Positions 1 to 64,000 of a DNA stretch of 64,000 nt are shown one piece after another. Numbering within the stretch: the first letter of the stretch is position 1; every line of letters starts with the position of its first letter. Below the pieces are notes generated by a model. It did not search any database. It had not been told where the DNA came from and saw nothing but the letters and a program-made list of their open reading frames with translations. Source of the stretch: Microbacterium sp. p3-SID336 (lineage in GTDB: Bacteria > Actinomycetota > Actinomycetes > Actinomycetales > Microbacteriaceae); the NCBI RefSeq assembly GCF_025143365.1, contig NZ_JALXPE010000017.1, positions 1-64,000 on the forward strand, given 5' to 3'. The position numbers were made by a program, and so were the translations under genes.

Positions 1-27
1 CAGCCCCCGCCCTTCGTGACAGCCGTG

Positions 28-432
28 TCAGTTCGACATGAAGCCGACGAGCAGCCCGCCGGTCACCTTCACCGCCAGGTTGTAGATGCCGGCGACCACG
101 GCGCCGAGCACCGTGAACACGATCAGGTTGAGGATCGCGACGACGGCGGCGAACGCCATCACCTGCGGCAGCCCGACGACCTCCGACAGCACGAACGCGT
201 TGTCGGTGATGCCCTGCAGGAACTCGTCCGCGGTGGTCATGATGCCGGTCGCCTGGAGCACCAGGAAGATGAGGAAGAACGACACCATGGTGACCACGGC
301 GAGGGCGACGGCTCCCAGGAAGGAGAGCTTCACCGCCGACCAGAAGTCGACGTAGACGAGTCGCAGGCGGACCTGCTTGCCGCCGGTCTTACGGGTCGAC
401 TTCTTCGCCAGCTTGTCGGCCACTGTGCTCAT
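28..432 (-). CDS. DUF3566 membrane protein
   Basis: A 134-residue actinobacterial membrane protein of the DUF3566 family; the function is not established. A basic N-terminus (Lys/Arg-rich, residues 8-24) leads into two hydrophobic stretches at about 36-62 and 90-122, so two membrane spans with a cytoplasmic positive tail are likely. The motif [11 protein letters not shown] (residues 28-38) is typical of the family. Its ATG overlaps the gyrA stop codon by 4 bases (ATGA), so it is translationally coupled to gyrA. This position directly after gyrA is the same as in mycobacteria (Rv0007), where tRNA-Ile and tRNA-Ala follow; here that side lies outside the window. Only 27 bases remain before the window edge and they hold nothing I can name. 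Confidence 0.93.
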
Positions 433-2987
433 GCGTCTGTATCCTCGGGTGTCTCAGTCGTCTGGGGGGCCTCGGTGTCGGCATCCGTCTCTGCCTCTTC
501 TTCGGCGAGACCACGCTCGCCGTTCCGGGCGATGGCGAGGATGCGATCGGCCTCCGTCGTGCGGGCGAACACCACTCCCATGGTGTCTCGACCCTTGGCG
601 GGGACCTCGGCCACGGCAGAGCGTACCACCTTGCCGCTGGACAGAACCACCAAGACCTCGTCGTCCTCCGCGACGATCAGACCGCCCGCCAGAGTGCCCC
701 GATCGTCGTTCAGCTTGGCGACCTTGATGCCCGTTCCGCCGCGGCCCTGGACGCGGTATTCCTCCACGGCCGTGCGCTTCGCGTAGCCCCCGTCGGTCAC
801 CACGAACACGTACTTGCCCGCGGCCGCGACCGAGGCGGAGAGCAGGCAGTCGCCGTCGATCTTGAACTTCATGCCGCGCACACCGGCTGTCGCGCGACCC
901 ATCGGACGCAGCGCCTCGTCGGTCGCCTCGAACCGGACGGACATGCCGCGGCGGCTGATGAGGAGGATGTCGTCCTCGGCGTTGACGAGCAGCGCGCTGA
1001 CGAGTTCGTCGTCGTCGTTGAGGCGGATGGCGATCACGCCGCCCTGGCGGTTGGTGTCGTATGCGTCCAGACGGGTCTTCTTGACCAGACCGTCGCGCGT
1101 GGCGAGCACCAGGTAGTCCGCCACGGCGTAGTCGCGGATGTCGAGCACCTGGGCGATGCTCTCTTCCGGCTGCAGCGCGAGCAGGTTCGCGACGTGCGTG
1201 CCCTTCGCATCACGGCCGGCCTCCGGCACCTCGTAGGTCTTCGCGCGGTAGACGCGACCCTTGTCGGTGAAGAAGAGCAGCCAGTGGTGCGTGGTCGTCA
1301 CGAAGAAGTGCTCGACGATGTCGTCGGCGCGCAGTTGCGCACCCTTCACGCCCTTGCCGCCGCGGTGCTGCGAGCGATAGTTGTCGCTGCGCGTGCGCTT
1401 GATGTAGCCCTCGCGCGTGACGGTGACGACCATCTCCTCCTCGGCGATGAGGTCTTCCATCGACACGTCGCCGTCGAAGCCGTGCAGGATGTGCGTGCGC
1501 CGCTCGTCGCCGAACTTGTCGACGATGCCGGTGAGCTCCTCGCGGATGATCGTGCGCTGGCGGCCCTCGTCGGCCAGGATCGCCTTGTAGTCGGTGATGA
1601 GCGCTTCGAGCTCGGTCGCCTGGTCGATGATCTTCTGGCGCTCGAGAGCGGCGAGGCGACGGAGCTGCATCTGCAGGATCGCGTCGGCCTGGATCTCGTC
1701 GATGTCGAGGAGCTTCTGCAGTCCCTCGTTCGCATCGGCCGTGGTCTGCGACCGCCGGATCAGCGCGATGACCTCGTCGAGCGCGTCGAGCGCCTTGAGG
1801 TAGCCGCGCAGGATGTGCATGCGCTTCTCGGCCTCGTTGAGCCGGAACTGGGTGCGGCGCACGATCACGTCGATCTGGTGGGCGATCCAGTTCGTGACGA
1901 AGCCGTCGATCGCGAGGGTGCGCGGCACGCCGTCGACGATCGCGAGCATGTTCGCGCCGAAGTTCTCCTGCAGCTGCGTGTGCTTGTACAGGTTGTTCAG
2001 CACGACCTTGGCGACCGCGTCGCGCTTGAGCACGACGACGAGACGCTGCCCTGTGCGGTCCGACGATTCGTCGCGGATGTCCGCGATCCCGGTGATCTTG
2101 CCGTCACGGGCGAGGTCGCCGATCTTCACCGCGACGTTGTCCGGGTTCACCTGGTACGGCAGCTCGGTGATCACCAGGCAGGTCCGGCCCTGGATCTCCT
2201 CGACGTTCACGACGGCGCGCATCGTGATCGAGCCGCGGCCCGTGCGATACGCCTCGTGGATCCCCTTCGTGCCGAGGATCTGGGCGCCGGTCGGGAAGTC
2301 GGGGCCGGGGATGCGCTGGATCAGCCCGTCGAGCAGCTCGTCCCGCGGGAGGTCCGGGTTGTCGAGCGCCCAGAGCGCCGCCTCGGAGACCTCGCGCAGG
2401 TTGTGCGGCGGGATGTTCGTGGCCATGCCGACCGCGATGCCGACCGAGCCGTTGACGAGCAGGTTCGGGAACCGCGCCGGGAGCACCGTCGGCTCCTGCG
2501 TCTGACCGTCGTAGTTGTCGGTGAACTCGACCGTGTCCTCTTCGATGTCCCGCACCATCTCCAGCGCGAGCGGGGCCATCTTGGTCTCGGTGTACCGCGG
2601 GGCCGCGGCGCCCATGTTGCCCGGAGAGCCGAAGTTGCCCTGGCCGAGCGCGAGCGGGTAGCGCAGCGACCACGGCTGCACGAGGCGGACGAGGGCGTCG
2701 TAGATCGCCGAGTCGCCGTGCGGGTGGTACTGCCCCATGACCTCGCCGACCACACGGGCGCACTTCGAGAACGACTTGTCCGGGCGGAAGCCGCCGTCGT
2801 ACATGCCGTAGATCACGCGGCGGTGCACGGGCTTGAGACCGTCGCGCACATCCGGCAGCGCGCGGCCCACGATGACGGCCATGGCGTAGTCGAGGTAGCT
2901 GCGCTGCATCTCCGACTGCAGGTCGACCTGATCGATCTTGCCGTGGTCGTGACCCTCGTTGATGTCGGGGCGTTCTTCGTCAGTCAT
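429..2987 (-). CDS. gyrA: DNA gyrase subunit A
   Basis: Breakage-reunion subunit of type IIA topoisomerase, working as A2B2 with GyrB to introduce negative supercoils. At 852 residues it has normal length. The winged-helix region is intact, with catalytic Tyr132 in PRYTETK. The quinolone-resistance region (residues 85-101, [12 protein letters not shown]) carries Ser93 and Asp97, the equivalents of E. coli Ser83 and Asp87, so no classic resistance change is seen. The C-terminal wrapping domain has a GyrA box in the form QHRGGKG. The tail is acidic and Glu/Thr-rich. The start ATG lies 50 bases after the end of gyrB, so the two are probably cotranscribed, and the stop overlaps the DUF3566 gene. 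Confidence 0.99.
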
Positions 2988-3037
2988 GTGTTCTCTTCGG
3001 TTTCCGGTGGTGGAGCGTGCGAGGGGGGAGCTCGCGC

Positions 3038-5161
<2,124 letters not shown>

Positions 5162-5237
5162 GCCGGGTTTCGAGTCGAAATGCCGCTCAACGGCCGCGTG
5201 TGGCCCTCTGAGCGTCGTGGACCCCTCGCATGGTGCC

Positions 5238-5741
5238 CTACCCGTAGGTATCGCGTGGGCCCCGTCCTGGAACGGCTCTGGGACCCCATTTCCAGGAGGG
5301 GACGTCCGGTCCGATGAAGCGCAGGTTCTCCACCCCGGCCTCGGGGTAACGACGACCGATCTCGGTGAGGATGGTCGCGCGCATGAACTGGAGGTTCTTC
5401 GCCCACGCGGTCGAATCGCACTTCACGGTCAGCAGTCCGCGCTCCAGGGACACCGGTTCCGAGTGCTTCGCGGTGTCGGCACCGGCGAGATCCGCCCACT
5501 GACGGACGAGGTCCTCGCGCGCCAGCGTCGTCTCCCACCCGGACTCACGGCTGAGCTTGTCGAGCACCGCACCGAGGGAGCCGGGGTCACGGCCGGGCGT
5601 GAACGGTGCGTTCTCGTCGTCCTCGGCGATCCGGCGCTTGCGCTTCCAGTTCTTCGCGCTGGGCTTGAGACCCCGCAGGCGCAGGTACGTGGCGACCGTC
5701 TCCGGGGCCTCGATCACGCTGTCGGTGGTGGCATCACTCAT
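5238..5741 (-). CDS. DciA-like DUF721 protein
   Basis: A 167-residue member of the DUF721 family. Family members called DciA load the replicative helicase DnaB in bacteria that lack DnaC; whether actinobacterial members do the same is inference. The C-terminal half (about 60-150) holds the KH-like DUF721 core, with VRQWADLAGADTAKHSEP, LTVKCDSTAWAKNL and a terminal GAGVENLRF-like stretch. The N-terminus is basic (KNWKRKRR). The gene overlaps recF by 8 bases and sits in the actinobacterial order dnaN-recF-DUF721-gyrB, equivalent to Rv0004 in M. tuberculosis, fitting a replication role. Confidence 0.9.
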   Translation of the reverse strand: MSDATTDSVIEAPETVATYLRLRGLKPSAKNWKRKRRIAEDDENAPFTPGRDPGSLGAVLDKLSRESGWETTLAREDLVRQWADLAGADTAKHSEPVSLERGLLTVKCDSTAWAKNLQFMRATILTEIGRRYPEAGVENLRFIGPDVPSWKWGPRAVPGRGPRDTYG

Positions 5742-6948
5742 CGCGCTCGCCCTCCGCCTCTGCTGCGCGCTCCCGCTCGTCGCTGATGGTGCCGGCGCTG
5801 ATCCGCACCACGTGGGCGTGCAGCACCGCGGGGATATCCTCCTCCACGGCAGCCGTCACCACCACCTGCTCATAACCCGAGGTCAGGGTGGCGAGCCGCT
5901 GCCTCCGGTCCGCGTCGAGCTCGGCGAACACGTCGTCGAGGATGAGCACGGGGTCGCCGGCCGGAGACTCGCTGCGCAGCAGCTCCGCCGAGGCGAGTCG
6001 CAGCGCGAGCGCGACGGACCACGATTCGCCGTGCGAGGCGTAGCCCTTGACCGGAAGATCGCGCACGCGGAGCACGAGGTCGTCGCGGTGCGGACCGGTG
6101 AGGGTGAGTCCGCGGTCGAGTTCGTTCGAGCGCTTCGCCGCGAGGGAGGCACGGAACAGCTCGGCGATCCGGCGGGCATCCACCTGCGGGCCGGTCCCGG
6201 GTGCCGGCGCGTCGTCCGAGCTCCCGGACTCGTCGTCCTCCGGGTCGCCGCCGGCGACGGACAGCGCCCACTCGAGTCGCGGGCGGTGGTCCGCACCCGC
6301 GATCGCGGCGTAGGCGTCGGTCACCGGCTGCTGCAGGTCGGCGGCAAGTCGCTGGCGAGCCGTGATGATCTCGGAGCCGAGCGCGACCAGCTTGTCATCC
6401 CACACGTCGAGCGTGCTCAACCCTTCGCCGCGGACACCGCGTGCGCGTGCCGACTTCAGCAGGGCGTTGCGCTGCTTGAGCACGCGGTCGTAGTCGGCGA
6501 GCACGGCGGACAGCCGCGGTGTGCGCTGGATGAGCAGCTGATCGGCGAACCGTCGCCGCGACGAGGGATCGCCGCGGACGATCTGCAGATCCTCCGGAGC
6601 GAAGAGCACCACATGTGCGTAACGAGGGAGTTCGTTGGGCTTCGACGGCGAGCCGTTGATCCTGGCCTTGTTGGAGCCCTGCCTGTTGAGCTGCACCTCG
6701 ACGAGCACCCGACGCTCGCCGTGCGACAGGCGTGCGCGGATGACGGCGAACTCCTGCCCGTCGCGCACCATCGGCGCATCCGACGAGACCCGGTGCGAGC
6801 CCAGCGTCGCCAGGAACACCACGGCTTCGGCGAGGTTCGTCTTGCCCTGTCCGTTGCGCCCGACGAGGACGTTCGGCCCCCGGTGCAGGGCCAGTTCGGC
6901 GGTCGCGTAATTGCGGAAATCGACCAGGCTGAGATGCTCCACAATCAC
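5734..6948 (-). CDS. recF: DNA replication/repair protein RecF
   Basis: SMC-like ATPase that helps load RecA at gaps together with RecO and RecR. It is 404 residues, full length. Walker A is GRNGQGKTNL near residue 33. The ABC-type signature lies in the C-terminal half (SHGESWSVALALRLA), followed by the Walker B region ILDDVFAELD. I take the GTG at 6948 as start; a second GTG two codons later is an equally good candidate. A Gly/Ser/Asp-rich linker (about residues 225-245) is low complexity. The gene ends 8 bases into the DciA-like gene, and 61 bases separate it from dnaN. Confidence 0.97.
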   Translation of the reverse strand: MIVEHLSLVDFRNYATAELALHRGPNVLVGRNGQGKTNLAEAVVFLATLGSHRVSSDAPMVRDGQEFAVIRARLSHGERRVLVEVQLNRQGSNKARINGSPSKPNELPRYAHVVLFAPEDLQIVRGDPSSRRRFADQLLIQRTPRLSAVLADYDRVLKQRNALLKSARARGVRGEGLSTLDVWDDKLVALGSEIITARQRLAADLQQPVTDAYAAIAGADHRPRLEWALSVAGGDPEDDESGSSDDAPAPGTGPQVDARRIAELFRASLAAKRSNELDRGLTLTGPHRDDLVLRVRDLPVKGYASHGESWSVALALRLASAELLRSESPAGDPVLILDDVFAELDADRRQRLATLTSGYEQVVVTAAVEEDIPAVLHAHVVRISAGTISDERERAAEAEGERDE

Positions 6949-7009
6949 GGAGCCAGCCTACCTTTCGGGTCCGACACCGCGGCCGGCCCCCGCCCGTTCC
7001 CTGCGGCGA

Positions 7010-8152
7010 TCAGCGCAGGAGCAGGTTCGGCTGCAGCAGGTACTTGAACGAGTCGAGTCCGGCCTGGTCGACCGAGGTCTGGCTCGTGATCAGCACGGGG
7101 CTGAGCTTGTTGGCGTTGTCGCTGGAGGTGAACGTGACGCGCACGAACTCGCTCTTCACGGCACCGAGAGCCTCGATCAGGTACTGCGGGTTGAGGCCGA
7201 GCGTCACCTCGTCCCCGCCGGACAGGATCGCGTCGACCGACTCGGAGGCGCGGGCGTGCTCGCTGCCGGACGCGTCCATCGTCACACTGTCGGCGGAGAA
7301 CGTGAACCGCAGCGGAGCGGCGCGGTCGAGCACGAGGGACACGCGGCGGACGGCCTCGATCAGCTCGCCCGTGTTGACGACCGCGTAATGGTCGGTCTGC
7401 TCGGGGAACAGCCGGCGCACGGGCGGGAAGTTTCCCTTGATCAGCAGCGACGTCACCGTCTTGTTGCCCGCGGTGAAGGCGATGATCTCGCGGTCACCCG
7501 CTCCGGAGAAGGCGATCTGGATCGTGCCGGCGTGGCCGAAGGTCTTGCCGACCTCGAGCAGCGTGCGCGCCGGGACGAGCGCGGTGGCATCGACGGCCTC
7601 ACCGTCCCAGGGCACGTCGCGCAGCGACACCCGGTAGCGGTCGGTGGCGACGAGGCTCAGCGTCTGACCCGTGACCTCGAGCTGCACACCGGTCAGCACC
7701 GGGGTGACGTCGTCACGGGACGCGGCGAAACCGACCTGGGCGATCGCGGTGCCGAACTCGTCGGCCGGGACGACGCCCGAGGAACCGGAGACCTCGGGGA
7801 TCGACGGGTATTCCTCGACCGGCATGGCCGCGAGCGTGAAGCGCGCCGAACCGCAGGTGACCGCGATGCCGCCGTCGTCCTCCACCGCGATCTCGATCGG
7901 GGCGTTCGGGAGCCGGCTCGCGATGTCGGACAGGAGGCGGCCGTGCACGAGGATCGTGCCCGGGGTCTCGACCGTGGCCTCGATGGTCGTGCGCGCTGAT
8001 GCCTCGTAGTCGAAGGCGGAGAGTGTGAGTCCCGAGCCGTCGGCCTCGATCAGCACACCGGCCAGGATCGGCTGCGGGTTTCGCTGGGGGAGGAGCTTGA
8101 CGACGAAGGACACAGCCTCGCTGAAGACATCGCGGTTGACCTGAAACCTCAC
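7010..8152 (-). CDS. dnaN: DNA polymerase III beta sliding clamp
   Basis: Ring-shaped processivity clamp of the replicative polymerase, also the platform for repair polymerases and ligase. I choose the GTG at 8152, giving 380 residues beginning VRFQVNRDVFSEAV, because this aligns with the family N-terminus and has AAGGGAG 6 bases upstream. An ATG 36 bases further upstream is in frame but has no ribosome-binding site. Three clamp domains are present without interruption. The gene lies on the left flank of oriC and leads the dnaN-recF-DciA-gyrB-gyrA run. Confidence 0.96.
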   Translation of the reverse strand: MRFQVNRDVFSEAVSFVVKLLPQRNPQPILAGVLIEADGSGLTLSAFDYEASARTTIEATVETPGTILVHGRLLSDIASRLPNAPIEIAVEDDGGIAVTCGSARFTLAAMPVEEYPSIPEVSGSSGVVPADEFGTAIAQVGFAASRDDVTPVLTGVQLEVTGQTLSLVATDRYRVSLRDVPWDGEAVDATALVPARTLLEVGKTFGHAGTIQIAFSGAGDREIIAFTAGNKTVTSLLIKGNFPPVRRLFPEQTDHYAVVNTGELIEAVRRVSLVLDRAAPLRFTFSADSVTMDASGSEHARASESVDAILSGGDEVTLGLNPQYLIEALGAVKSEFVRVTFTSSDNANKLSPVLITSQTSVDQAGLDSFKYLLQPNLLLR

Positions 8153-8219
8153 GGGTGCTCCCTTGTCGTCGGAGTGACGGGTCGTCATCGGGGTCCTGCC
8201 AGTGCAGGGCTTCCCATGC

Positions 8220-8560
8220 TAGCCCCACAGTCACGCGGTTCCCTACGTCGAGCCGCGCTCGACCGGCCCGCCCGGTTCTCCCCACCGTCTGGTGATCGGA
8301 TCGCACCCTGAATGACTTAACTCCTTAACGGTGTTAACACCTGTGGATACTGTGGATAAGTCGGTGGAAAGCAGACGCGAGTAGGGAACTACAAGGTTGT
8401 CACTTGTGGAGACGCTGAGGAATCCGCGGGTTGACGGGGTATGGACGCTTTGGCGGTGTCGACCGGTTATCCACAGGTTTCCTCGATCGACCCACATCCG
8501 AGGGCTTCCGATCCACGGTCATCCACAAGTTATCCACATGTGCATAGACGCATCTATCGG
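8220..8560. other. Chromosomal origin oriC
   Basis: The 492-base gap between dnaN and dnaA is the expected actinobacterial oriC position. It holds perfect DnaA boxes (TTATCCACA or complement) at 8351-8359 on the minus strand and at 8467-8475 and 8530-8538 on the plus strand. One-mismatch boxes lie at 8342-8350 (TGTGGATAC) and 8519-8527 (TCATCCACA). An AT-richer stretch around 8316-8340 contains two TTAA steps and the palindrome GTGTTAACAC (8331-8340), a candidate unwinding element. The left boxes face opposite to the right ones, giving two inward-related clusters. Origin function is inferred from position and boxes. Confidence 0.9.
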
Positions 8561-8590
8561 GGCCACGCGATCGCTGTCACGCACGACGAA

Positions 8591-8622
8591 GGGGACGGGC
8601 CATCCGTGGATGGCCCGTCCCC
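8591..8622 (-). terminator. dnaA terminator hairpin
   Basis: A perfect 15-base inverted repeat (8591-8605 with 8608-8622) separated by only two bases starts 22 bases downstream of the dnaA stop codon. There is no T-tract, which is usual in this GC-rich group. It probably ends dnaA transcription before it enters oriC. Confidence 0.7.
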
Positions 8623-8644
8623 GTGGACGTGCGGTGCGGCGGTC

Positions 8645-10036
8645 TCAGCGCCGACCGAGCTGCGTGGTGATCTCCGTCACCTGGTTGTAGATGGAGCGGC
8701 GCTCCTTCATCAGCTCACTGATCTTCTTGTACGCGTACATCACCGTGGTGTGGTCGCGGTTGCCGAACAGCTGCCCGATCTTCGGGAGAGAGAGGCTCGT
8801 GCGCTCGCGGCACAGGTACATCGCGATCTGCCGGGCGGTGGCGATCTGCTGGGAGCGGCTCGATCCGTACAGGTCGTCGACCGTGAGCTTGAAGTACTGC
8901 GCGGTCGCCGTGATGATGTCGGTCGGCGAGATGATGTTGTCCTCTGCCGTGTCGATGATGTCGCGGAGCACGGTCTGGGCGAGGGAGATGTCGAGCGCGG
9001 AGCGGTTCAGGCTGGCGAACGCGGAGACGCGGATCAGCGCACCCTCCAGCTCGCGGATGTTCGACGACACGACGGTGGCGATGTACTCGAGCACCTCGTC
9101 CGGGATGTGCAGCGCCTCGCTCTGCGCCTTCTTGCGGAGGATCGCGATGCGGGTCTCGAGGTCGGGCGCCTGCACGTCGGTGATGAGGCCCCACTCGAAG
9201 CGGCTGCGCATGCGGTCCTCGAAGCCCGTGAGATGCTTCGGCGCCACGTCGCTCGTGATCACGACCTGCTTGTTGTGGTCGTGCAGGGTGTTGAACGTGT
9301 GGAAGAAGGCCTCCTGGGTCTCGGCGCGACCCTGCAGGAACTGGATGTCGTCGATGAGGAGGATGTCGACGTCGCGGTAGCGCGCCTGGAAGGCGGCGCC
9401 CCGGTTGTTCGCGATCGAGTTGATGAAGTCGTTCGTGAACTCCTCGCTGGAGACGTAGCGCACCTTCACCCCGGCGTAGAGGGACTGTGCGTAGTCGCCG
9501 ATCGCGTGGAGGAGGTGGGTCTTGCCGAGGCCGGAGTCGCCGTAGATGAACAGCGGGTTGTAGGCCTTGGCCGGCGCTTCGGCCACGGCGACGGCTGCCG
9601 CATGCGCGAAGCGGTTGGACTGGCCGATCACGAAGTTGTCGAAGGTGTACTTGGGGTTGAGCCGCGACTCGTGGCGCAGCTGCGTGGGCTGTTCCATGGG
9701 GGACTCGACGCGGGCCGGCTCCTGGCGTCCGAAGTCGGCGACCGCGATCGGCGCCGTCGGCTGCTCCGCGAGTTCGTGGTTCACCACGACGCGGTACGAG
9801 GTGACCTCGTCCCCGATGTGGGTGAGCGCCTCCATGATCGGCAGCCGGAGCCGCTTGTTGATCTGGGCGGCGGTGAGGTCGTTCGGGACCTCCAGGTACA
9901 GCGTCGCCGCCATCACCCCGGCGGGGACGGCGAGGCTGAGGAAGCCCTGCAGCTGCGGGGTGACCCGATCGTCCGCCTCGAGCAGCTCCTGCACCGTGGT
10001 CCAGATCGGGACGTCGGGCTGGGCTGGTGAGGACAT
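8645..10036 (-). CDS. dnaA: Replication initiator DnaA
   Basis: AAA+ initiator that binds DnaA boxes and melts oriC. It has 463 residues: N-terminal domain I (1-85), a variable linker (about 90-125), AAA+ core with Walker A GDSGLGKT (166-173) and Walker B LLIDDIQF (226-233), and the C-terminal DNA-binding domain IV with the signature RDHTTVMYAYKKI. The linker is short compared with Streptomyces. The ATG has GGAG four bases upstream. The gene reads toward oriC and is flanked upstream by two further DnaA boxes, suggesting autoregulation. Confidence 0.99.
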   Translation of the reverse strand: MSSPAQPDVPIWTTVQELLEADDRVTPQLQGFLSLAVPAGVMAATLYLEVPNDLTAAQINKRLRLPIMEALTHIGDEVTSYRVVVNHELAEQPTAPIAVADFGRQEPARVESPMEQPTQLRHESRLNPKYTFDNFVIGQSNRFAHAAAVAVAEAPAKAYNPLFIYGDSGLGKTHLLHAIGDYAQSLYAGVKVRYVSSEEFTNDFINSIANNRGAAFQARYRDVDILLIDDIQFLQGRAETQEAFFHTFNTLHDHNKQVVITSDVAPKHLTGFEDRMRSRFEWGLITDVQAPDLETRIAILRKKAQSEALHIPDEVLEYIATVVSSNIRELEGALIRVSAFASLNRSALDISLAQTVLRDIIDTAEDNIISPTDIITATAQYFKLTVDDLYGSSRSQQIATARQIAMYLCRERTSLSLPKIGQLFGNRDHTTVMYAYKKISELMKERRSIYNQVTEITTQLGRR

Positions 10037-10081
10037 GGTGCTCCGGACGGGGGAAGGGTCGGGGTCGACATGCCTGGCCCC

Positions 10082-10190
10082 TGTGGATAACTTCGGATGC
10101 CACGGTAGTCACACCGGCCCCGAACAGCAACCTGCCCTTGGAAACACGGGCGCGTGTTGCGCGGGCCGGGCGCGTCCAGGTTGTGGATAA
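10082..10190 (-). promoter_or_regulatory. dnaA promoter with two DnaA boxes
   Basis: The 314-base divergent gap between dnaA and rpmH holds perfect TGTGGATAA boxes at 10082-10090 and 10182-10190. Between them, on the minus strand, a -35 TTGCTG (10125-10130) and a -10 TACCGT (10102-10107) are 17 bases apart. The proximal box lies where transcription would begin, so DnaA binding would be expected to repress dnaA. This is inferred from sequence geometry. Confidence 0.65.
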
Positions 10191-10236
10191 TGGCTGTGCG
10201 GTACGTGATCCTCTTCGAGCGCGGCAGGGAGCAGAT

Positions 10237-10265
10237 TTGCCCTGTGCGCCGCCAAGACGTACCCT
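10237..10265 (+). promoter_or_regulatory. rpmH operon promoter
   Basis: TTGCCC (10237-10242) and TACCCT (10260-10265) are separated by exactly 17 bases, about 85 bases upstream of rpmH. This is the best-spaced plus-strand promoter in the gap and would drive rpmH-rnpA-yidD-yidC-khpB-rsmG. Confidence 0.5.
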
Positions 10266-10350
10266 TAATCGGTTGACTTATGCCTATTCGGCAGTTCCCC
10301 ATGTCTCCGGTCGAAAGTGATTCCGGTGGCAGCATTCCCGGAGTGATTTC

Positions 10351-10488
10351 ATGAGCAAGCGCACCTTCCAGCCCAACAACCGTCGTCGCGCCAAGAAGCA
10401 CGGCTTCCGCGCCCGCATGCGCACCCGCGCCGGCCGTGCCATCCTGTCGGCACGCCGGGCGAAGGGCCGCACCGAGCTCTCTGCGTAA
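10351..10488 (+). CDS. rpmH: 50S ribosomal protein L34
   Basis: A 45-residue, highly basic large-subunit ribosomal protein with the family start [19 protein letters not shown] and the [15 protein letters not shown] tail. The ATG has GGAG seven bases upstream. rnpA follows after six bases, the classical rpmH-rnpA pair at the origin. Confidence 0.98.
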
Positions 10489-10494
10489 GCAGCC

Positions 10495-10845
10495 GTGCTC
10501 GCCCGCCCGTTCCGGCTGACCCGCGGGAGCGACTACCGACTGGTCGTTCGACGCGGATCCCGCTGTGGCGGGGCGCGCGTGGTCACGTCCATGCTGTCGA
10601 CGGGCGAGAGCAGAGCCGCGCGGTTCGGGTTCATCATCAGCAAGCAGGTGGGCACCGCCGTGGTGCGCAACACCGTGCGTCGGCGTCTGAAAGCCGTCTG
10701 CGCGGAGGCGCTCCCGCGTGTTCCTCAGGGCACGGATGTCGTCATCCGTGCCCTTCCTGCGTCTGCCACCGCGTCCATCGGGGAGCTGCGTGCCGACGTG
10801 CACCGCTGCCTCGGGCGCCTCGCGCCGACCGAGGTGACATCGTGA
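10495..10845 (+). CDS. rnpA: Ribonuclease P protein component
   Basis: Protein subunit that helps the RNase P RNA cut 5' leaders from pre-tRNAs. It has 116 residues from a GTG start and the family signature RNTVRRRLKAV (about residues 59-69), preceded by GFIISKQVGTAV. Its stop overlaps the GTG of yidD by 4 bases (GTGA), so the two are coupled. Confidence 0.97.
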   Translation: MLARPFRLTRGSDYRLVVRRGSRCGGARVVTSMLSTGESRAARFGFIISKQVGTAVVRNTVRRRLKAVCAEALPRVPQGTDVVIRALPASATASIGELRADVHRCLGRLAPTEVTS

Positions 10846-11192
10846 CCGCGCTGCCGGCGTCATCCGTCGGGACAGGGGAGCTCCACGGGCGCGACGCGCT
10901 CAGGGCCATTCCGTTGATCCCGCGCAACGCCGTCCTCGCCTTCCTGACCGGGTACCGCAAGGTGATCTCCCCGCTGTACGGCGACGTGTGTGCGTACTAC
11001 CCCTCCTGTTCCGCCTACGCTGTAGGTGCGGTGCAGCAGCACGGCGCCGTCCGGGGAGCGTTGCTCTCCTTCTGGCGCATCCTCCGCTGCAATCCCTGGA
11101 CTCGCGGCGGCGTCGACGACGTCACGCCGCACGACCACTTCCGCTACGACCTGACCGCTCATGGTTTCGTCGTTCCCTCCCGAAAGGACTGA
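10842..11192 (+). CDS. yidD: Membrane protein insertion efficiency factor YidD
   Basis: A 116-residue small protein that assists YidC-dependent insertion of membrane proteins. The core motif YRKVISPLYGDVCAYYPSCSAYA contains the three family cysteines, followed by RILRCNPW. The GTG start overlaps the rnpA stop. The N-terminal extension of about 25 residues is not conserved, so the actual start could be slightly further in. Confidence 0.95.
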   Translation: MTALPASSVGTGELHGRDALRAIPLIPRNAVLAFLTGYRKVISPLYGDVCAYYPSCSAYAVGAVQQHGAVRGALLSFWRILRCNPWTRGGVDDVTPHDHFRYDLTAHGFVVPSRKD

Positions 11193-11195
11193 TCG

Positions 11196-12266
11196 GTGGG
11201 CCTTGACCTCCTGTTCGCCAGCACCACCCCCAGCCCCGAACCGGCTGCGGGCGGGTTCGATCTGCTCGGCACCATCCTCTGGCCGCTGAAGTGGGTCGTC
11301 GAGCTCATCCTCGTCGCCTGGCACTGGCTGCTCACCGCCGTCGGACTCCCGGCCGCCTCGGGCATCACCTGGGTGCTGTCGATCGTCGGTCTCGTGATCG
11401 TGGTGCGCGCGGCGCTCATCCCGCTGTTCGTGAAGCAGATCAAGAGCCAGCGGAAGATGATGGAAATCGCTCCTGAACTGCGAAAAGTTCAGGAGAAGTA
11501 CCGCGGCAAGAAGGATCAGCTCTCTCGCGAGGCGATGAGCCGCGAGACGATGGCGCTGTACAAGAAGCACGGCACGACACCCATGTCGAGCTGTCTGCCG
11601 CTCCTGGTGCAGATGCCGATCTTCTTCTCGCTGTACAGCGTGCTGAGCGACGTCAGCAAGCACGCGAAGGACAACGTCGGTGGCGTCGGCCTCCTCAGCC
11701 CGGAGCTGACCCAGGAGTTCTACGACGCCAAGCTGTTCGGCGTCGCCTCCCTGCACGAGACGCTCGGCAACGCGATCGAGACGAGCAACACGACGGCGAT
11801 CATCATCCTCGTCACGCTGGTCGTGCTCATGATCGCCTCGCAGTTCTTCACGCAGCTGCAGATCATCTCCAAGAACCTGTCGCCGGAGGCCAAGACCGGC
11901 CAGGCGTACCAGATGCAGAAGATCATGCTCTACGTGCTGCCGCTGGGCTTCATCTTCTCCGGTGTCTTCTTCCCGCTCGGCGTCGTCGTGTACTGGTTCA
12001 TCTCGAACCTGTGGACCATGGGTCAGCAGTTCCTCGTGATCCGCGAGATGCCGACCCCGGGCTCCGAGGCGGCCAAGGCCCGCGAGGAGCGACTGGCGCG
12101 CAAGGGCAAGGCGATCGACTCCTCCGGCAAGGTCGTCCCGATGTCGGTGTACGAGGCGGAGCAGCAGCGACTCCTCGAAGAGGCGGAGAAGGCGAAGGCC
12201 GAGGCTCCGAAGCGTCAGCAGCCCGTGGGCAAGAAGCGGGCGAAGAAGAAGGGGAGCGGTTCATGA
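11196..12266 (+). CDS. yidC: Membrane protein insertase YidC
   Basis: Oxa1/YidC/Alb3-family insertase, 356 residues from a GTG four bases after the yidD stop. Hydrophobic spans lie at about 30-55, 60-80, 135-155, 185-210 and 240-275, with the conserved amphipathic segment QIKSQRKMMEIAPELRKVQEKY between the early spans. The C-terminal tail (from about 290) is long, charged and Lys/Arg-rich, which in this family contacts the ribosome. The stop overlaps the khpB start (ATGA). Confidence 0.97.
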   Translation: MGLDLLFASTTPSPEPAAGGFDLLGTILWPLKWVVELILVAWHWLLTAVGLPAASGITWVLSIVGLVIVVRAALIPLFVKQIKSQRKMMEIAPELRKVQEKYRGKKDQLSREAMSRETMALYKKHGTTPMSSCLPLLVQMPIFFSLYSVLSDVSKHAKDNVGGVGLLSPELTQEFYDAKLFGVASLHETLGNAIETSNTTAIIILVTLVVLMIASQFFTQLQIISKNLSPEAKTGQAYQMQKIMLYVLPLGFIFSGVFFPLGVVVYWFISNLWTMGQQFLVIREMPTPGSEAAKAREERLARKGKAIDSSGKVVPMSVYEAEQQRLLEEAEKAKAEAPKRQQPVGKKRAKKKGSGS

Positions 12267-12754
12267 GCGAGGTCGTGACCGGGAGCACCGAGCCGACGGT
12301 GGCACAGCTCGAGCACGAGGGTGACGTCGCCGCCGACTACCTCGAGGAGCTTCTCGACATCGCGGACATCGATGGGGACCTCAACCTCGACGTCCGCCAG
12401 GGTCGCGCCTACGTCTCGGTGGAGGCAGAGGGCGACGGACTGTCCGTGCTGTCGGCGCCGGAGACCGTGCAGGCCCTCCAGGAGCTCACCCGCCTGGCCG
12501 TCCAGAACAAGACCGGCTCCTTCTCGCGTCTGATCCTCGACATCGGTGGATCCCGCGACACGCGCCGTCGTCAGCTGGAGACGCTGGTGGAGGCGGCCGC
12601 GGCGAAGCTCGACGAGGGGTCCTCCCAGGCATCGCTTCCCGCGATGTCGAGCTACGAGCGCAAGCTGGTGCACGACATCGCCGCCGACCGCGGCCTGGTC
12701 TCCGAGTCGTACGGCGAGGGCGCGGATCGGCACACCGTCCTGCGTCGGCGCTGA
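12263..12754 (+). CDS. khpB: KH/R3H RNA-binding protein (Jag/KhpB)
   Basis: A 163-residue single-stranded nucleic-acid-binding protein with a KH-like domain (about 25-95) and an R3H domain (about 100-163) with the motif SYERKLVHDIAADR. It lacks the N-terminal Jag domain of firmicute homologues, as is normal in actinobacteria. KhpB acts with KhpA as an RNA chaperone in firmicutes; the actinobacterial role is less clear. The ATG overlaps the yidC stop by 4 bases, fixing the start. Confidence 0.95.
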   Translation: MSEVVTGSTEPTVAQLEHEGDVAADYLEELLDIADIDGDLNLDVRQGRAYVSVEAEGDGLSVLSAPETVQALQELTRLAVQNKTGSFSRLILDIGGSRDTRRRQLETLVEAAAAKLDEGSSQASLPAMSSYERKLVHDIAADRGLVSESYGEGADRHTVLRRR

Positions 12755-12787
12755 GCTGCTGGTGCTTCGTCGGTTCGGGAAGACAGC

Positions 12788-13420
12788 ATGAGTGCAGTGG
12801 AAGCGGAGCCCGCGGTTGCCGCGTCGCTGTTCGGCGATCGCATAGAGCTGGCTCGCGCGTTCACCGAGGCGCTCGCGCGCGAGGGGGAACAGCGTGGCCT
12901 CATCGGGCCGCTGGAACTCCCTCGGCTGTGGACTCGGCACATTCTGAACAGTGCGATCGCCGCGCCGCTGTTCCACGGGTCCGTTGCGGACATCGGCTCG
13001 GGCGCCGGGCTGCCCGGGCTGGTGCTGGCCATCGCGCGCCCCGATGTGTCATGGACTCTGATCGAGCCGATGGAGCGTCGCGTCACCTGGTTGAACGAGC
13101 AGGTCGCGGCGCTGGAGCTCGCGAACGTCACCGTGCTGCGAGCTCGCGCGGAGGACGTGAAGGCGGGTGAGGGGTTCGACGTCGTGACGGCGCGGGCGGT
13201 GAGTGCGCTCCGCACGCTCATTCCGCTGACCGCTCCGCTTGCGCGGGATGGGGGAGAGCTGACGCTGCTGAAGGGGCTGAACGCCGCCAACGAGATCGAG
13301 GCGGCGCAGAAGCAGATCAAGAAGTTCCGACTCTCCGACGTGCGGGTGGAAGTGCTGGGTGAAGGAGTCCTGCCGGAGACGACTCGCGTCGTTCGAGCCC
13401 GGGTGCGAGAGACGGCCTGA
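12788..13420 (+). CDS. rsmG: 16S rRNA (guanine-N7) methyltransferase
   Basis: RsmG (GidB) methylates G527 of 16S rRNA using S-adenosylmethionine; its loss gives low-level streptomycin resistance in other bacteria. It has 210 residues, with the SAM-binding motif DIGSGAGLPGLVLA at about 62-75, an acidic ribose-binding loop IEPMERRVTWL and the VTARAVSAL motif. The gene is the last of the rpmH-led run; the parS-rich gap follows 31 bases later. Confidence 0.97.
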   Translation: MSAVEAEPAVAASLFGDRIELARAFTEALAREGEQRGLIGPLELPRLWTRHILNSAIAAPLFHGSVADIGSGAGLPGLVLAIARPDVSWTLIEPMERRVTWLNEQVAALELANVTVLRARAEDVKAGEGFDVVTARAVSALRTLIPLTAPLARDGGELTLLKGLNAANEIEAAQKQIKKFRLSDVRVEVLGEGVLPETTRVVRARVRETA

Positions 13421-13451
13421 TTCCGGGAGCGTCCGGCTGTCGTCCACGCCG

Positions 13452-13467
13452 TGTTTCACGTGAAACA
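13452..13467. other. parS site (16/16)
   Basis: Perfect ParB-binding palindrome TGTTTCACGTGAAACA, 31 bases after the rsmG stop. Confidence 0.95.
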
Positions 13468-13967
13468 TGAAGCCTCGATCGCCGGCCGCGGGTGCCTCGG
13501 TCACCGAGAGGGTCCGTGGTGCGGGTTGATGGTGTGTGGCAGTGGCGTGTGCGTTCTCTGCTTGCCGCGAGGGCGCGGACCGTCTTACGTCCTGGGTGTT
13601 CTCAGGGCGTGAGGCTGCAGTGGTCCGCGCGACCGGATCTCCAGGATTGGGGATCGCGAGGTCTCGTTCGGGCGTCGTCGCGGTGGCGGCCGTGGGCGAC
13701 TCGCCTGTGCACGGGGATGTGCTCCGCGTGACGGAGTCCATTGTGACGGCTTCTGCTGGGCGGATGTCTCCCGCTGATCGAGGACTGTACGGGTGGATGG
13801 TTCCTCGCTGGTCGAGGACCGGTGCTGTTGAGGTGGGCACGCCGGGAGAGACGGGTTCGCCGAGCGTGCGGTATTACTCGGCACCCAGTTCCACCGGCCG
13901 GACTGATCGGTGGCCTGCGGGGTGGATCGGGGATGCATCTCCTCGGGTCAGGTGCTTCCCGCGCGCG

Positions 13968-13983
13968 CGATTCACGTGAAACA
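13968..13983. other. parS site (14/16)
   Basis: CGATTCACGTGAAACA differs from the consensus at positions 1 and 3; the central TTCACGTGAAACA is intact. First member of the roughly 123-bp repeat series. Confidence 0.8.
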
Positions 13984-14090
13984 TCGAAGTTCTCGCGTCC
14001 CGCGATGGTCTGCATTGGTTTTGGTGGGGGTGTGGCCGTTCGGGCGCGCCCCGGCGACCAGTCATTGGCGGTTGCGCTTTGTGGCTGCGG

Positions 14091-14106
14091 CATTTCGCGT
14101 GAAGCA
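14091..14106. other. Decayed parS (12/16)
   Basis: CATTTCGCGTGAAGCA has four changes, including one in the central CACGTG, so ParB binding may be lost. It is credible only because it lies exactly in register between the flanking sites of the tandem repeat. Confidence 0.5.
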
Positions 14107-14214
14107 TCACGCTGATCGAGTCCAACGATGGTCTACGTCGGCTTGGGCGGGCAGGGCTTTTCGGGCGAGGCACGGCGTTTAGTCGTTTGCGGTTGCGTTG
14201 TGGCGACGGGGCGG

Positions 14215-14230
14215 CGTTTCACGTGAAACA
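14215..14230. other. parS site (15/16)
   Basis: CGTTTCACGTGAAACA; only the outermost base differs from the consensus. Confidence 0.92.
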
Positions 14231-14620
14231 TCGAAGTGCTGGCGTTCAGCGGCTGGCTGGACCGCGTGGCGCGTGTCTATTCGATCGAGTCGGCGCGTGT
14301 CGTGGCTCGTGGCCGGTGCCCCTTTCGCGAAGGAGAGTCGCCCTCCAGTCGAAGTTCACCGCACGCCCGATAGCGTGGCCCGCCGCTAGGAAGCAGACCC
14401 CATACGGGACCAGAGGCTAACTGCACGATCTCTGCGTGGGTGTGTCCGTCAGGGGAGTTCGTTGCGACTAGCGACCACGGATTGTTGTCTTCTCGGCGCG
14501 GCGGTTCCCATGAGGGTGGGCGTTGGTGCCTTCACTATCGCCGGCAGTGGGCTGGGCGGTGTCGGCGGGGACGCGCGATGGCGATCAGGTGCTGAGGTCG
14601 CCGTCTTTGGCGCAGCGGGG

Positions 14621-14636
14621 CGTTTCACGTGAAACA
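14621..14636. other. parS site (15/16)
   Basis: CGTTTCACGTGAAACA; identical to the 14215 and 15007 sites, including the shared following bases TCGA at this and the 14215 copy. Confidence 0.92.
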
Positions 14637-14690
14637 TCGAGCTGCTCGTGTTCGGGCTGCTGAGATTCGCGGCCCATGTTGCGGTCTGGA

Positions 14691-14706
14691 CGTTTCACGT
14701 GAAACC
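14691..14706. other. parS site (14/16)
   Basis: CGTTTCACGTGAAACC; both outermost bases differ, the inner 14-base palindrome is intact. It lies only 70 bases from the previous site. Confidence 0.9.
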
Positions 14707-15006
14707 CCGAATCGGGCGCATTCGGCGGTGGTCAGATCGCCCGCATGGGCGGATCCTTCGGCCCGACCAGGGCGTGAGGAGGCTCGCGGACTTCGCCCTG
14801 GCGCTGGAGCGAGGGCCAGGACGCCGACGTGTCTGTCTGGAGGGGTAGGGACGGTCGGCGATCACGGCTTGCTGTTCCCCCGGGGGGCGGCGCCAACAAA
14901 GCGGGACGTGCTCGCGTTCAGCGATGGTCGGCACCGGGCTGGGGAGCGGGTGTCCGCTTGGGCGGGCGATGAAACCCTGCTGAGTTGAGTCCGATCGCGA
15001 CGGCGG

Positions 15007-15022
15007 CGTTTCACGTGAAACA
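15007..15022. other. parS site (15/16)
   Basis: CGTTTCACGTGAAACA at the end of a diverged repeat unit. Confidence 0.92.
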
Positions 15023-15343
15023 TGGAGTCGCATGCGCTCTGCGTTTGATGAGGACGTGCGGGCGGTCTTCGGTGTGATTTCTGACCACGGCCGTCTGGGC
15101 TGTTCATGGTGTCGCCGTTGCTGCCCGCCGCCGGGACGAGCGGGGGCTCGACGCCTCAACTGTCGCCGGCGCCGGTATCCGCGCGGTCCCGAAGGGTCAT
15201 CCGTAGGGGGTGGGGCGGAGGTCGCCGCGGCCATCCACGGGCGGAGCCCTGCCGTCAGGATGCAGCTTGGGGTTTCAGCTCACGCCAACGCGGGTCGGGG
15301 GGAGGTGGCGCGTTAACGGAGAGTCACGGCCGTGGCATCACCA

Positions 15344-15359
15344 TGTTTCACGTGAAACA
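15344..15359. other. parS site (16/16)
   Basis: Perfect TGTTTCACGTGAAACA, about 740 bases before parA. Confidence 0.95.
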
Positions 15360-15824
15360 CAGTGTTGAGGAGGCGCTTCGGTCGCTTGACATGTCCCCCG
15401 CTTGCGCGTCCGTGCCATCATCGTTCGCCAGCTGCCGGTAGCGGCCAGCGAGCCCCCATCCGGGCGAATCGCTGGAAGCGCCTGATCGGCTGGCCGCGCG
15501 GCGGAGGGAACGGCGATGTCGCTCCACGCTGAGGTTGTGCGAGCGGCGTCACCACGGGTTCCCGTGGGGAATGTCCATCTGTAGGAGGCCAATGCAGGCC
15601 AAGGTCGTCCAGTGACACACCTGTTTCGTTGCCGCATGGCTGCGGGGGCAGGCCGGGTCTGCCGCCGCGAGTGCCGTATGGCGACCTTCATCAGACGGGG
15701 ACGCCGGATCGCGTCCAGAGACGTGGCCGGGTCCAGACGATTCTCGGGGGTCTCTGCGCCATGGTGTCGGTGCGGCAGGCGAACGAGCGCGGGTGTACCA
15801 CGGTGCACGAGCCGGCGGGAACGG

Positions 15825-15963
15825 AGGGTGGGACTGGAGGGGAACCGGGGAGCGGGGACCGGAGGGCGGGGGCGGGGAGGGTGGGATCGGTGGGATCGGC
15901 GGGTGTGGACCGGGGCTGGGCGCGAGGAAGTACCGGGGAGCGGGGGAGGGGGTGATTCTGGGG
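15825..15963 (+). other. G-rich tract upstream of parA
   Basis: About 140 bases in which the plus strand has many runs of three to five G separated by one to seven bases (for example around 15855-15893). Such spacing could allow G-quadruplexes on the coding-strand RNA or leading-strand DNA. No gene or repeat unit explains it. It lies between the 15344 parS and parA. Confidence 0.5.
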
Positions 15964-16059
15964 CGACGTGCGGGCGTCGCCGGCCGCGGGAGGCGGCGCC
16001 GGGGTGAAGGACGTGCGCCGGGGGAGCGGCATCGGTGAACGAGGGTCGGTCCTGGCGAT

Positions 16060-16065
16060 TAGAGT
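16060..16065 (+). promoter_or_regulatory. parA promoter -10 element
   Basis: TAGAGT, 24 bases before the parA ATG, is the only good -10 in the interval. No clear -35 is seen. The parS site of the parA start lies about 25 bases downstream, within the range where ParB could block or modulate transcription. Confidence 0.45.
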
Positions 16066-16089
16066 GGAACGCGGCCCCGAAAGGAGTGG

Positions 16090-17013
16090 ATGTTTCACGT
16101 GAAACAGTCCGAGAAGACACCGTCGAACGACTCGTTCGGGATGGATACCCCCCTGGCGCGCGAACTCGCCGACCTCTCCGCTCGTCGCCGCGCACTGGAG
16201 GCCGTGACCGTCGAGTTCAGCGGGAAGACCCGCGTTCTCACGGTTTCGAACCAGAAGGGTGGCGTCGGCAAGACGACGAGCGCGGTGAACATCGCTTCGG
16301 CTCTCGCCGGCCTCGGGGCCACCGTCCTCGTGATCGACCTCGACCCGCAGGGCAACGCCTCGACGGCGCTCGGTGTGCCCCACAACGCCGACACACCCAG
16401 CGTGTACGACGTCCTGATCGACGAGTTCCCGCTCGCGGAGATCGTGCAGCCCAGTCCGGAGAACCCGCGACTCTTCTGCGCCCCCAGCACCATCCACCTC
16501 GCCGGCGCGGAGATCGAGCTCGTCGCGCAGGTCGCCCGAGAGCATCGTCTGCGTCGTGCCCTGGAGGATTACCTCGCCGAGCACCCCGTCGACTTCGTGA
16601 TCATCGACTGCCCTCCCTCGCTCGGGCTGCTCACGATCAACGCCTTTACGGCGGCGACTGAGGTGTTCATCCCCATCCAGTGCGAGTACTACGCGCTGGA
16701 GGGGCTGAGCCAGCTCCTCGGCAGCATCCAGATGATCCAGAAGCACCTCAACCCCGCGCTGCACCTGTCTACCATCCTCCTCACGATGTTCGACGGGCGC
16801 ACACGCCTCGCGCAGCAGGTCGCGGAAGAGGTGCGCACCCACTTCCCGACGCAGGTGCTGGACACTGTCATCCCTCGGTCGGTACGTGTATCCGAGGCCC
16901 CCAGTTTCGGCCAGACGGTCATCGCCTACGACGGTCAGTCCGCCGGGGCGATCGCCTACCGTGAGGCCGCCGTCGAGATCGCGTCCCGAGTGACGCAGAG
17001 CAAGGAGAGATAA
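16090..17013 (+). CDS. parA: Chromosome partitioning ATPase ParA
   Basis: Deviant Walker-A ATPase that drives movement of ParB-parS complexes. It has 307 residues, with the P-loop KGGVGKTT at 56-63, VIDLDPQGNAST for Walker A'/DNA-related contacts and VIIDCPPSLGLLTINA as Walker B. The first 40 residues precede the ATPase fold and are poorly conserved. The start is debatable: the ATG at 16090 has AAGGAG only three bases away and its first codons are the parS palindrome itself (MFHVKQ). The GTG at 16099 would have a more usual spacing of 12, and an ATG at codon 18 is also possible. parB begins on the last base of the stop codon. Confidence 0.97.
   Translation: MFHVKQSEKTPSNDSFGMDTPLARELADLSARRRALEAVTVEFSGKTRVLTVSNQKGGVGKTTSAVNIASALAGLGATVLVIDLDPQGNASTALGVPHNADTPSVYDVLIDEFPLAEIVQPSPENPRLFCAPSTIHLAGAEIELVAQVAREHRLRRALEDYLAEHPVDFVIIDCPPSLGLLTINAFTAATEVFIPIQCEYYALEGLSQLLGSIQMIQKHLNPALHLSTILLTMFDGRTRLAQQVAEEVRTHFPTQVLDTVIPRSVRVSEAPSFGQTVIAYDGQSAGAIAYREAAVEIASRVTQSKER
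16091..16106. other. parS site (16/16) in parA start
   Basis: Perfect TGTTTCACGTGAAACA whose first two bases are the T and G of the parA ATG. ParB bound here would cover the translation initiation region of its own operon. Confidence 0.95.
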
Positions 17014-17978
17014 TGGCGAAGCGCACGGGACTCGGCCGAGGCATCGGAGCCCTCATCCCCACGGCGGACCAGGCCGAGCGACCGGTCGACGTCTTCTTCC
17101 CCGGGGCCAGCCTGCGCCCCGCCGAGACGGAGGCCGTGGCCGCGCCCACGGCCGACGCCGACCTCGAAGCGGTGCCCGGGATCCACCTCATCCAGATCGA
17201 CCCGCAGGCCATCGTGCCGAACCCGCGCCAGCCGCGCACGCACTTCAACCCCGATGACCTCGCCGAGCTCGTGCACAGCGTGCGCGAGTTCGGTGTGCTG
17301 CAGCCCGTGGTCGTGCGGAAGAACGCCGACGGCGAGTACGAGCTCATCATGGGGGAGCGGCGCACCCGGGCCGCACGCGAAGCCGGCCTGGACGCCATCC
17401 CCGCGATCGTCCGTGACACCGCCGACGAGGATCTGCTGCGCGACGCCCTCCTGGAGAACCTCCACCGGTCGGAGCTGAACCCGCTCGAAGAGGCATCCGC
17501 CTACCAGCAGCTGCTCGAGGACTTCGGCATCACGCAGGAGGAGCTCGCGGCACGCATCGGTCGTTCCCGCCCCCAGATCAGCAACACGATCCGCCTGCTC
17601 AAGCTGCCGGTTCCCGTGCAGCAGCGCGTCGCCGCCGGTGTCCTCTCCGCCGGTCACGCCCGCGCGATCCTCAGCCTGGACAGCCCCGAGTCGATGCAGC
17701 GGCTGGCCGACAAGGTCGTGAACGAGGACCTCTCGGTGCGCGCCACCGAGGAGGCTGCCAAGGCGCAGCCGTCCGCCGGCAAGGCTCCCAAGCCGACCCC
17801 GGGCGCGCGTCGCGCCTACCTCGACGAGGTCGCCGGCAAGCTCGGAGACCGACTCAACACCCGGGTGCGCATCTCCCTCGGAGCGCGGAAAGGCCAGGTC
17901 ACGATCGATTTCGCGTCGATCCAGGACCTGAACCGGATTCTCGAGGAGCTCGGCGAAGAAGGCTACGGCCGGTCCTGA
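17013..17978 (+). CDS. parB: Chromosome partitioning CTPase ParB
   Basis: ParB clamp protein that binds parS, hydrolyses CTP and spreads along DNA. It has 321 residues: the N-terminal ParA-contact motif GLGRGIGALIP (6-16), the CTP-binding motif GERRTRAAREAG (114-125), a helix-turn-helix around 173-200 (QEELAARIGRSRPQISNTIRLL), and the C-terminal dimerisation region ending with DLNRILEELGEEG. The ATG overlaps the parA stop by one base, so the two are coupled. Confidence 0.98.
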   Translation: MAKRTGLGRGIGALIPTADQAERPVDVFFPGASLRPAETEAVAAPTADADLEAVPGIHLIQIDPQAIVPNPRQPRTHFNPDDLAELVHSVREFGVLQPVVVRKNADGEYELIMGERRTRAAREAGLDAIPAIVRDTADEDLLRDALLENLHRSELNPLEEASAYQQLLEDFGITQEELAARIGRSRPQISNTIRLLKLPVPVQQRVAAGVLSAGHARAILSLDSPESMQRLADKVVNEDLSVRATEEAAKAQPSAGKAPKPTPGARRAYLDEVAGKLGDRLNTRVRISLGARKGQVTIDFASIQDLNRILEELGEEGYGRS

Positions 17979-18039
17979 CGCCCCCGGAAGTCGGGCAGGG
18001 AGCCCTAGACTCACGAGCAGTGACGTCGAGGAGGCCCCC

Positions 18040-19488
18040 ATGACTCAGACACCGTCCGGATCCACCCTGCGCGGCAAGGTCATCGCGATCAGCATCGCCG
18101 CCGCCCTCGGCGGATTCCTCTTCGGCTTCGACACGGCGGTGATCAACGGTGCCGTCGACGCGTTGGCGGGGGACGTCTCCGGGTTCGACCTCGGCGTCGG
18201 GCTCAAGGGCTTCGCCGTCTCCTCGGCCCTGATCGGCTGCGCGATCGGCGCCTGGTTCGCGGGGCCACTCGCCAACAGGTGGGGTCGCATCCCGGTGATG
18301 GTGGTGGCGGCCGGGCTGTTCCTCGCGTCGTCGATCGGATCCGGCCTGGCCTTCGGCGTGATCGACCTCATCATCTGGCGTATCGTGGGCGGGCTCGGTG
18401 TGGGCGCCGCCTCCGTGATCGCTCCCGCGTACATCGCCGAGGTCTCTCCAGCGAGCATGCGCGGCAGACTCGGGTCGCTGCAGCAGCTCGCCATCGTCAC
18501 CGGCATCTTCATGGCACTCCTGTCGGACGCCCTGCTCGCGGAGGTCGCCGGTGGCGCCGCCGAGCCCCTGTGGGGCCTGCACGCGTGGCGATGGATGTTC
18601 ATCGCGGAAGCCATCCCGGCCGTCGTGTACGGCATCCTCGCGCTGAAACTGCCCGAGTCGCCCCGCTACCTGGTGCGCAAGGGCGAGATCGACCGCGCGT
18701 CCGAAGTGCTCACGACCGTGACCGGCACCGTCGACGTGAAGGCGAAGATCGAGGAGATCACCGGCACCATCAACACGGAGCGCTCCGAATCGCTGCGCGA
18801 CCTGCGGGGCAACCGCCTGGGTCTCAAGCCGATCGTGTGGGTGGGCATCCTGCTGTCGGTGTTCCAGCAGTTCGTCGGCATCAACGTGATCTTCTACTAC
18901 TCGACGACGCTGTGGCAGTCGGTCGGCTTCGGGGAGTCCCAGGCGCTGCTGATCACCGTCATCACCTCGGTCACCAACATCGTCGTCACGATCGTGGCGA
19001 TCCTGCTCGTCGACAAGGTCGGCCGCCGCATCATGCTGCTCGTCGGCTCCGTGGGCATGACCGTGACCCTGGGGTTGATGGCACTCGCCTTCTCCTTCGG
19101 CACGCTCGACTCCGCGGGAACCGTGACGCTGCCCGACCCGTGGGCCACCGTCGCGCTGATCTGCGCGAACGCGTTCGTCGTGTTCTTCGGTGCCACCTGG
19201 GGGCCGCTCGTGTGGGTGCTGCTGGGGGAGATGTTCCCGAACTCCATCCGCGCCGGCGCCCTCGCGGTGGCCGCGGCGGCGCAGTGGGTCGCCAACTTCT
19301 TCATCTCGACCACCTTCCCGGCCTTCGCGGAGATCGGTCTCACGTTCGCCTACGGCTTCTATGCCTTCTTCGCCCTGCTCTCCTTCTTCTTCGTGTACTT
19401 CAAGGTCGCCGAGACGAAGGGCAAGGAACTCGAGGAGATGAGCGAGGACGTCACGGTGGAGCGCCGCAGGCGTCCCGCACGCGCGTAG
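18040..19488 (+). CDS. Sugar porter (MFS) transporter
   Basis: A 482-residue proton/sugar symporter-like protein of the MFS sugar porter family, in the XylE/AraE/GLUT group. Twelve membrane spans can be counted. Family signatures include the GFLFGFDTAVINGA start of span 1, RxGR-type loops (NRWGRIPV; DKVGRR), PESPRYLV before the central loop, and QQFVGINVIFYY in span 7, which lines the sugar site. The substrate cannot be assigned. A -10 TAGACT lies at 18006-18011 and GAGGAGG six bases before the ATG. It is the first gene of an accessory block placed between parB and trxA. Confidence 0.93.
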   Translation: MTQTPSGSTLRGKVIAISIAAALGGFLFGFDTAVINGAVDALAGDVSGFDLGVGLKGFAVSSALIGCAIGAWFAGPLANRWGRIPVMVVAAGLFLASSIGSGLAFGVIDLIIWRIVGGLGVGAASVIAPAYIAEVSPASMRGRLGSLQQLAIVTGIFMALLSDALLAEVAGGAAEPLWGLHAWRWMFIAEAIPAVVYGILALKLPESPRYLVRKGEIDRASEVLTTVTGTVDVKAKIEEITGTINTERSESLRDLRGNRLGLKPIVWVGILLSVFQQFVGINVIFYYSTTLWQSVGFGESQALLITVITSVTNIVVTIVAILLVDKVGRRIMLLVGSVGMTVTLGLMALAFSFGTLDSAGTVTLPDPWATVALICANAFVVFFGATWGPLVWVLLGEMFPNSIRAGALAVAAAAQWVANFFISTTFPAFAEIGLTFAYGFYAFFALLSFFFVYFKVAETKGKELEEMSEDVTVERRRRPARA

Positions 19489-19497
19489 GCTGGAACG

Positions 19498-19833
19498 ATG
19501 ACCGAGTCCGTTCCGCGCCGCGCCAGCCTCGAAGTGCTGCGCGCCGAAGCGGCGGACGAACTCGCGGTGCTCATCCAGGAGCGGCTGCTCGGCGGCGAAG
19601 ACCCCTGGGAGTTCATGGAGGAGCTGCCGAGCGTCGACGAGCTCGTCGTGTACCTGCTGCGCGCGGACAACATCGCCGCGAACGACGGGGTGCGCCCGAA
19701 CGCCGCACGCCACTACCGGGTGCTGCGTCAGATCGCTCTCGAGTACCCGGAGCTGACGCCGGCGGTGTGGGGACTGCTCGACGAGCAGCAGCGCCACCGT
19801 CGCTGGGACCCGCGCGTCGCCGACGCCTCCTGA
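19498..19833 (+). CDS. Small conserved actinobacterial protein
   Basis: A 111-residue soluble, acidic, helix-rich protein that I do not recognise. It is rich in Leu, Glu, Asp and Arg, has no signal peptide and no membrane segment, and no cysteine. The TAGGCT -10 overlaps the stop codon of the sugar porter and stands six bases before the ATG, so the mRNA is probably leaderless and the gene has its own promoter. A GC hairpin follows at 19856-19880. The codon use is like its neighbours. Confidence 0.75.
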   Translation: MTESVPRRASLEVLRAEAADELAVLIQERLLGGEDPWEFMEELPSVDELVVYLLRADNIAANDGVRPNAARHYRVLRQIALEYPELTPAVWGLLDEQQRHRRWDPRVADAS

Positions 19834-19855
19834 CCCGGGCGCTCTCGCTGCACGA

Positions 19856-19880
19856 CGCGCCCCGCGTGTGAGGGGGCGCG
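19856..19880 (+). terminator. Hairpin after the 111-residue gene
   Basis: CGCGCCCC (19856-19863) pairs with GGGGCGCG (19873-19880) across a nine-base loop, 22 bases downstream of the stop. There is no T-run. The rest of the gap to 20200 holds no gene that I can support. Confidence 0.5.
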
Positions 19881-20094
19881 CTGCGCTGCGGGCTGATGAT
19901 GCGACTGCGGTCGTGCGTATCGGAGGAAGGCACCGGGTGTGCGCGGTGCCGGCGTGAGGCCGCACCGCGGGAGACGGCGTGCGGACCGTGGCGGACGACG
20001 TCGAAGGGGCGACGGGCGAGGACCGCCGGTGCGAAACCGGCAGCGACTGCGCACGCCCGCCCACACGAGAGCGTTCGCGACACATCGGTGAACA

Positions 20095-20140
20095 TGATTT
20101 TCATAAAACGCTTGATGCTGGTAAAAAGGTGACAGCACCG
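20095..20140 (+). promoter_or_regulatory. AT-rich promoter region of namZ
   Basis: An AT-rich island in a GC-rich gap, containing the dyad TTTTCATAAAA (20098-20108) and a possible TTTCAT/TAAAAA promoter pair 17 bases apart. It is the only plausible promoter for the namZ-like gene, and the dyad could be a repressor site. Both are inferred. Confidence 0.35.
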
Positions 20141-20200
20141 CGGCGGACGTCTCGATGAACCACGACTGCCGCGGGCTTCATGAAGACAAGGGAGTTCGCC

Positions 20201-21388
20201 ATGACGTCACGCCTACGCATCGGAGCGGAGCGTGCAGCAGACCAGCCTGAGCTGATCCCGGGGAGCCGGATCGGCCTCCTCACCAACTTCACCGGCACGA
20301 TGCCGGATCTGTCCCGCACGATCGACGCTCTCCAGGGCGCCGGTGTGCCCCTCCACCACCTCTTCGGTCCCGAGCACGGACTGGACGGCTCGGTGCAGGC
20401 GGGGGAGAGCACCGAGATCGAGCGGGACGAGCGCTCCGGCCTGCCCTTCAGTGACACCTACCTCACCGAGGGAACCGCCCTGGACGACATGATCGCGGCC
20501 AGCGGCGTCGACGCCCTCGCCTTCGACATGCAGGACATCGGGGTGCGGTTCTACACCTACATCTGGACGATGTACGACGCGATGCGGAGCGCCGCGCGCC
20601 TCGGGCTGCCGTTCACAGTGCTGGATCGACCGAATCCCCTCGGCGGTGCCGTACTGTCCGGCCCCGGGGTGAGCGACAGCCGTTTCACGAGCTTCGTGGG
20701 GCGCAGCGACATCCACCAGCGGCACGGCCTCACCGCCGGGGAGCTCGCGCGGCTCTTCGCACGGAGAGACCTCGCCGCGGACGGACTCGACATCGACCTG
20801 CACGTCGTCGCCCTGACCGGCTGGGACGTGCACCGCGATTGGAGGGCCACAGGACTGCCCTGGGTGCCGCCCTCGCCCAACATCCCCACGCTCGACTCCG
20901 TGTACGCCTTCGCGGGGATCGGGCTCGTGGAGGGGACGACGCTCAGCGAGGGACGCGGCACCACGCGGCCGTTCGAGACCATCGGCGCACCCTTCCTCAC
21001 CGCCGACTTCGCCAGCGATCTCCGTGCGCGCGGCCTGCCGGGAGTGCTGTTCCGCGACATCGCCTTCCAGCCGACGTTCCACAAGCACGTGGGCGAGACC
21101 GCACGCGGCGTGCAGCTGCACCTCACCGACCACGGCGCCTACGACCCGGTCGGCACCGCCCTCGCGGTACTGGAGGCCGCACGAGCCTCGGCCCCGGGGG
21201 AGGTGCGCAGCCTGGATGCCGGACAGCGCCTCGATCCGGGCGACACCGGGTACGCACTCGACCGCCTCTGGGGCTCGACCACGCTGCGGGAGGCCCTGAA
21301 CGCGGGCGCGCCGCTGTCCTCGCTGACGCCGGGGACCCGACGAGTCGCCGAGATCTACGGCGACGACGTGCTGCTGTACCCGCGCTGA
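20201..21388 (+). CDS. namZ: NamZ-like exo-muramidase (DUF1343)
   Basis: DUF1343-family protein, 395 residues. The characterised member, B. subtilis NamZ, is an exo-beta-N-acetylmuramidase that removes MurNAc from non-reducing ends of peptidoglycan fragments. The family motifs are all here: GPEHGLDG (56-63), DMQDIGVRFYTY (109-120), RPNPLGG, WVPPSPNIPT and the glycine-rich SEGRGTTRPFE. I choose the ATG at 20201 because AAGGGAG stands six bases upstream; an in-frame ATG at 20180 lacks one. Notably there is no signal peptide, unlike secreted NamZ, so it should act in the cytoplasm on an imported substrate. A GNAT and a sugar ABC importer follow. Confidence 0.85.
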   Translation: MTSRLRIGAERAADQPELIPGSRIGLLTNFTGTMPDLSRTIDALQGAGVPLHHLFGPEHGLDGSVQAGESTEIERDERSGLPFSDTYLTEGTALDDMIAASGVDALAFDMQDIGVRFYTYIWTMYDAMRSAARLGLPFTVLDRPNPLGGAVLSGPGVSDSRFTSFVGRSDIHQRHGLTAGELARLFARRDLAADGLDIDLHVVALTGWDVHRDWRATGLPWVPPSPNIPTLDSVYAFAGIGLVEGTTLSEGRGTTRPFETIGAPFLTADFASDLRARGLPGVLFRDIAFQPTFHKHVGETARGVQLHLTDHGAYDPVGTALAVLEAARASAPGEVRSLDAGQRLDPGDTGYALDRLWGSTTLREALNAGAPLSSLTPGTRRVAEIYGDDVLLYPR

Positions 21389-21425
21389 AAACTATTTCCA
21401 TCTTGTTAATCGTGATCAAAACTTA

Positions 21426-21453
21426 TTGACATCATCCGGACGGTGAATGTACT
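21426..21453 (+). promoter_or_regulatory. Promoter of the GNAT-ABC operon
   Basis: A perfect -35 TTGACA (21426-21431) and TGTACT (21448-21453) separated by 16 bases, 49 bases before the GNAT ATG. Just upstream, an AT-rich stretch (21388-21423) contains GAAA-4-TTTC (21388-21399), a possible repressor half-site pair. The genes from 21502 to 27057 can therefore be expressed independently of namZ. Confidence 0.6.
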
Positions 21454-21501
21454 TTCATTCCCATCGCCCGGCCCCCACCCCCACACCCGAGGAGATCTTC
21501 C

Positions 21502-22458
21502 ATGGAGAGCAGCATCAGGACCTTCCGCGCGGGCGATGGCCCCGAGATCGCGCAGGCCTGGACGGAAGCGGCACCCGCCGACGGCATCAGCTACGACCGC
21601 TTCCGCGACCTGATCCTCCTCGACCGCAACTTCGACGCCGACGGCCTCTTCCTCGCCGAAGCCGACGGTGCGATCGTCGGCGCGGTCTACGCGGTGCGCC
21701 GGCAGATCGCGGCAGACGGCGACGACCTCGAACCGACGTCCGGCTGGATCCCGTTCTTCTTCGTCGTGCCGTCCGCGCGCCGCCAGGGTATCGCCACCAC
21801 CCTCATGACCGCCGCGAAGTCGTGGCTGCGGGACAAGGGCGTCCAGACCGTGTACTTCTCCTCCTACACGCCCAATTACTTCCTGCCAGGGCTCGACGCC
21901 GACCGCTACCCGGAGGCCGATGCCTTCCTGCGCGGCATGGGCTTCCAGACCCAGTACACCTCGGTCGCCATGGACCGCACCCTCAACGACTACGCGATGC
22001 CCGACGACGTCCGCGCCCGCATCGCGGAGATGCGCGCGGAGGGGTGGACGTTCTTCTCCCCGAGCGGAGACGACCTCGTCGACCTGATCGAGATCGCCGG
22101 CACCTTCAACGCCGACTGGTCGCGCGGGATCCGCGAGGGCGTCCTCGGCGGTCAGGCCCTCGAGCGCATCATGGTGTGCCGCGATCCCGAGGGCACGATG
22201 CTCGGCTGGGCCATGCACGGCACCTACGAGAACGTGCTCGAGCGCTTCGGACCGTTCGGCGTCCTCCCCGAGAGCCGCGGCACCGGTCTCGGGAAGATCC
22301 TGCTGCACCTCACGCTCGAGCGCATGCGCGCGCTCGGCGCGCACAGCGCCTGGTTCCTGTGGACCGAGGAGACCTCCGCGGCCGGACACCTCTACCTCAA
22401 GACCGGGTTCGAGATCACTCGCACCTTCACGATCCTGCACGCCCCCACCGCCGCCTGA
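21502..22458 (+). CDS. Two-domain GNAT acetyltransferase
   Basis: A 318-residue protein with two GNAT folds in tandem. The first acetyl-CoA motif A is VVPSARRQGIATTLM (about 88-102), the second LPESRGTGLGKILL (about 253-266); each has a preceding beta strand. The second domain has the more complete loop. The acceptor substrate is unknown. Its location between an exo-muramidase gene and a sugar importer suggests action on an amino sugar or its derivative, which is inference. An imperfect GGAG-type site precedes the ATG (CGAGGAG, eight bases away). Confidence 0.88.
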   Translation: MESSIRTFRAGDGPEIAQAWTEAAPADGISYDRFRDLILLDRNFDADGLFLAEADGAIVGAVYAVRRQIAADGDDLEPTSGWIPFFFVVPSARRQGIATTLMTAAKSWLRDKGVQTVYFSSYTPNYFLPGLDADRYPEADAFLRGMGFQTQYTSVAMDRTLNDYAMPDDVRARIAEMRAEGWTFFSPSGDDLVDLIEIAGTFNADWSRGIREGVLGGQALERIMVCRDPEGTMLGWAMHGTYENVLERFGPFGVLPESRGTGLGKILLHLTLERMRALGAHSAWFLWTEETSAAGHLYLKTGFEITRTFTILHAPTAA

Positions 22459-22482
22459 CGCGGACCACCCGAGAGGAATCAC

Positions 22483-23787
22483 ATGAAGTCTGCAGCACAG
22501 CGTCGTAGCCGACGCATGGTGACCACGATCGCCCTGAGCGGCGCGGCCGCCCTGGCGCTCGCCGGATGCACGACCGGCGCGGAAGGCGGGGGAGACGACG
22601 GCGTCGTCGAGCTCACCTTCCTCAGCCACTACGGCAGCGACCCGTTCAAGACGGGCATCGGCGCCCTCATCGACCAGTGGAACGAGGAGAACCCGGACAT
22701 CCAGGTGACCTCGCAGGCCGTCAACTTCGACGAGCTGCTGACCACCCTCAACGTCCGCCAGACCGGCGGACGCGGTGCCGACATCGTCAGCTCCTACTCC
22801 CTCTGGGGCGGGCAGCTGCAGGCCAACGGCGTGCTCTCGGCGCCTCCAGCTGACGTGAAGGCCGACATCACCGACAACTACAGCAAGGCCGCCCTCGACT
22901 CGGTCACCACGGGCGACGGGGACATCCTCGGCTACCCGACCGAGTTCAACACCTACGCGCTCTTCTACAACAAGCAGATCCTCGCGGACGCGGGCTACGA
23001 CGCGCCGCCCGCGAACTGGGACGAGCTGACCGAGATCGCCAACGCGACCACGAAGAAGGACGGCTCCGGCAACACCATCGTGCAGGGCCTCTCGCTCATC
23101 CAGGACGGCGACAACCACACGGTGCACCCGTTCCTGTCGCTGCTCGACTCCGCCGGCGGCGAGTTCCTGGCCCCGGACGGGAAGTCCGCCATGGACGACA
23201 CGGCCGAGGACGTGATGCAGCTGGAGTCCGATCTCGCCGAGACCGGAGCCACCTCGACCTCGATCATGCCGACCAAGGCGTTCCCCACGGGCGGCGTCGC
23301 GATGGCCGTGCAGGCCGGATGGTGGATCGGCAGCCTCAAGGCCTCGATGGGCGGCGACTACGCGAACGTGGGCGTGGCTCCCGTGCCCGGACCGGAGACG
23401 GGTGACGTCGGCTCTCTCGCCTACAGCTTCTTCACGGGCGTGAACTCCGGCAGCCAGCACCAGGAGGAGGCCTGGAAGTTCCTCAGCTGGCTCAACTCGC
23501 ACGAGAACGAGGACGGCGTGACTGCGCTCGGGGACTTCCTCGCCACGCAGGGCCTCATCCCGCCGCGCACCACCGACGCGGAGATCCTCGGCCCGAAGTA
23601 CCTCGCCGAGGAGCCGAACCTCGAGGCGATCTACGCCGCCGCCGACTACGCCATGGCCGAGTCCAACGCGTCCAACGCCTACGAGGCGAAGACGGCCACC
23701 AACACGGCCCTCAACGACATCATCGTCAACGGCGCCGACGTGAAGACCACCTTCTCGAAGCTGGTCAAGGAGATCGACGCCCAGTAG
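22483..23787 (+). CDS. Sugar ABC transporter substrate-binding lipoprotein
   Basis: A 434-residue CUT1-type extracellular solute-binding protein. The N-terminus is a lipoprotein signal: Arg-rich start, hydrophobic core and lipobox LAGC with the modified Cys at residue 29. The mature part has the usual family-1 fold, including FNTYALFYNKQIL for the hinge region and several exposed Trp/Tyr residues for stacking on sugars. It delivers substrate to the two permeases that follow. A strong hairpin separates it from the first permease, as is common for over-expressed binding proteins. Confidence 0.95.
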   Translation: MKSAAQRRSRRMVTTIALSGAAALALAGCTTGAEGGGDDGVVELTFLSHYGSDPFKTGIGALIDQWNEENPDIQVTSQAVNFDELLTTLNVRQTGGRGADIVSSYSLWGGQLQANGVLSAPPADVKADITDNYSKAALDSVTTGDGDILGYPTEFNTYALFYNKQILADAGYDAPPANWDELTEIANATTKKDGSGNTIVQGLSLIQDGDNHTVHPFLSLLDSAGGEFLAPDGKSAMDDTAEDVMQLESDLAETGATSTSIMPTKAFPTGGVAMAVQAGWWIGSLKASMGGDYANVGVAPVPGPETGDVGSLAYSFFTGVNSGSQHQEEAWKFLSWLNSHENEDGVTALGDFLATQGLIPPRTTDAEILGPKYLAEEPNLEAIYAAADYAMAESNASNAYEAKTATNTALNDIIVNGADVKTTFSKLVKEIDAQ

Positions 23788-23795
23788 CAGGACCC

Positions 23796-23825
23796 GAGGG
23801 CGGGGGCCGACCGGTCCCCGCCCTC
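23796..23825 (+). other. Intercistronic stem-loop
   Basis: A perfect ten-base inverted repeat (23796-23805 with 23816-23825) and a ten-base loop, eight bases after the binding-protein stop. Such hairpins usually protect the upstream mRNA end or partly terminate, giving more binding protein than permease. Confidence 0.7.
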
Positions 23826-23849
23826 ACCCGAGACCACCACGGAGGGCCG

Positions 23850-24824
23850 ATGGCCAACCCCACACTCATGACGGCGGCGCAGGAAGCCGCCGAGGACACG
23901 ATCGCGGTCACCACGATCGGCAAGAAGGCTAAGCCGCGCTCCCGCCGGTTCCGTCGAGAGGCCCGCGCCGGCTACCTGTTCCTCGCGCCCTCCCTGCTGT
24001 TCTTCACCGTCTTCCTGATCCTGCCCACGTTCTTCGCGATCTTCCTGTCGCTGTCGACCTGGGGCGGCTACGACCTGACGAAGATCGAGTTCACCGGCTT
24101 CCAGAACTACGCGGACATCCTCCGCTTCGACAGCACGTTCGTGCAGCCGATCCTCGTCAACACCTTCCTGTTCGCCTTCATCGCCGTGATCCTCGCGGTC
24201 GGCGGCTCCGTCGTCGTCGCGCAGCTCATCGAGCGGCTCAAGTTCCAGGGCTTCTGGCGGTTCCTGTACTTCCTCCCCGTCGTCGCCACCGTGGTCGCGA
24301 TCGGCAACGTGTGGAAGATGCTCTACCAGCCGGCCGGCCTCATCAACGCGCTGCTCAACGCGGTCGGCGTGAACTCGATCGGATTCCTGTCCGACCCCAA
24401 CCTCGCGCTGCCGGCGGTCGCCGTGGTGCAGGCCTGGGCCTCGATCGGCGCGGCCGTGCTCATCCTCACCGCCGGCATCAAGGGCATCGACAAGACCATG
24501 TACGAGGCCGCGGAGATCGACGGCGCGAACTCCTGGCGCACGTTCTGGAGCATCACGCTGCCGCTGCTGCGCCCCTCGCTCGTGTTCGTGTTCATCACCC
24601 AGTGCATCGCCGGGCTGCAGTCGTTCGCGCTCATCATCGTGATGACGAAGGACGGCGGACCAGCGAACGCCACCAACGTCGCCGCGTTCGAGATGTACCA
24701 GCAGGCGTTCAAGTTCGGCGCCTGGGGCACCGCGAGCGCCATGGCGATGGTCCTGTTCCTGATCATCTTCATCATCACGCTGCTCCAGCTCTGGATCAGC
24801 CGTCGCACCGGAGGAGACGACTGA
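23850..24824 (+). CDS. Sugar ABC permease (MalF-like)
   Basis: A 324-residue CUT1 permease with six membrane spans following a basic cytoplasmic N-terminus (KKAKPRSRRFRREARAG). The EAA loop that docks the ATPase is YEAAEIDGANSWRTFWSITLPLL. The stop codon overlaps the next permease by one base (TGATG). No ATPase gene occurs in this operon, so a shared MsiK/MalK-type ATPase encoded elsewhere is probably used, as in other actinobacteria. Confidence 0.95.
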   Translation: MANPTLMTAAQEAAEDTIAVTTIGKKAKPRSRRFRREARAGYLFLAPSLLFFTVFLILPTFFAIFLSLSTWGGYDLTKIEFTGFQNYADILRFDSTFVQPILVNTFLFAFIAVILAVGGSVVVAQLIERLKFQGFWRFLYFLPVVATVVAIGNVWKMLYQPAGLINALLNAVGVNSIGFLSDPNLALPAVAVVQAWASIGAAVLILTAGIKGIDKTMYEAAEIDGANSWRTFWSITLPLLRPSLVFVFITQCIAGLQSFALIIVMTKDGGPANATNVAAFEMYQQAFKFGAWGTASAMAMVLFLIIFIITLLQLWISRRTGGDD

Positions 24825-25711
24825 TGGGCGTCCGCAAGAGCAAGCGCCACCCGTTCCCGTGGATCTCCTACCTCGTGGTCGCCATCGGCGGCCTGATGAT
24901 GGTGGTCCCGTTCTTCGACACCGTCTTCAGCTCGCTCAAGGGGCCGGGCGAGTACGGCATCTTCCCCTACCGGTTCTTCCCGGAGAACTGGACGTGGGAC
25001 AACTACACGGCCGCGTTCGAGCAGCTGCAGCTCGGCACCCTGTTCTTCAACAGCACGGTCGTGACCCTCGTGGTCACCGCGTCGGTGCTGATCACCTCGG
25101 CCATGGCGGGCTACGCGCTCGCCAAGCTGCGCTTCCGCGGCCGGGACGTGATCTTCCGGTTCGTGCTCGCCACCATGATGCTGCCGCCGTTCCTGCTGCT
25201 GATCCCGGACTTCCTGATCATGTTGAACTGGCCGCTCGTCGGGGGCAACAACATCCTCGGCCAGGGCGGCTTCGGCGGCATGACGAACAACATCGTCTCG
25301 CTGATGCTGCCGTTCCTGGTCAGCGGCTTCGGCATCTTCCTGATGCGGCAGTTCATGGTCGGGGTGCCCGACGAGATGCTGGAGGCCGCGCGCATCGACG
25401 GTGCGGGGGAGTGGCGGCTGTTCTTCAACATCGTGCTGCCGCAGGCGACGCCCGTGGCCATCACGCTCGGCGTGATCACGTTCGTCGGGCAGTGGAACGA
25501 GTACATCTGGTCGTCCCTGATCGCCTCCGCGAACCCCGACTTGATGACGCTGCCGGTCGGCATCCAGATGCTGCAGAGCTTCATCGACCCGAACCGCACG
25601 ATGCCGATCGTCATGGCCGGCATCGTGATCAGCACCCTGCCGGTGCTGCTGATCTTCCTGTTCCTGCAGAAGTACTACGTCCGCGGCGTCATGCTCAGCG
25701 GAATGAAGTGA
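24824..25711 (+). CDS. Sugar ABC permease (MalG-like)
   Basis: A 295-residue CUT1 permease, partner of the previous gene. It starts at the ATG overlapping the upstream stop. Six spans are visible and the EAA loop is LEAARIDGAGEWRLFFNIVLPQATP. The segment VGQWNEYIWSSLIAS is typical of MalG-type subunits. It probably forms the channel together with the 23850 gene product. Confidence 0.95.
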   Translation: MGVRKSKRHPFPWISYLVVAIGGLMMVVPFFDTVFSSLKGPGEYGIFPYRFFPENWTWDNYTAAFEQLQLGTLFFNSTVVTLVVTASVLITSAMAGYALAKLRFRGRDVIFRFVLATMMLPPFLLLIPDFLIMLNWPLVGGNNILGQGGFGGMTNNIVSLMLPFLVSGFGIFLMRQFMVGVPDEMLEAARIDGAGEWRLFFNIVLPQATPVAITLGVITFVGQWNEYIWSSLIASANPDLMTLPVGIQMLQSFIDPNRTMPIVMAGIVISTLPVLLIFLFLQKYYVRGVMLSGMK

Positions 25712-25735
25712 CCCCCACGAAACGGAGTGATGACA

Positions 25736-26422
25736 ATGGGTAGGACCGTACTCGCCATCGGCGGGCACATCGGCGACATGGACCTCACGGCGGGCCCGAC
25801 CCTCGCGAAGATGGTGCAGGAGGGCGACCGCGCGATCATCCTCGCCTGCACCTACGGCGAGCGAGGACACCCGACGATCGCACCGGACGAGTACCGGAAG
25901 CAGAAGGTCGCAGAGGGCGAGGCCTTCGCCGCCGCGATCGGCGCCGAGTTCCGGGTGCTCGACTACTCGGACGGGTTCCTGCCGGACGACGACTCCGCCG
26001 CCGAGCAGATCGCCGACATCATCCGCCAGGAGAAGCCCGAGATCCTCATCACGCACTGGACGAAGAGCATCCACCGTGACCACGAGCGGGCGGCGCTCCT
26101 CGCGGAGCGCGGCCGCTTCCTGGCTTCGCTGCCCGTGGACAGCCCCTACGGCCGCCACGGCATCTCGCAGTTCCTGCACGCGGACAACTGGGAGGACGCG
26201 GAGGGGTTCGCGCCCGACCTGTACGTGGACATCCCGGATGACGCGTTCGAGACCTGGCGCGCCGCGATCCAGGGTCAGGCGTTCGCCCGCGGGGAGACCT
26301 ACGGCTTCCGCTACATCGACTACTACAGCGCGAACATGCTCGCCAAGGGCTGCCTGGCCGGCACCACCCGGGCGTGCGGATTCAAGCGCGGCGACAAGGG
26401 CGCCGAGCTCGCGGGGCCGTGA
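25736..26422 (+). CDS. PIG-L family protein, atypical active site
   Basis: A 228-residue PIG-L/LmbE-type protein. Family members are zinc-dependent N-deacetylases of GlcNAc-containing molecules (MshB, BshB, chitooligosaccharide deacetylases). The usual AHPDD motif is GGHIGDMD here: His11 and Asp14, the zinc ligands, are kept, but the residue that corresponds to the general-base Asp15 of MshB is Gly13. The second motif HRDH (113-116) is intact. It could be a different hydrolase, or use another base. I start at ATG 25736 (GGAG eight bases away) rather than the GTG or ATG just upstream. The stop overlaps the next GTG. Confidence 0.85.
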   Translation: MGRTVLAIGGHIGDMDLTAGPTLAKMVQEGDRAIILACTYGERGHPTIAPDEYRKQKVAEGEAFAAAIGAEFRVLDYSDGFLPDDDSAAEQIADIIRQEKPEILITHWTKSIHRDHERAALLAERGRFLASLPVDSPYGRHGISQFLHADNWEDAEGFAPDLYVDIPDDAFETWRAAIQGQAFARGETYGFRYIDYYSANMLAKGCLAGTTRACGFKRGDKGAELAGP

Positions 26423-27057
26423 GCCCCACCGGATCGACCGGGCCGGGGGTGCTGCGGCGCCTCCGGCCCTTCCGCGTGGGCGACGAGGACGACCTGGCCG
26501 ACGTGTGCCTGCGCACGGGCGACTCCGGCGCCGACGCGACCGGGCTGTACCGGTCGTCGCGACTGCTGGGCGATGTGTTCGCCCTGCCCTATGCGGCCTG
26601 GAGCCCGGAGAGCTGCTTCGTGCTCGACGACGGCGACCGCGTGGTCGGGTATGTGGTGTGCGCACCGGACACCACCGCGTTCGACGGGTGGTTCCGGCTG
26701 GCGTGGTGGCCCCCGCGCGCGCCGGCCTATCGCGAGGACAGGGGCGGTGCCACGCGGGACCGCGCCGCGGTCGCCTACGCCGACGCCGTGGGTGCGAGCC
26801 CGGCACCGTTCGTCGACAGTCACCCCGCGCACCTGCACATCGACCTGCTGCCCGAGGCGCAGGGCCAGGGGTGGGGTCGACGGCTCATCGACACGCTCGC
26901 GGAACATCTGCGCGCGGAGGGGGTGCCGGGGCTGCAGTTGACCGCGGGGGCGCGCAACACCGCGGCGCTCGGCTTCTACCGGCGGCTCGGGATGGACGAG
27001 CTGCGGCGCACGGACGACGGCGTCACGTTCGGGATCCGGCTCGACCGGGCGGGGTGA
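26419..27057 (+). CDS. GNAT family acetyltransferase
   Basis: A 212-residue single-domain GNAT beginning with a GTG inside the stop region of the PIG-L gene (GTGA), so translated by coupling. Motif A is IDLLPEAQGQGWGRRLIDTL; a downstream AGARNTAALGFYRRLGM segment completes the fold. The order LRPFRVGDEDDL...VGYVVCAPDT...WW resembles the acetyltransferase-like C-terminal domain of O-GlcNAcase homologues, a resemblance I judge by eye. The substrate is unknown. It closes the operon before a strong terminator. Confidence 0.8.
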   Translation: MSPTGSTGPGVLRRLRPFRVGDEDDLADVCLRTGDSGADATGLYRSSRLLGDVFALPYAAWSPESCFVLDDGDRVVGYVVCAPDTTAFDGWFRLAWWPPRAPAYREDRGGATRDRAAVAYADAVGASPAPFVDSHPAHLHIDLLPEAQGQGWGRRLIDTLAEHLRAEGVPGLQLTAGARNTAALGFYRRLGMDELRRTDDGVTFGIRLDRAG

Positions 27058-27111
27058 GGAGGGCGGCGCACACGGGAGGCCGGCGGGGCGGGCACGCGAC
27101 GGGTGACGGAC

Positions 27112-27145
27112 GGTGGCGCGGGGACGCGCGGTGGCGCGGGGACGC
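27112..27145 (+). repeat. Short direct repeat
   Basis: The 16-base word GGTGGCGCGGGGACGC occurs at 27112-27127 and again at 27130-27145. It lies just before the terminator hairpin, in otherwise featureless G-rich sequence. Confidence 0.6.
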
Positions 27146-27182
27146 AGAAGGGGCCGCACCCCCGGGAGGTACGGCCCCTTCT
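27146..27182. terminator. Bidirectional terminator
   Basis: An 11-base perfect stem AGAAGGGGCCG/CGGCCCCTTCT (27146-27156 and 27172-27182) with a 15-base loop, placed between the convergent GNAT and trxA genes. The ends are T-rich on either strand in part, so it can terminate both transcripts. Confidence 0.85.
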
Positions 27183-27196
27183 GATGTCGCGGGGGA

Positions 27197-27520
27197 TCAG
27201 CCGATGAAGTCGGCCAGGTCCTTCTCGAGCGCGAACTTCGGCTTGGCGCCGATGATGGTCGTCTTGACCTCGCCGCCCTGGAAGACCTTCATCGCCGGGA
27301 TCGACGTGATCTGGTACTTCATGGCCAGCTCGGGGTTCTCATCCACGTTGAGCTTGAGGATGGTGATCTTGTCGGGGTTGTCGGACTGGATCTCGTCCAG
27401 CACCGGCGCGACCATACGACACGGACCGCACCACTCGGCCCAGAAGTCCACCAGCACGGGACCATCGGCCTGCAGCACGTCCTGCTCCCAGGTCGCCTGG
27501 CTCGTTGCCTTTGCACTCAT
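27197..27520 (-). CDS. trxA: Thioredoxin
   Basis: A 107-residue thioredoxin with the canonical active site WCGPC (Trp30-Cys34) and the cis-proline motif SIPAM. It reduces protein disulfides in the cytoplasm using electrons from TrxB. It follows trxB on the same strand after 66 bases, the conserved actinobacterial trxB-trxA pair near parAB. Confidence 0.98.
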   Translation of the reverse strand: MSAKATSQATWEQDVLQADGPVLVDFWAEWCGPCRMVAPVLDEIQSDNPDKITILKLNVDENPELAMKYQITSIPAMKVFQGGEVKTTIIGAKPKFALEKDLADFIG

Positions 27521-27586
27521 CAGAGTTCTCCTTGTTCGAGGTTCGTCCGTTACAACAACGGGCGAGCGGATAGTGTTCCCGGCCGC

Positions 27587-28561
27587 TCAGGCCGTGATGA
27601 CCTCGGCGGCCTCTGCGGCGGGGACCTCCACCGATGCGTCCTCCAGGTCGGCCAGGAAGTGCTCGGCATCGAGCGCCGCGACCGTCCCGCTGCCCGCGGC
27701 CGTGATCGCCTGACGGTACGTGGGGTCGATCACGTCGCCCGCGGCGAACACACCGGGGACCGAGGTGCGCGAGGAGCGCCCGTCGACCCAGATCGTGCCC
27801 TCGGGCGTGAGGTCGAGCTTGTCGTGCACGAGGTGCGTGCGCGGGTCGTTGCCGATCGCGATGAACAGGCCGTCCAGCGGGAGGTCGCGCAGCGAGCCGT
27901 CGACCGTGGAGCGCAGCTGCACGCCGGACACGGCGTTCTCGCCGAGGATCTCCACGACCTCGCTGTTCCACACGAACTCGATCTTCTCGTTCGCGAAGGC
28001 GCGCTCCTGCATGATCTTCGAGGCCCGCAGGGAGTCCTTGCGGTGGATGACGTAGACCTTGTCCGCGAAGCGGGTGAGGAACGTGGCCTCCTCCATCGCC
28101 GAGTCGCCGCCGCCGACGACCGCGATCGTCTTCTGGCGGAAGAAGAAGCCGTCGCAGGTGGCGCACCAGGACACACCGAAGCCGGACAGACGCTCCTCGC
28201 CCTCGATGCCGAGCTTGCGGTAGGCGGAGCCCGTCGCGTAGATGATGGTCTTCGCCTCGTGCGTCGCACCGGACCCGAGCGTGACCTTCTTGACCGTGCC
28301 GGCGACGTCGAGCTCGGTGACGTCGTCGTACAGCACCTCGGTGCCGAACTTCTCGGCCTGCTCCTGGAACTTCGCCATGAGCTCGGGGCCCTGGATGCCC
28401 TCAGGGAAGCCCGGGTAGTTCTCCACCTCGGTCGTGTTCATGAGCTCTCCGCCGACCTCGACGGAGCTGGCGATGAGGAGCGGCTCCAGGTTCGCGCGCG
28501 CCGCGTAGATGGCAGCCGTGAATCCGGCGGGGCCGGAGCCGATGATGATGACCTGACGCAT
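27587..28561 (-). CDS. trxB: Thioredoxin reductase
   Basis: FAD- and NADPH-dependent thioredoxin-disulfide reductase, 324 residues. GSGPAG (8-13) binds FAD, the redox motif is CATCDG (Cys133, Cys136), GGGDSAMEEA binds NADPH and the C-terminal GDVIDPTYRQAITAAGSG contacts FAD. I start at ATG 28561, which has ACGGAG five bases upstream and matches the family start; the frame extends 24 codons further but without support. Confidence 0.98.
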   Translation of the reverse strand: MRQVIIIGSGPAGFTAAIYAARANLEPLLIASSVEVGGELMNTTEVENYPGFPEGIQGPELMAKFQEQAEKFGTEVLYDDVTELDVAGTVKKVTLGSGATHEAKTIIYATGSAYRKLGIEGEERLSGFGVSWCATCDGFFFRQKTIAVVGGGDSAMEEATFLTRFADKVYVIHRKDSLRASKIMQERAFANEKIEFVWNSEVVEILGENAVSGVQLRSTVDGSLRDLPLDGLFIAIGNDPRTHLVHDKLDLTPEGTIWVDGRSSRTSVPGVFAAGDVIDPTYRQAITAAGSGTVAALDAEHFLADLEDASVEVPAAEAAEVITA

Positions 28562-28640
28562 GTGATCTCCGTTAGAAAGGCGGTGCCGTCGAAAGACGTC
28601 CGACTGCTTCAACCCATGGTAACCGCGGGGCATTCCCCGG

Positions 28641-30257
28641 TCAGCGGCCGGGCAGGAACCGACGCAGCAGTCCGCCCGCGGCCTTCAGCTCCGGGACGCG
28701 CAGGACCGCGAGGATCGCGACGTAGACCATCACGACGACCGCACCGATCACGGCCGTCGCCAGGGCGCCGGCGATGACTCCCGAGGTCGCCCATCCCGTC
28801 GTCCCGCCGAGGAGGAGGAAGACCCCCCATCCGGCGAGGCCCGCCGGGATCGCGGCGACGGCGAAGAGCGCGGTGGCGCGCAGCCAGGACAGCACGCCGA
28901 TGCCGCCGATCTTCCGGTGCAGGAGCCAGGTCGCGACGATCGTCTGCACCGTGCTGGCGATGGACTGCCCCAGGGCCACCGCGGCGGCGAGCTGCGTCAG
29001 ATCGATGACCTCGGCCGACAACAGCCCGACCGCGCCCAGGGCGGTGACGACGATGAGCGCGCACTGGAAGATCGTGAACCAGAAGGGGGTGCGCGTGTCG
29101 TCGTACGCGTAGAAGGTGCGCTGCACGATGAACAGGATCGTGAGCGGGATGAGGCTGACCAGGTAGCAGAGGAGCACGACCGCCGCCCCCTCGGCATCCG
29201 AGGCGCTCTCGGTGAAGACGCGCGAGGCCGGGATCGCCGCGGCGGCCACCGCCGCGACCGCGGCGACGATGAAGAACAGCAGCGTGCGGATGCTGCGCGC
29301 GATGTCCCCGCGCACCTCGTCGTCACGCCCGGCGGCGGCGTGCTCGCTGATCTGCGTGAAGTACGGGGTGCCGATCGACAGCACGATCACCGAGTACGGC
29401 AGCATGAAGATGAGCCAGGCGTTCGCGGTCACCGCGAGAGAGGCCCCGGCCTCCGAGGCGTTGCTGACGATGTTGCCCTGCAGCACGCCGGCGGACAGCG
29501 AGGCGAACGCCATCAGGAACGTCCATCCGGCGAGCTTCCCCACGGTGCCGAGGCCGACGCCCCGCCACTGGAAGTCGGGGCGGAGGGAGAGGCCCGTCCT
29601 CCTCCAGAACAGGAGGAGGATGAGCGCCTGCACGGCGATGCCGAGAGTCGCCGTGCCGCCGAGAGTGGCGATCATCTCCGGCGTCCAGTCGGCGGAGTCC
29701 CGGGAGACCGGCGAGAACACCCACCCCAGGATCAGGAATCCGATGATGGAGACGATGTTGTTGACGACCGGTGCCCAGGTGAACGGCCCGAAGATGCGCC
29801 GCGCGTTCAGGGCCTCGCCCAGCAGCGCGTAGAGACCGTAGAAGAGGATCTGCGGGAGGCACCAGTACGCGAGCGCGGTCGCGAGCGCCTGGGTGGTGGA
29901 CGAGAGCCCGCCGGCCACGATCTGCACCAGCCACGGCGCCGCGATCGTTGCGACAGCCGTCACGGCGACCAGCACGACCGTCCCGAGCGTGAACAGCTTC
30001 GAGATGAACGCATTGCCGCCGTCGGCGTCGGCCGTGGCCTTGACAATCTGCGGCACGATCACCGCGGTGAGGATGCCGACGGAGATGAGGGAGAAGACGC
30101 TGTTCGGCAGGGTGTTCGCCGCAGCGAACGCGTCGGCAGGACCCGACCCGTACGAGCCGATCACCCCCACCAGCACGATGCTGCGCAGCAGTCCGGTGAC
30201 GCGCGACACCATGGTGCCAGCGCCGATGATGGCGCTCGCGCGGCCGAGGCTATTCAC
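28641..30257 (-). CDS. murJ: Lipid II flippase MurJ
   Basis: MOP-superfamily flippase that moves lipid II across the membrane for peptidoglycan synthesis. 538 residues from the GTG at 30257, chosen because the product VNSLGRASAIIGAGTMVSRVTGLLRS matches the family start. Fourteen or so membrane spans are visible; unlike mycobacterial MviN there is no kinase-like C-terminal extension. The gene overlaps the upstream DUF6049 gene by 8 bases. In mycobacteria sigM stands between murJ and trxB; here it is absent. Confidence 0.95.
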   Translation of the reverse strand: MNSLGRASAIIGAGTMVSRVTGLLRSIVLVGVIGSYGSGPADAFAAANTLPNSVFSLISVGILTAVIVPQIVKATADADGGNAFISKLFTLGTVVLVAVTAVATIAAPWLVQIVAGGLSSTTQALATALAYWCLPQILFYGLYALLGEALNARRIFGPFTWAPVVNNIVSIIGFLILGWVFSPVSRDSADWTPEMIATLGGTATLGIAVQALILLLFWRRTGLSLRPDFQWRGVGLGTVGKLAGWTFLMAFASLSAGVLQGNIVSNASEAGASLAVTANAWLIFMLPYSVIVLSIGTPYFTQISEHAAAGRDDEVRGDIARSIRTLLFFIVAAVAAVAAAAIPASRVFTESASDAEGAAVVLLCYLVSLIPLTILFIVQRTFYAYDDTRTPFWFTIFQCALIVVTALGAVGLLSAEVIDLTQLAAAVALGQSIASTVQTIVATWLLHRKIGGIGVLSWLRATALFAVAAIPAGLAGWGVFLLLGGTTGWATSGVIAGALATAVIGAVVVMVYVAILAVLRVPELKAAGGLLRRFLPGR

Positions 30258-32442
30258 GGGGCCCCTTCGTCGCGGGAGGGTCGGGGTGCTCCGTGCTCGC
30301 ACGCGCGGCGGCCTCCTTCTCCTCGATCAGCTCCTCGACGGCGGCCTCCACGGCCTGCTCCTCCACGGCCTCACGGCGCTTGCGCCGCACAGTGCGCACG
30401 ACGCCCAGGGCGATCAGCACCACCGCGAGCCCGCCGAACACGATCAGCCCGATCGTCTCCCACTCGGCACGCACCGCGACCCTGACCGACTGCGCCGACT
30501 GGATCGGCACGCCCGTGGGGCTCGACAGGCTCAGGCGCAGGTCCAGCTCACCGCTGCCGACACGCGCGGACACCGGCACCTTGACCCGCGTCGAGGAGTT
30601 GGCCTGCACGACCGTCTCGATCATCGGCGTGACCTCCAGCCGCGGGTCGCTCGGCGAGGCGTAGAGCTGCACCGTCACCGGCCACGGCAGGTCGTTGCGC
30701 ACGGCGATGGGGAGGTCGGCGTTCGCGGTCAGCAGCTGGATGGTGCTCGACGGCGGGATGCTGACGCTGCCGAGCGTTGCCGTGGTCTGGATCCGGTGGG
30801 TCTCGACCTTGTCGGCGAAGACGCTCGCCGACGAGCCCACCGCGATCGTGCGCATGATGCGCATGCGCTCGGGGCTCAGCAGCACGGAGGGGTCGCTGAG
30901 GATGGACGAGAACGCGGTCAGCGCCTGCTCGTCTGCGAGGAGGTTCGCCAGATCCGCCGCTCTGCTCGCGGCGACGGTCTCCGGCAGCGTCGCCGCGACC
31001 GCGGGGGTCGCCCGCACGGCGGAGAGCTCGAACCCGACCGAGTCGACCGCGGAGATCGCATCGCGGAGCGCGTCGGCGGTGCGGGTCTCGTCCCGCTCGA
31101 GGCCGATCAGCAGCGGCGCCCCGGCCGTTGCGCTCTGGGCGAGGAAGAGGTGCGCGGCGGCTTCCGCGAGCAGGCGCTGGCGCTCGGCGGCGTCCACGGC
31201 GGCGGCGGCGTCCGACAGCGCGGCCGAGGTCGCGGCGTCCGTCACGAGCAGGTCCTGACCGCCCGCCGTCGCGTGGGCGGCGCGCACTCCGGCCGTGTCG
31301 GAGGAGACCACCGTGGTGGTGCCCTGCCCGAGGTAGCCCGCGAACGCCGTCACGTCGGTCTGCGTGAGGTCGTCCTCCGGCCACAGGATGCGCGGCAGCG
31401 CCCCCTCGACGGCGGTCAGCTCCTCGTCGTCCGGGATGGCGGGTGCGGTGGTCGTGGTCGGGGAGGGCCCGGGCGTCGCGTCGGAGCCGGGACCGGGGGT
31501 AGCGGTGACCTGCTGCTGCGGGAACGCCGCCGGGTTCAGCAGGCCGGCGAACGGCAGCGGTGCCAGCAGCTGCGGCAGTCCCGCCTGCGCCTGCACGGTG
31601 GCATCCGCATCACCGAACTGCAGCGCGAACCGTGCATTCGGCAGCTCGTCGAGGCGCGTGAGCCACTCGCGAGCGGACTCGGGCGCCGTCGTGCCCAGGG
31701 CGCGGACGGAGGCGAGGATGGCCGGGTCGACGGCGAGCACGGCGGCGGTCCCCGACACGCCGTCCAGCTGCGCGGTGAGCGCCCCCTCGGGGGCCGTGAG
31801 CGCGGAGAGCTCGTCGGCGCTGAGCAGGGCGCCGTTCGCAGGGGTCGCCGTGATCGGCACGAGCACGCCGACCGGGCTCGCGGACGAGGGGGCGACCACC
31901 AGGACGCTCGTGGCGGTGGTGTCCCAGCTCGCCGCCCGCTCGCCGCCGCTGTCGCCCGTGCGTGCGCCCGTCAGCGACGCCTGCAGCGGATACACCCCCG
32001 GCGTCAAGGCGGCGATGGTCTCCTGCGGCAGGAACACGGTCGTGGTGGTGGAGCCGCCCGCTTCGGCGGGCTTGGTCGCGTCGTCGCCGACGGGCACCAG
32101 GGACCCGGTCGTCTCGCCCTCATCGAGCCAGGCGGAGACCGCCTCGGCGTCAGCCAGCGGCGTGCTCCCCAGCTCGATCTCGACCTGGCCGGCGGTCAGC
32201 TCCGACGCCGTGCCGTTGTCGATCGTCACGATCGCGGAGGAGGAGGTGCCGGGGGCGACCGTGCCGCGCAGGCCGGCTGAGACGTGGAGCTCGACCCGTC
32301 GCTCGTCGTCGGCGGGCGCCTGGTCCGCGGCGGTGGCGACACCGGGAGCGGCCAGCACGGCGACCCCGGCCGCAGCGATCACCGAGACCGCGAGCCGTCG
32401 CAGGCGCGCACGGAGGCCCGTGTCGGGTGTGGTCGCGGTCAT
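30250..32442 (-). CDS. DUF6049 membrane-anchored exported protein
   Basis: A 730-residue protein of the DUF6049 family, homologous in position to mycobacterial Rv3909, function unknown. It has a signal peptide (about 1-39, ending in ATAADQ), a large extracytoplasmic part rich in Ala, Thr, Ser and Val with a low-complexity Pro/Thr/Gly segment around 320-340, one C-terminal membrane span (about 660-685, ETIGLIVFGGLAVVLIALGVV) and a charged cytoplasmic tail. The conserved coupling to murJ suggests a role in cell-wall assembly, which is inference. The promoter -10 TAGAAT lies at 32497-32502. Confidence 0.9.
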   Translation of the reverse strand: MTATTPDTGLRARLRRLAVSVIAAAGVAVLAAPGVATAADQAPADDERRVELHVSAGLRGTVAPGTSSSAIVTIDNGTASELTAGQVEIELGSTPLADAEAVSAWLDEGETTGSLVPVGDDATKPAEAGGSTTTTVFLPQETIAALTPGVYPLQASLTGARTGDSGGERAASWDTTATSVLVVAPSSASPVGVLVPITATPANGALLSADELSALTAPEGALTAQLDGVSGTAAVLAVDPAILASVRALGTTAPESAREWLTRLDELPNARFALQFGDADATVQAQAGLPQLLAPLPFAGLLNPAAFPQQQVTATPGPGSDATPGPSPTTTTAPAIPDDEELTAVEGALPRILWPEDDLTQTDVTAFAGYLGQGTTTVVSSDTAGVRAAHATAGGQDLLVTDAATSAALSDAAAAVDAAERQRLLAEAAAHLFLAQSATAGAPLLIGLERDETRTADALRDAISAVDSVGFELSAVRATPAVAATLPETVAASRAADLANLLADEQALTAFSSILSDPSVLLSPERMRIMRTIAVGSSASVFADKVETHRIQTTATLGSVSIPPSSTIQLLTANADLPIAVRNDLPWPVTVQLYASPSDPRLEVTPMIETVVQANSSTRVKVPVSARVGSGELDLRLSLSSPTGVPIQSAQSVRVAVRAEWETIGLIVFGGLAVVLIALGVVRTVRRKRREAVEEQAVEAAVEELIEEKEAAARASTEHPDPPATKGPRE

Positions 32443-32496
32443 GGAGGTCTTCCTCGAACGCCGGGGAGCAGGCGGATCGTGAGTACTGACCCTGCG

Positions 32497-32502
32497 ATTC
32501 TA
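32497..32502 (-). promoter_or_regulatory. DUF6049-murJ promoter -10
   Basis: TAGAAT on the minus strand, 54 bases upstream of the DUF6049 ATG. GAGGAAG lies in front of that ATG. The divergent methyltransferase promoter is only about 35 bases away. Confidence 0.5.
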
Positions 32503-32548
32503 GGAGGCCGGAGGAAGGAGAACCCTGAAGACGCGTAGAGTGACGGCC

Positions 32549-34048
32549 GTGTCCGACACCCCCGCCCCCGTTCCCGACCCCCTCCGCAGTGCCGCGCTCG
32601 CCGCGGATCTCGACGCCGCGGACCTGCGCTCCGAGCCGCTGCGACGGCTGTGGGGTGCGGAGGCGGACGACGCGCTGGGCCGGGGGATGCGCGAGCCGAT
32701 CCTGCGCGCGATCGACGGCGACGACGGGGTGCTGGCCACGCTCGGCCGCCTCCTCGTGCTCGGCCTGGCGCAGTCCAGGGCCGCCGTCGCCGTGGCACTG
32801 CCCTCCCTCGGAGTGGACGGGCTCGTCGCGCTGGGTCTCGCCTCCGCCGACGCCGAGACCGTGACCCCGACGGCCCTGCTGCGGCCGCAGTCGTTCGTCG
32901 ATGCGGACGGCGTGGGCGAGTGGTGGATCGCGAGCGACCTGGACGAGGTCGCGCTCGACGGCCCGCTGCCCCCCGACCACGTCCTGGGTGTGGGTGGCGC
33001 ATCGCGCACGCTCGCCGAGACCGTCGTGCCCGTGGAGGTGGACCGGGCACTCGACCTGGGCACCGGGTGCGGCATCCAGGCGCTCCTGGTCGCACGGCGC
33101 GCCGGAACCGTCGTCGCGACGGACATCTCCCATCGCGCGCTCGCCTTCGCGCGGCTCAACGCGCAGCTCAACGGCGTCACCAACATCGACTTCCGGCACG
33201 GCAGCATGTTCGAGCCGGTCGCGGGCGAGGCGTTCGACCTCATCGTGTCCAACCCTCCGTTCGTGATCACGCCGCGCGCCGAGGGCGTGCCCGCGTACGA
33301 GTACCGCGACGGCGGACTGGTCGGCGACGCGCTCGTGGAGCAGTTCGTGCGCACGGCGCCGGCGCATCTCACGCGGGGCGGCATCGCGCAGTTGCTGGGC
33401 AACTGGGAGTCGCGCGCGGGGGTCGCGGGCCTGGTGCGGCTCGACGCCTGGGTGCCGGCCGACCTCGACCTGTGGGTGATCGAGCGCGAGGAGCTCACGC
33501 CCCTCGGCTACGCGGAACTGTGGATCCGCGACGGCGGCACCACTCCGCGCGACCCCGCCTTCACGCCGCTGCTGTCGGCCTGGCTCGACGACTTCGCGGC
33601 ACGCGGCGTGACCGCGGTGGGCTTCGGGTACGTGCTGCTGCGCCGTGGCGCGGGCGAGCCGCTCCGGCGGGTCGAGCGGCTCACGCAGTCCGTGTCGAAC
33701 GTGGGTGCCGCGCTGGGCACGGGCCTGGTGGCGCACGACGCGCTCGCCGCGGGTCTTCCTGTGACCCTGGTGGTGGCCGCCGATGTGACCGAGGCCAGGC
33801 ATCTGCTGCCGGGCAACGACGACCCGAGCGTGATCGAGCTGCGGCAGGGCGGGGGTTTCGCGCGCACGGTCGCGGTGGACCCGGCGCTCGCGGGGTTCGT
33901 GGGCGCGTGCGACGGGGAGCTCACGGTCGCGCAGATCGCGGCGGCGCTCGCGGACCTGTTCGGGGTGCCGCTGGCAGAGCTGTGGGCCGACCTGGAGCCG
34001 CGCATCCGCGCCCTCGTGCGGGACGGCTTCCTGCTGCCGGGGGAATAG
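32549..34048 (+). CDS. HemK/PrmC-like class I methyltransferase
   Basis: A 499-residue SAM-dependent methyltransferase with an N-terminal unknown domain (1-150), a Rossmann core with LDLGTGCGIQALL (about residue 172 on) and the catalytic motif SNPPFV typical of enzymes that methylate Gln, Asn or exocyclic base nitrogens. The C-terminal third (about 350-499) has no motif I know. It is longer than PrmC or RsmC. I use GTG 32549: TAGAGT stands seven bases upstream, a leaderless arrangement; GTG 32540 would lie within that -10. The substrate is not predictable. Confidence 0.85.
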   Translation: MSDTPAPVPDPLRSAALAADLDAADLRSEPLRRLWGAEADDALGRGMREPILRAIDGDDGVLATLGRLLVLGLAQSRAAVAVALPSLGVDGLVALGLASADAETVTPTALLRPQSFVDADGVGEWWIASDLDEVALDGPLPPDHVLGVGGASRTLAETVVPVEVDRALDLGTGCGIQALLVARRAGTVVATDISHRALAFARLNAQLNGVTNIDFRHGSMFEPVAGEAFDLIVSNPPFVITPRAEGVPAYEYRDGGLVGDALVEQFVRTAPAHLTRGGIAQLLGNWESRAGVAGLVRLDAWVPADLDLWVIEREELTPLGYAELWIRDGGTTPRDPAFTPLLSAWLDDFAARGVTAVGFGYVLLRRGAGEPLRRVERLTQSVSNVGAALGTGLVAHDALAAGLPVTLVVAADVTEARHLLPGNDDPSVIELRQGGGFARTVAVDPALAGFVGACDGELTVAQIAAALADLFGVPLAELWADLEPRIRALVRDGFLLPGE

Positions 34049-34076
34049 CACGCGCTTCCATGCGTTCGAATACATC

Positions 34077-35132
34077 ATGAAGGCTTTCGGATTCCTCTCG
34101 TTCGGGCACTATGCGGATGTGCCCGGCTCGGCGACCCGCACGGCGGGCGACATGCTGAAGCAGACCATCGAGATCGCGGAGGGCGCCGACGAGCTGGGCG
34201 TCAACGGCGCGTACGTGCGCGTGCACCACTGGGCGCGTCAGGCCGCATCGCCCATGCCGCTGCTCACCGCGATGGCCGCCCGCACCTCCCGCATCGAGGT
34301 GGGGACGGGCGTCATCGACATGCGGTACGAGAACCCCTTCCAGTTCGCGGAGGAGGCGGCGGCGCTCGACCTCATCGCCGACGGACGCATCGCGCTCGGC
34401 GTGAGCCGGGGGTCACCCGAGACCGCCCTGCGCGGCTACGAGACGTTCGGCTTCCGCGATGAGGAGGACACCGAGCGCGGCAGCGTGCTGGCCAGGGAGA
34501 AGTTCGACATCTTCCTGCGGGCGATCGACGGGGAGCGCCTGGCCCCCGGCGACCCTCGGATGGTGGGCCCCGGACAGTACCTGGCGATCGAGCCGCAGTC
34601 GCCCACCCTGCGCAACCACATCTGGTGGGGTTCGGGTTCGCGCGCGACCGCGGAGGAGACCGGCCGCAAGGGGCTCAACATGATGAGCTCGACGCTGGTG
34701 ACCGAGGCCACGGGCCAGCCGTTCCACGAGCTGCAGCGCGAGCAGATCGAACTGTTCCGCAGCGCCTACCGTGAGGCCGGACACACCGGGACCCCGCGCG
34801 TGTCGGTGAGTCGCAGCGTGTTCCCGCTGGTGTCGGACATTGACCGCGCGTACTTCGGGCTGCGCAGCGAGGAGAACGCAGACCAGGTCGGGATCATCGA
34901 CGGCTACCGTTCCACGTTCGGCAAGACCTACGCCGCAGAGCCCGACGTGCTGATCGAACAGCTGCGCCAGGACGAGGCCGTGATGGCCGCGGACACCCTC
35001 ATGCTGACGATCCCGAATCAGCTCGGCCCGGAGTACAACCTGCACGTGCTGGAGGCGTTCGCGGAGCACGTCGCCCCGGCGCTCGGGTGGAAGCCCAACA
35101 CGGACGGCCCGGTGCAGGGCGACGCGATCTGA
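34077..35132 (+). CDS. LLM-class flavin-dependent oxidoreductase
   Basis: A 351-residue luciferase-like (TIM-barrel) FMN or F420 enzyme. Motifs include the first-strand GFLSFGHYAD, TSRIEVGTGVIDMRYENPFQFAEEAAALD and ALGVSRGSPETALRGYE. Such enzymes reduce or monooxygenate varied compounds; the substrate is unknown. The ATG follows the methyltransferase stop by 28 bases, with no obvious Shine-Dalgarno. Confidence 0.9.
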   Translation: MKAFGFLSFGHYADVPGSATRTAGDMLKQTIEIAEGADELGVNGAYVRVHHWARQAASPMPLLTAMAARTSRIEVGTGVIDMRYENPFQFAEEAAALDLIADGRIALGVSRGSPETALRGYETFGFRDEEDTERGSVLAREKFDIFLRAIDGERLAPGDPRMVGPGQYLAIEPQSPTLRNHIWWGSGSRATAEETGRKGLNMMSSTLVTEATGQPFHELQREQIELFRSAYREAGHTGTPRVSVSRSVFPLVSDIDRAYFGLRSEENADQVGIIDGYRSTFGKTYAAEPDVLIEQLRQDEAVMAADTLMLTIPNQLGPEYNLHVLEAFAEHVAPALGWKPNTDGPVQGDAI

Positions 35133-35180
35133 TCCGGGCGGGGGCGGTCGATGCGCGGGAAGTGAGCGAGGATCGAACAC

Positions 35181-35645
35181 ATGTCCGTGAACGGCACCGA
35201 GATCGTCATCCGCGCGGGCCGCGGCCCCGAGGAGTACGCGGCTCTCGTCGAGATCTGGCGCAGCGCAGTGCGCGCGACCCACGACTTCCTCGACGAGTCC
35301 GACTTCGCCCGGATCGAATCGCACCTCGCGTCCGACTACTTCCCCGCCGTCACCCTCACCGTCGCTGAAATGGACGGAAAGCCCGTCGGATTCGCCGGCG
35401 TTCACGACGACGGACTGGAGATGCTGTTCGTCTCGGATTCCGTCCGCGGACAGGGCGTCGGTTCGGCTCTTCTGGCGGAGGTGGTCACCACCCAGGCCGT
35501 GTCCAAGGTCGACGTGAACGAGCAGAACCACGGCGCCCGCGCCTTCTACCTCAACAGGGGCTTCGTGCCGGTCGGTCGCAGCGAGCTCGACGGCGACGGC
35601 CGACCGTATCCGATCCTCCACCTGGAGCTCCACGACAAGGCCTGA
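35181..35645 (+). CDS. YjaB-like GNAT acetyltransferase
   Basis: A 154-residue GNAT similar to E. coli YjaB. Motif A is VSDSVRGQGVGSALL, and NEQNHGARAFYLNRGF forms the acetyl-CoA pocket end. The acceptor is unknown. The ATG lies 48 bases after the LLM gene. Confidence 0.88.
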   Translation: MSVNGTEIVIRAGRGPEEYAALVEIWRSAVRATHDFLDESDFARIESHLASDYFPAVTLTVAEMDGKPVGFAGVHDDGLEMLFVSDSVRGQGVGSALLAEVVTTQAVSKVDVNEQNHGARAFYLNRGFVPVGRSELDGDGRPYPILHLELHDKA

Positions 35646-35662
35646 CGCGTCGAACATCGTGC

Positions 35663-35691
35663 TTGACAGCGCGGGGTGCAGGCTCGACGCT
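35663..35691 (+). promoter_or_regulatory. Promoter of RibD-like gene
   Basis: TTGACA (35663-35668) and GACGCT (35686-35691) with a 17-base spacer, 49 bases upstream of the ATG at 35741. Confidence 0.55.
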
Positions 35692-35740
35692 GGGGAGCGG
35701 TGCGTCGACCGACGCCCTCACCCCCGCCCGGAGGCACCCC

Positions 35741-36391
35741 ATGACCCGCGTTCGCGTCGACCTCAACATCTCCCTCGACGGCTTCGCCACGACGACAGAC
35801 CAGACGCCCGAGAACCCGTTCGGCGAGGACTGGGGGCGGCTCACCGCCGCATACACGGCGACCCGCACGTTCCAGCAGCGCGTGTTCCACGACACCAGGG
35901 GCGCGGGCACGACCGGGGTCGACGAGACTTATGCGGCCCGCTACTTCGAGGGCATCGGCGCGGAGATCATGGGCGCGGCGATGTTCGGGCTGCACCTCCA
36001 CGCGGACGACCCCGACTGGCGTGGCTGGTGGGGCGACGAGCCGCCGTTCGAGGTCCCGGTGTTCGTGCTCACCCACACGCCGCGGCCCTCGATCGAGTTC
36101 GCCAACGGCACGAGCTTCCACTTCCTCTCCGCGACCCCGGAGGAGGCGCTGCGCACGGCGGTCGAAGCTGCGGGCGGCGAGGACGTACGGATCGGCGGCG
36201 GCGCGACCACGGTGCGGGAGTTCCTGCGCGCGGGGCTCGTCGACGACCTGCACGTGGGCATCACGCCGATCCTCACCGGCAGCGGGATCCGGCTGTGGGA
36301 CGACCTCCGCGGCCTCGAGTCCGGGTACCGCGTGAGCTCCGAGGTCGCCGAGTCGGGCGTGGTCCACGTCACCTTCACCCGCGAGGGCTGA
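35741..36391 (+). CDS. RibD/dihydrofolate reductase-like protein
   Basis: A 216-residue member of the RibD C-terminal/DHFR-like family (VRVDLNISLDGFAT, GGGATTVREFLRAGLVDDLHVGITPILTGSG). True RibD reduces a riboflavin precursor; stand-alone members such as this are NADPH-dependent reductases of unknown substrate. The ATG at 35741 has GGAGG six bases upstream, so the longer frame starting upstream is not used. A second, more distant member sits at 49363. Confidence 0.9.
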   Translation: MTRVRVDLNISLDGFATTTDQTPENPFGEDWGRLTAAYTATRTFQQRVFHDTRGAGTTGVDETYAARYFEGIGAEIMGAAMFGLHLHADDPDWRGWWGDEPPFEVPVFVLTHTPRPSIEFANGTSFHFLSATPEEALRTAVEAAGGEDVRIGGGATTVREFLRAGLVDDLHVGITPILTGSGIRLWDDLRGLESGYRVSSEVAESGVVHVTFTREG

Positions 36392-36392
36392 G

Positions 36393-36481
36393 CTCGCACG
36401 CAGACCAGGTCACCGGGGTGGCGTCGCAGATTCGCGCCCGCGTCGCAGCGAATCCGCCCACCTCTGCGACCTGCGTGCGAG
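36393..36481. repeat. Nested inverted repeat, likely terminator
   Basis: The outer arms CTCGCACGCAG/CTGCGTGCGAG (36393-36403, 36471-36481) are perfect over 11 bases. An inner pair GATTCGC/GCGAATC (36429-36435, 36448-36454) and adjacent GGTGG/CCACC segments pair too. The whole spans nearly the entire gap between convergent genes, so it may terminate both, though it is far longer than a usual terminator. Confidence 0.6.
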
Positions 36482-36490
36482 AGTGCGACG

Positions 36491-38257
36491 TCAGCGGGCG
36501 GGGCCGAACAGCTCCTCGCCGTGCTCGTGCAGCAGCCGGTACGCGTCGGCGAAGGTCTGCGGCTCGGGCTCGCCCGGCTTGCCGTAGCGCGCGATCAGCA
36601 GCCCGAGCAGTCCCCGCGCCGGAGGCGTCAGCGGCTTGAGGTGATCGGCCGAGTTCGGCTGCGGCTCGGTGTCCTCGGGGTTCGGCGGTGTGTAGGCCGG
36701 GGTCGTGACGGGCCAGTCGGCCGGGTGCCGCGGCTTGTCCAGGTTCACCACGTTCATCAGTGTGTTCGCGGACTGGTCGCGGTCGTTCAGCGGCTTCAGC
36801 CCGTGCAGCCGGGAGAGCGTCGCGGTGACCGAGCCGTGGTGCATCTCGTCGTGGATCACGGTGCCGCGGCGGGTGTAGGCGGACACGGCGATGGCCGGTA
36901 CGCGGCAGCCGAGCCGGTCGAACGTGAAGCCCATCTCCCCGGGCTTCGTGTCCTCCGTCGGCTTCGTGGCGGCGGGCGGCGGCACGTGGTCGTAGCACCC
37001 GCCGTGCTCGTCGAACGTGATGAGCAGCAGGGTGTTCACGGCGTTCGAGCCGTCGGGGGTCGCGCTCGTGCGCACGGCCTCGTAGATGTCGTGGATCAGG
37101 CGGTCGCCGGCGCGCACGTCCGAGATCGCGCTGTCGAACACCGGCTCGCCGTCGACCACGCTCTCCCTCGGGGACCCGAACGGCGGGTGGAAGTCGTTGT
37201 GGTCGTAGACCATGCGCGGCTCGATGAACGCGTAGGCGGGGAGGGTGCCGTTCTTGGCGTCGGCGTAGAAGTCCTCCATGGTGCCGAAGTGCTCGGTGCG
37301 CCAGTACTTCTCCAGCACAGGCGCGTGCAGCATGCCGGTGAAGGACACCAGCTGGAGCTTGTCGATGTAGATCCTCCAGCTGAGCTTCTTCTCCTCCAGC
37401 CGGTTGAACACCGTCGGCTCGGCGGGGGCGTCGAGCCACTTCTTGTAGCCGCCACCACCCTGGTTCGTGACGAACCCGTGCGACGTAGAGGCGTGGAAGA
37501 ACGAGCGGTTGCAGAACGTCTGCGACGGCACGCCCGCGTACCAGTGGTCGAACACGGCGAACTCCGCCGCGAGCGTCGACAGCACGGGCAGCATCTCCGG
37601 GGAGAACGACCCCATGATGTGCCTGGCCTCGTCGATGCTCGGCTCGGTGCCCTTGCGCAGGCGGCGGAAGTTGATGATGTAGTCGTCGAGGAACCCCGAC
37701 ATCGTCGCCTTCTCGCCGTGCGTCGGCGCGTTGAACGGGGCGGACATCTCGTCGACGAACAGGTCGGCGTTGGTCTTCGGGTCGACCGTGCCGAAGATCT
37801 GGGTGTTGACGTGCGGATACTCCTCGCCCGGGTCGGGATCGGGCAGGCTCATGATCCGGTCGGTGTCGCCCTGATAGACGTGCGCGTCGACCACGGTCCC
37901 GTCCGCCGCGGTGTTGCTGTACGAGCCGAACGCCAGACCCTCGAAGGTCTCGCCTTTCGGCAGCGTGTCCGGGGAGTAGAGGTAGCCGAGCAGGTTGTCG
38001 AAGGAGCGGTTCTCGCCCATCACCACGACGATGTGGTCGAAGCCGGGTTCGCTGCGTGGGGTGAGCGCGGCGAACGGGTCGGGGTCGTCGGCGAAGCCGT
38101 CCCTGGCGCTCCCGGCCACCGACGCGCCGATCGCCGCGCCGCCGGCACCGCCGATCACCGCGCCCGCCAGGGCCGCCCCGCCCACCTTGAAGAAGCCGCG
38201 GCGTGAGGTGTCGCGGGATCCGGGTGCGGGGGTGGGGGAATCCTCGTCGGGGGCCAT
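36491..38257 (-). CDS. Tat-exported phospholipase C-like phosphoesterase
   Basis: A 588-residue phosphoesterase of the phospholipase C/acid phosphatase AcpA family. The N-terminus is a twin-arginine signal (SRRGFFKVGG, then an Ala/Gly-rich core to about residue 52). The catalytic start is DHIVVVMGENRSFDNLLGY; ITFDEHGGCYDHVPPP carries further metal ligands. It should hydrolyse phosphate esters or phospholipids outside the cell, possibly for phosphate acquisition together with the metallophosphoesterase that precedes it. A -10 TAGGAT is six bases from the ATG, so the mRNA is likely leaderless. Confidence 0.92.
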   Translation of the reverse strand: MAPDEDSPTPAPGSRDTSRRGFFKVGGAALAGAVIGGAGGAAIGASVAGSARDGFADDPDPFAALTPRSEPGFDHIVVVMGENRSFDNLLGYLYSPDTLPKGETFEGLAFGSYSNTAADGTVVDAHVYQGDTDRIMSLPDPDPGEEYPHVNTQIFGTVDPKTNADLFVDEMSAPFNAPTHGEKATMSGFLDDYIINFRRLRKGTEPSIDEARHIMGSFSPEMLPVLSTLAAEFAVFDHWYAGVPSQTFCNRSFFHASTSHGFVTNQGGGGYKKWLDAPAEPTVFNRLEEKKLSWRIYIDKLQLVSFTGMLHAPVLEKYWRTEHFGTMEDFYADAKNGTLPAYAFIEPRMVYDHNDFHPPFGSPRESVVDGEPVFDSAISDVRAGDRLIHDIYEAVRTSATPDGSNAVNTLLLITFDEHGGCYDHVPPPAATKPTEDTKPGEMGFTFDRLGCRVPAIAVSAYTRRGTVIHDEMHHGSVTATLSRLHGLKPLNDRDQSANTLMNVVNLDKPRHPADWPVTTPAYTPPNPEDTEPQPNSADHLKPLTPPARGLLGLLIARYGKPGEPEPQTFADAYRLLHEHGEELFGPAR

Positions 38258-38378
38258 GCGCCGATCCTATGGCGGTGCGGTCGCGCTGCCCAGCGTTCAC
38301 AACTCAGGAGAAATCGAGCATGTACGCCCGAGGGCAGCGCTATGGGCGGTGTGTCGCCCGGAACTCCTGAGATGCGAA

Positions 38379-38402
38379 CGGCGCCCTCGCGCGAAGGCGC
38401 CG
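38379..38402 (-). terminator. Hairpin after metallophosphoesterase gene
   Basis: CGGCGCC (38379-38385) pairs with GGCGCCG (38396-38402), 38 bases beyond the stop on the minus strand. Further out, CTCAGGAG (38303-38310) and CTCCTGAG (38364-38371) form a second inverted pair between the two genes. No T-run. Confidence 0.4.
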
Positions 38403-38440
38403 CCGGAGCCGAAGCCCCGACGGCGCCCGTGCGGGATCGG

Positions 38441-41044
38441 CTACTCAGCGTTCACCGCAGACGCATCCACCGCGGATGCCCCGACCGGGGACTCCGCCAC
38501 CGCGTGCTGCCGACGGCGACGCAGGGCGAACAGGCCCAGGCCCGCGGCGAGCAGCACGACGGCCGCGATCACGTACGGCATGCTGTCGGCGCCGGTCGTG
38601 GCGAGGTCGCCGTCCGCAGCACCGCCCGTGCCGCCCGTGCCGCCCGTGCCCGGGGTGGTCGCCCCGCCGCCCGCGGCAGCCGTCACGGTGAGCGCGGCGG
38701 TCACCTCGGTGCCGTCGGGCAGGATCACGGCGAGAGTGTGCGCGCCCGCCGGGGTGCCTGCAGGGATCGTGACCGTGCGGGCGAACGAGCCGTCTGCCGC
38801 GGCCGTCACGGTGCCCAGCGACACCGGGTCCGACCGCAGCTCGAGCCGCAGCTCGGCCCCGGCCGCGAAGCCGCTGCCCGAGACCGACAGGGTTCCACCG
38901 GCCGCGACGGAGGACGCGCCGAGCTCCACCTTCGCGGGCTCCTCGGGCTCCGGCTCCTCGGTCACGGGTGGCGTGACACCCTGCTCGGTGACCCACTTCT
39001 CGCCCGCATCGGACTTCGTCACCGTGAACGTGTCGTACACCGCGCCGACGGGCAGGTCGGTCGACGCGCTGCCGGTCTTCTCGGCGAGGTAGGACCGGTA
39101 CACGAGCTGATCCTTCGACACGTCGATCACCTGATACGTCGTGACGCCCTCGCCGCGCAGCACCTGCGTGGCGCCGTTGTTGGTCCACACGTTCTTCTCG
39201 GGCGTCTCCAGGTCGTAGTGCTTCGCGCCCGAGTTCGACACCACGTAGACCGGGCCCGTGGTGAGGCCGGGGGTGTCGGTCGCATCCGTGTTGACGTAGC
39301 CGCGGGCGTACGTGTGGTCGTGACCCATGAGCACGAGGTCGATGTCGTTGCGCTGGAACACGGGCAGCCACTCGGCCCGCAGCACCGGCTCGTCACGACC
39401 GGCCGACGCGGAGAACACCGGCTGGTGGAACGTCACGACGTTCCACTTCGACGGGCTGTCCTGCAGCAGCAGGTCGAGCCAGGCCGCCTGGAACCGCGTC
39501 CACAGCACACCGATCTGGCTGGACGGGCACTCGGCACCCGTGCAGGACGGGAGTCCGGGCGGGGTGAGGAAGGTCGTGTCGCGCGTCGCGTTCAGTGTGA
39601 TGAAGCGCACGCCCTGGTAGTCGGTGTAGTACGCGGTCTCCGCGGCGAACGTGCTCCAGTGGTCGAAGAACGCCCGGTACTGCTGCGCGACCGGAGAGTC
39701 GCCCTTCGCGAGGTCGGCCAGCGCGCCGATCGAGCTCGTCGACGGGTTGTTGTGCGGGTACTCGAACGCGGCCTTCCAGGCGGTGAGGAGCTTGTCGCCT
39801 GAGTACTCGTGGTTGCCGGGGGCGGCCATCACGTTCGTGCGGACGGCGGAGTCCTCCATGCCCTTGAACCAGTTCAGCCACTCGGTCTCGTTGCTGGACG
39901 TGTTGATGAGGTCGCCCGCGTGCACCGAGCCGATGGAGCGCGGCGCGTTCGCCTCTGCCTGCTTCACGACGCTCGGCCACGTGGTGTCGAGACCGATCTG
40001 CGCGTCGCCGTAGTAGATGAACTGGAAGTCGGTCGCGGTGGGGTCGGCGGTCCGGAAGGTGAACCAGTCGCTCCAGCTGCCGGGGAGGCCGACGCGGTAG
40101 CGGTACTCGGTCGCCGGGGTGAGCCCGGTCACGGTCGCCGAGAAATGCGCGTTCGGGTTGCCGTTCACGACGCCCGCGTCATAGGCGTCCACGATGCGCG
40201 GCTCGCCGCCGGCCGCCGGGGCGATCTCGACCTGGCCGACCGTGTGCGAGGCGTCGCCCGCGAGCCACGAGAACGACTGCGAGACCGCGGGCTGCGCGGT
40301 CGGCGTGAGGATCACGCGGGTCGGCGGTGCGACGACGGGCGTCCCGGGGTCGGATGCCTTCACGAGCGTGAGCGCCGACATGTCGAAGTAGATGTCGGAG
40401 CTGGTGGCGCGGTCCTGGAACAGCGACACGGCGATGGTGTTCGCCCCGTCGTGCAGCAGCTCGCCGCCCGCGCTGAACGTGCTGGTGAGCGGGTCCCCGT
40501 TGGAGTCGCCCGCGTACTCGACGTTCACGGTGTCGGTGATGCGGCCGTCGACGTAGCGCGCCACCTCCTGGCCGTTGATCCACACGATGATCGCGTCGTC
40601 GTAGGTGATGGTGCTCTGCAGTGCCGCCACCTGCTCGGCCACACCGGGCTCCAGCTCGAACGTCGTGCGGAAGAAGTACGTCGGCACGGTCGGGGCCTTC
40701 GCCCCGTCGAGGTAGTGGTTCAGCAGTGTCGTCGGCGTCTGCGGACCCACGGCGCCGAGCTTGCCGTTCTTCGCGCCGAATCCGCCTGGCGCGGTCTTCC
40801 AGGCGCTGTCGTCGAACGCAGGGAGAGTCCAGTCGCGCAGCGCCGCCGGAGCGGGGGAAGGGTCGGAGCCGTCGTCGAGGTAATGCCACGTCGTGTCGGT
40901 CGTGATCAGCGAACCGGTGGGCACGTCCGGGTCGGGCGCGGCGAGAGCCGCCGGGGCGACGACGGCGCCGCCGAGCAGGGCGAGCAGCGCGACGGAGGTC
41001 AGTCCGCGACGCCGCCACCGCACCGCAGGGGTGGGGGAGGTCAT
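38441..41044 (-). CDS. Wall-anchored purple-acid-type metallophosphoesterase
   Basis: An 867-residue surface protein. Order: signal peptide (about 1-35), a jelly-roll-like domain (about 50-225), a fibronectin-like/purple acid phosphatase N-domain (about 240-335), a calcineurin-type catalytic domain with YGDAQIG, HAGDLINT, GNHEYSG, VTFHQPVF and MGHDHTYARGY, an Ig-like domain, and a sortase signal near the C-terminus: LATTG followed by a hydrophobic span and RRRR. LAxTG is the class E sortase motif of high-GC Gram-positives. All five phosphoesterase metal motifs are kept. Likely a phosphatase or nucleotidase on the wall. A Gly-Thr repeat precedes the anchor. Confidence 0.92.
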   Translation of the reverse strand: MTSPTPAVRWRRRGLTSVALLALLGGAVVAPAALAAPDPDVPTGSLITTDTTWHYLDDGSDPSPAPAALRDWTLPAFDDSAWKTAPGGFGAKNGKLGAVGPQTPTTLLNHYLDGAKAPTVPTYFFRTTFELEPGVAEQVAALQSTITYDDAIIVWINGQEVARYVDGRITDTVNVEYAGDSNGDPLTSTFSAGGELLHDGANTIAVSLFQDRATSSDIYFDMSALTLVKASDPGTPVVAPPTRVILTPTAQPAVSQSFSWLAGDASHTVGQVEIAPAAGGEPRIVDAYDAGVVNGNPNAHFSATVTGLTPATEYRYRVGLPGSWSDWFTFRTADPTATDFQFIYYGDAQIGLDTTWPSVVKQAEANAPRSIGSVHAGDLINTSSNETEWLNWFKGMEDSAVRTNVMAAPGNHEYSGDKLLTAWKAAFEYPHNNPSTSSIGALADLAKGDSPVAQQYRAFFDHWSTFAAETAYYTDYQGVRFITLNATRDTTFLTPPGLPSCTGAECPSSQIGVLWTRFQAAWLDLLLQDSPSKWNVVTFHQPVFSASAGRDEPVLRAEWLPVFQRNDIDLVLMGHDHTYARGYVNTDATDTPGLTTGPVYVVSNSGAKHYDLETPEKNVWTNNGATQVLRGEGVTTYQVIDVSKDQLVYRSYLAEKTGSASTDLPVGAVYDTFTVTKSDAGEKWVTEQGVTPPVTEEPEPEEPAKVELGASSVAAGGTLSVSGSGFAAGAELRLELRSDPVSLGTVTAAADGSFARTVTIPAGTPAGAHTLAVILPDGTEVTAALTVTAAAGGGATTPGTGGTGGTGGAADGDLATTGADSMPYVIAAVVLLAAGLGLFALRRRRQHAVAESPVGASAVDASAVNAE

Positions 41045-41174
41045 GTCAGTCCTTCATGGTGGGGATCCGTGCTCAGCCGCACGGGGCCCGTCCAGCCCAG
41101 CGGAGCCGGATGACCGCCGCCTGACCCGCAGGCGACCGGGAGGTGAACTCGGTCGTCCCGGTACGCTGGAACCC

Positions 41175-42602
41175 ATGCTCAACATGGCCGACGGCCTCGC
41201 CCGTCTCGGCGCGCTCGCCGAGAATCCCGTCGTCCGCACCCTCGCGACCGCGTTCGCCGAGGCCGGGTTCGAGCTCGCGGTCGTCGGCGGCCCGGTGCGC
41301 GACGCGCTGCTCGGGCGGGAGACGCACGACCTCGACTTCACGACCAGCGCGTCGCCCGACGAGATCCTCGCGATCGTGAAGCCCGTCGCCACGGCGCACT
41401 GGGACATCGGTCGTGCGTTCGGCACCATCGGCGCCCGCGTGCAGGGCGAGCAGGTGGAGATCACCACGTACCGCGCCGACAGCTACGACGGTGTGACGCG
41501 CAAGCCCACCGTCGAGTTCGGCGACACGATCGACGGCGACCTGGTGCGGCGCGACTTCACGGTCAACGCGATGGCCCTCCAGGTGCCGTCCGTGAAGCTC
41601 ATCGACCCCACCGGCGGCGTGGAGGACCTGGTCGCCGGGGTTCTGCGCACCCCGGCCGACCCCCGTGTGTCGTTCGGCGACGACCCGCTCCGCATGCTCC
41701 GCGCGGCCCGCTTCAGCGCGCAGCTCGGCTTCGCCGTGGAAGACGACACCGCCGCGGCGATCACGGAACTGCGGGAGACGCTGTCGATCGTCAGCCCCGA
41801 GCGGGTGCAGGCCGAGCTCGTGCGCCTCATGCAGACCGACGACCCCGTGCGGGGCATCCGCGTGCTGGTCGACACCGGACTCATCGAGGAGTTCCTCCCC
41901 GAGGTGAGCGCCCTGCGGCTCGAGGTCGACGAGCACCACCACCACAAGGACGTCTACGAGCACTCGCTGACGGTGCTCAGCCAGGCGATCGAGCTGGAGC
42001 ACGCGCGGAACCCCGGGGCCGCGCCCGACGTGCCGCTGCGCATCGCCGCTCTGCTGCACGACATCGGCAAGCCGCGCACGCGCAAGCTGGAGCAGGGCGG
42101 CGCGGTCACGTTCCACCACCATGATGTGGTCGGCGCGCGCATGGCCCGCAAACGGCTGCAGGCGCTGCGGTTCGACACCGCCACCACCGATGCCGTCGCG
42201 ACCCTGATCGAGTTGCATCTGCGCTTCTTCGGCTACGCGGAGGGCGCCTGGACCGACGCGGCCGTGCGCCGGTATGTGCGCGACGCGGGCGAGCTGCTGG
42301 AGCGGCTGCACATCCTCACGCGCGCCGACGTGACCACGCGCAACCGTCGCAAGGCCGCGCGTCTGGCCGCCGCCTACGACGACATCGAGTCGCGCATCGC
42401 CGCCCTCCGAGAGCAGGAGGAGCTCGACGCGATCCGCCCGGAGCTCGACGGCAACCGCATCCAGGAGGTGCTCGGCATCCGCCCTGGGCGTGAGGTCGGC
42501 GAGGCGTACCGGTTCCTGCTCGATCTCCGGCTCGACGAGGGCGTGCTCGGTCCGGATGTCGCCGAACAGCGGCTGCGCGACTGGTGGGCCGCCCGCGGCT
42601 GA
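41175..42602 (+). CDS. pcnA: CCA tRNA nucleotidyltransferase
   Basis: Adds or repairs the CCA end of tRNAs. It has 475 residues: VVGGPVRDALLG (36-47) and DLDF (52-55) of the nucleotidyltransferase head, RRDFTVNAMAL, and an HD domain with LLHDIGKPRTRK. The annotation is often pcnA in actinobacteria although the activity is CCA addition. ATG 41175 stands seven bases after the -10 TACGCT (41162-41167), so the gene is leaderless. In mycobacteria pcnA is divergent from the DUF6049-murJ pair; here the same divergence is kept, with 8.5 kb between. Confidence 0.95.
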   Translation: MLNMADGLARLGALAENPVVRTLATAFAEAGFELAVVGGPVRDALLGRETHDLDFTTSASPDEILAIVKPVATAHWDIGRAFGTIGARVQGEQVEITTYRADSYDGVTRKPTVEFGDTIDGDLVRRDFTVNAMALQVPSVKLIDPTGGVEDLVAGVLRTPADPRVSFGDDPLRMLRAARFSAQLGFAVEDDTAAAITELRETLSIVSPERVQAELVRLMQTDDPVRGIRVLVDTGLIEEFLPEVSALRLEVDEHHHHKDVYEHSLTVLSQAIELEHARNPGAAPDVPLRIAALLHDIGKPRTRKLEQGGAVTFHHHDVVGARMARKRLQALRFDTATTDAVATLIELHLRFFGYAEGAWTDAAVRRYVRDAGELLERLHILTRADVTTRNRRKAARLAAAYDDIESRIAALREQEELDAIRPELDGNRIQEVLGIRPGREVGEAYRFLLDLRLDEGVLGPDVAEQRLRDWWAARG

Positions 42603-42656
42603 GCCCTCAGCGCCGCTCCGGCACGAGCACGTCGGTCGCGCCCGCGGCACATGGTG

Positions 42657-44411
42657 TCAGGGGGTGGGCGGGCCCACCACGGCGGCGGCGTCGGGAGGCA
42701 GCGTGAGAAGAGCGCCGTCCCGGGTGAGCGCGGTGGTCGCGAGCAGCACCGATGCCACGGGGTCGACCTCGAACACGGCCCGCTCGGGGGAGAGGTTGAT
42801 CAGCACCGACAGGTCTCCGCGGCCGAGGCGGTACACGCGATGCTCCGGGCGGCCGTCGGTCGCGCGGACCTCGACCGTCGTGTGCGTCGTGTCGGGCTCC
42901 GTCAGCTCGGGTCGTGCGCGCCGCAGTCGGGTCAGGTCGCGGTAGAGAGCCAGCAGCCGCGCGGGCTCCGGCCGCTCGAGCTCCGTCCAGTCGAGCTGCG
43001 AGCGCCGGAAGGTCTCCGGATCCTGCGGGTCGGGCACCGCGGCCGGGTCCCAGCCCATGCGGGCGAACTCGGCCGCACGACCCTCGGCCACGGCACGCCC
43101 CAGCTCGGGCTCGGGGTGCGACGTGAAGAACTGCCAGGGCGTGGAAGCCCCCCACTCCTCGCCCATGAACAGCATCGGCGTGCCAGGAGCGGTCAGCGTG
43201 AGCACCGCCGCGACCGCGAGCCGATCGGGCGACAGCGTGGCGGAGAGCCGGTCGCCCGCCGCACGGTTGCCCACCTGATCGTGGTCCTGCGCGAAGGTGA
43301 CGAGCCGCCACGCCGGCACCTCGGGCGGGATCGGCGCTCCGTGCGGACGGTCGCGGAACGACGAGTACGTGCCGTCGTGGAAGAAGCCCCGGTCGGTGAC
43401 CTTGGCCACCGCCTCCGGTGATGCGAAGTCCTCGTAGTAGCCCGTGGTCTCGCCCGTGAGCGCGACGTGCACGGCGTGATGCCAGTCGTCCGACCACTGG
43501 GCCGTGAGCCCGAAGCCGTCGGCCTCGCGCGGGAGGATCAGCGTCGGGTCGTTGAGGTCGGACTCCGCGATGAGCGTCAGCGGGCGTCCGAGATGTGCCG
43601 ACAGCGCGTCCACCCGCTCGGCCAGCTCGCGCAGCAGATGCACCGGCTGCGTGTCGTGCAGGGCGTGCACGGCGTCGAGCCGCAGCCCGTCGACATGGAA
43701 GTCACGCAGCCACCCCAGGGCGTTCTCGATGATGTACTGCCGGACCGCCGGTTCGTCGAGGTCGATCGAGTCGCCCCAGGTGGTGCTCTCGCCCTCGCGG
43801 AGGTACGGGCCGAAGAGCGGCAGGTAGTTGCCGCTCGGGCCCAGGTGGTTGTACACCACGTCCTGCACCACGGCGAGCCCGTGCGCGTGCGCCGCGTCGA
43901 CGAAGCGCTGGTACGCCGCCGGTCCGCCGTAGCCTTCGTGCACCGCGTACCAGAGCACCCCGTCGTAGCCCCAGTTCCAGCGCCCGTTGAAGGCGTTCAC
44001 GGGCAGCAGCTCCACGTGGGTCACGCCAAGCTCGACCAGGTGCCCCAGGCGGGCGACCGCGGCGTCGAGCGTGCCCTCGGGGGTGAACGTGCCCAGGTGC
44101 AGCTCATAGAGCAGTCCGCCGGCGAGCTGCCGTCCGGTCCAGGCGGCATCGGTCCACGCGAACGCGGCGGGGTCGAACCAGGCCGACGCCTCGTGCACGC
44201 CGTCCGGTTGCCGCCGCGACCGTGGATCCGGGCGCAGCTGCTCGTCGTCGTCCAGCAGGAACCCGTAGCGCTCGCCGTCCGCGAGCACCGTGTCCCCGCG
44301 CCACCACCCGTGGCCTGCGGGGCTCAGCTCGCGCTCCTCCGCGACGGTCCCGTCGGCGGTCAGCCGCCGCAGCCGCAGCCGCTCCACGCGGGGCGCCCAC
44401 ACCTCGATCAT
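42657..44411 (-). CDS. treZ: Malto-oligosyltrehalose trehalohydrolase
   Basis: GH13 enzyme that releases trehalose from maltooligosyl trehalose. It has 584 residues with an N-terminal beta-sandwich (about 1-95), the barrel beginning [19 protein letters not shown], the catalytic-strand motif [11 protein letters not shown] and a C-terminal beta domain. It is the last gene of the glgX-treY-treZ run, 13 bases after treY. Confidence 0.96.
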
Positions 44412-44424
44412 CCGCGCACTTCCT

Positions 44425-46769
44425 TCATCGCGCGAGCTCGATCAACGCGACCGGGTAGGTGTCGAGCAGCTCGGCGAGCCGCACGGGCCCAGGGGCGATA
44501 CGCCGACCGGTGAGCAGGTCGGTCCCGGGGATGTCCGGCCGCATCATCACGGTGTCGCCCCAGCCGCCGCGACGCGCGAGGGCGACCGGGAGCCGGGTCG
44601 CCACGGCCGTGGCTCCGCCGCGGTGCACGGCCACGGCATGCCCGGCGGCTTCGCCCTCCACCACGGCAGGACGGTAGAAGCGGAACAGCTCGGGGTTGTC
44701 GCGGCGCAGGCGCAGGGCACGCGAGGTGACGAGCAGTTTCGCGGCGCCCGTGTCGTCGACGGGCGGCAGCACGCCGTGGGCGTGGTCGGCATCGAGCTCG
44801 CGCAGCATGCGGGCGCGCACCGCGAAGTCCACCGGCCGGCGGTTGTCGGGGTCGACCAGGGACAGGTCCCACAGCTCGGTGCCCTGGTACACGTCGGGAA
44901 CGCCGGGGCCCGTGAGCTGGAGCAGCTTCGCCGAGAGGGCGTTGGAACGGCCGGCGCCGACGATCTCGTGCACGAACCGGTCGAGGATCGGCGCAGCGTC
45001 GCCCTCGACCGCACGGGCGATCGCGTCGAGCCCCTTCTCGAACGCCGCATCGGGGTCCTGCCAGGTGGTCTCCTCGGCCGCCTCCCGCGCGGCCTTCATG
45101 GCGTAGTCCCGCAGCCGGTCGGCGGGGATCGGCCAGGCACCGACCGCGGCCTGCCAGAGCAGCGCGTCGAGCGGTCCGTGCCCCGTGCTCGCCACGGCGC
45201 GCAGCTCGTCGAGCACCTCGGCCCAGCGCTCCGGGATCTCGGACAGCACCGCGAGCCGGGCCCGCACATCCTCCGAGCGCTTCGTGTCGTGCGTGGACAG
45301 GGTCGTCATCGAGTGCGGCCAGGCGGCGAGCCGTGCCCGCTGCGCCTCGTGGAACTCCTCGACCGACACCGCGGGGATCGACGGGTCGGCCCCGACCTCG
45401 GTCAGCGTGCCCAGCCGCGTGTACCGGTAAAACGCGGTGTCCTCCACGCCCTTCGCCATCACGGCGCCCGTCACCTGGGGGAAGCGCTGCGCAACCTCCA
45501 GAGCGGGGTCGAGCAGCAGCGGCTCGAGTGCCGTGAAGGCGCCGGCGAGCTCGGGTCGGCGGCGCCGCGCCTCGGCGAACGCGATGCGCAGGTGCTCGCT
45601 GCCCTCCGGGAGATAGGCGCGGTACACCGGGAAGCAGGCGACCAGCTCGGCGAGAGCGTCGTCGGCGTGCACGATGCCGTGCGGCAGGGTGCGCACGAGC
45701 CGCCGGACCTCCGCGGCCAGCAGCCGATCGGCGATCATCCGCTTGGTGTCATGGATCAGGTCGGGCCACGCCGGGGCCGGCGGCAGGCCCGTGTCCTCGC
45801 GCAGCCGCGCATCGAGCCGGTCGAGCGCCGCCACGCCGTCCGCGTCGACGAAGAGCCGGTCGAGCTCGGCCAGCGCGTCGTAGCCGGTGGTGCCGTCCGT
45901 GCGCCACCAGGCCGGCAGCGCCTCCCCGGGTTCGAGGATCTTCTCGACGAGCGTGTAGACGCGGCCGGTGGCGTCGGCGAGCTGCTCCAGGTACGCACCG
46001 GGGTCGGTCAGGCCGTCCGGGTGGTCCACCCGCAGGCCGTCCGCCAGCCCGTCGCGGATCCACCGCAGGATCTCGCGGTGCGTGTCGGCGAACACGTCGG
46101 GCAGCTCGACGCGCAGACCGGCGAGCTCGGACACCGCGAAGAAGCGCCGGTAGGTGAGGTCGGTGTTCTGGTCCCGCCAGAACCGCAGCTCGTAGTGCTG
46201 CGCGGCGAGCAGTCGCGGCAGGTCGTCGGCGAGGGCGGCCGTGCCTGGAGCGAGGGGAAGCACGTGCTCGAAGTAGCGCAGCACCCCGTCCGGCGCATCC
46301 GGGGCCGGGGTCGTGTCGGCCACGAGTTCGCCGTTCGCCAGTGCCTCGTCCGGCGGGGAGCCGAGCAGCGGCAGGAGGAGGCGCCCGCCCCCCGCGGCCC
46401 AGTCGATGTCGAAGGCCGCGGCGCGCCGGGTCTCCCGCCCGAGCCGCAGCACCTCCCACCACCACGGGTTCTGCCGCGGCACGGCGACCCCTGCGTGGTT
46501 CGGCACGATGTCGACGAGGATGCCCAGGCCCGCGGCTCGGGCGGCCGCGGCGAAACGCTCGAGGCCCTCCTCACCGCCGCGGTCGGGGTCGACGCGGGAG
46601 TGATCGACCACGTCGTAGCCGTGGTTCGAGCCGCGCACCGCAGCGAGCAGGGGGGAGAGGTACACCCAGGACGCGCCGAGTTCAGCCAGGTAGCCGGTCA
46701 CGTCGGCCGCGGCGTCGAGCGGGAACCGGTCGCTGATCTGCAGTCGGTACGTCGACAGAGGGCGGTCGG

Positions 46770-46773
<4 letters not shown>
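44425..46773 (-). CDS. treY: Maltooligosyl trehalose synthase
   Basis: GH13 isomerase that converts the reducing-end alpha-1,4 bond of maltodextrin to alpha,alpha-1,1. It has 782 residues starting [11 protein letters not shown] after the ATG at 46773; a longer reading frame upstream is only antisense read-through of the glgX end. Motifs: IVPNHAGVA and [21 protein letters not shown]. The ATG overlaps the glgX stop by 4 bases, so the two are coupled. Confidence 0.97.
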
Positions 46774-48943
<2,170 letters not shown>

Positions 48944-48947
<4 letters not shown>

Positions 48948-49231
48948 CCGGCGAGGGCGTGGTCGCGCGAGCCGGCGGCCATGGCGCTCACGATCCCGAC
49001 CGCGTGGTCGAAGTCGTACACCTGCGCGATCTCGACGGCGCGCGGATAGGGGTGACCGAGGTAGCAGACGTAGAGCGGCGGCACGACGTCAATGTAGCCG
49101 ACGGGAGCCGTGGGGGTCACGACGTACCGGTCGAAGTCGATGCGCTCGCACGCGGCGTCGGCGGACGTCGGCTGCTCGGACGTCTCTGCGCGCTGCGGGG
49201 AGCCAGTGGGGATGGGGATCTCGACGTCCAT
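48944..49231 (-). CDS. Unknown 95-residue protein coupled to glgX
   Basis: A small gene without a family I recognise. The ATG at 49231 has AGGAG seven bases upstream, and the stop overlaps the glgX ATG (ATGA). The first 30 residues are hydrophilic and Thr/Ser/Glu/Ala-rich; the core runs from IDFDRYVVTPTAPVGY to YVCYLGHPYPRAVEI and VYDFDHAVGIV. There is no signal or membrane span. It contains two cysteines (28 and 56). Because it leads the glgX-treY-treZ operon it may control or bind one of those enzymes; this is inference. Confidence 0.8.
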
Positions 49232-49261
49232 GGCGCCTCTCCTGACTCGTGGTGTGTGTTC

Positions 49262-49267
49262 ACGATA
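49262..49267 (-). promoter_or_regulatory. Trehalose operon promoter -10
   Basis: TATCGT on the minus strand, 31 bases upstream of the 95-residue gene. It is the only good -10 in the 131-base gap. No matching -35. Confidence 0.4.
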
Positions 49268-49362
49268 GGAAGCGGGGCCGATTCCGAGAACGCCATTGCC
49301 AGGACGGCCGGGAGGAGGTATGGATGGGTGTTCGCACCCCCTCCCGGCGCCTGGTTCCGGGC

Positions 49363-49935
49363 TCAGCCGGCGGGGCGGCGCACCAGCTCGGTGACGACGA
49401 CGCCGGTGCCGTAGGCGGTCGTGTCGACGGCGTCGAACCGCTCGGGGTGGTACGGGCGATCGCCGAATAGGGGGATGCCGGAGCCGAACAGCAGCGGCTG
49501 CCGCTTGAGCACGAGCCGGTCGATCTCGTCGGCGAGGGTCGCGGCGAGAGCCCCGCCTCCGCACAGCCAGATCGCGCGGCCGTCCTCCTGCTTGAGACGC
49601 CGGACCACCTCGACGGGATCCTCCGCGGTGATCTCCAGGTTCTCGGCCTCCCCGTGCTGGGTACGGCTGAACACGATCTGCCTGAGGTGACGGTAGGGGC
49701 TCGGCAGCCCGCCGACGGCGTAGGTGTTCCACCCCATCAGCACCGTGTCGAACATCGTCCGCTCCTGGGCGATGCCGAGGGCCTCCGCCGCGACGGTGGG
49801 CAGGGTGTCGGCGAAGCGCGCGTTGATGCCGTCCATGTGGTCGCCCTCCACCAGGAAGGCGTCGAACTCGCCGTGCGGTCCGGCGATGAAGCCGTCCAGG
49901 GTGACGGCCGCGTAGTACACGAGTTCTCGCATCAT
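49363..49935 (-). CDS. RibD/dihydrofolate reductase-like protein
   Basis: A 190-residue stand-alone RibD C-terminal-like reductase (YYAAVTLDGFIAG, TVLMGWNTYAVGG, IWLCGGGALAATLADEIDRLVLKRQPLLFGSG). The substrate is unknown. Two consecutive ATG codons start it; the second (49932) has the better spacing from GGAG. Divergent from a TetR gene with a shared operator-like dyad, so probably its target. Confidence 0.9.
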   Translation of the reverse strand: MMRELVYYAAVTLDGFIAGPHGEFDAFLVEGDHMDGINARFADTLPTVAAEALGIAQERTMFDTVLMGWNTYAVGGLPSPYRHLRQIVFSRTQHGEAENLEITAEDPVEVVRRLKQEDGRAIWLCGGGALAATLADEIDRLVLKRQPLLFGSGIPLFGDRPYHPERFDAVDTTAYGTGVVVTELVRRPAG

Positions 49936-49940
49936 TCTCC

Positions 49941-49986
49941 AATCACTACATCTGTCGCGGTTGAATGTACAACAGCCGTAGTGATT
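49941..49986. promoter_or_regulatory. Operator-like dyad between RibD-like and TetR genes
   Basis: AATCACTAC (49941-49949) is repeated in inverted form as GTAGTGATT (49978-49986). Between them lies GTTG-6-CAAC (49960-49973) with TGTACA inside. The right arm borders the -10 TAGTGT (49991-49996). A TetR dimer bound here could silence both genes. Confidence 0.6.
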
Positions 49987-50003
49987 GCGCTAGTGTGCTT
50001 CTC

Positions 50004-50570
50004 ATGGTGAGGAACGAGGCACGGCGACGCGCGATCGCGGATGCGGGCCTCACGGTGCTCGCCCAGGAGGGCTCGCGCGGCCTCACGCACCGGGCCGTCG
50101 ATGCCGCCGCGGGGATGCCCACCGGCACCACGTCCAACTACTTCCGCAGCCGTGACGCCCTCATCGAGGGACTGGTCGACCGCATCGGCGAACGCCTCGC
50201 CCCCACGCCGGAGGACCTGGAGCGCCGTGCCGCCGGAACGCCGGGCCCTGCGCTGTTCGCCGACTACCTGCGCGACATCGTGCGGCGGCTCACCGCGGAC
50301 AGGGACGTGACGCTCGCCCTGTTCGAACTGCGACTCGAAAGCGGGCGTCGCCCCGAGCTCGCCGCCCTGCTCGGCGCCTGGCAGCGCGCCGGCTTCGACG
50401 CCGACGTCGCCTTCAACACCGCGGCAGGCCTCCCCGGCGGACGGAAGGAGATCGCGCTGTTCCACTACGCGATCGACGGCCTGCTGCTCGACCGCCTCAC
50501 GACCCCGATCGACCCCGGCAGCTCCACGGACGACGTGATCGACGCGCTCGTCGCCGGCCTGCTCCGCTGA
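50004..50570 (+). CDS. TetR family regulator
   Basis: A 188-residue TetR-type repressor. The helix-turn-helix is at about 25-50 (GLTHRAVDAAAGMPTGTTSNYF). The C-terminal ligand domain is family-typical and unassigned. The ATG at 50004 lies seven bases after TAGTGT, so it is leaderless; the frame upstream is not used. Confidence 0.9.
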   Translation: MVRNEARRRAIADAGLTVLAQEGSRGLTHRAVDAAAGMPTGTTSNYFRSRDALIEGLVDRIGERLAPTPEDLERRAAGTPGPALFADYLRDIVRRLTADRDVTLALFELRLESGRRPELAALLGAWQRAGFDADVAFNTAAGLPGGRKEIALFHYAIDGLLLDRLTTPIDPGSSTDDVIDALVAGLLR

Positions 50571-50642
50571 CGCGACGGACGGCTGCGCGGGGTGAGCGCC
50601 ACGGCGGCGCAATGCGATATTCCGTGGGAGGGGTCCTGCTCC

Positions 50643-50648
50643 TACACT
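50643..50648 (+). promoter_or_regulatory. GAF regulator promoter -10
   Basis: TACACT, 34 bases before the GTG at 50683, with GGAG five bases from the start. Confidence 0.45.
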
Positions 50649-50682
50649 GAGGGCACGCACGTTCTCGACGATCGGAGATCGC

Positions 50683-52017
50683 GTGTCTGCACCGTGGCAG
50701 GGGTCGCGCGGGGACCTGCCGGAAGCCTCGCGTCTGCTGATCGAGCGTGCGCACGAGGAGCTCATCGCGGGCAACCTCGACGACCGACGGCTGCTGCAGG
50801 TGCGCCCGCTCGTGCGCGAGTCGTGGGAGCGGTCGTGGCGTGGCAGGGTCGGCCCCGAGGGCCCGCCGCCGCTCGACCTGCGCGCCGACGAGCTCGATGC
50901 CTACCGCCGCGCGCACCCGCTCGCCTCGGCGATGGACATGATCAGGGCGCTTCTGCTGCCCGGGAGCGCGGAGGACTCCGGCGTGGTGATCGCCGTCGGC
51001 GACCAGGCCGGACGGCTGCTGTGGATCGAGGGCGACGCACAGCTGCGCTCCCTCACCGACGGCATGGGCTTCGTCGCCGGCGCGAACTGGTCGGAGGGCG
51101 CCGTCGGCACCAGCGCCCCCGGCACGGCATTGGCCCTGGACCAGACCGTGCAGATCCGCGGCGCCGAGCACTACAACCGGCTCGTGCATCCGTGGTCGTG
51201 CACCGCCGCCCCCGTCCGCGATCCCGAGACTCAGCGCGTGCTCGGCGTGCTCGACATCACGGGAGGGCCCGAGGTCGTCAGCACGCAGGCCCGCCTCCTG
51301 GTCGACGCGACCGCGAGGGCCGTGGAGTCCGAGCTGCTGGTCGCCCGACTGCGCGGGCGCGCCGCGACCTCGCGCCCGCGCACGACGCCCCGGTTGCGGC
51401 CCACCGCCACGGCACGGGCTCGGTTGCACGTGCTCGGGAGGGACCGCGCGCGGCTGGAGACCGAGTCGGCGCACGAGGAGTCGGTGATCGAGCTGAGCGC
51501 CCGCCACGCGGCCATCCTGCTGATGCTCGCGGTGCACCGGCAGGGACTGTCGGCCGAGCGGCTCAGCGAGCTGGTGTACGGCCCCGATGTCTCCCCCGAC
51601 ACCCTGCGCCCGGAGATGGTGCGGCTGCGGAAGGTGCTCGAGCGGGCAGCGCCCGACCTGGTGCCGGAGTCGCGCCCGTACCGCCTCCCTGTGCCGCTGG
51701 AGACCGACGCGCACGACGTGCTGTCGCTGCTCGACCGCGGCGCGCACCGCGTGGCTCTGACCGCCTACCGCGGGCCCGTGCTGCCGGAGTCCGCCTCGCC
51801 CGGCGTGGAGGAGTTCCGTGAGACGGTGCGCGCGGCGCTGCGGGAGGTGATGCTGTCCGAGGCCAGCCTCGACGTGCTGCTCGCCTACGCCGACATCCCC
51901 GAGGGCCAGGAGGACGCGGAGGTGCTGCGCCTCGCCCTGGAGATGCTGCCGGCGCGCTCGCCGCGGCGAGCGGGTCTGGTCACCCGCATCGAGCGCGCTG
52001 TCGGTGGCCCGGAGTAG
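50683..52017 (+). CDS. GAF-domain transcriptional regulator
   Basis: A 444-residue cytoplasmic sensor-regulator. A GAF-like domain occupies about 75-215 (LLWIEGDAQLRSLTDGMGFVAGANWSEGAVGTSAPG, then AAPVRDPETQRVLGVLDITGG), as in AcoR-type activators, but the AAA+ sigma-54 and Fis domains are missing. Instead a winged-helix DNA-binding domain (about 265-330) occurs, with ELSARHAAILLMLAVHRQGLSAERLSELVYG. Such proteins lie beside aldehyde dehydrogenase genes in many actinobacteria and probably activate them. Here the aldehyde dehydrogenase is two genes downstream with TGCAAC sites in front of it. Confidence 0.88.
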   Translation: MSAPWQGSRGDLPEASRLLIERAHEELIAGNLDDRRLLQVRPLVRESWERSWRGRVGPEGPPPLDLRADELDAYRRAHPLASAMDMIRALLLPGSAEDSGVVIAVGDQAGRLLWIEGDAQLRSLTDGMGFVAGANWSEGAVGTSAPGTALALDQTVQIRGAEHYNRLVHPWSCTAAPVRDPETQRVLGVLDITGGPEVVSTQARLLVDATARAVESELLVARLRGRAATSRPRTTPRLRPTATARARLHVLGRDRARLETESAHEESVIELSARHAAILLMLAVHRQGLSAERLSELVYGPDVSPDTLRPEMVRLRKVLERAAPDLVPESRPYRLPVPLETDAHDVLSLLDRGAHRVALTAYRGPVLPESASPGVEEFRETVRAALREVMLSEASLDVLLAYADIPEGQEDAEVLRLALEMLPARSPRRAGLVTRIERAVGGPE

Positions 52018-52026
52018 CGTCCGGGC

Positions 52027-53139
52027 ATGTCCGAGATCCGTCCCTTCCAGCTGCACGTTCCCGATGGCGTCCTCGACGACCTGCGCGACCGGCTCCGACG
52101 CACGCGTCTGCTCGACGACTCGCCCCGCCGCATGCGCTCCGGCATGAACGCCGCGTGGCTGCGCGAGCTCGTGAGCACCTGGGCCGAGTGGGACTGGCGC
52201 GCGCGCGAGGAGTGGCTGAACGGGTTCCCGCAGTTCCTGGCCGATGTCGACGGCACCGAGATCCACTTCGCCCACCTCCGGGCCGAGCAGGACGACGCGC
52301 CCGCGCTGCTGATCATGCACGGCTGGCCGCACACCTTCGCGCTCCAGCTGGAGGCGACCGCCCACCTCCGCGACTTCCACGTGGTGGTCGCGAGCCTCCC
52401 GGGCTTCGCGTTCTCGCAGCCCTACGCCGACGGCCCGGCCGACGAGCGCCGGTTCGCCGCGACCATGCACCGGCTCATGACCGAGGTGCTGGGCTACGAG
52501 CGGTACCTGACCTACGGGGAAGACGTCTCGGCGAACGTGAGCGATCTGATCGCCGCCTCCCATCCCACGCAGATCCTCGGGATCGTGGCGACGCACGCGC
52601 ACTTCGGCACACCGGAGGAGCGGGCGGCCAGCGACGACCCCGACGTGCATGCGTTCTTCGCCCGCCTCGACGCCGACCACGGCCCGCACGGCTCCTACGG
52701 CCATGTGCAGTGGGCGCGTCCGGACACGCTGGCCGTGGCGCTCAACGACTCGCCGGCCGGGCTGCTCGCGTGGATCGCGGAGAAGCTCTCCGAATGGGCG
52801 GACACCGAGGGCGACGACCCGGCGGCCGTGGAGCGCGTGATCTCCCGCGAGCGGATCCTGACCGACGCGATGGTCTATTGGGTCACCCAGAGCATCGCGA
52901 GCTCCTTCCGGCCGTACTACGAGGGGGCGGACACTCCGGAGGCGATGCCCCCGGTCACGGTGCCGGCGGCCGTCTACGTGCAACGGCACGAGCACGACTA
53001 CCCGGAGGTGCTGGCGCGCGGGTACTACCGCGACCTGCGCGTGTTCGAGCGGCTCGACCGCGGGGGCCACTTCACTCTGGCCGAGGTGCCGGAGGAGATG
53101 GCGGAGCGCTTCCGGGCCTTCGCCGCGGCCCTCGACTGA
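52027..53139 (+). CDS. Epoxide hydrolase family alpha/beta hydrolase
   Basis: A 370-residue enzyme with the epoxide hydrolase N-terminal domain (about 4-110) and the alpha/beta fold. HGWP (98-101) makes the oxyanion hole. The nucleophile elbow reads YGEDVS, with Asp166, where typical members have GGDWG. A C-terminal catalytic His348 lies in GGHFTLAEVP. Activity on epoxides is therefore likely but the elbow is unusual. The -10 TAGCGT overlaps the stop codon of the GAF gene and stands six bases from the ATG: leaderless, own promoter. Confidence 0.88.
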   Translation: MSEIRPFQLHVPDGVLDDLRDRLRRTRLLDDSPRRMRSGMNAAWLRELVSTWAEWDWRAREEWLNGFPQFLADVDGTEIHFAHLRAEQDDAPALLIMHGWPHTFALQLEATAHLRDFHVVVASLPGFAFSQPYADGPADERRFAATMHRLMTEVLGYERYLTYGEDVSANVSDLIAASHPTQILGIVATHAHFGTPEERAASDDPDVHAFFARLDADHGPHGSYGHVQWARPDTLAVALNDSPAGLLAWIAEKLSEWADTEGDDPAAVERVISRERILTDAMVYWVTQSIASSFRPYYEGADTPEAMPPVTVPAAVYVQRHEHDYPEVLARGYYRDLRVFERLDRGGHFTLAEVPEEMAERFRAFAAALD

Positions 53140-53144
53140 GGCGA

Positions 53145-53182
53145 TGCAACCTCCTGCAACGTTGCGCATCGGTCTGCAACGT
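53145..53182 (+). promoter_or_regulatory. TGCAAC operator cluster
   Basis: TGCAAC occurs at 53145, 53155 and 53175, spaced 10 and 20 bases, that is on one face of the helix. The second copy is part of the palindrome GCAACGTTGC (53156-53165). A TAGCGT -10 follows at 53192-53197, before the aldehyde dehydrogenase ATG at 53249. This is the expected place for an activator site, most simply that of the GAF regulator. Confidence 0.6.
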
Positions 53183-53248
53183 CGGGCGACCTAGCGTCGG
53201 AGCAGCGCCGCAGGGCACCGAGGCCCCGGCACCGTCGAAGGAGACCCC

Positions 53249-54799
<1,551 letters not shown>

Positions 54800-54889
54800 A
54801 CGGCGGCTCCGGGTGGGCGGGCGAGGTGCCCGCCCGGAGTCGCTCCCGCTGGGCCGGCGTCCGTCGGCCCGTCCCGAGGAAGGAGTTCC

Positions 54890-55279
54890 ATGGTGTCCGC
54901 CGATGCCGCCGAGCGCGTCGCCGTGACCGAGGCTGCCGCGGCGCTCGTGCGCGAGCTGACCACGCAGCACGGTCCGCTCATGTTCCACCAGTCGGGCGGC
55001 TGCTGCGACGGCTCCGCCCCCATGTGCTTCCCGGTGGGGATGTTCCTCGTCGGTCAGGGCGACGTGCTGCTCGGCGCGCTCGACGTCGGCCTCGACGACC
55101 CGGTCGAGGTGTACATGTCGGCGTCGCAGTTCGAGTACTGGAAGTACACGCACCTCACGATCGATGTCGTCCCCGGCCGCGGCGCCGGCTTCAGCGTGGA
55201 GGGTCCGACCGGCCTGCGCTTCCTCATCCGCTCCCGCATGCTCGCCCCCGCCGAGCTCGCACACCTCGGCCTCGAGTGA
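54890..55279 (+). CDS. DUF779 protein
   Basis: A 129-residue DUF779 protein with the cysteine-rich motif GGCCDGSAPMC (about 36-46). Its function is unknown, but it accompanies aldehyde dehydrogenases and alcohol dehydrogenases in many bacteria. AGGAG is four bases before the ATG. Its TGA overlaps the GTG of the next gene. Confidence 0.92.
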   Translation: MVSADAAERVAVTEAAAALVRELTTQHGPLMFHQSGGCCDGSAPMCFPVGMFLVGQGDVLLGALDVGLDDPVEVYMSASQFEYWKYTHLTIDVVPGRGAGFSVEGPTGLRFLIRSRMLAPAELAHLGLE

Positions 55280-55692
55280 GTCTCAAGGCACGGCGCAACG
55301 AGAAGAGCGGCGCGTCCCGCACGATGGTCTCCGTCACGCGCGAGGGCCGAGTCGCCGGGTACTACTGCCTGTCCGCCAGCTCGCTCGACCGCGCCGAGGG
55401 GCCGCCGTCGTTGTCCGCGGGTATGCCGTCATCGGTCCCGGTGGTCCTCCTCGGTCGGCTCGCCGTCGACCGGGAGTTCGCGGGCCTCGGCCTCGGCGCC
55501 TCGCTCCTGCAGCACGCGACCCTCCGTGCGCTGGAGGCCGCGGCCACGATCGGCGTCCACGCCCTCCTCGTCCACGCCATCAGCGACGAGGTCGTGCCGT
55601 TCTACGAGCGCTTCGGCTTCACGGGCTTTCCGGGCGAACGCCGCACACTGTACCTGCTGACCAAGGACGCCCGGCTGACGCTCAGCCGCTGA
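55276..55692 (+). pseudogene. N-truncated TacT-like GNAT
   Basis: The product (138 residues from GTG 55276, coupled by GTGA to DUF779) matches TacT/AtaT-type toxin acetyltransferases from the segment before GASRT onward: GASRTMVSV, GYYCLSASS, MPSSVPVVLLGRLAVDREFAGLGLGASLL, LLVHAISDEVVPFYERFGF. TacT toxins acetylate aminoacyl-tRNA. The first roughly 25-30 residues of the family, holding the GFDCG/LDxWL part, are absent, and upstream sequence in the same frame does not supply them. No ribbon-helix-helix antitoxin is present. It is probably a fragment, though a translated product cannot be excluded. Confidence 0.75.
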
Positions 55693-56596
55693 GGCCGTCG
55701 AGCATCGGCTTGGCCGCGCGGGTGCGGGCGCGCAGAGCCTCCACGAGTGCGGCGACTGCGGGAAGCCGCAGCGACTCGGGCCGGGTCACGAGGTAGTACG
55801 GCAGCTTCTCCGCGAAGACCGACGGCAGCAGGCGCACCAGGTCGGCGTGGCGGTCGGCGGCGAAGCACGGGAGCAGGCCGATGCCGGCACCGGCACGCGT
55901 GGCCTCCACGTGCACGAACACGTTGGTCGAGGTGAGCCCGTCCTGCATCCCCGGCACGAGTCGCCGCGGCAGGTCGAGCGCATCCACCTGGAGCATCGAG
56001 TCGACGAAGTACACGAGCCGGTGCTGCTCGACCTCCTCGCGGGTGCCGGGGGTGCCGGTGCGCGCGAGGTAGTCGCGGGAGGCGTACATGCCCAGCGTGT
56101 AGGTCCCGAGCTTCACGGCGTGGGCGCGGCGGGTCTGCGGGGCGCCGACCACCACCTCCAGGTCGAGGCCTGCGCGATGCTCGGCCGCGCGTCGGGTCGC
56201 GGCGACGATCTCCACGGTCAGCCGGGGATGGGCGAGGCGCAGCTCGGCGATGGCCGGCGCGGCGATGTACGCGCTGAAGCCGTCGGTGGCCGACATGCGC
56301 ACCACCCCGGCGATCGGGTCGGGGGCATCGCCGCCGCCGTCGTCGAGCTGGGACAGCGCGGCCTCGATGCGTCCGCCGGTCTCCGCTGCCGAGCGGCCGA
56401 GGTCGGTCAGCTCCCACCCGCCCGCGGACTGCGCGATCACGCGACCACCGAGGGCGTCTTCGAGGGCGGCGATGCGTCGGGCGACCGTCGTGTGGTCGAG
56501 GCCGAGGTGCGCGGCGGCGCTCGTGTAGCGGCCGGTGCGGGCCACGGCGAGCAGCACGAGCAGATCGTCCGCGCGAGGGCGCCTGGCCGCATCCAT
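55682..56596 (-). CDS. LysR family regulator
   Basis: A 304-residue LysR-type regulator, helix-turn-helix at about 10-55 (LLVLLAVARTGRYTSAAAHLGLDHTTVARRI), followed by a periplasmic-binding-like effector domain. I use the ATG at 56596: CATAAT ends six bases before it, a leaderless arrangement; the ATG five codons upstream overlaps this -10. It is divergent from an MHS transporter and a hydroxybutyrate dehydrogenase, its probable targets. Its 3' end overlaps the truncated GNAT. Confidence 0.9.
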   Translation of the reverse strand: MDAARRPRADDLLVLLAVARTGRYTSAAAHLGLDHTTVARRIAALEDALGGRVIAQSAGGWELTDLGRSAAETGGRIEAALSQLDDGGGDAPDPIAGVVRMSATDGFSAYIAAPAIAELRLAHPRLTVEIVAATRRAAEHRAGLDLEVVVGAPQTRRAHAVKLGTYTLGMYASRDYLARTGTPGTREEVEQHRLVYFVDSMLQVDALDLPRRLVPGMQDGLTSTNVFVHVEATRAGAGIGLLPCFAADRHADLVRLLPSVFAEKLPYYLVTRPESLRLPAVAALVEALRARTRAAKPMLDGLSG

Positions 56597-56598
56597 TC

Positions 56599-56643
56599 TG
56601 CAATTATGCACATCAGCTGCGCGGGACTGGGCATTGCTGCAAT
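56599..56643. promoter_or_regulatory. LysR binding region
   Basis: TGCAATTATGCA (56599-56610) and the perfect dyad ATTGCTGCAAT (56633-56643), an interrupted T-N11-A-type element, lie in the 105-base divergent gap. The first overlaps the LysR -10, fitting autorepression; the second lies toward the transporter. Confidence 0.5.
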
Positions 56644-56701
56644 CCGCAGTCCTCCCGACACTGGACGAGTGGTGTCACCGTCGACACCCCGAAGGAGAGA
56701 C

Positions 56702-58087
56702 ATGGCATCCTCGACCAGCGCATCCCGCAGCGCCGCCCCCGCACCGTCGACCTCGAAGCTCAAGCGCGTCGTCGCCGCCTCCATGGCCGGCACCGTCGTG
56801 GAGTGGTACGAGTTCTTCCTCTACGCCACCGCCGCGAGCCTCGTGTTCGGCACCTACTTCTTCCCGGCCACCGGGTCGCCGCTCGACGGCATCATCGCCG
56901 CCTTCGTCACCTACGCGGTGGGCTTCATCGCGCGCCCACTCGGCGGCATCGTGTTCGGGCAGATCGGCGACCGCTTCGGCCGCAAGCCCACACTGCAGGC
57001 CACGATCATCCTCGTCGGCGCCGCCACCTTCCTGATGGGCTGCCTGCCCGGGTTCCAGAGCATCGGCTACTGGGCTCCCGCGATGCTCGTCGCGCTGCGG
57101 TTCATCCAGGGCTTCGCGGTCGGTGGTGAGTGGGGCGGCGCCGTGCTCCTGGTCGCCGAACAGAGCCCCGACCGCTCGCGCGCCTTCTGGTCGAGCTGGC
57201 CGCAGGCGGCGGTGCCGGTGGGCAACCTGCTCGCCACGCTCGTGCTGCTGGTGAGCTCGTGGGTCATGAGCTCGGCGGCGTTCCTCGAGTGGGGCTGGCG
57301 CATCGCATTCTGGCTGTCCGCGGTGATCGTCCTCGTCGGCTACTACATCCGCCGTCACGTGGAGGAGGCGCCGATCTTCCTGGAGGCGAAGGCGCAGGTC
57401 GAGACCGAGAAGGCGACGTCGTACGGCGTGGTCGAGGTGCTGCGTCGCTACCCGATCGGCATCCTCCAGGCGATGGGCCTGCGCTTCGCCGAGAACATCG
57501 TGTACTACATCGTGGTCAGCTTCACGATCGTCTACCTCAAGACCGTGCACGAGTACGACACCAGCCAGCTCCTGCTCGCGCTGCTCATCGCGCACGTCGT
57601 GCACTTCGCGGTGATCCCGCAGGCGGGCCGCCTCGCCGACCGGTGGGGTCGCAAGCCCGTCTACCTCACCGGCGTGATCCTCAGCGCGACCTGGGCGTTC
57701 TTCGCGTTCCCGCTGTTCGACACGCTGAACCCGGCCCTGATCGTGCTGGCCGTGACGATCGGACTCTGCTTCCACGCCTTCATGTACGCGCCGCAGCCGG
57801 CGGTGATGTCGGAGCTGTTCCCGACGAGGATGCGCTACTCGGGCGTCTCGCTCGGTTCCCAGGTGACCGCGATCCTCGCGGGGTCCCTCGCCCCGATCCT
57901 GGCGATCCAGTGGCTGCGCGACTTCGGGTCGTGGCTGCCCATCGCGATCTACATCGTCGTCGCGTGCGTCATCACCGGGATCGCGGTGCTGTCGCTGCGC
58001 GAGACGAAGGGGGCCTCCCTGCAGGCCATCGACGACGCCGACGCCGCCCGGACGAACGCACGACTGGCCGCGGAGGCCGCCGCGTGA
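56702..58087 (+). CDS. MHS family metabolite/proton symporter
   Basis: A 461-residue MFS transporter of the metabolite:H+ symporter (ShiA/KgtP) type. It has 12 spans, the family start VVEWYEFFLYATAASLVFGTYFFP, GDRFGRKPTL in loop 2-3 and RLADRWGRKPVYL in loop 8-9. The substrate is likely an organic or hydroxy acid; with the dehydrogenase coupled to it, 3-hydroxybutyrate is a reasonable guess. GAAGGAGAGAC precedes the ATG, and the stop overlaps the next GTG. Confidence 0.94.
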   Translation: MASSTSASRSAAPAPSTSKLKRVVAASMAGTVVEWYEFFLYATAASLVFGTYFFPATGSPLDGIIAAFVTYAVGFIARPLGGIVFGQIGDRFGRKPTLQATIILVGAATFLMGCLPGFQSIGYWAPAMLVALRFIQGFAVGGEWGGAVLLVAEQSPDRSRAFWSSWPQAAVPVGNLLATLVLLVSSWVMSSAAFLEWGWRIAFWLSAVIVLVGYYIRRHVEEAPIFLEAKAQVETEKATSYGVVEVLRRYPIGILQAMGLRFAENIVYYIVVSFTIVYLKTVHEYDTSQLLLALLIAHVVHFAVIPQAGRLADRWGRKPVYLTGVILSATWAFFAFPLFDTLNPALIVLAVTIGLCFHAFMYAPQPAVMSELFPTRMRYSGVSLGSQVTAILAGSLAPILAIQWLRDFGSWLPIAIYIVVACVITGIAVLSLRETKGASLQAIDDADAARTNARLAAEAAA

Positions 58088-58830
58088 CCGACCTGCACGG
58101 ACGCACGGCCCTCGTCACCGGCGGCGCGAGCGGGATCGGGGCGGCCTGCGCCCGCGCGCTCGCCGCGGCGGGGGCCCGCGTCACGGTCGCCGACATCGAC
58201 GGTGATGCCGCGGGAGCGCTGGCGGCCGAGCTCGGGGGAGAGGCCTGGCAGGTCGACCTCACCGACGTGCGCGCGCTCGACGGCGTACGGCTCGACACCG
58301 ACATCCTCGTGAACAACGCGGGCGTGCAGCACGTGAGCCCGATCGAGGAGTTCGACCCCGAGCGCTTCTCATTCATCCTGCGGCTGATGCTGGAGGCGCC
58401 GTTCCTGCTGATCCGCGCGGCACTCCCCGCCATGTACGACCGGGGGCACGGGCGCATCATCAACGTGTCGAGCGTGCACGGCCTGCGGGCCTCGCCGTTC
58501 AAGTCGGCCTACGTCGCGGCCAAGCACGGGTTGGAGGGCTTGTCGAAGGTCACGGCCCTGGAAGGCGCGGCGCACGGGGTGACCAGCAACTGCGTCAATC
58601 CGGGCTACGTGCGCACGCCGCTGGTGGAGCGGCAGATCGCCGACCAGGCGCGGGTGCACGGCATCCCGGAGAGCGAGGTGCTGGAGACCGTGCTGCTCAC
58701 GGAATCGGCGATCAAGCGGCTCGTGGAGCCGGAGGAGGTCGCCGCGCTCGCGGTGTGGCTCGCGAGCGCCGCCGCCGCCATGGTCACCGGCGCGAGTCAC
58801 ACCATGGACGGCGGCTGGTCCGCGCGCTGA
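58084..58830 (+). CDS. bdhA: 3-Hydroxybutyrate dehydrogenase
   Basis: Short-chain dehydrogenase oxidising 3-hydroxybutyrate to acetoacetate with NAD. It has 248 residues with GGASGIG (14-20), NNAGVQHV, catalytic YVAAK and, diagnostic for HBDH, VQHVSPIEEFDPERF and NPGYVRTPLVERQIADQA. The GTG start overlaps the transporter stop by 4 bases, so the two are coupled. Confidence 0.93.
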   Translation: MTDLHGRTALVTGGASGIGAACARALAAAGARVTVADIDGDAAGALAAELGGEAWQVDLTDVRALDGVRLDTDILVNNAGVQHVSPIEEFDPERFSFILRLMLEAPFLLIRAALPAMYDRGHGRIINVSSVHGLRASPFKSAYVAAKHGLEGLSKVTALEGAAHGVTSNCVNPGYVRTPLVERQIADQARVHGIPESEVLETVLLTESAIKRLVEPEEVAALAVWLASAAAAMVTGASHTMDGGWSAR

Positions 58831-58894
58831 GACCCCTCTCGGCAGGCGACCCTGAGCGGTTGCGGCTGGGCCAGCGCTGACGGCCGACGCGGCG

Positions 58895-59533
58895 TCAGGC
58901 GCGGGCGAGTTCCGTGAGCACGGCGTCGCGCAGCCACGCGGCGTAGCGCTCGGGCGCCCAGCCGGCCTGCACCACGAGCTGCTGGTAGCTCTCGGGAGAC
59001 AGCAGGAACGACAGCGCGTCGGCGGTGGACTCCGCGTCGCCCTCGGCGGGGGCGAGTCCGCGGCGGCGCAGCTCGGCGACGAGACCCCGATAGTCGGCGC
59101 GACGGTTGTCGAGGATGCGCTGGAGTGCGGCGTCGACCAGCGGGTCCGAGAGCGCGGCGCCGAGCAGCACCGTCCAGAGTCCGTGCCCGCGTTCGTTCGC
59201 GGTGGTGATCTGCGTGAGGACGCCGTCGAGGAACGCGTCGTCGGTGAGGGCGAGCAGGCCGGACGCGACCTCGGTGTCGGCGAGGGACTCGGCGGCCTCC
59301 GAGCCGGAGAACGTGACCTCGAACGCGGCGATCAGCAGCTCGGCCTTGGCGGCGGTCGTCTTGACGGTCTCCGCGGAGACCCCGGCCTCGCGGGCGATCG
59401 CGGCGATCGTGGTCGCTTGATACCCCTGCGTGGCGAACAGTCGGGCCGCTGCGGCGACGATCCGGGTACGGGTCTCCTGCGCCTGGCGGGCACGCAGAGC
59501 CGATCGATAGGCACGGGGAGCGGTGTCGACCAT
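58895..59533 (-). CDS. TetR family regulator
   Basis: A 212-residue TetR-type regulator, helix-turn-helix ATTIAAIAREAGVSAETVKTT at about 40-60. The ATG at 59533 has GAGGAAAG upstream and the frame before it is not used. Divergent from a glycosyltransferase, the likely target. Confidence 0.9.
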   Translation of the reverse strand: MVDTAPRAYRSALRARQAQETRTRIVAAAARLFATQGYQATTIAAIAREAGVSAETVKTTAAKAELLIAAFEVTFSGSEAAESLADTEVASGLLALTDDAFLDGVLTQITTANERGHGLWTVLLGAALSDPLVDAALQRILDNRRADYRGLVAELRRRGLAPAEGDAESTADALSFLLSPESYQQLVVQAGWAPERYAAWLRDAVLTELARA

Positions 59534-59552
59534 TGACTTTCCTCTAAGGGTG

Positions 59553-59576
59553 ATGAATACTTCGACGGTACATTCA
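59553..59576. promoter_or_regulatory. Possible TetR operator
   Basis: Imperfect dyad of TGAATAC and GTACATTCA in the 64-base gap between the divergent TetR and glycosyltransferase genes. One arm has a two-base insertion relative to the other, so support is modest. Confidence 0.35.
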
Positions 59577-59597
59577 ATCCTATCGGGAGCCCACGCC

Positions 59598-60911
59598 ATG
59601 TCCAGCTACCTCCTCACCTGCACCCCCGCGCACGGCCACGTGCTCGCCCTGCTGCAGGTCGCCAGGCACCTCGTCGACTCCGGGCACGAGGTCGGCTTCC
59701 TCACCAGCAGCCGCTACGCCGACCGCGTGCTCGCCACCGGTGCCCGTTTCCTCCCGCTGCCGCCCGCCGCAGATGTCGACCTGGACCACGCCGACACCGC
59801 CTTCCCCGAGCGCGCAGGCCTCACCGGACCCGCGGCCCTCCGCTTCGACATGAGCACGCTGTTCGTGCGTCCGGGGGCCGCGCAGCTGGAGGCCGTGCGC
59901 GCCGAGCTCGCCGCCCGCCCTGTGGATGCCGTGCTCACCGAGCCCCTGTTCGTCGGCGGGGCCCTGCTGCAGCTGCTGCCTGCGGGGGAGCGGCCGCCCG
60001 TCGTGGTGCTCGGCATCTTCCCGCTCGGCGCCCGCAGCGTCGACACGGCCCCGTTCGGGCTCGGGGTGACGCCGCTGCCGGGGCCGGTGGGGCGGCTGCG
60101 CAATGCCGCGCTGCGTCTCGTCGCCGAGCGGGGCATCTTCGGCGGTGTGCAGCGCGAGGCCGACGCGATGGCGCGGCGCGAGGTGGGCCGCGACCTCGGC
60201 GGCTTCGTGCTCGACTGGGCGGGTCGCGCCGACGCGTACGTGCAGTTCACGGTGCCGGAGTTCGAGTACCCCCGCGCGGACCTGCCGTCCACCGTGCGCT
60301 TTGCGGGGCGTCTTCCGACGGGGAGGTCGGACGGCGCGGTGCCCGAGTGGTGGGCGGAACTGGACGGCCCGCGACCGGTGGTCCACGTGACGCAGGGGAC
60401 GATCGCGAACACCGACTTCACCCAGCTCGTGCTGCCGACCGTGACCGCGCTCGCCTCCGCGGACGTGCTGGTCGTGGTCACCACGGGCGGCCGGCCGTTG
60501 GATGCCCTGCCGCGCGACCTTCCGGCGAATGTGCGTGTGGCCGAGTATCTGCCGTACGACCTGCTGCTGCCGAAGCTCGACGTGCTGGTGACGAACGGCG
60601 GCTACGGCGGCGTGCAGCAGGCGCTCGCGCACGGCGTGCCGATCGTGGTCGCCGGCAGGACGGAGGACAAGGTCGAGGTCGCCGCGCGCGTCGGCTGGTC
60701 CGGCGCGGGGGTCGATCTGCGCACGAACACGCCGACCCCCGCCCGGCTCGCCGCGGCCGTGCACCGCGTGCTCTCTCGCCCGTCGTTCCGCACCGAGGCG
60801 CAGCGGATCGGGGCGGCGATGCGGGAGGCCGACGCGTGGGTGACGCTCGACGGGGTGCTGGCCGAGCTCGCGGCGCAGTGGCCGTCTGCCGCCTCCGCAT
60901 CCCGTCCGTGA
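59598..60911 (+). CDS. MGT/YjiC-type glycosyltransferase
   Basis: A 437-residue GT-B glycosyltransferase of family GT1, similar to macrolide and related small-molecule glycosyltransferases. The N-terminal acceptor domain starts TCTPAHGHVLALLQVARHL, and the donor-sugar motif is TNGGYGGVQQALAHGVPIVV near 350-370. Acceptor and sugar are unknown. Divergent from TetR, so expression may be induced by a small molecule; drug inactivation is one possibility, inferred only. I start at ATG 59598, with GGGAG ten bases upstream. Confidence 0.9.
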   Translation: MSSYLLTCTPAHGHVLALLQVARHLVDSGHEVGFLTSSRYADRVLATGARFLPLPPAADVDLDHADTAFPERAGLTGPAALRFDMSTLFVRPGAAQLEAVRAELAARPVDAVLTEPLFVGGALLQLLPAGERPPVVVLGIFPLGARSVDTAPFGLGVTPLPGPVGRLRNAALRLVAERGIFGGVQREADAMARREVGRDLGGFVLDWAGRADAYVQFTVPEFEYPRADLPSTVRFAGRLPTGRSDGAVPEWWAELDGPRPVVHVTQGTIANTDFTQLVLPTVTALASADVLVVVTTGGRPLDALPRDLPANVRVAEYLPYDLLLPKLDVLVTNGGYGGVQQALAHGVPIVVAGRTEDKVEVAARVGWSGAGVDLRTNTPTPARLAAAVHRVLSRPSFRTEAQRIGAAMREADAWVTLDGVLAELAAQWPSAASASRP

Positions 60912-61076
60912 CCGCGAAACCCATGCGCATGCATGGTCGCAACCGGGCGCAACGTCGACCGGTATACCATTTCGCCATGCGTCACGTGACGTCAGTCCCC
61001 AGCTGACCGAACGGGCGCGGCGGCACAGCCGCCATGCGGAGGGAACGTCGAATTCCTTTCGATCCCGAGGGGGGAT

Positions 61077-61110
61077 GGGGTGGGAGTCGCCCCCAGACGA
61101 CACCCACCCC
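61077..61110. terminator. Terminator hairpin
   Basis: A 13-base stem with one mismatch (61077-61089 and 61098-61110) and an eight-base loop, between the convergent glycosyltransferase and membrane-protein genes. Confidence 0.75.
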
Positions 61111-61127
61111 CACATCGGCAATCGCCC

Positions 61128-62228
61128 TCAGTTCCAGCGTGTGAGCAGCCAGAACAGGAAGAAGCCCGCCGCCACCGCCAGCGGCAGCCACGTCCCGGTG
61201 CGCTTGAGGCGGCGCCCCTGCGGCGCCACGCCCGGCGGCGGTGTGAGCAGCCCGGCCGGAGGAGCGAACGGCAGTGCATGACCGCCGGCGACGGCACCGG
61301 CGGACGGCTGCGCAGCCAGCCGCTCGTCCCGCCATCGCGCCCACTGGTCGAGCTTCGTCAGCAGCGCGCCGACGGCTCCGAACAGCCAGGCCCAGGTCGC
61401 CGGGTCGAGGGTCGACGCCTTGCGCGGCGTGTAGAGGAAGAGCCAGTCGTCGACGATCTCCACGTCGAGCTGCGCCGCACTGTCGATGAACCGCGCCATG
61501 ATGTCGGGCGTGAACAGATAGAGCGCGTCCTGCTCGTAGCCCTCGGGGCAGTAGAGGGTGAAGTGCCTGTCGAAGTCGCCCTCCAGCGAGAGGCGCTGCG
61601 CGCGCTGGAACGACGCGGGCAGGTTCGAGCCGAAGCCGTTGTTGCCGGTCGCGTCGAGCACGATGTTGGGCAGCGGCGCGTCGAGCTTCACGGCGACGTA
61701 GCCCCAGCGGTAAGTGGTCGAGTTCTTCCCCGACTGCACCGTGTACTGGTAGTTGCCGAACTCCACGAAGCGCGGGTGTGTGCCGCGCACCAGGTCGGTG
61801 GCGAGCCGCGACCGGCCGAGGTGGAAGATCATGCCGGGCAGCGGCGGGTCGTCCACGCGCGGCTCGTACGTCATGCCGTTGGCCTGTGCGAAGCGGTGCA
61901 ACCGGTAGCGGGTGGCGCGGGCGTTCCGCACGGCCATCCAGATGAGCACGCCCACGCCCGCCGCGACGAGCAGCAGCAGCACGACGGGGATGGCGGCGGC
62001 GCCGGACGAACCCGTGGCGGACGCCAGGCTCAGCACCACGGAGAACAGGATCGGCAGCATCACGAGCGCAGCGACGCCCACCGCCACGATGGCGACGATC
62101 GAGGAGACCGTCATGCTCCTCGTGCCGCGCGCGCGGAGCTCTGCCGCGAAGGCCCGCACGGCTGTCGGGTCGACGGGGTCGGTGAGGGGGCGGGCGTCGA
62201 AGCTCGACGCGGGCTGCGGTGCGCTCAT
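61128..62228 (-). CDS. Membrane protein of unknown function (DUF3137-like)
   Basis: A 366-residue protein with two N-terminal membrane spans (about 38-65 and 78-98) and one at the extreme C-terminus (about 345-362). The cytosolic or external middle part has GDFDRHFTLYCPEGYEQDALYLFTPDIMARFID, a stretch reminiscent of DUF3137 proteins, followed by VEIVDDWLFLYTPR. Start at ATG 62228 with GGGGGAG five bases upstream. Function unknown. I cannot say more from the context. Confidence 0.75.
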   Translation of the reverse strand: MSAPQPASSFDARPLTDPVDPTAVRAFAAELRARGTRSMTVSSIVAIVAVGVAALVMLPILFSVVLSLASATGSSGAAAIPVVLLLLVAAGVGVLIWMAVRNARATRYRLHRFAQANGMTYEPRVDDPPLPGMIFHLGRSRLATDLVRGTHPRFVEFGNYQYTVQSGKNSTTYRWGYVAVKLDAPLPNIVLDATGNNGFGSNLPASFQRAQRLSLEGDFDRHFTLYCPEGYEQDALYLFTPDIMARFIDSAAQLDVEIVDDWLFLYTPRKASTLDPATWAWLFGAVGALLTKLDQWARWRDERLAAQPSAGAVAGGHALPFAPPAGLLTPPPGVAPQGRRLKRTGTWLPLAVAAGFFLFWLLTRWN

Positions 62229-62364
62229 CGGCGCTCCCCCGTGGTGTCCCCCGCGCACGAGCGACCGGTGTGCGGCGGGATGTCGCTGCTCGGGTGTGCG
62301 ATCCGCTCCATGCCCTCACGCTAGCGGCAGGCGAGAAGCACCCGGGTGTCGCGCCGGTCCGGCC

Positions 62365-62370
62365 TATGCT
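62365..62370 (+). promoter_or_regulatory. Leaderless promoter -10 of GNAT gene
   Basis: TATGCT ends six bases before GTG 62377, so transcription probably begins at the start codon. Confidence 0.6.
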
Positions 62371-62376
62371 GACGCT

Positions 62377-62997
62377 GTGCCCACCGCCCCCGACTCCCCG
62401 CGCGCCGACGACGCCTCTGCGGGGTTCGCGCCGACCTATCCGCTGCGCACCGAGCGGCTCCTCCTGCGCCCGATCGCACCGGCCGACGCCGAGGCGATGC
62501 ACGCCTACAAGTCCGACCCGGATTCCGTCCGCTACGTGCCCTACGGCCCGCTGACGCTGTCCGACATCGCGCAGCGCATCGGCTCGACCTGGTCGACCAC
62601 GCGGTTCGAGAAGGAGGGTGACGCGGTGTGTCTCGCCGTCGAGACGGAGGACACGCACACCCTGATCGGCGACGTCGTGCTGTTCTGGCGGAGCGAGAGG
62701 GACCGCGCGGGCGAGATCGGCTACATCTTCGATCCCCGGGCCGGCGGGCAGGGCTATGCGACCGAGGCGGTCGAGGCGCTCCTCGCGCTCGGCTTCGACG
62801 GGCTCGGCCTGCACCGTGTCATCGCGCGGATTGACGAGCGCAACACCGCGTCGGCACGCGTGGTCGAGCGGCTCGGCTTCCGGCAGGAGGCGCGGTTCGT
62901 CGAGAGCGAGTGGTTCAAGGGCGAGTGGTCGACGCTGCTCGTGTACGCGCTCCGCGAGGACGAGTGGCGCGGCAGCACCCGCGCGTCCCGCACCTGA
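62377..62997 (+). CDS. RimJ/RimL-type GNAT acetyltransferase
   Basis: A 206-residue GNAT of the RimJ/RimL type (LRTERLLLRPIAPADAEAMHAY, then EIGYIFDPRAGGQGYATEAVEALL and RIDERNTASARVVERLGF). Family members acetylate N-termini of ribosomal proteins or other amines; the target here is unknown. The GTG is leaderless behind TATGCT. Confidence 0.88.
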   Translation: MPTAPDSPRADDASAGFAPTYPLRTERLLLRPIAPADAEAMHAYKSDPDSVRYVPYGPLTLSDIAQRIGSTWSTTRFEKEGDAVCLAVETEDTHTLIGDVVLFWRSERDRAGEIGYIFDPRAGGQGYATEAVEALLALGFDGLGLHRVIARIDERNTASARVVERLGFRQEARFVESEWFKGEWSTLLVYALREDEWRGSTRASRT

Positions 62998-63019
62998 CAC
63001 GATCCTCCATAATCGAGAG

Positions 63020-63379
63020 GTGACTGCGACTGCGACCCTTCCCTCCCTCGACGGCCGACGCTTCCGCATGGTGTCCTCCACCACGTCCGCCGTCAATCCC
63101 GATGCGCCGAGCGTGTTCGAGTACTTCGAGCGGGATGGCGCGATCTGGGGTGGCTACGAGGGCGACACCGTCACGTTCGGCAAGTTCGTCGGCACCCGCA
63201 CCGGCGACACCATCTGGGTCTCGTTCGTGCACGTGCTCAAGACCGACGGCTCCGTGGTGACGGGCGATGGCGAGAGCGAGCTCGAACTCACCGACGACGG
63301 CCGCATCCGCCTGGTCGAGCACTACGAGATGCACGGGCTGCCGCAGCTGAGCGTGGTCGAGGAGATCCCCGCCGCCTGA
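63020..63379 (+). CDS. Small lipocalin-like hypothetical protein
   Basis: A 119-residue protein of a family seen in actinobacteria and some other bacteria, sometimes mislabelled N-acetylglutamate synthase. It has LDGRRFRMVSSTTSAVN, FEYFERDGAIWGGYEG and a run of alternating beta strands, suggesting a small beta barrel. No known activity. CATAAT stands six bases before the GTG, so it is leaderless. Confidence 0.75.
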   Translation: MTATATLPSLDGRRFRMVSSTTSAVNPDAPSVFEYFERDGAIWGGYEGDTVTFGKFVGTRTGDTIWVSFVHVLKTDGSVVTGDGESELELTDDGRIRLVEHYEMHGLPQLSVVEEIPAA

Positions 63380-63383
63380 CCTG

Positions 63384-63971
63384 TCAGCGGGGCGGGAGGG
63401 TGTCGCGGCCGGGGGAGGCGGGCGTCCAGCGGGTCATGCCGAGCGGCACCTCGCTCGTGCGCTCCGGCAGGTCTCCGGGCAGCAGGTACGGTCGCCGGAT
63501 CACCTCGTCGAGCACCACGACGCTGACGACGGTCCGCACCTCGGGCAGCTGCGCGATGACCCCGGTCGAGAACTCGTGCACGCCGCTCACGTCGACCGCA
63601 CGGATCAGCAGCATCGCGTCGTGCTCGCCCGTGGTGATCGCGCACCACTCCACGTCGGGCATCTCGATGATGCGCTCCCGGAACGAGGCCCAGGCCTGCG
63701 GCATGACCGTGACGAACACGAGCGCGCCGATCGACAGCCCGGCCTTCGCCTGATCGACCCTGGCGCTGAAGCCCGTGATGACCCCGTCGTGCACGAGGGA
63801 CTCGACACGCGTGTAGGCGCTGGCGCGCGAGATGCCCACCTTCTCGGCCAGGGCGGCGATCGAGACGCGACCGTTATCGCGGAGGACGTCGAGGATTCTG
63901 TACGCCGTCTCGTCGAGTTGGGCGGCACTTCGTCCAGAATGCTTCGACGGATCCGCATCCTTGCTGGACAT
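63384..63971 (-). CDS. Lrp/AsnC family regulator
   Basis: A 195-residue feast/famine regulator: winged helix-turn-helix at about 18-65 (LDETAYRILDVLRDNGRVSIAALAEKVGISRASAYTRVESL) and an effector-binding RAM domain at about 75-155. The C-terminal tail of about 40 residues is longer than usual. AGGAG is four bases before the ATG. Its stop lies four bases after the convergent stop of the preceding gene. Its divergent neighbour, if any, is outside the window. Confidence 0.92.
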   Translation of the reverse strand: MSSKDADPSKHSGRSAAQLDETAYRILDVLRDNGRVSIAALAEKVGISRASAYTRVESLVHDGVITGFSARVDQAKAGLSIGALVFVTVMPQAWASFRERIIEMPDVEWCAITTGEHDAMLLIRAVDVSGVHEFSTGVIAQLPEVRTVVSVVVLDEVIRRPYLLPGDLPERTSEVPLGMTRWTPASPGRDTLPPR

Positions 63972-64000
63972 AATGCTCCTGACATCCGGGGTTCTGGACA

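Follow-up and report, generated by a model that had tools for sequence, protein, structure and literature searches.

Introduction

How do several parS sites come to stand together in one intergenic gap beside parA and parB? The question is raised by the window analysed here (the whole stretch of DNA, 64 kb in length), which is the oriC region of a Microbacterium-like chromosome. Its minus strand carries what we take, from their sequences, to be gyrB, recF, dnaN and dnaA, and its plus strand carries rnpA, yidC, a jag-like gene and rsmG (names presumed in the same way), followed by a gap and by parA and parB. The presumed dnaA frame at 8645-10036 lies ~3.4-6 kb from the parS cluster. The closest named relative of the window is Microbacterium sp. 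MYb54, with 91% in ParA. An earlier note on this DNA had proposed that three of the sites belong to decaying tandem repeats of about 123 bp, and that the centromere grows by duplication of this unit like a eukaryotic satellite. We found that some parS sites of the window appear to be tandem copies of a larger block, with a decayed spacer and a mostly preserved site, and that related species have this pattern too, with other blocks.

Results

The parS cluster of the window

The gap between rsmG and parA contains seven parS sites that are exact or have one mismatch, together with one decayed site, and a ninth site lies over the start of parA. The marks of a chromosomal ParABS system are present in the window, with parS palindromes clustered near oriC and parA and parB adjacent to each other (identified with Pfam). 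The features of the locus are as follows.

12788-13420, plus strand: rsmG, an open reading frame with a name presumed from its sequence; upstream border of the parS gap and tblastn anchor for the relatives
13421-16089, unstranded: rsmG-parA gap, 2669 bp (2.67 kb), with the parS cluster
13453-13466, unstranded: parS, exact (consensus match)
13969-13982, unstranded: parS, one mismatch of 14, starting unit 1 (consensus match and register test)
13969-14091, plus strand: tandem unit 1, 123 bp (register z 13.1 against unit 2; 66% identity to unit 2 in a six-unit alignment)
14092-14215, plus strand: tandem unit 2, 124 bp, opening with the decayed parS at 14092 (3 mismatches of 14)
14216-14229, unstranded: parS, exact, closing unit 2 and opening a short third copy (z 13.6 with 14092)
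14344-14386, minus strand: copied stretch of 43 bp from the beginning of a DUF3145 gene, inside the parS gap
14622-14635, unstranded: parS, exact, with weaker flank likeness to 14216 (z 7.4) and 15008 (z 7.2)
14692-14705, unstranded: parS, exact, flanks without clear kinship (consensus match, register test)
14888-15001, plus strand: possible unit copy without a parS of its own, running up to the 15008 parS (29 nt at 83% against 13986-14014)
15008-15021, unstranded: parS, exact (consensus match)
15345-15358, unstranded: parS, exact (consensus match)
16090-17013, plus strand: parA (Pfam AAA_31, CbiA)
16092-16105, unstranded: parS, exact, over the parA start, coding for MFHVKQ (consensus match and open reading frame)
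17013-17978, plus strand: parB (Pfam ParB_N, HTH_ParB, ParB_C)

Several other identities of the gap were considered and rejected. The eight gap ORFs tested gave no Pfam match, which speaks against a coding gap. An RNA gene was set aside, as Rfam returned no match, either for the window at gathering level or for 13400-16150 at E<=1, and no tRNA was found. A plasmid origin was dismissed, as the plasmid collection gave no match and the neighbourhood is chromosomal.

The exact parS core at the parA start (16090-16107 of the window) is present in 104 of 111 gaps of the genus. MYb54 has a further parS just upstream of rsmG, outside the gap (L001:4069-4082). In the gap of the window G exceeds C, and of the 114 gaps longer than 600 bp, 109 (the window included) have a positive GC skew; a leading strand free of constraint would be expected to look like this.

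A 123/124-bp repeat in the window

In our register test, parS was masked, the flanks were kept in register, and each of 45 site pairs was compared with 200 dinucleotide shuffles. The three sites described in the earlier note as 123 and 124 bases apart are indeed so spaced, with parS cores starting at 13969 (one mismatch in 14), 14092 and 14216 (exact), and the four bases said to be lost at the middle site correspond to 3 mismatches of 14 in the core and 4 of 16 in the longer form. The flanks of 13969/14092 scored 41 (z 13.1) and those of 14092/14216 scored 44 (z 13.6), and in neither case did any of the 200 shuffles score as high. The flanks of 13969 and 14216 are not alike (z 2.3), and the window therefore contains two full units and a short third one. 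Weaker links join 14216/14622 (z 7.4), 14622/15008 (z 7.2) and 14216/15008 (z 6.5). The internal landmarks that had been pointed out were recovered as well: GATGGTCT is present at 14004 and 14127, and the 17-base blocks at 14060 and 14181 share 15 identities. Further self-matches are 14034/14155 (48 nt, 75%) and 13971/14094 (58 nt, 71%).

A loose third copy, which was thought to end at the 15008 parS, held only in part. GATGGTC is found at 14923, and 14952-14967 matches 14137-14152 in 15 of 16 positions, but this match is ~23 bases out of register with the next parS. As a unit, 14888-15001 reaches z 8.3 if anchored at 14888, but this anchor was picked post hoc, and a score of 31 is within what shuffles reach without anchoring (mean 25.4, max 39).

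The likeness outside parS thus goes beyond composition in shuffled controls, clearly for the masked register pairs (0/200) and just so for the unanchored self-scan of the gap, in which the best score of 40 compares with a mean of 25.4 and a maximum of 39 in shuffles (0/500) and is only just significant. When parS was scored neutral, the top self-match lay instead at ~399 bp, with a score of 53 against a null maximum of 45 (40 shuffles). Tandem Repeats Finder reported no array at a 123-bp period in the window, and the units are at most 66% alike. The 123/124-bp repeats of the window are real but old, and the unanchored case for them is marginal.

The 43-bp stretch at 14344-14386 is 88-93% identical to the start of the DUF3145 gene in relatives. 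This gene is located away from parA in L243-L246 and in all eight closest genomes, and judged by these matches the stretch is a captured piece of distant DNA.

In-register repeats in the relatives

Of 345 genomes of the genus, 335 had a ParA match, and 120 regions were fetched, a non-random choice of the best listed matches to the ParA of the window among these 335. Together with the window and MYb54 (L001) this gave 122 Microbacterium loci, 11 of which had no measurable gap at first; eight of them were brought back in by taking a set length of 4.8 kb upstream, and three (L171, L198, L217) were lost at contig ends, which leaves 111 measured and 8 long gaps, 119 in total. The comparisons of genomes are all between species. 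The length of the 111 gaps ranges from 107 to 4782 bp (median 2065), and they contain 1-12 parS sites with at most one mismatch (median 5). In seven loci (L190, L210, L216, L219, L221, L225, L228) no convincing rsmG was found within 5 kb upstream of parA, so that the gap is longer still there or contains other genes.

After 17 of the 119 gaps with a REP-like repeat had been set aside, 102 gaps were analysed. In-register repeats bearing parS were present in 20 of them, including the window, and the other 82 had none. Among neighbouring pairs of parS, taken at 40-400 bp apart and scored as alike at z>=6 with 30 shuffles per pair, 44 of 325 had in-register flanks, compared with 2 of 217 pairs between genomes. 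These 44 are made up of 40 of 303 pairs in the 94 measured gaps without the REP-like repeat (in 18 genomes, the window included) and 4 of 22 pairs in the 8 long gaps (in 2 genomes). Four of the 20 array genomes (L136, L144, L161, L167) rest on a single weak pair with a score of 21-34, and two control pairs between genomes reach scores of 49 and 54. The spacing is 109-272 bp in 41 of the 44 in-register pairs, and in 31 of 504 cases adjacent spacings differ by no more than 5 bp, where 6.2 +- 2.5 were expected.

The clearest arrays are those of L132, L191, L225, L164, L186, L155, L189, L147 and L172. The array of L132 has seven sites and a unit of ~182 bp, with neighbours 38-73% identical. L191 has four sites at 206-208 bp, with copies 76-93% identical (three at 90-93%), and L225 four sites at 109-110 bp, with copies 74-91% identical. 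Copies that are ~90% identical were seen only in L191, in L225 and in one pair of L147. An alternating higher-order repeat in L225 seemed likely by eye and was rejected, as the identities follow no clean pattern.

Outside the genus, 40 regions of the family were sampled and gave 39 gaps (L255, without rsmG, belongs to the genus list). These have a median length of 721 bp and a median of 1 site, and 1 of 33 pairs was alike (L260); a separate pass over family and more distant loci found 0 of 17 pairs alike.

Independent arrays, a decayed site and a probable gain

When the 20 arrays were compared with each other by blastn, L116 and L117 were the only pair with common units. In this shared array the first site is broken in L116 and intact in L117 (four unit sites are kept), and the third unit site of L117 carries one change. 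In L146 there is one more unit, of 119 bp and bearing a parS, that is not seen in L153 and L149, in an alignment that is partly ambiguous; this is probably a gain within the trio.

The gap of the window, minus its last 80 bp, gave no blastn match (E<=1e-3, both strands) in the gaps of 118 relatives, and a deeper search of the eight closest genomes with the window gap returned only the DUF3145 fragment. A wider search with the gap, over 366 genomes of the genus, scored two candidates in each and covers the matches listed, and is weaker evidence for absence. The L132 array, again with two candidates scored in each of the 366 genomes, matches one of them, and in the genome of L132 itself it maps to a single location among the 40 of 73 candidates that were scored. 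In the candidates scored for it, the array of L225 occurs once in its own genome and is absent from two others tested, and that of L191 was found, among 7 genomes, only in its own gap, which also contains two inverted pieces of it.

Retention of parS and drift of the spacer

De novo repeats were identified with parS masked, and a partner site was allowed 8 bases either side, as masked alignments slip slightly. For the 90 exact parS sites in such repeats, many of which stem from a few arrays (L132, L186, L191), the partner had at most 3 mismatches in 45 cases and was exact in 26. Where the flanks had less than 85% identity, the partner was exact in 19 of 83 cases, where equal drift of parS and flanks would give 0.79, and it had at most 3 mismatches in 38 of 83. 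Of the 3272 control 14-mers taken from the flanks of all alignments, 3% were exact and 19% had no more than 3 mismatches. The remaining partners include 42 of the 83 that look like no parS (7-9 mismatches), some of them from low-complexity alignments, e.g. in L113, and here an alignment error would look the same as the loss of a site. Orthologous sites that could be aligned between related species are exact in 27 of 31 cases, where 0.97 were expected; this count excludes 14 of 45 sites that did not align, and a single trio supplies three of the seven species pairs. The counts within arrays and between species support the earlier suggestion that parS is kept while the rest drifts. The site outlasts its spacer.

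Repeats in the gap at large

A significant internal repeat is present in 55 of 110 gaps (those with the REP-like repeat included), and some gaps (e.g. L120, L129, L148, L149, L154) have tandem repeats that contain no parS. Considering repeats with a unit of at least 90 bp, 69 of 202 parS sites lie within them, where circular shifts gave a mean of 66.7 (sd 4.9). A duplication mechanism targeted at parS is not supported, since parS is not enriched in repeats, which suggests that duplication strikes the gap at large and not parS specifically, and that parS seems to ride along and to be retained.

A REP-like palindrome in some gaps

A REP-like palindrome (core GGTCGTTGAGCGAGCG) is found in the parS gap in the 17 cases set aside above, among them L232, L200, L196, L187, L211, L188, L204 and L184, with 1-18 cores each. 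In these gaps 39 of 92 parS sites are within 60 bp of the repeat. Counted over genomes, 13 of 13 matches lie inside the gap in G071, 17 of 20 in G307 and 10 of 17 in G329, and G196 has 66 matches, with none in its own gap among the matches listed. The core is absent from both strands of the 64-kb window at up to 2 mismatches of 16, and a REP origin of the window gap was rejected on this ground. L200 has a GIY-YIG ORF of 99 aa (L200:1389-1685, minus strand) among the REP-like repeats of the parS gap, and by eye a similar frame is present in the gap of L232. The ORF of L200 might be a partner of the REP-like repeat.

Discussion

Overall, we consider it quite probable that the gap is the centromere of the ParABS system, in which parS sites multiply by occasional tandem duplication, the spacers drift, most sites are selected and surplus ones decay. 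The rsmG-parA gap would be a chromosomal centromere, and occasional tandem duplication could copy any stretch of it, whereby a stretch bearing parS would add a new site. After copying, the spacer would drift under little constraint, most parS copies would be held by purifying selection for ParB loading, and surplus copies would decay, as may have happened at 14092. The copies were presumably made by slippage or unequal recombination, the predicted sites are presumably bound by ParB, and selection rather than gene conversion would keep them. In the alignments we see in-register copies, lineage-specific units, predicted sites kept above their spacers, one decayed parS in a shared array and one probable gain of a unit. 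The observation made in the earlier note was right, and its interpretation is partly supported. Its duplication reading is right in kind and is much better visible in the relatives, from which most of the evidence for duplication of parS-bearing units comes, than in the window; the centromere growth that it proposed may be turnover instead of a net increase.

Other explanations have to be weighed against this one. That parS alone is conserved and the rest is alike merely through the composition of a GC-rich gap has next to no likelihood: although the unanchored score barely exceeds shuffles and Tandem Repeats Finder sees no 123-bp array, this explanation is refuted by the masked flanks of the two neighbouring pairs, which beat 200 of 200 dinucleotide shuffles, and the between-genome control with real sequences yields only 2 of 217 pairs. 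It is very unlikely that ParB bridging, by favouring even distances between sites, produced the regular spacing without duplication. The 82 gaps without flank likeness still have 13 equal spacings against 4.7 expected, a value reached in 1 of 1000 random placements. However, the spacer sequences themselves are alike in 20 of 102 gaps, and the distance varies between species (109-272 bp, as given above), which argues against a common protein complex setting the spacing. The residual excess of equal spacings is also expected from decayed arrays; it fits them and leaves room for some selection on spacing.

A dispersed palindrome of the REP/BIME kind could have landed by or around parS and multiplied there, the copies being elements of a mobile type. 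The presence of such a repeat in some parS gaps, its closeness to many of the sites there and its occurrence elsewhere in some genomes would agree with this, but the window has no such core, and the arrays of L132, L191 and L225 have no match outside the parS gap in their own genomes among the candidates scored. We regard this origin as extremely unlikely. Directional selection for more parS, through the dosage of ParB or SMC loading, would make array growth an active process rather than passive duplication with retention. Gaps with arrays do have more sites (median 7, n=20) than the others (median 5, n=82; p=0.0003), but this difference is partly built in, because more sites give more pairs to test. 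In addition, parS is not enriched in repeats, and for Corynebacterium glutamicum the passages cited from PMC7083940 report that a single parS is enough for wild-type-like growth. Dosage as the driving force thus appears unlikely to us.

Returning to duplication with retention, a more far-reaching version of it is less likely than not, and we offer it only tentatively. In this version the Microbacterium gap is a satellite-type bacterial centromere, mostly noncoding, in which parS-bearing units (with REP-like palindromes in some species) may be amplified, decay and be replaced. Changes in the number and spacing of parS sites would then come from the turnover of units rather than from point mutations, and selection on parS dosage might play a part.

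Comparison with known systems

According to the passages cited, C. glutamicum has ten redundant parS sites over 35 kb, one in a coding sequence and nine intergenic (PMC7083940), and a study in Bacillus subtilis discusses clustered and scattered parS, where several sites likely improve robustness (PMC8357415). As far as these passages go, the origin-proximal clusters of both species are like the window in the kind of palindrome, in the origin region and in having several redundant sites. The sites of C. glutamicum are spread over 35 kb, whereas the cluster of the window lies in one gap by parA and some of its sites have duplicated spacers. The passages contain no account of how bacteria come by many parS sites, and titles and abstract openings among the matches listed from the open-licence literature hold no description of tandem duplication of parS units on a chromosome. 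In Microbacterium, parS copies that differ in age, unit length and degree of decay are visible within one genus, which turns the number and spacing of sites into a natural experiment on redundancy and on the loading of ParB and SMC.

With REP/BIME repeats, some gaps of the genus share a similar repeat (17 of 119), which can flank parS and is dispersed in some genomes; its core is absent from the window. Plasmid centromeres such as F sopC consist of tandem iterons that are short and near-identical. There, as here, the binding site is repeated head to tail by the partition genes, but the Microbacterium units are mostly 109-272 bp long, are diverged and vary from species to species, and in the window the cluster adjoins parAB but the site of unit 2 has decayed.

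Eukaryotic centromeric satellites are local tandem arrays with lineage-specific units and fast turnover. The Microbacterium arrays have these properties in common with them: the copies lie head to tail (two complete units plus a short third one in the window, seven sites in L132), and the units are lineage-specific and turn over rapidly. In contrast to long arrays of many copies, there are 2-7 parS sites per array, homogenisation is limited, a protein-binding site is kept, and there is no evidence of drive. The satellite likeness drawn in the earlier note thus holds only in part, for tandem units and turnover and not for copy number. The arrays are a prokaryotic parallel in which ideas on centromere turnover can be tested without meiosis.
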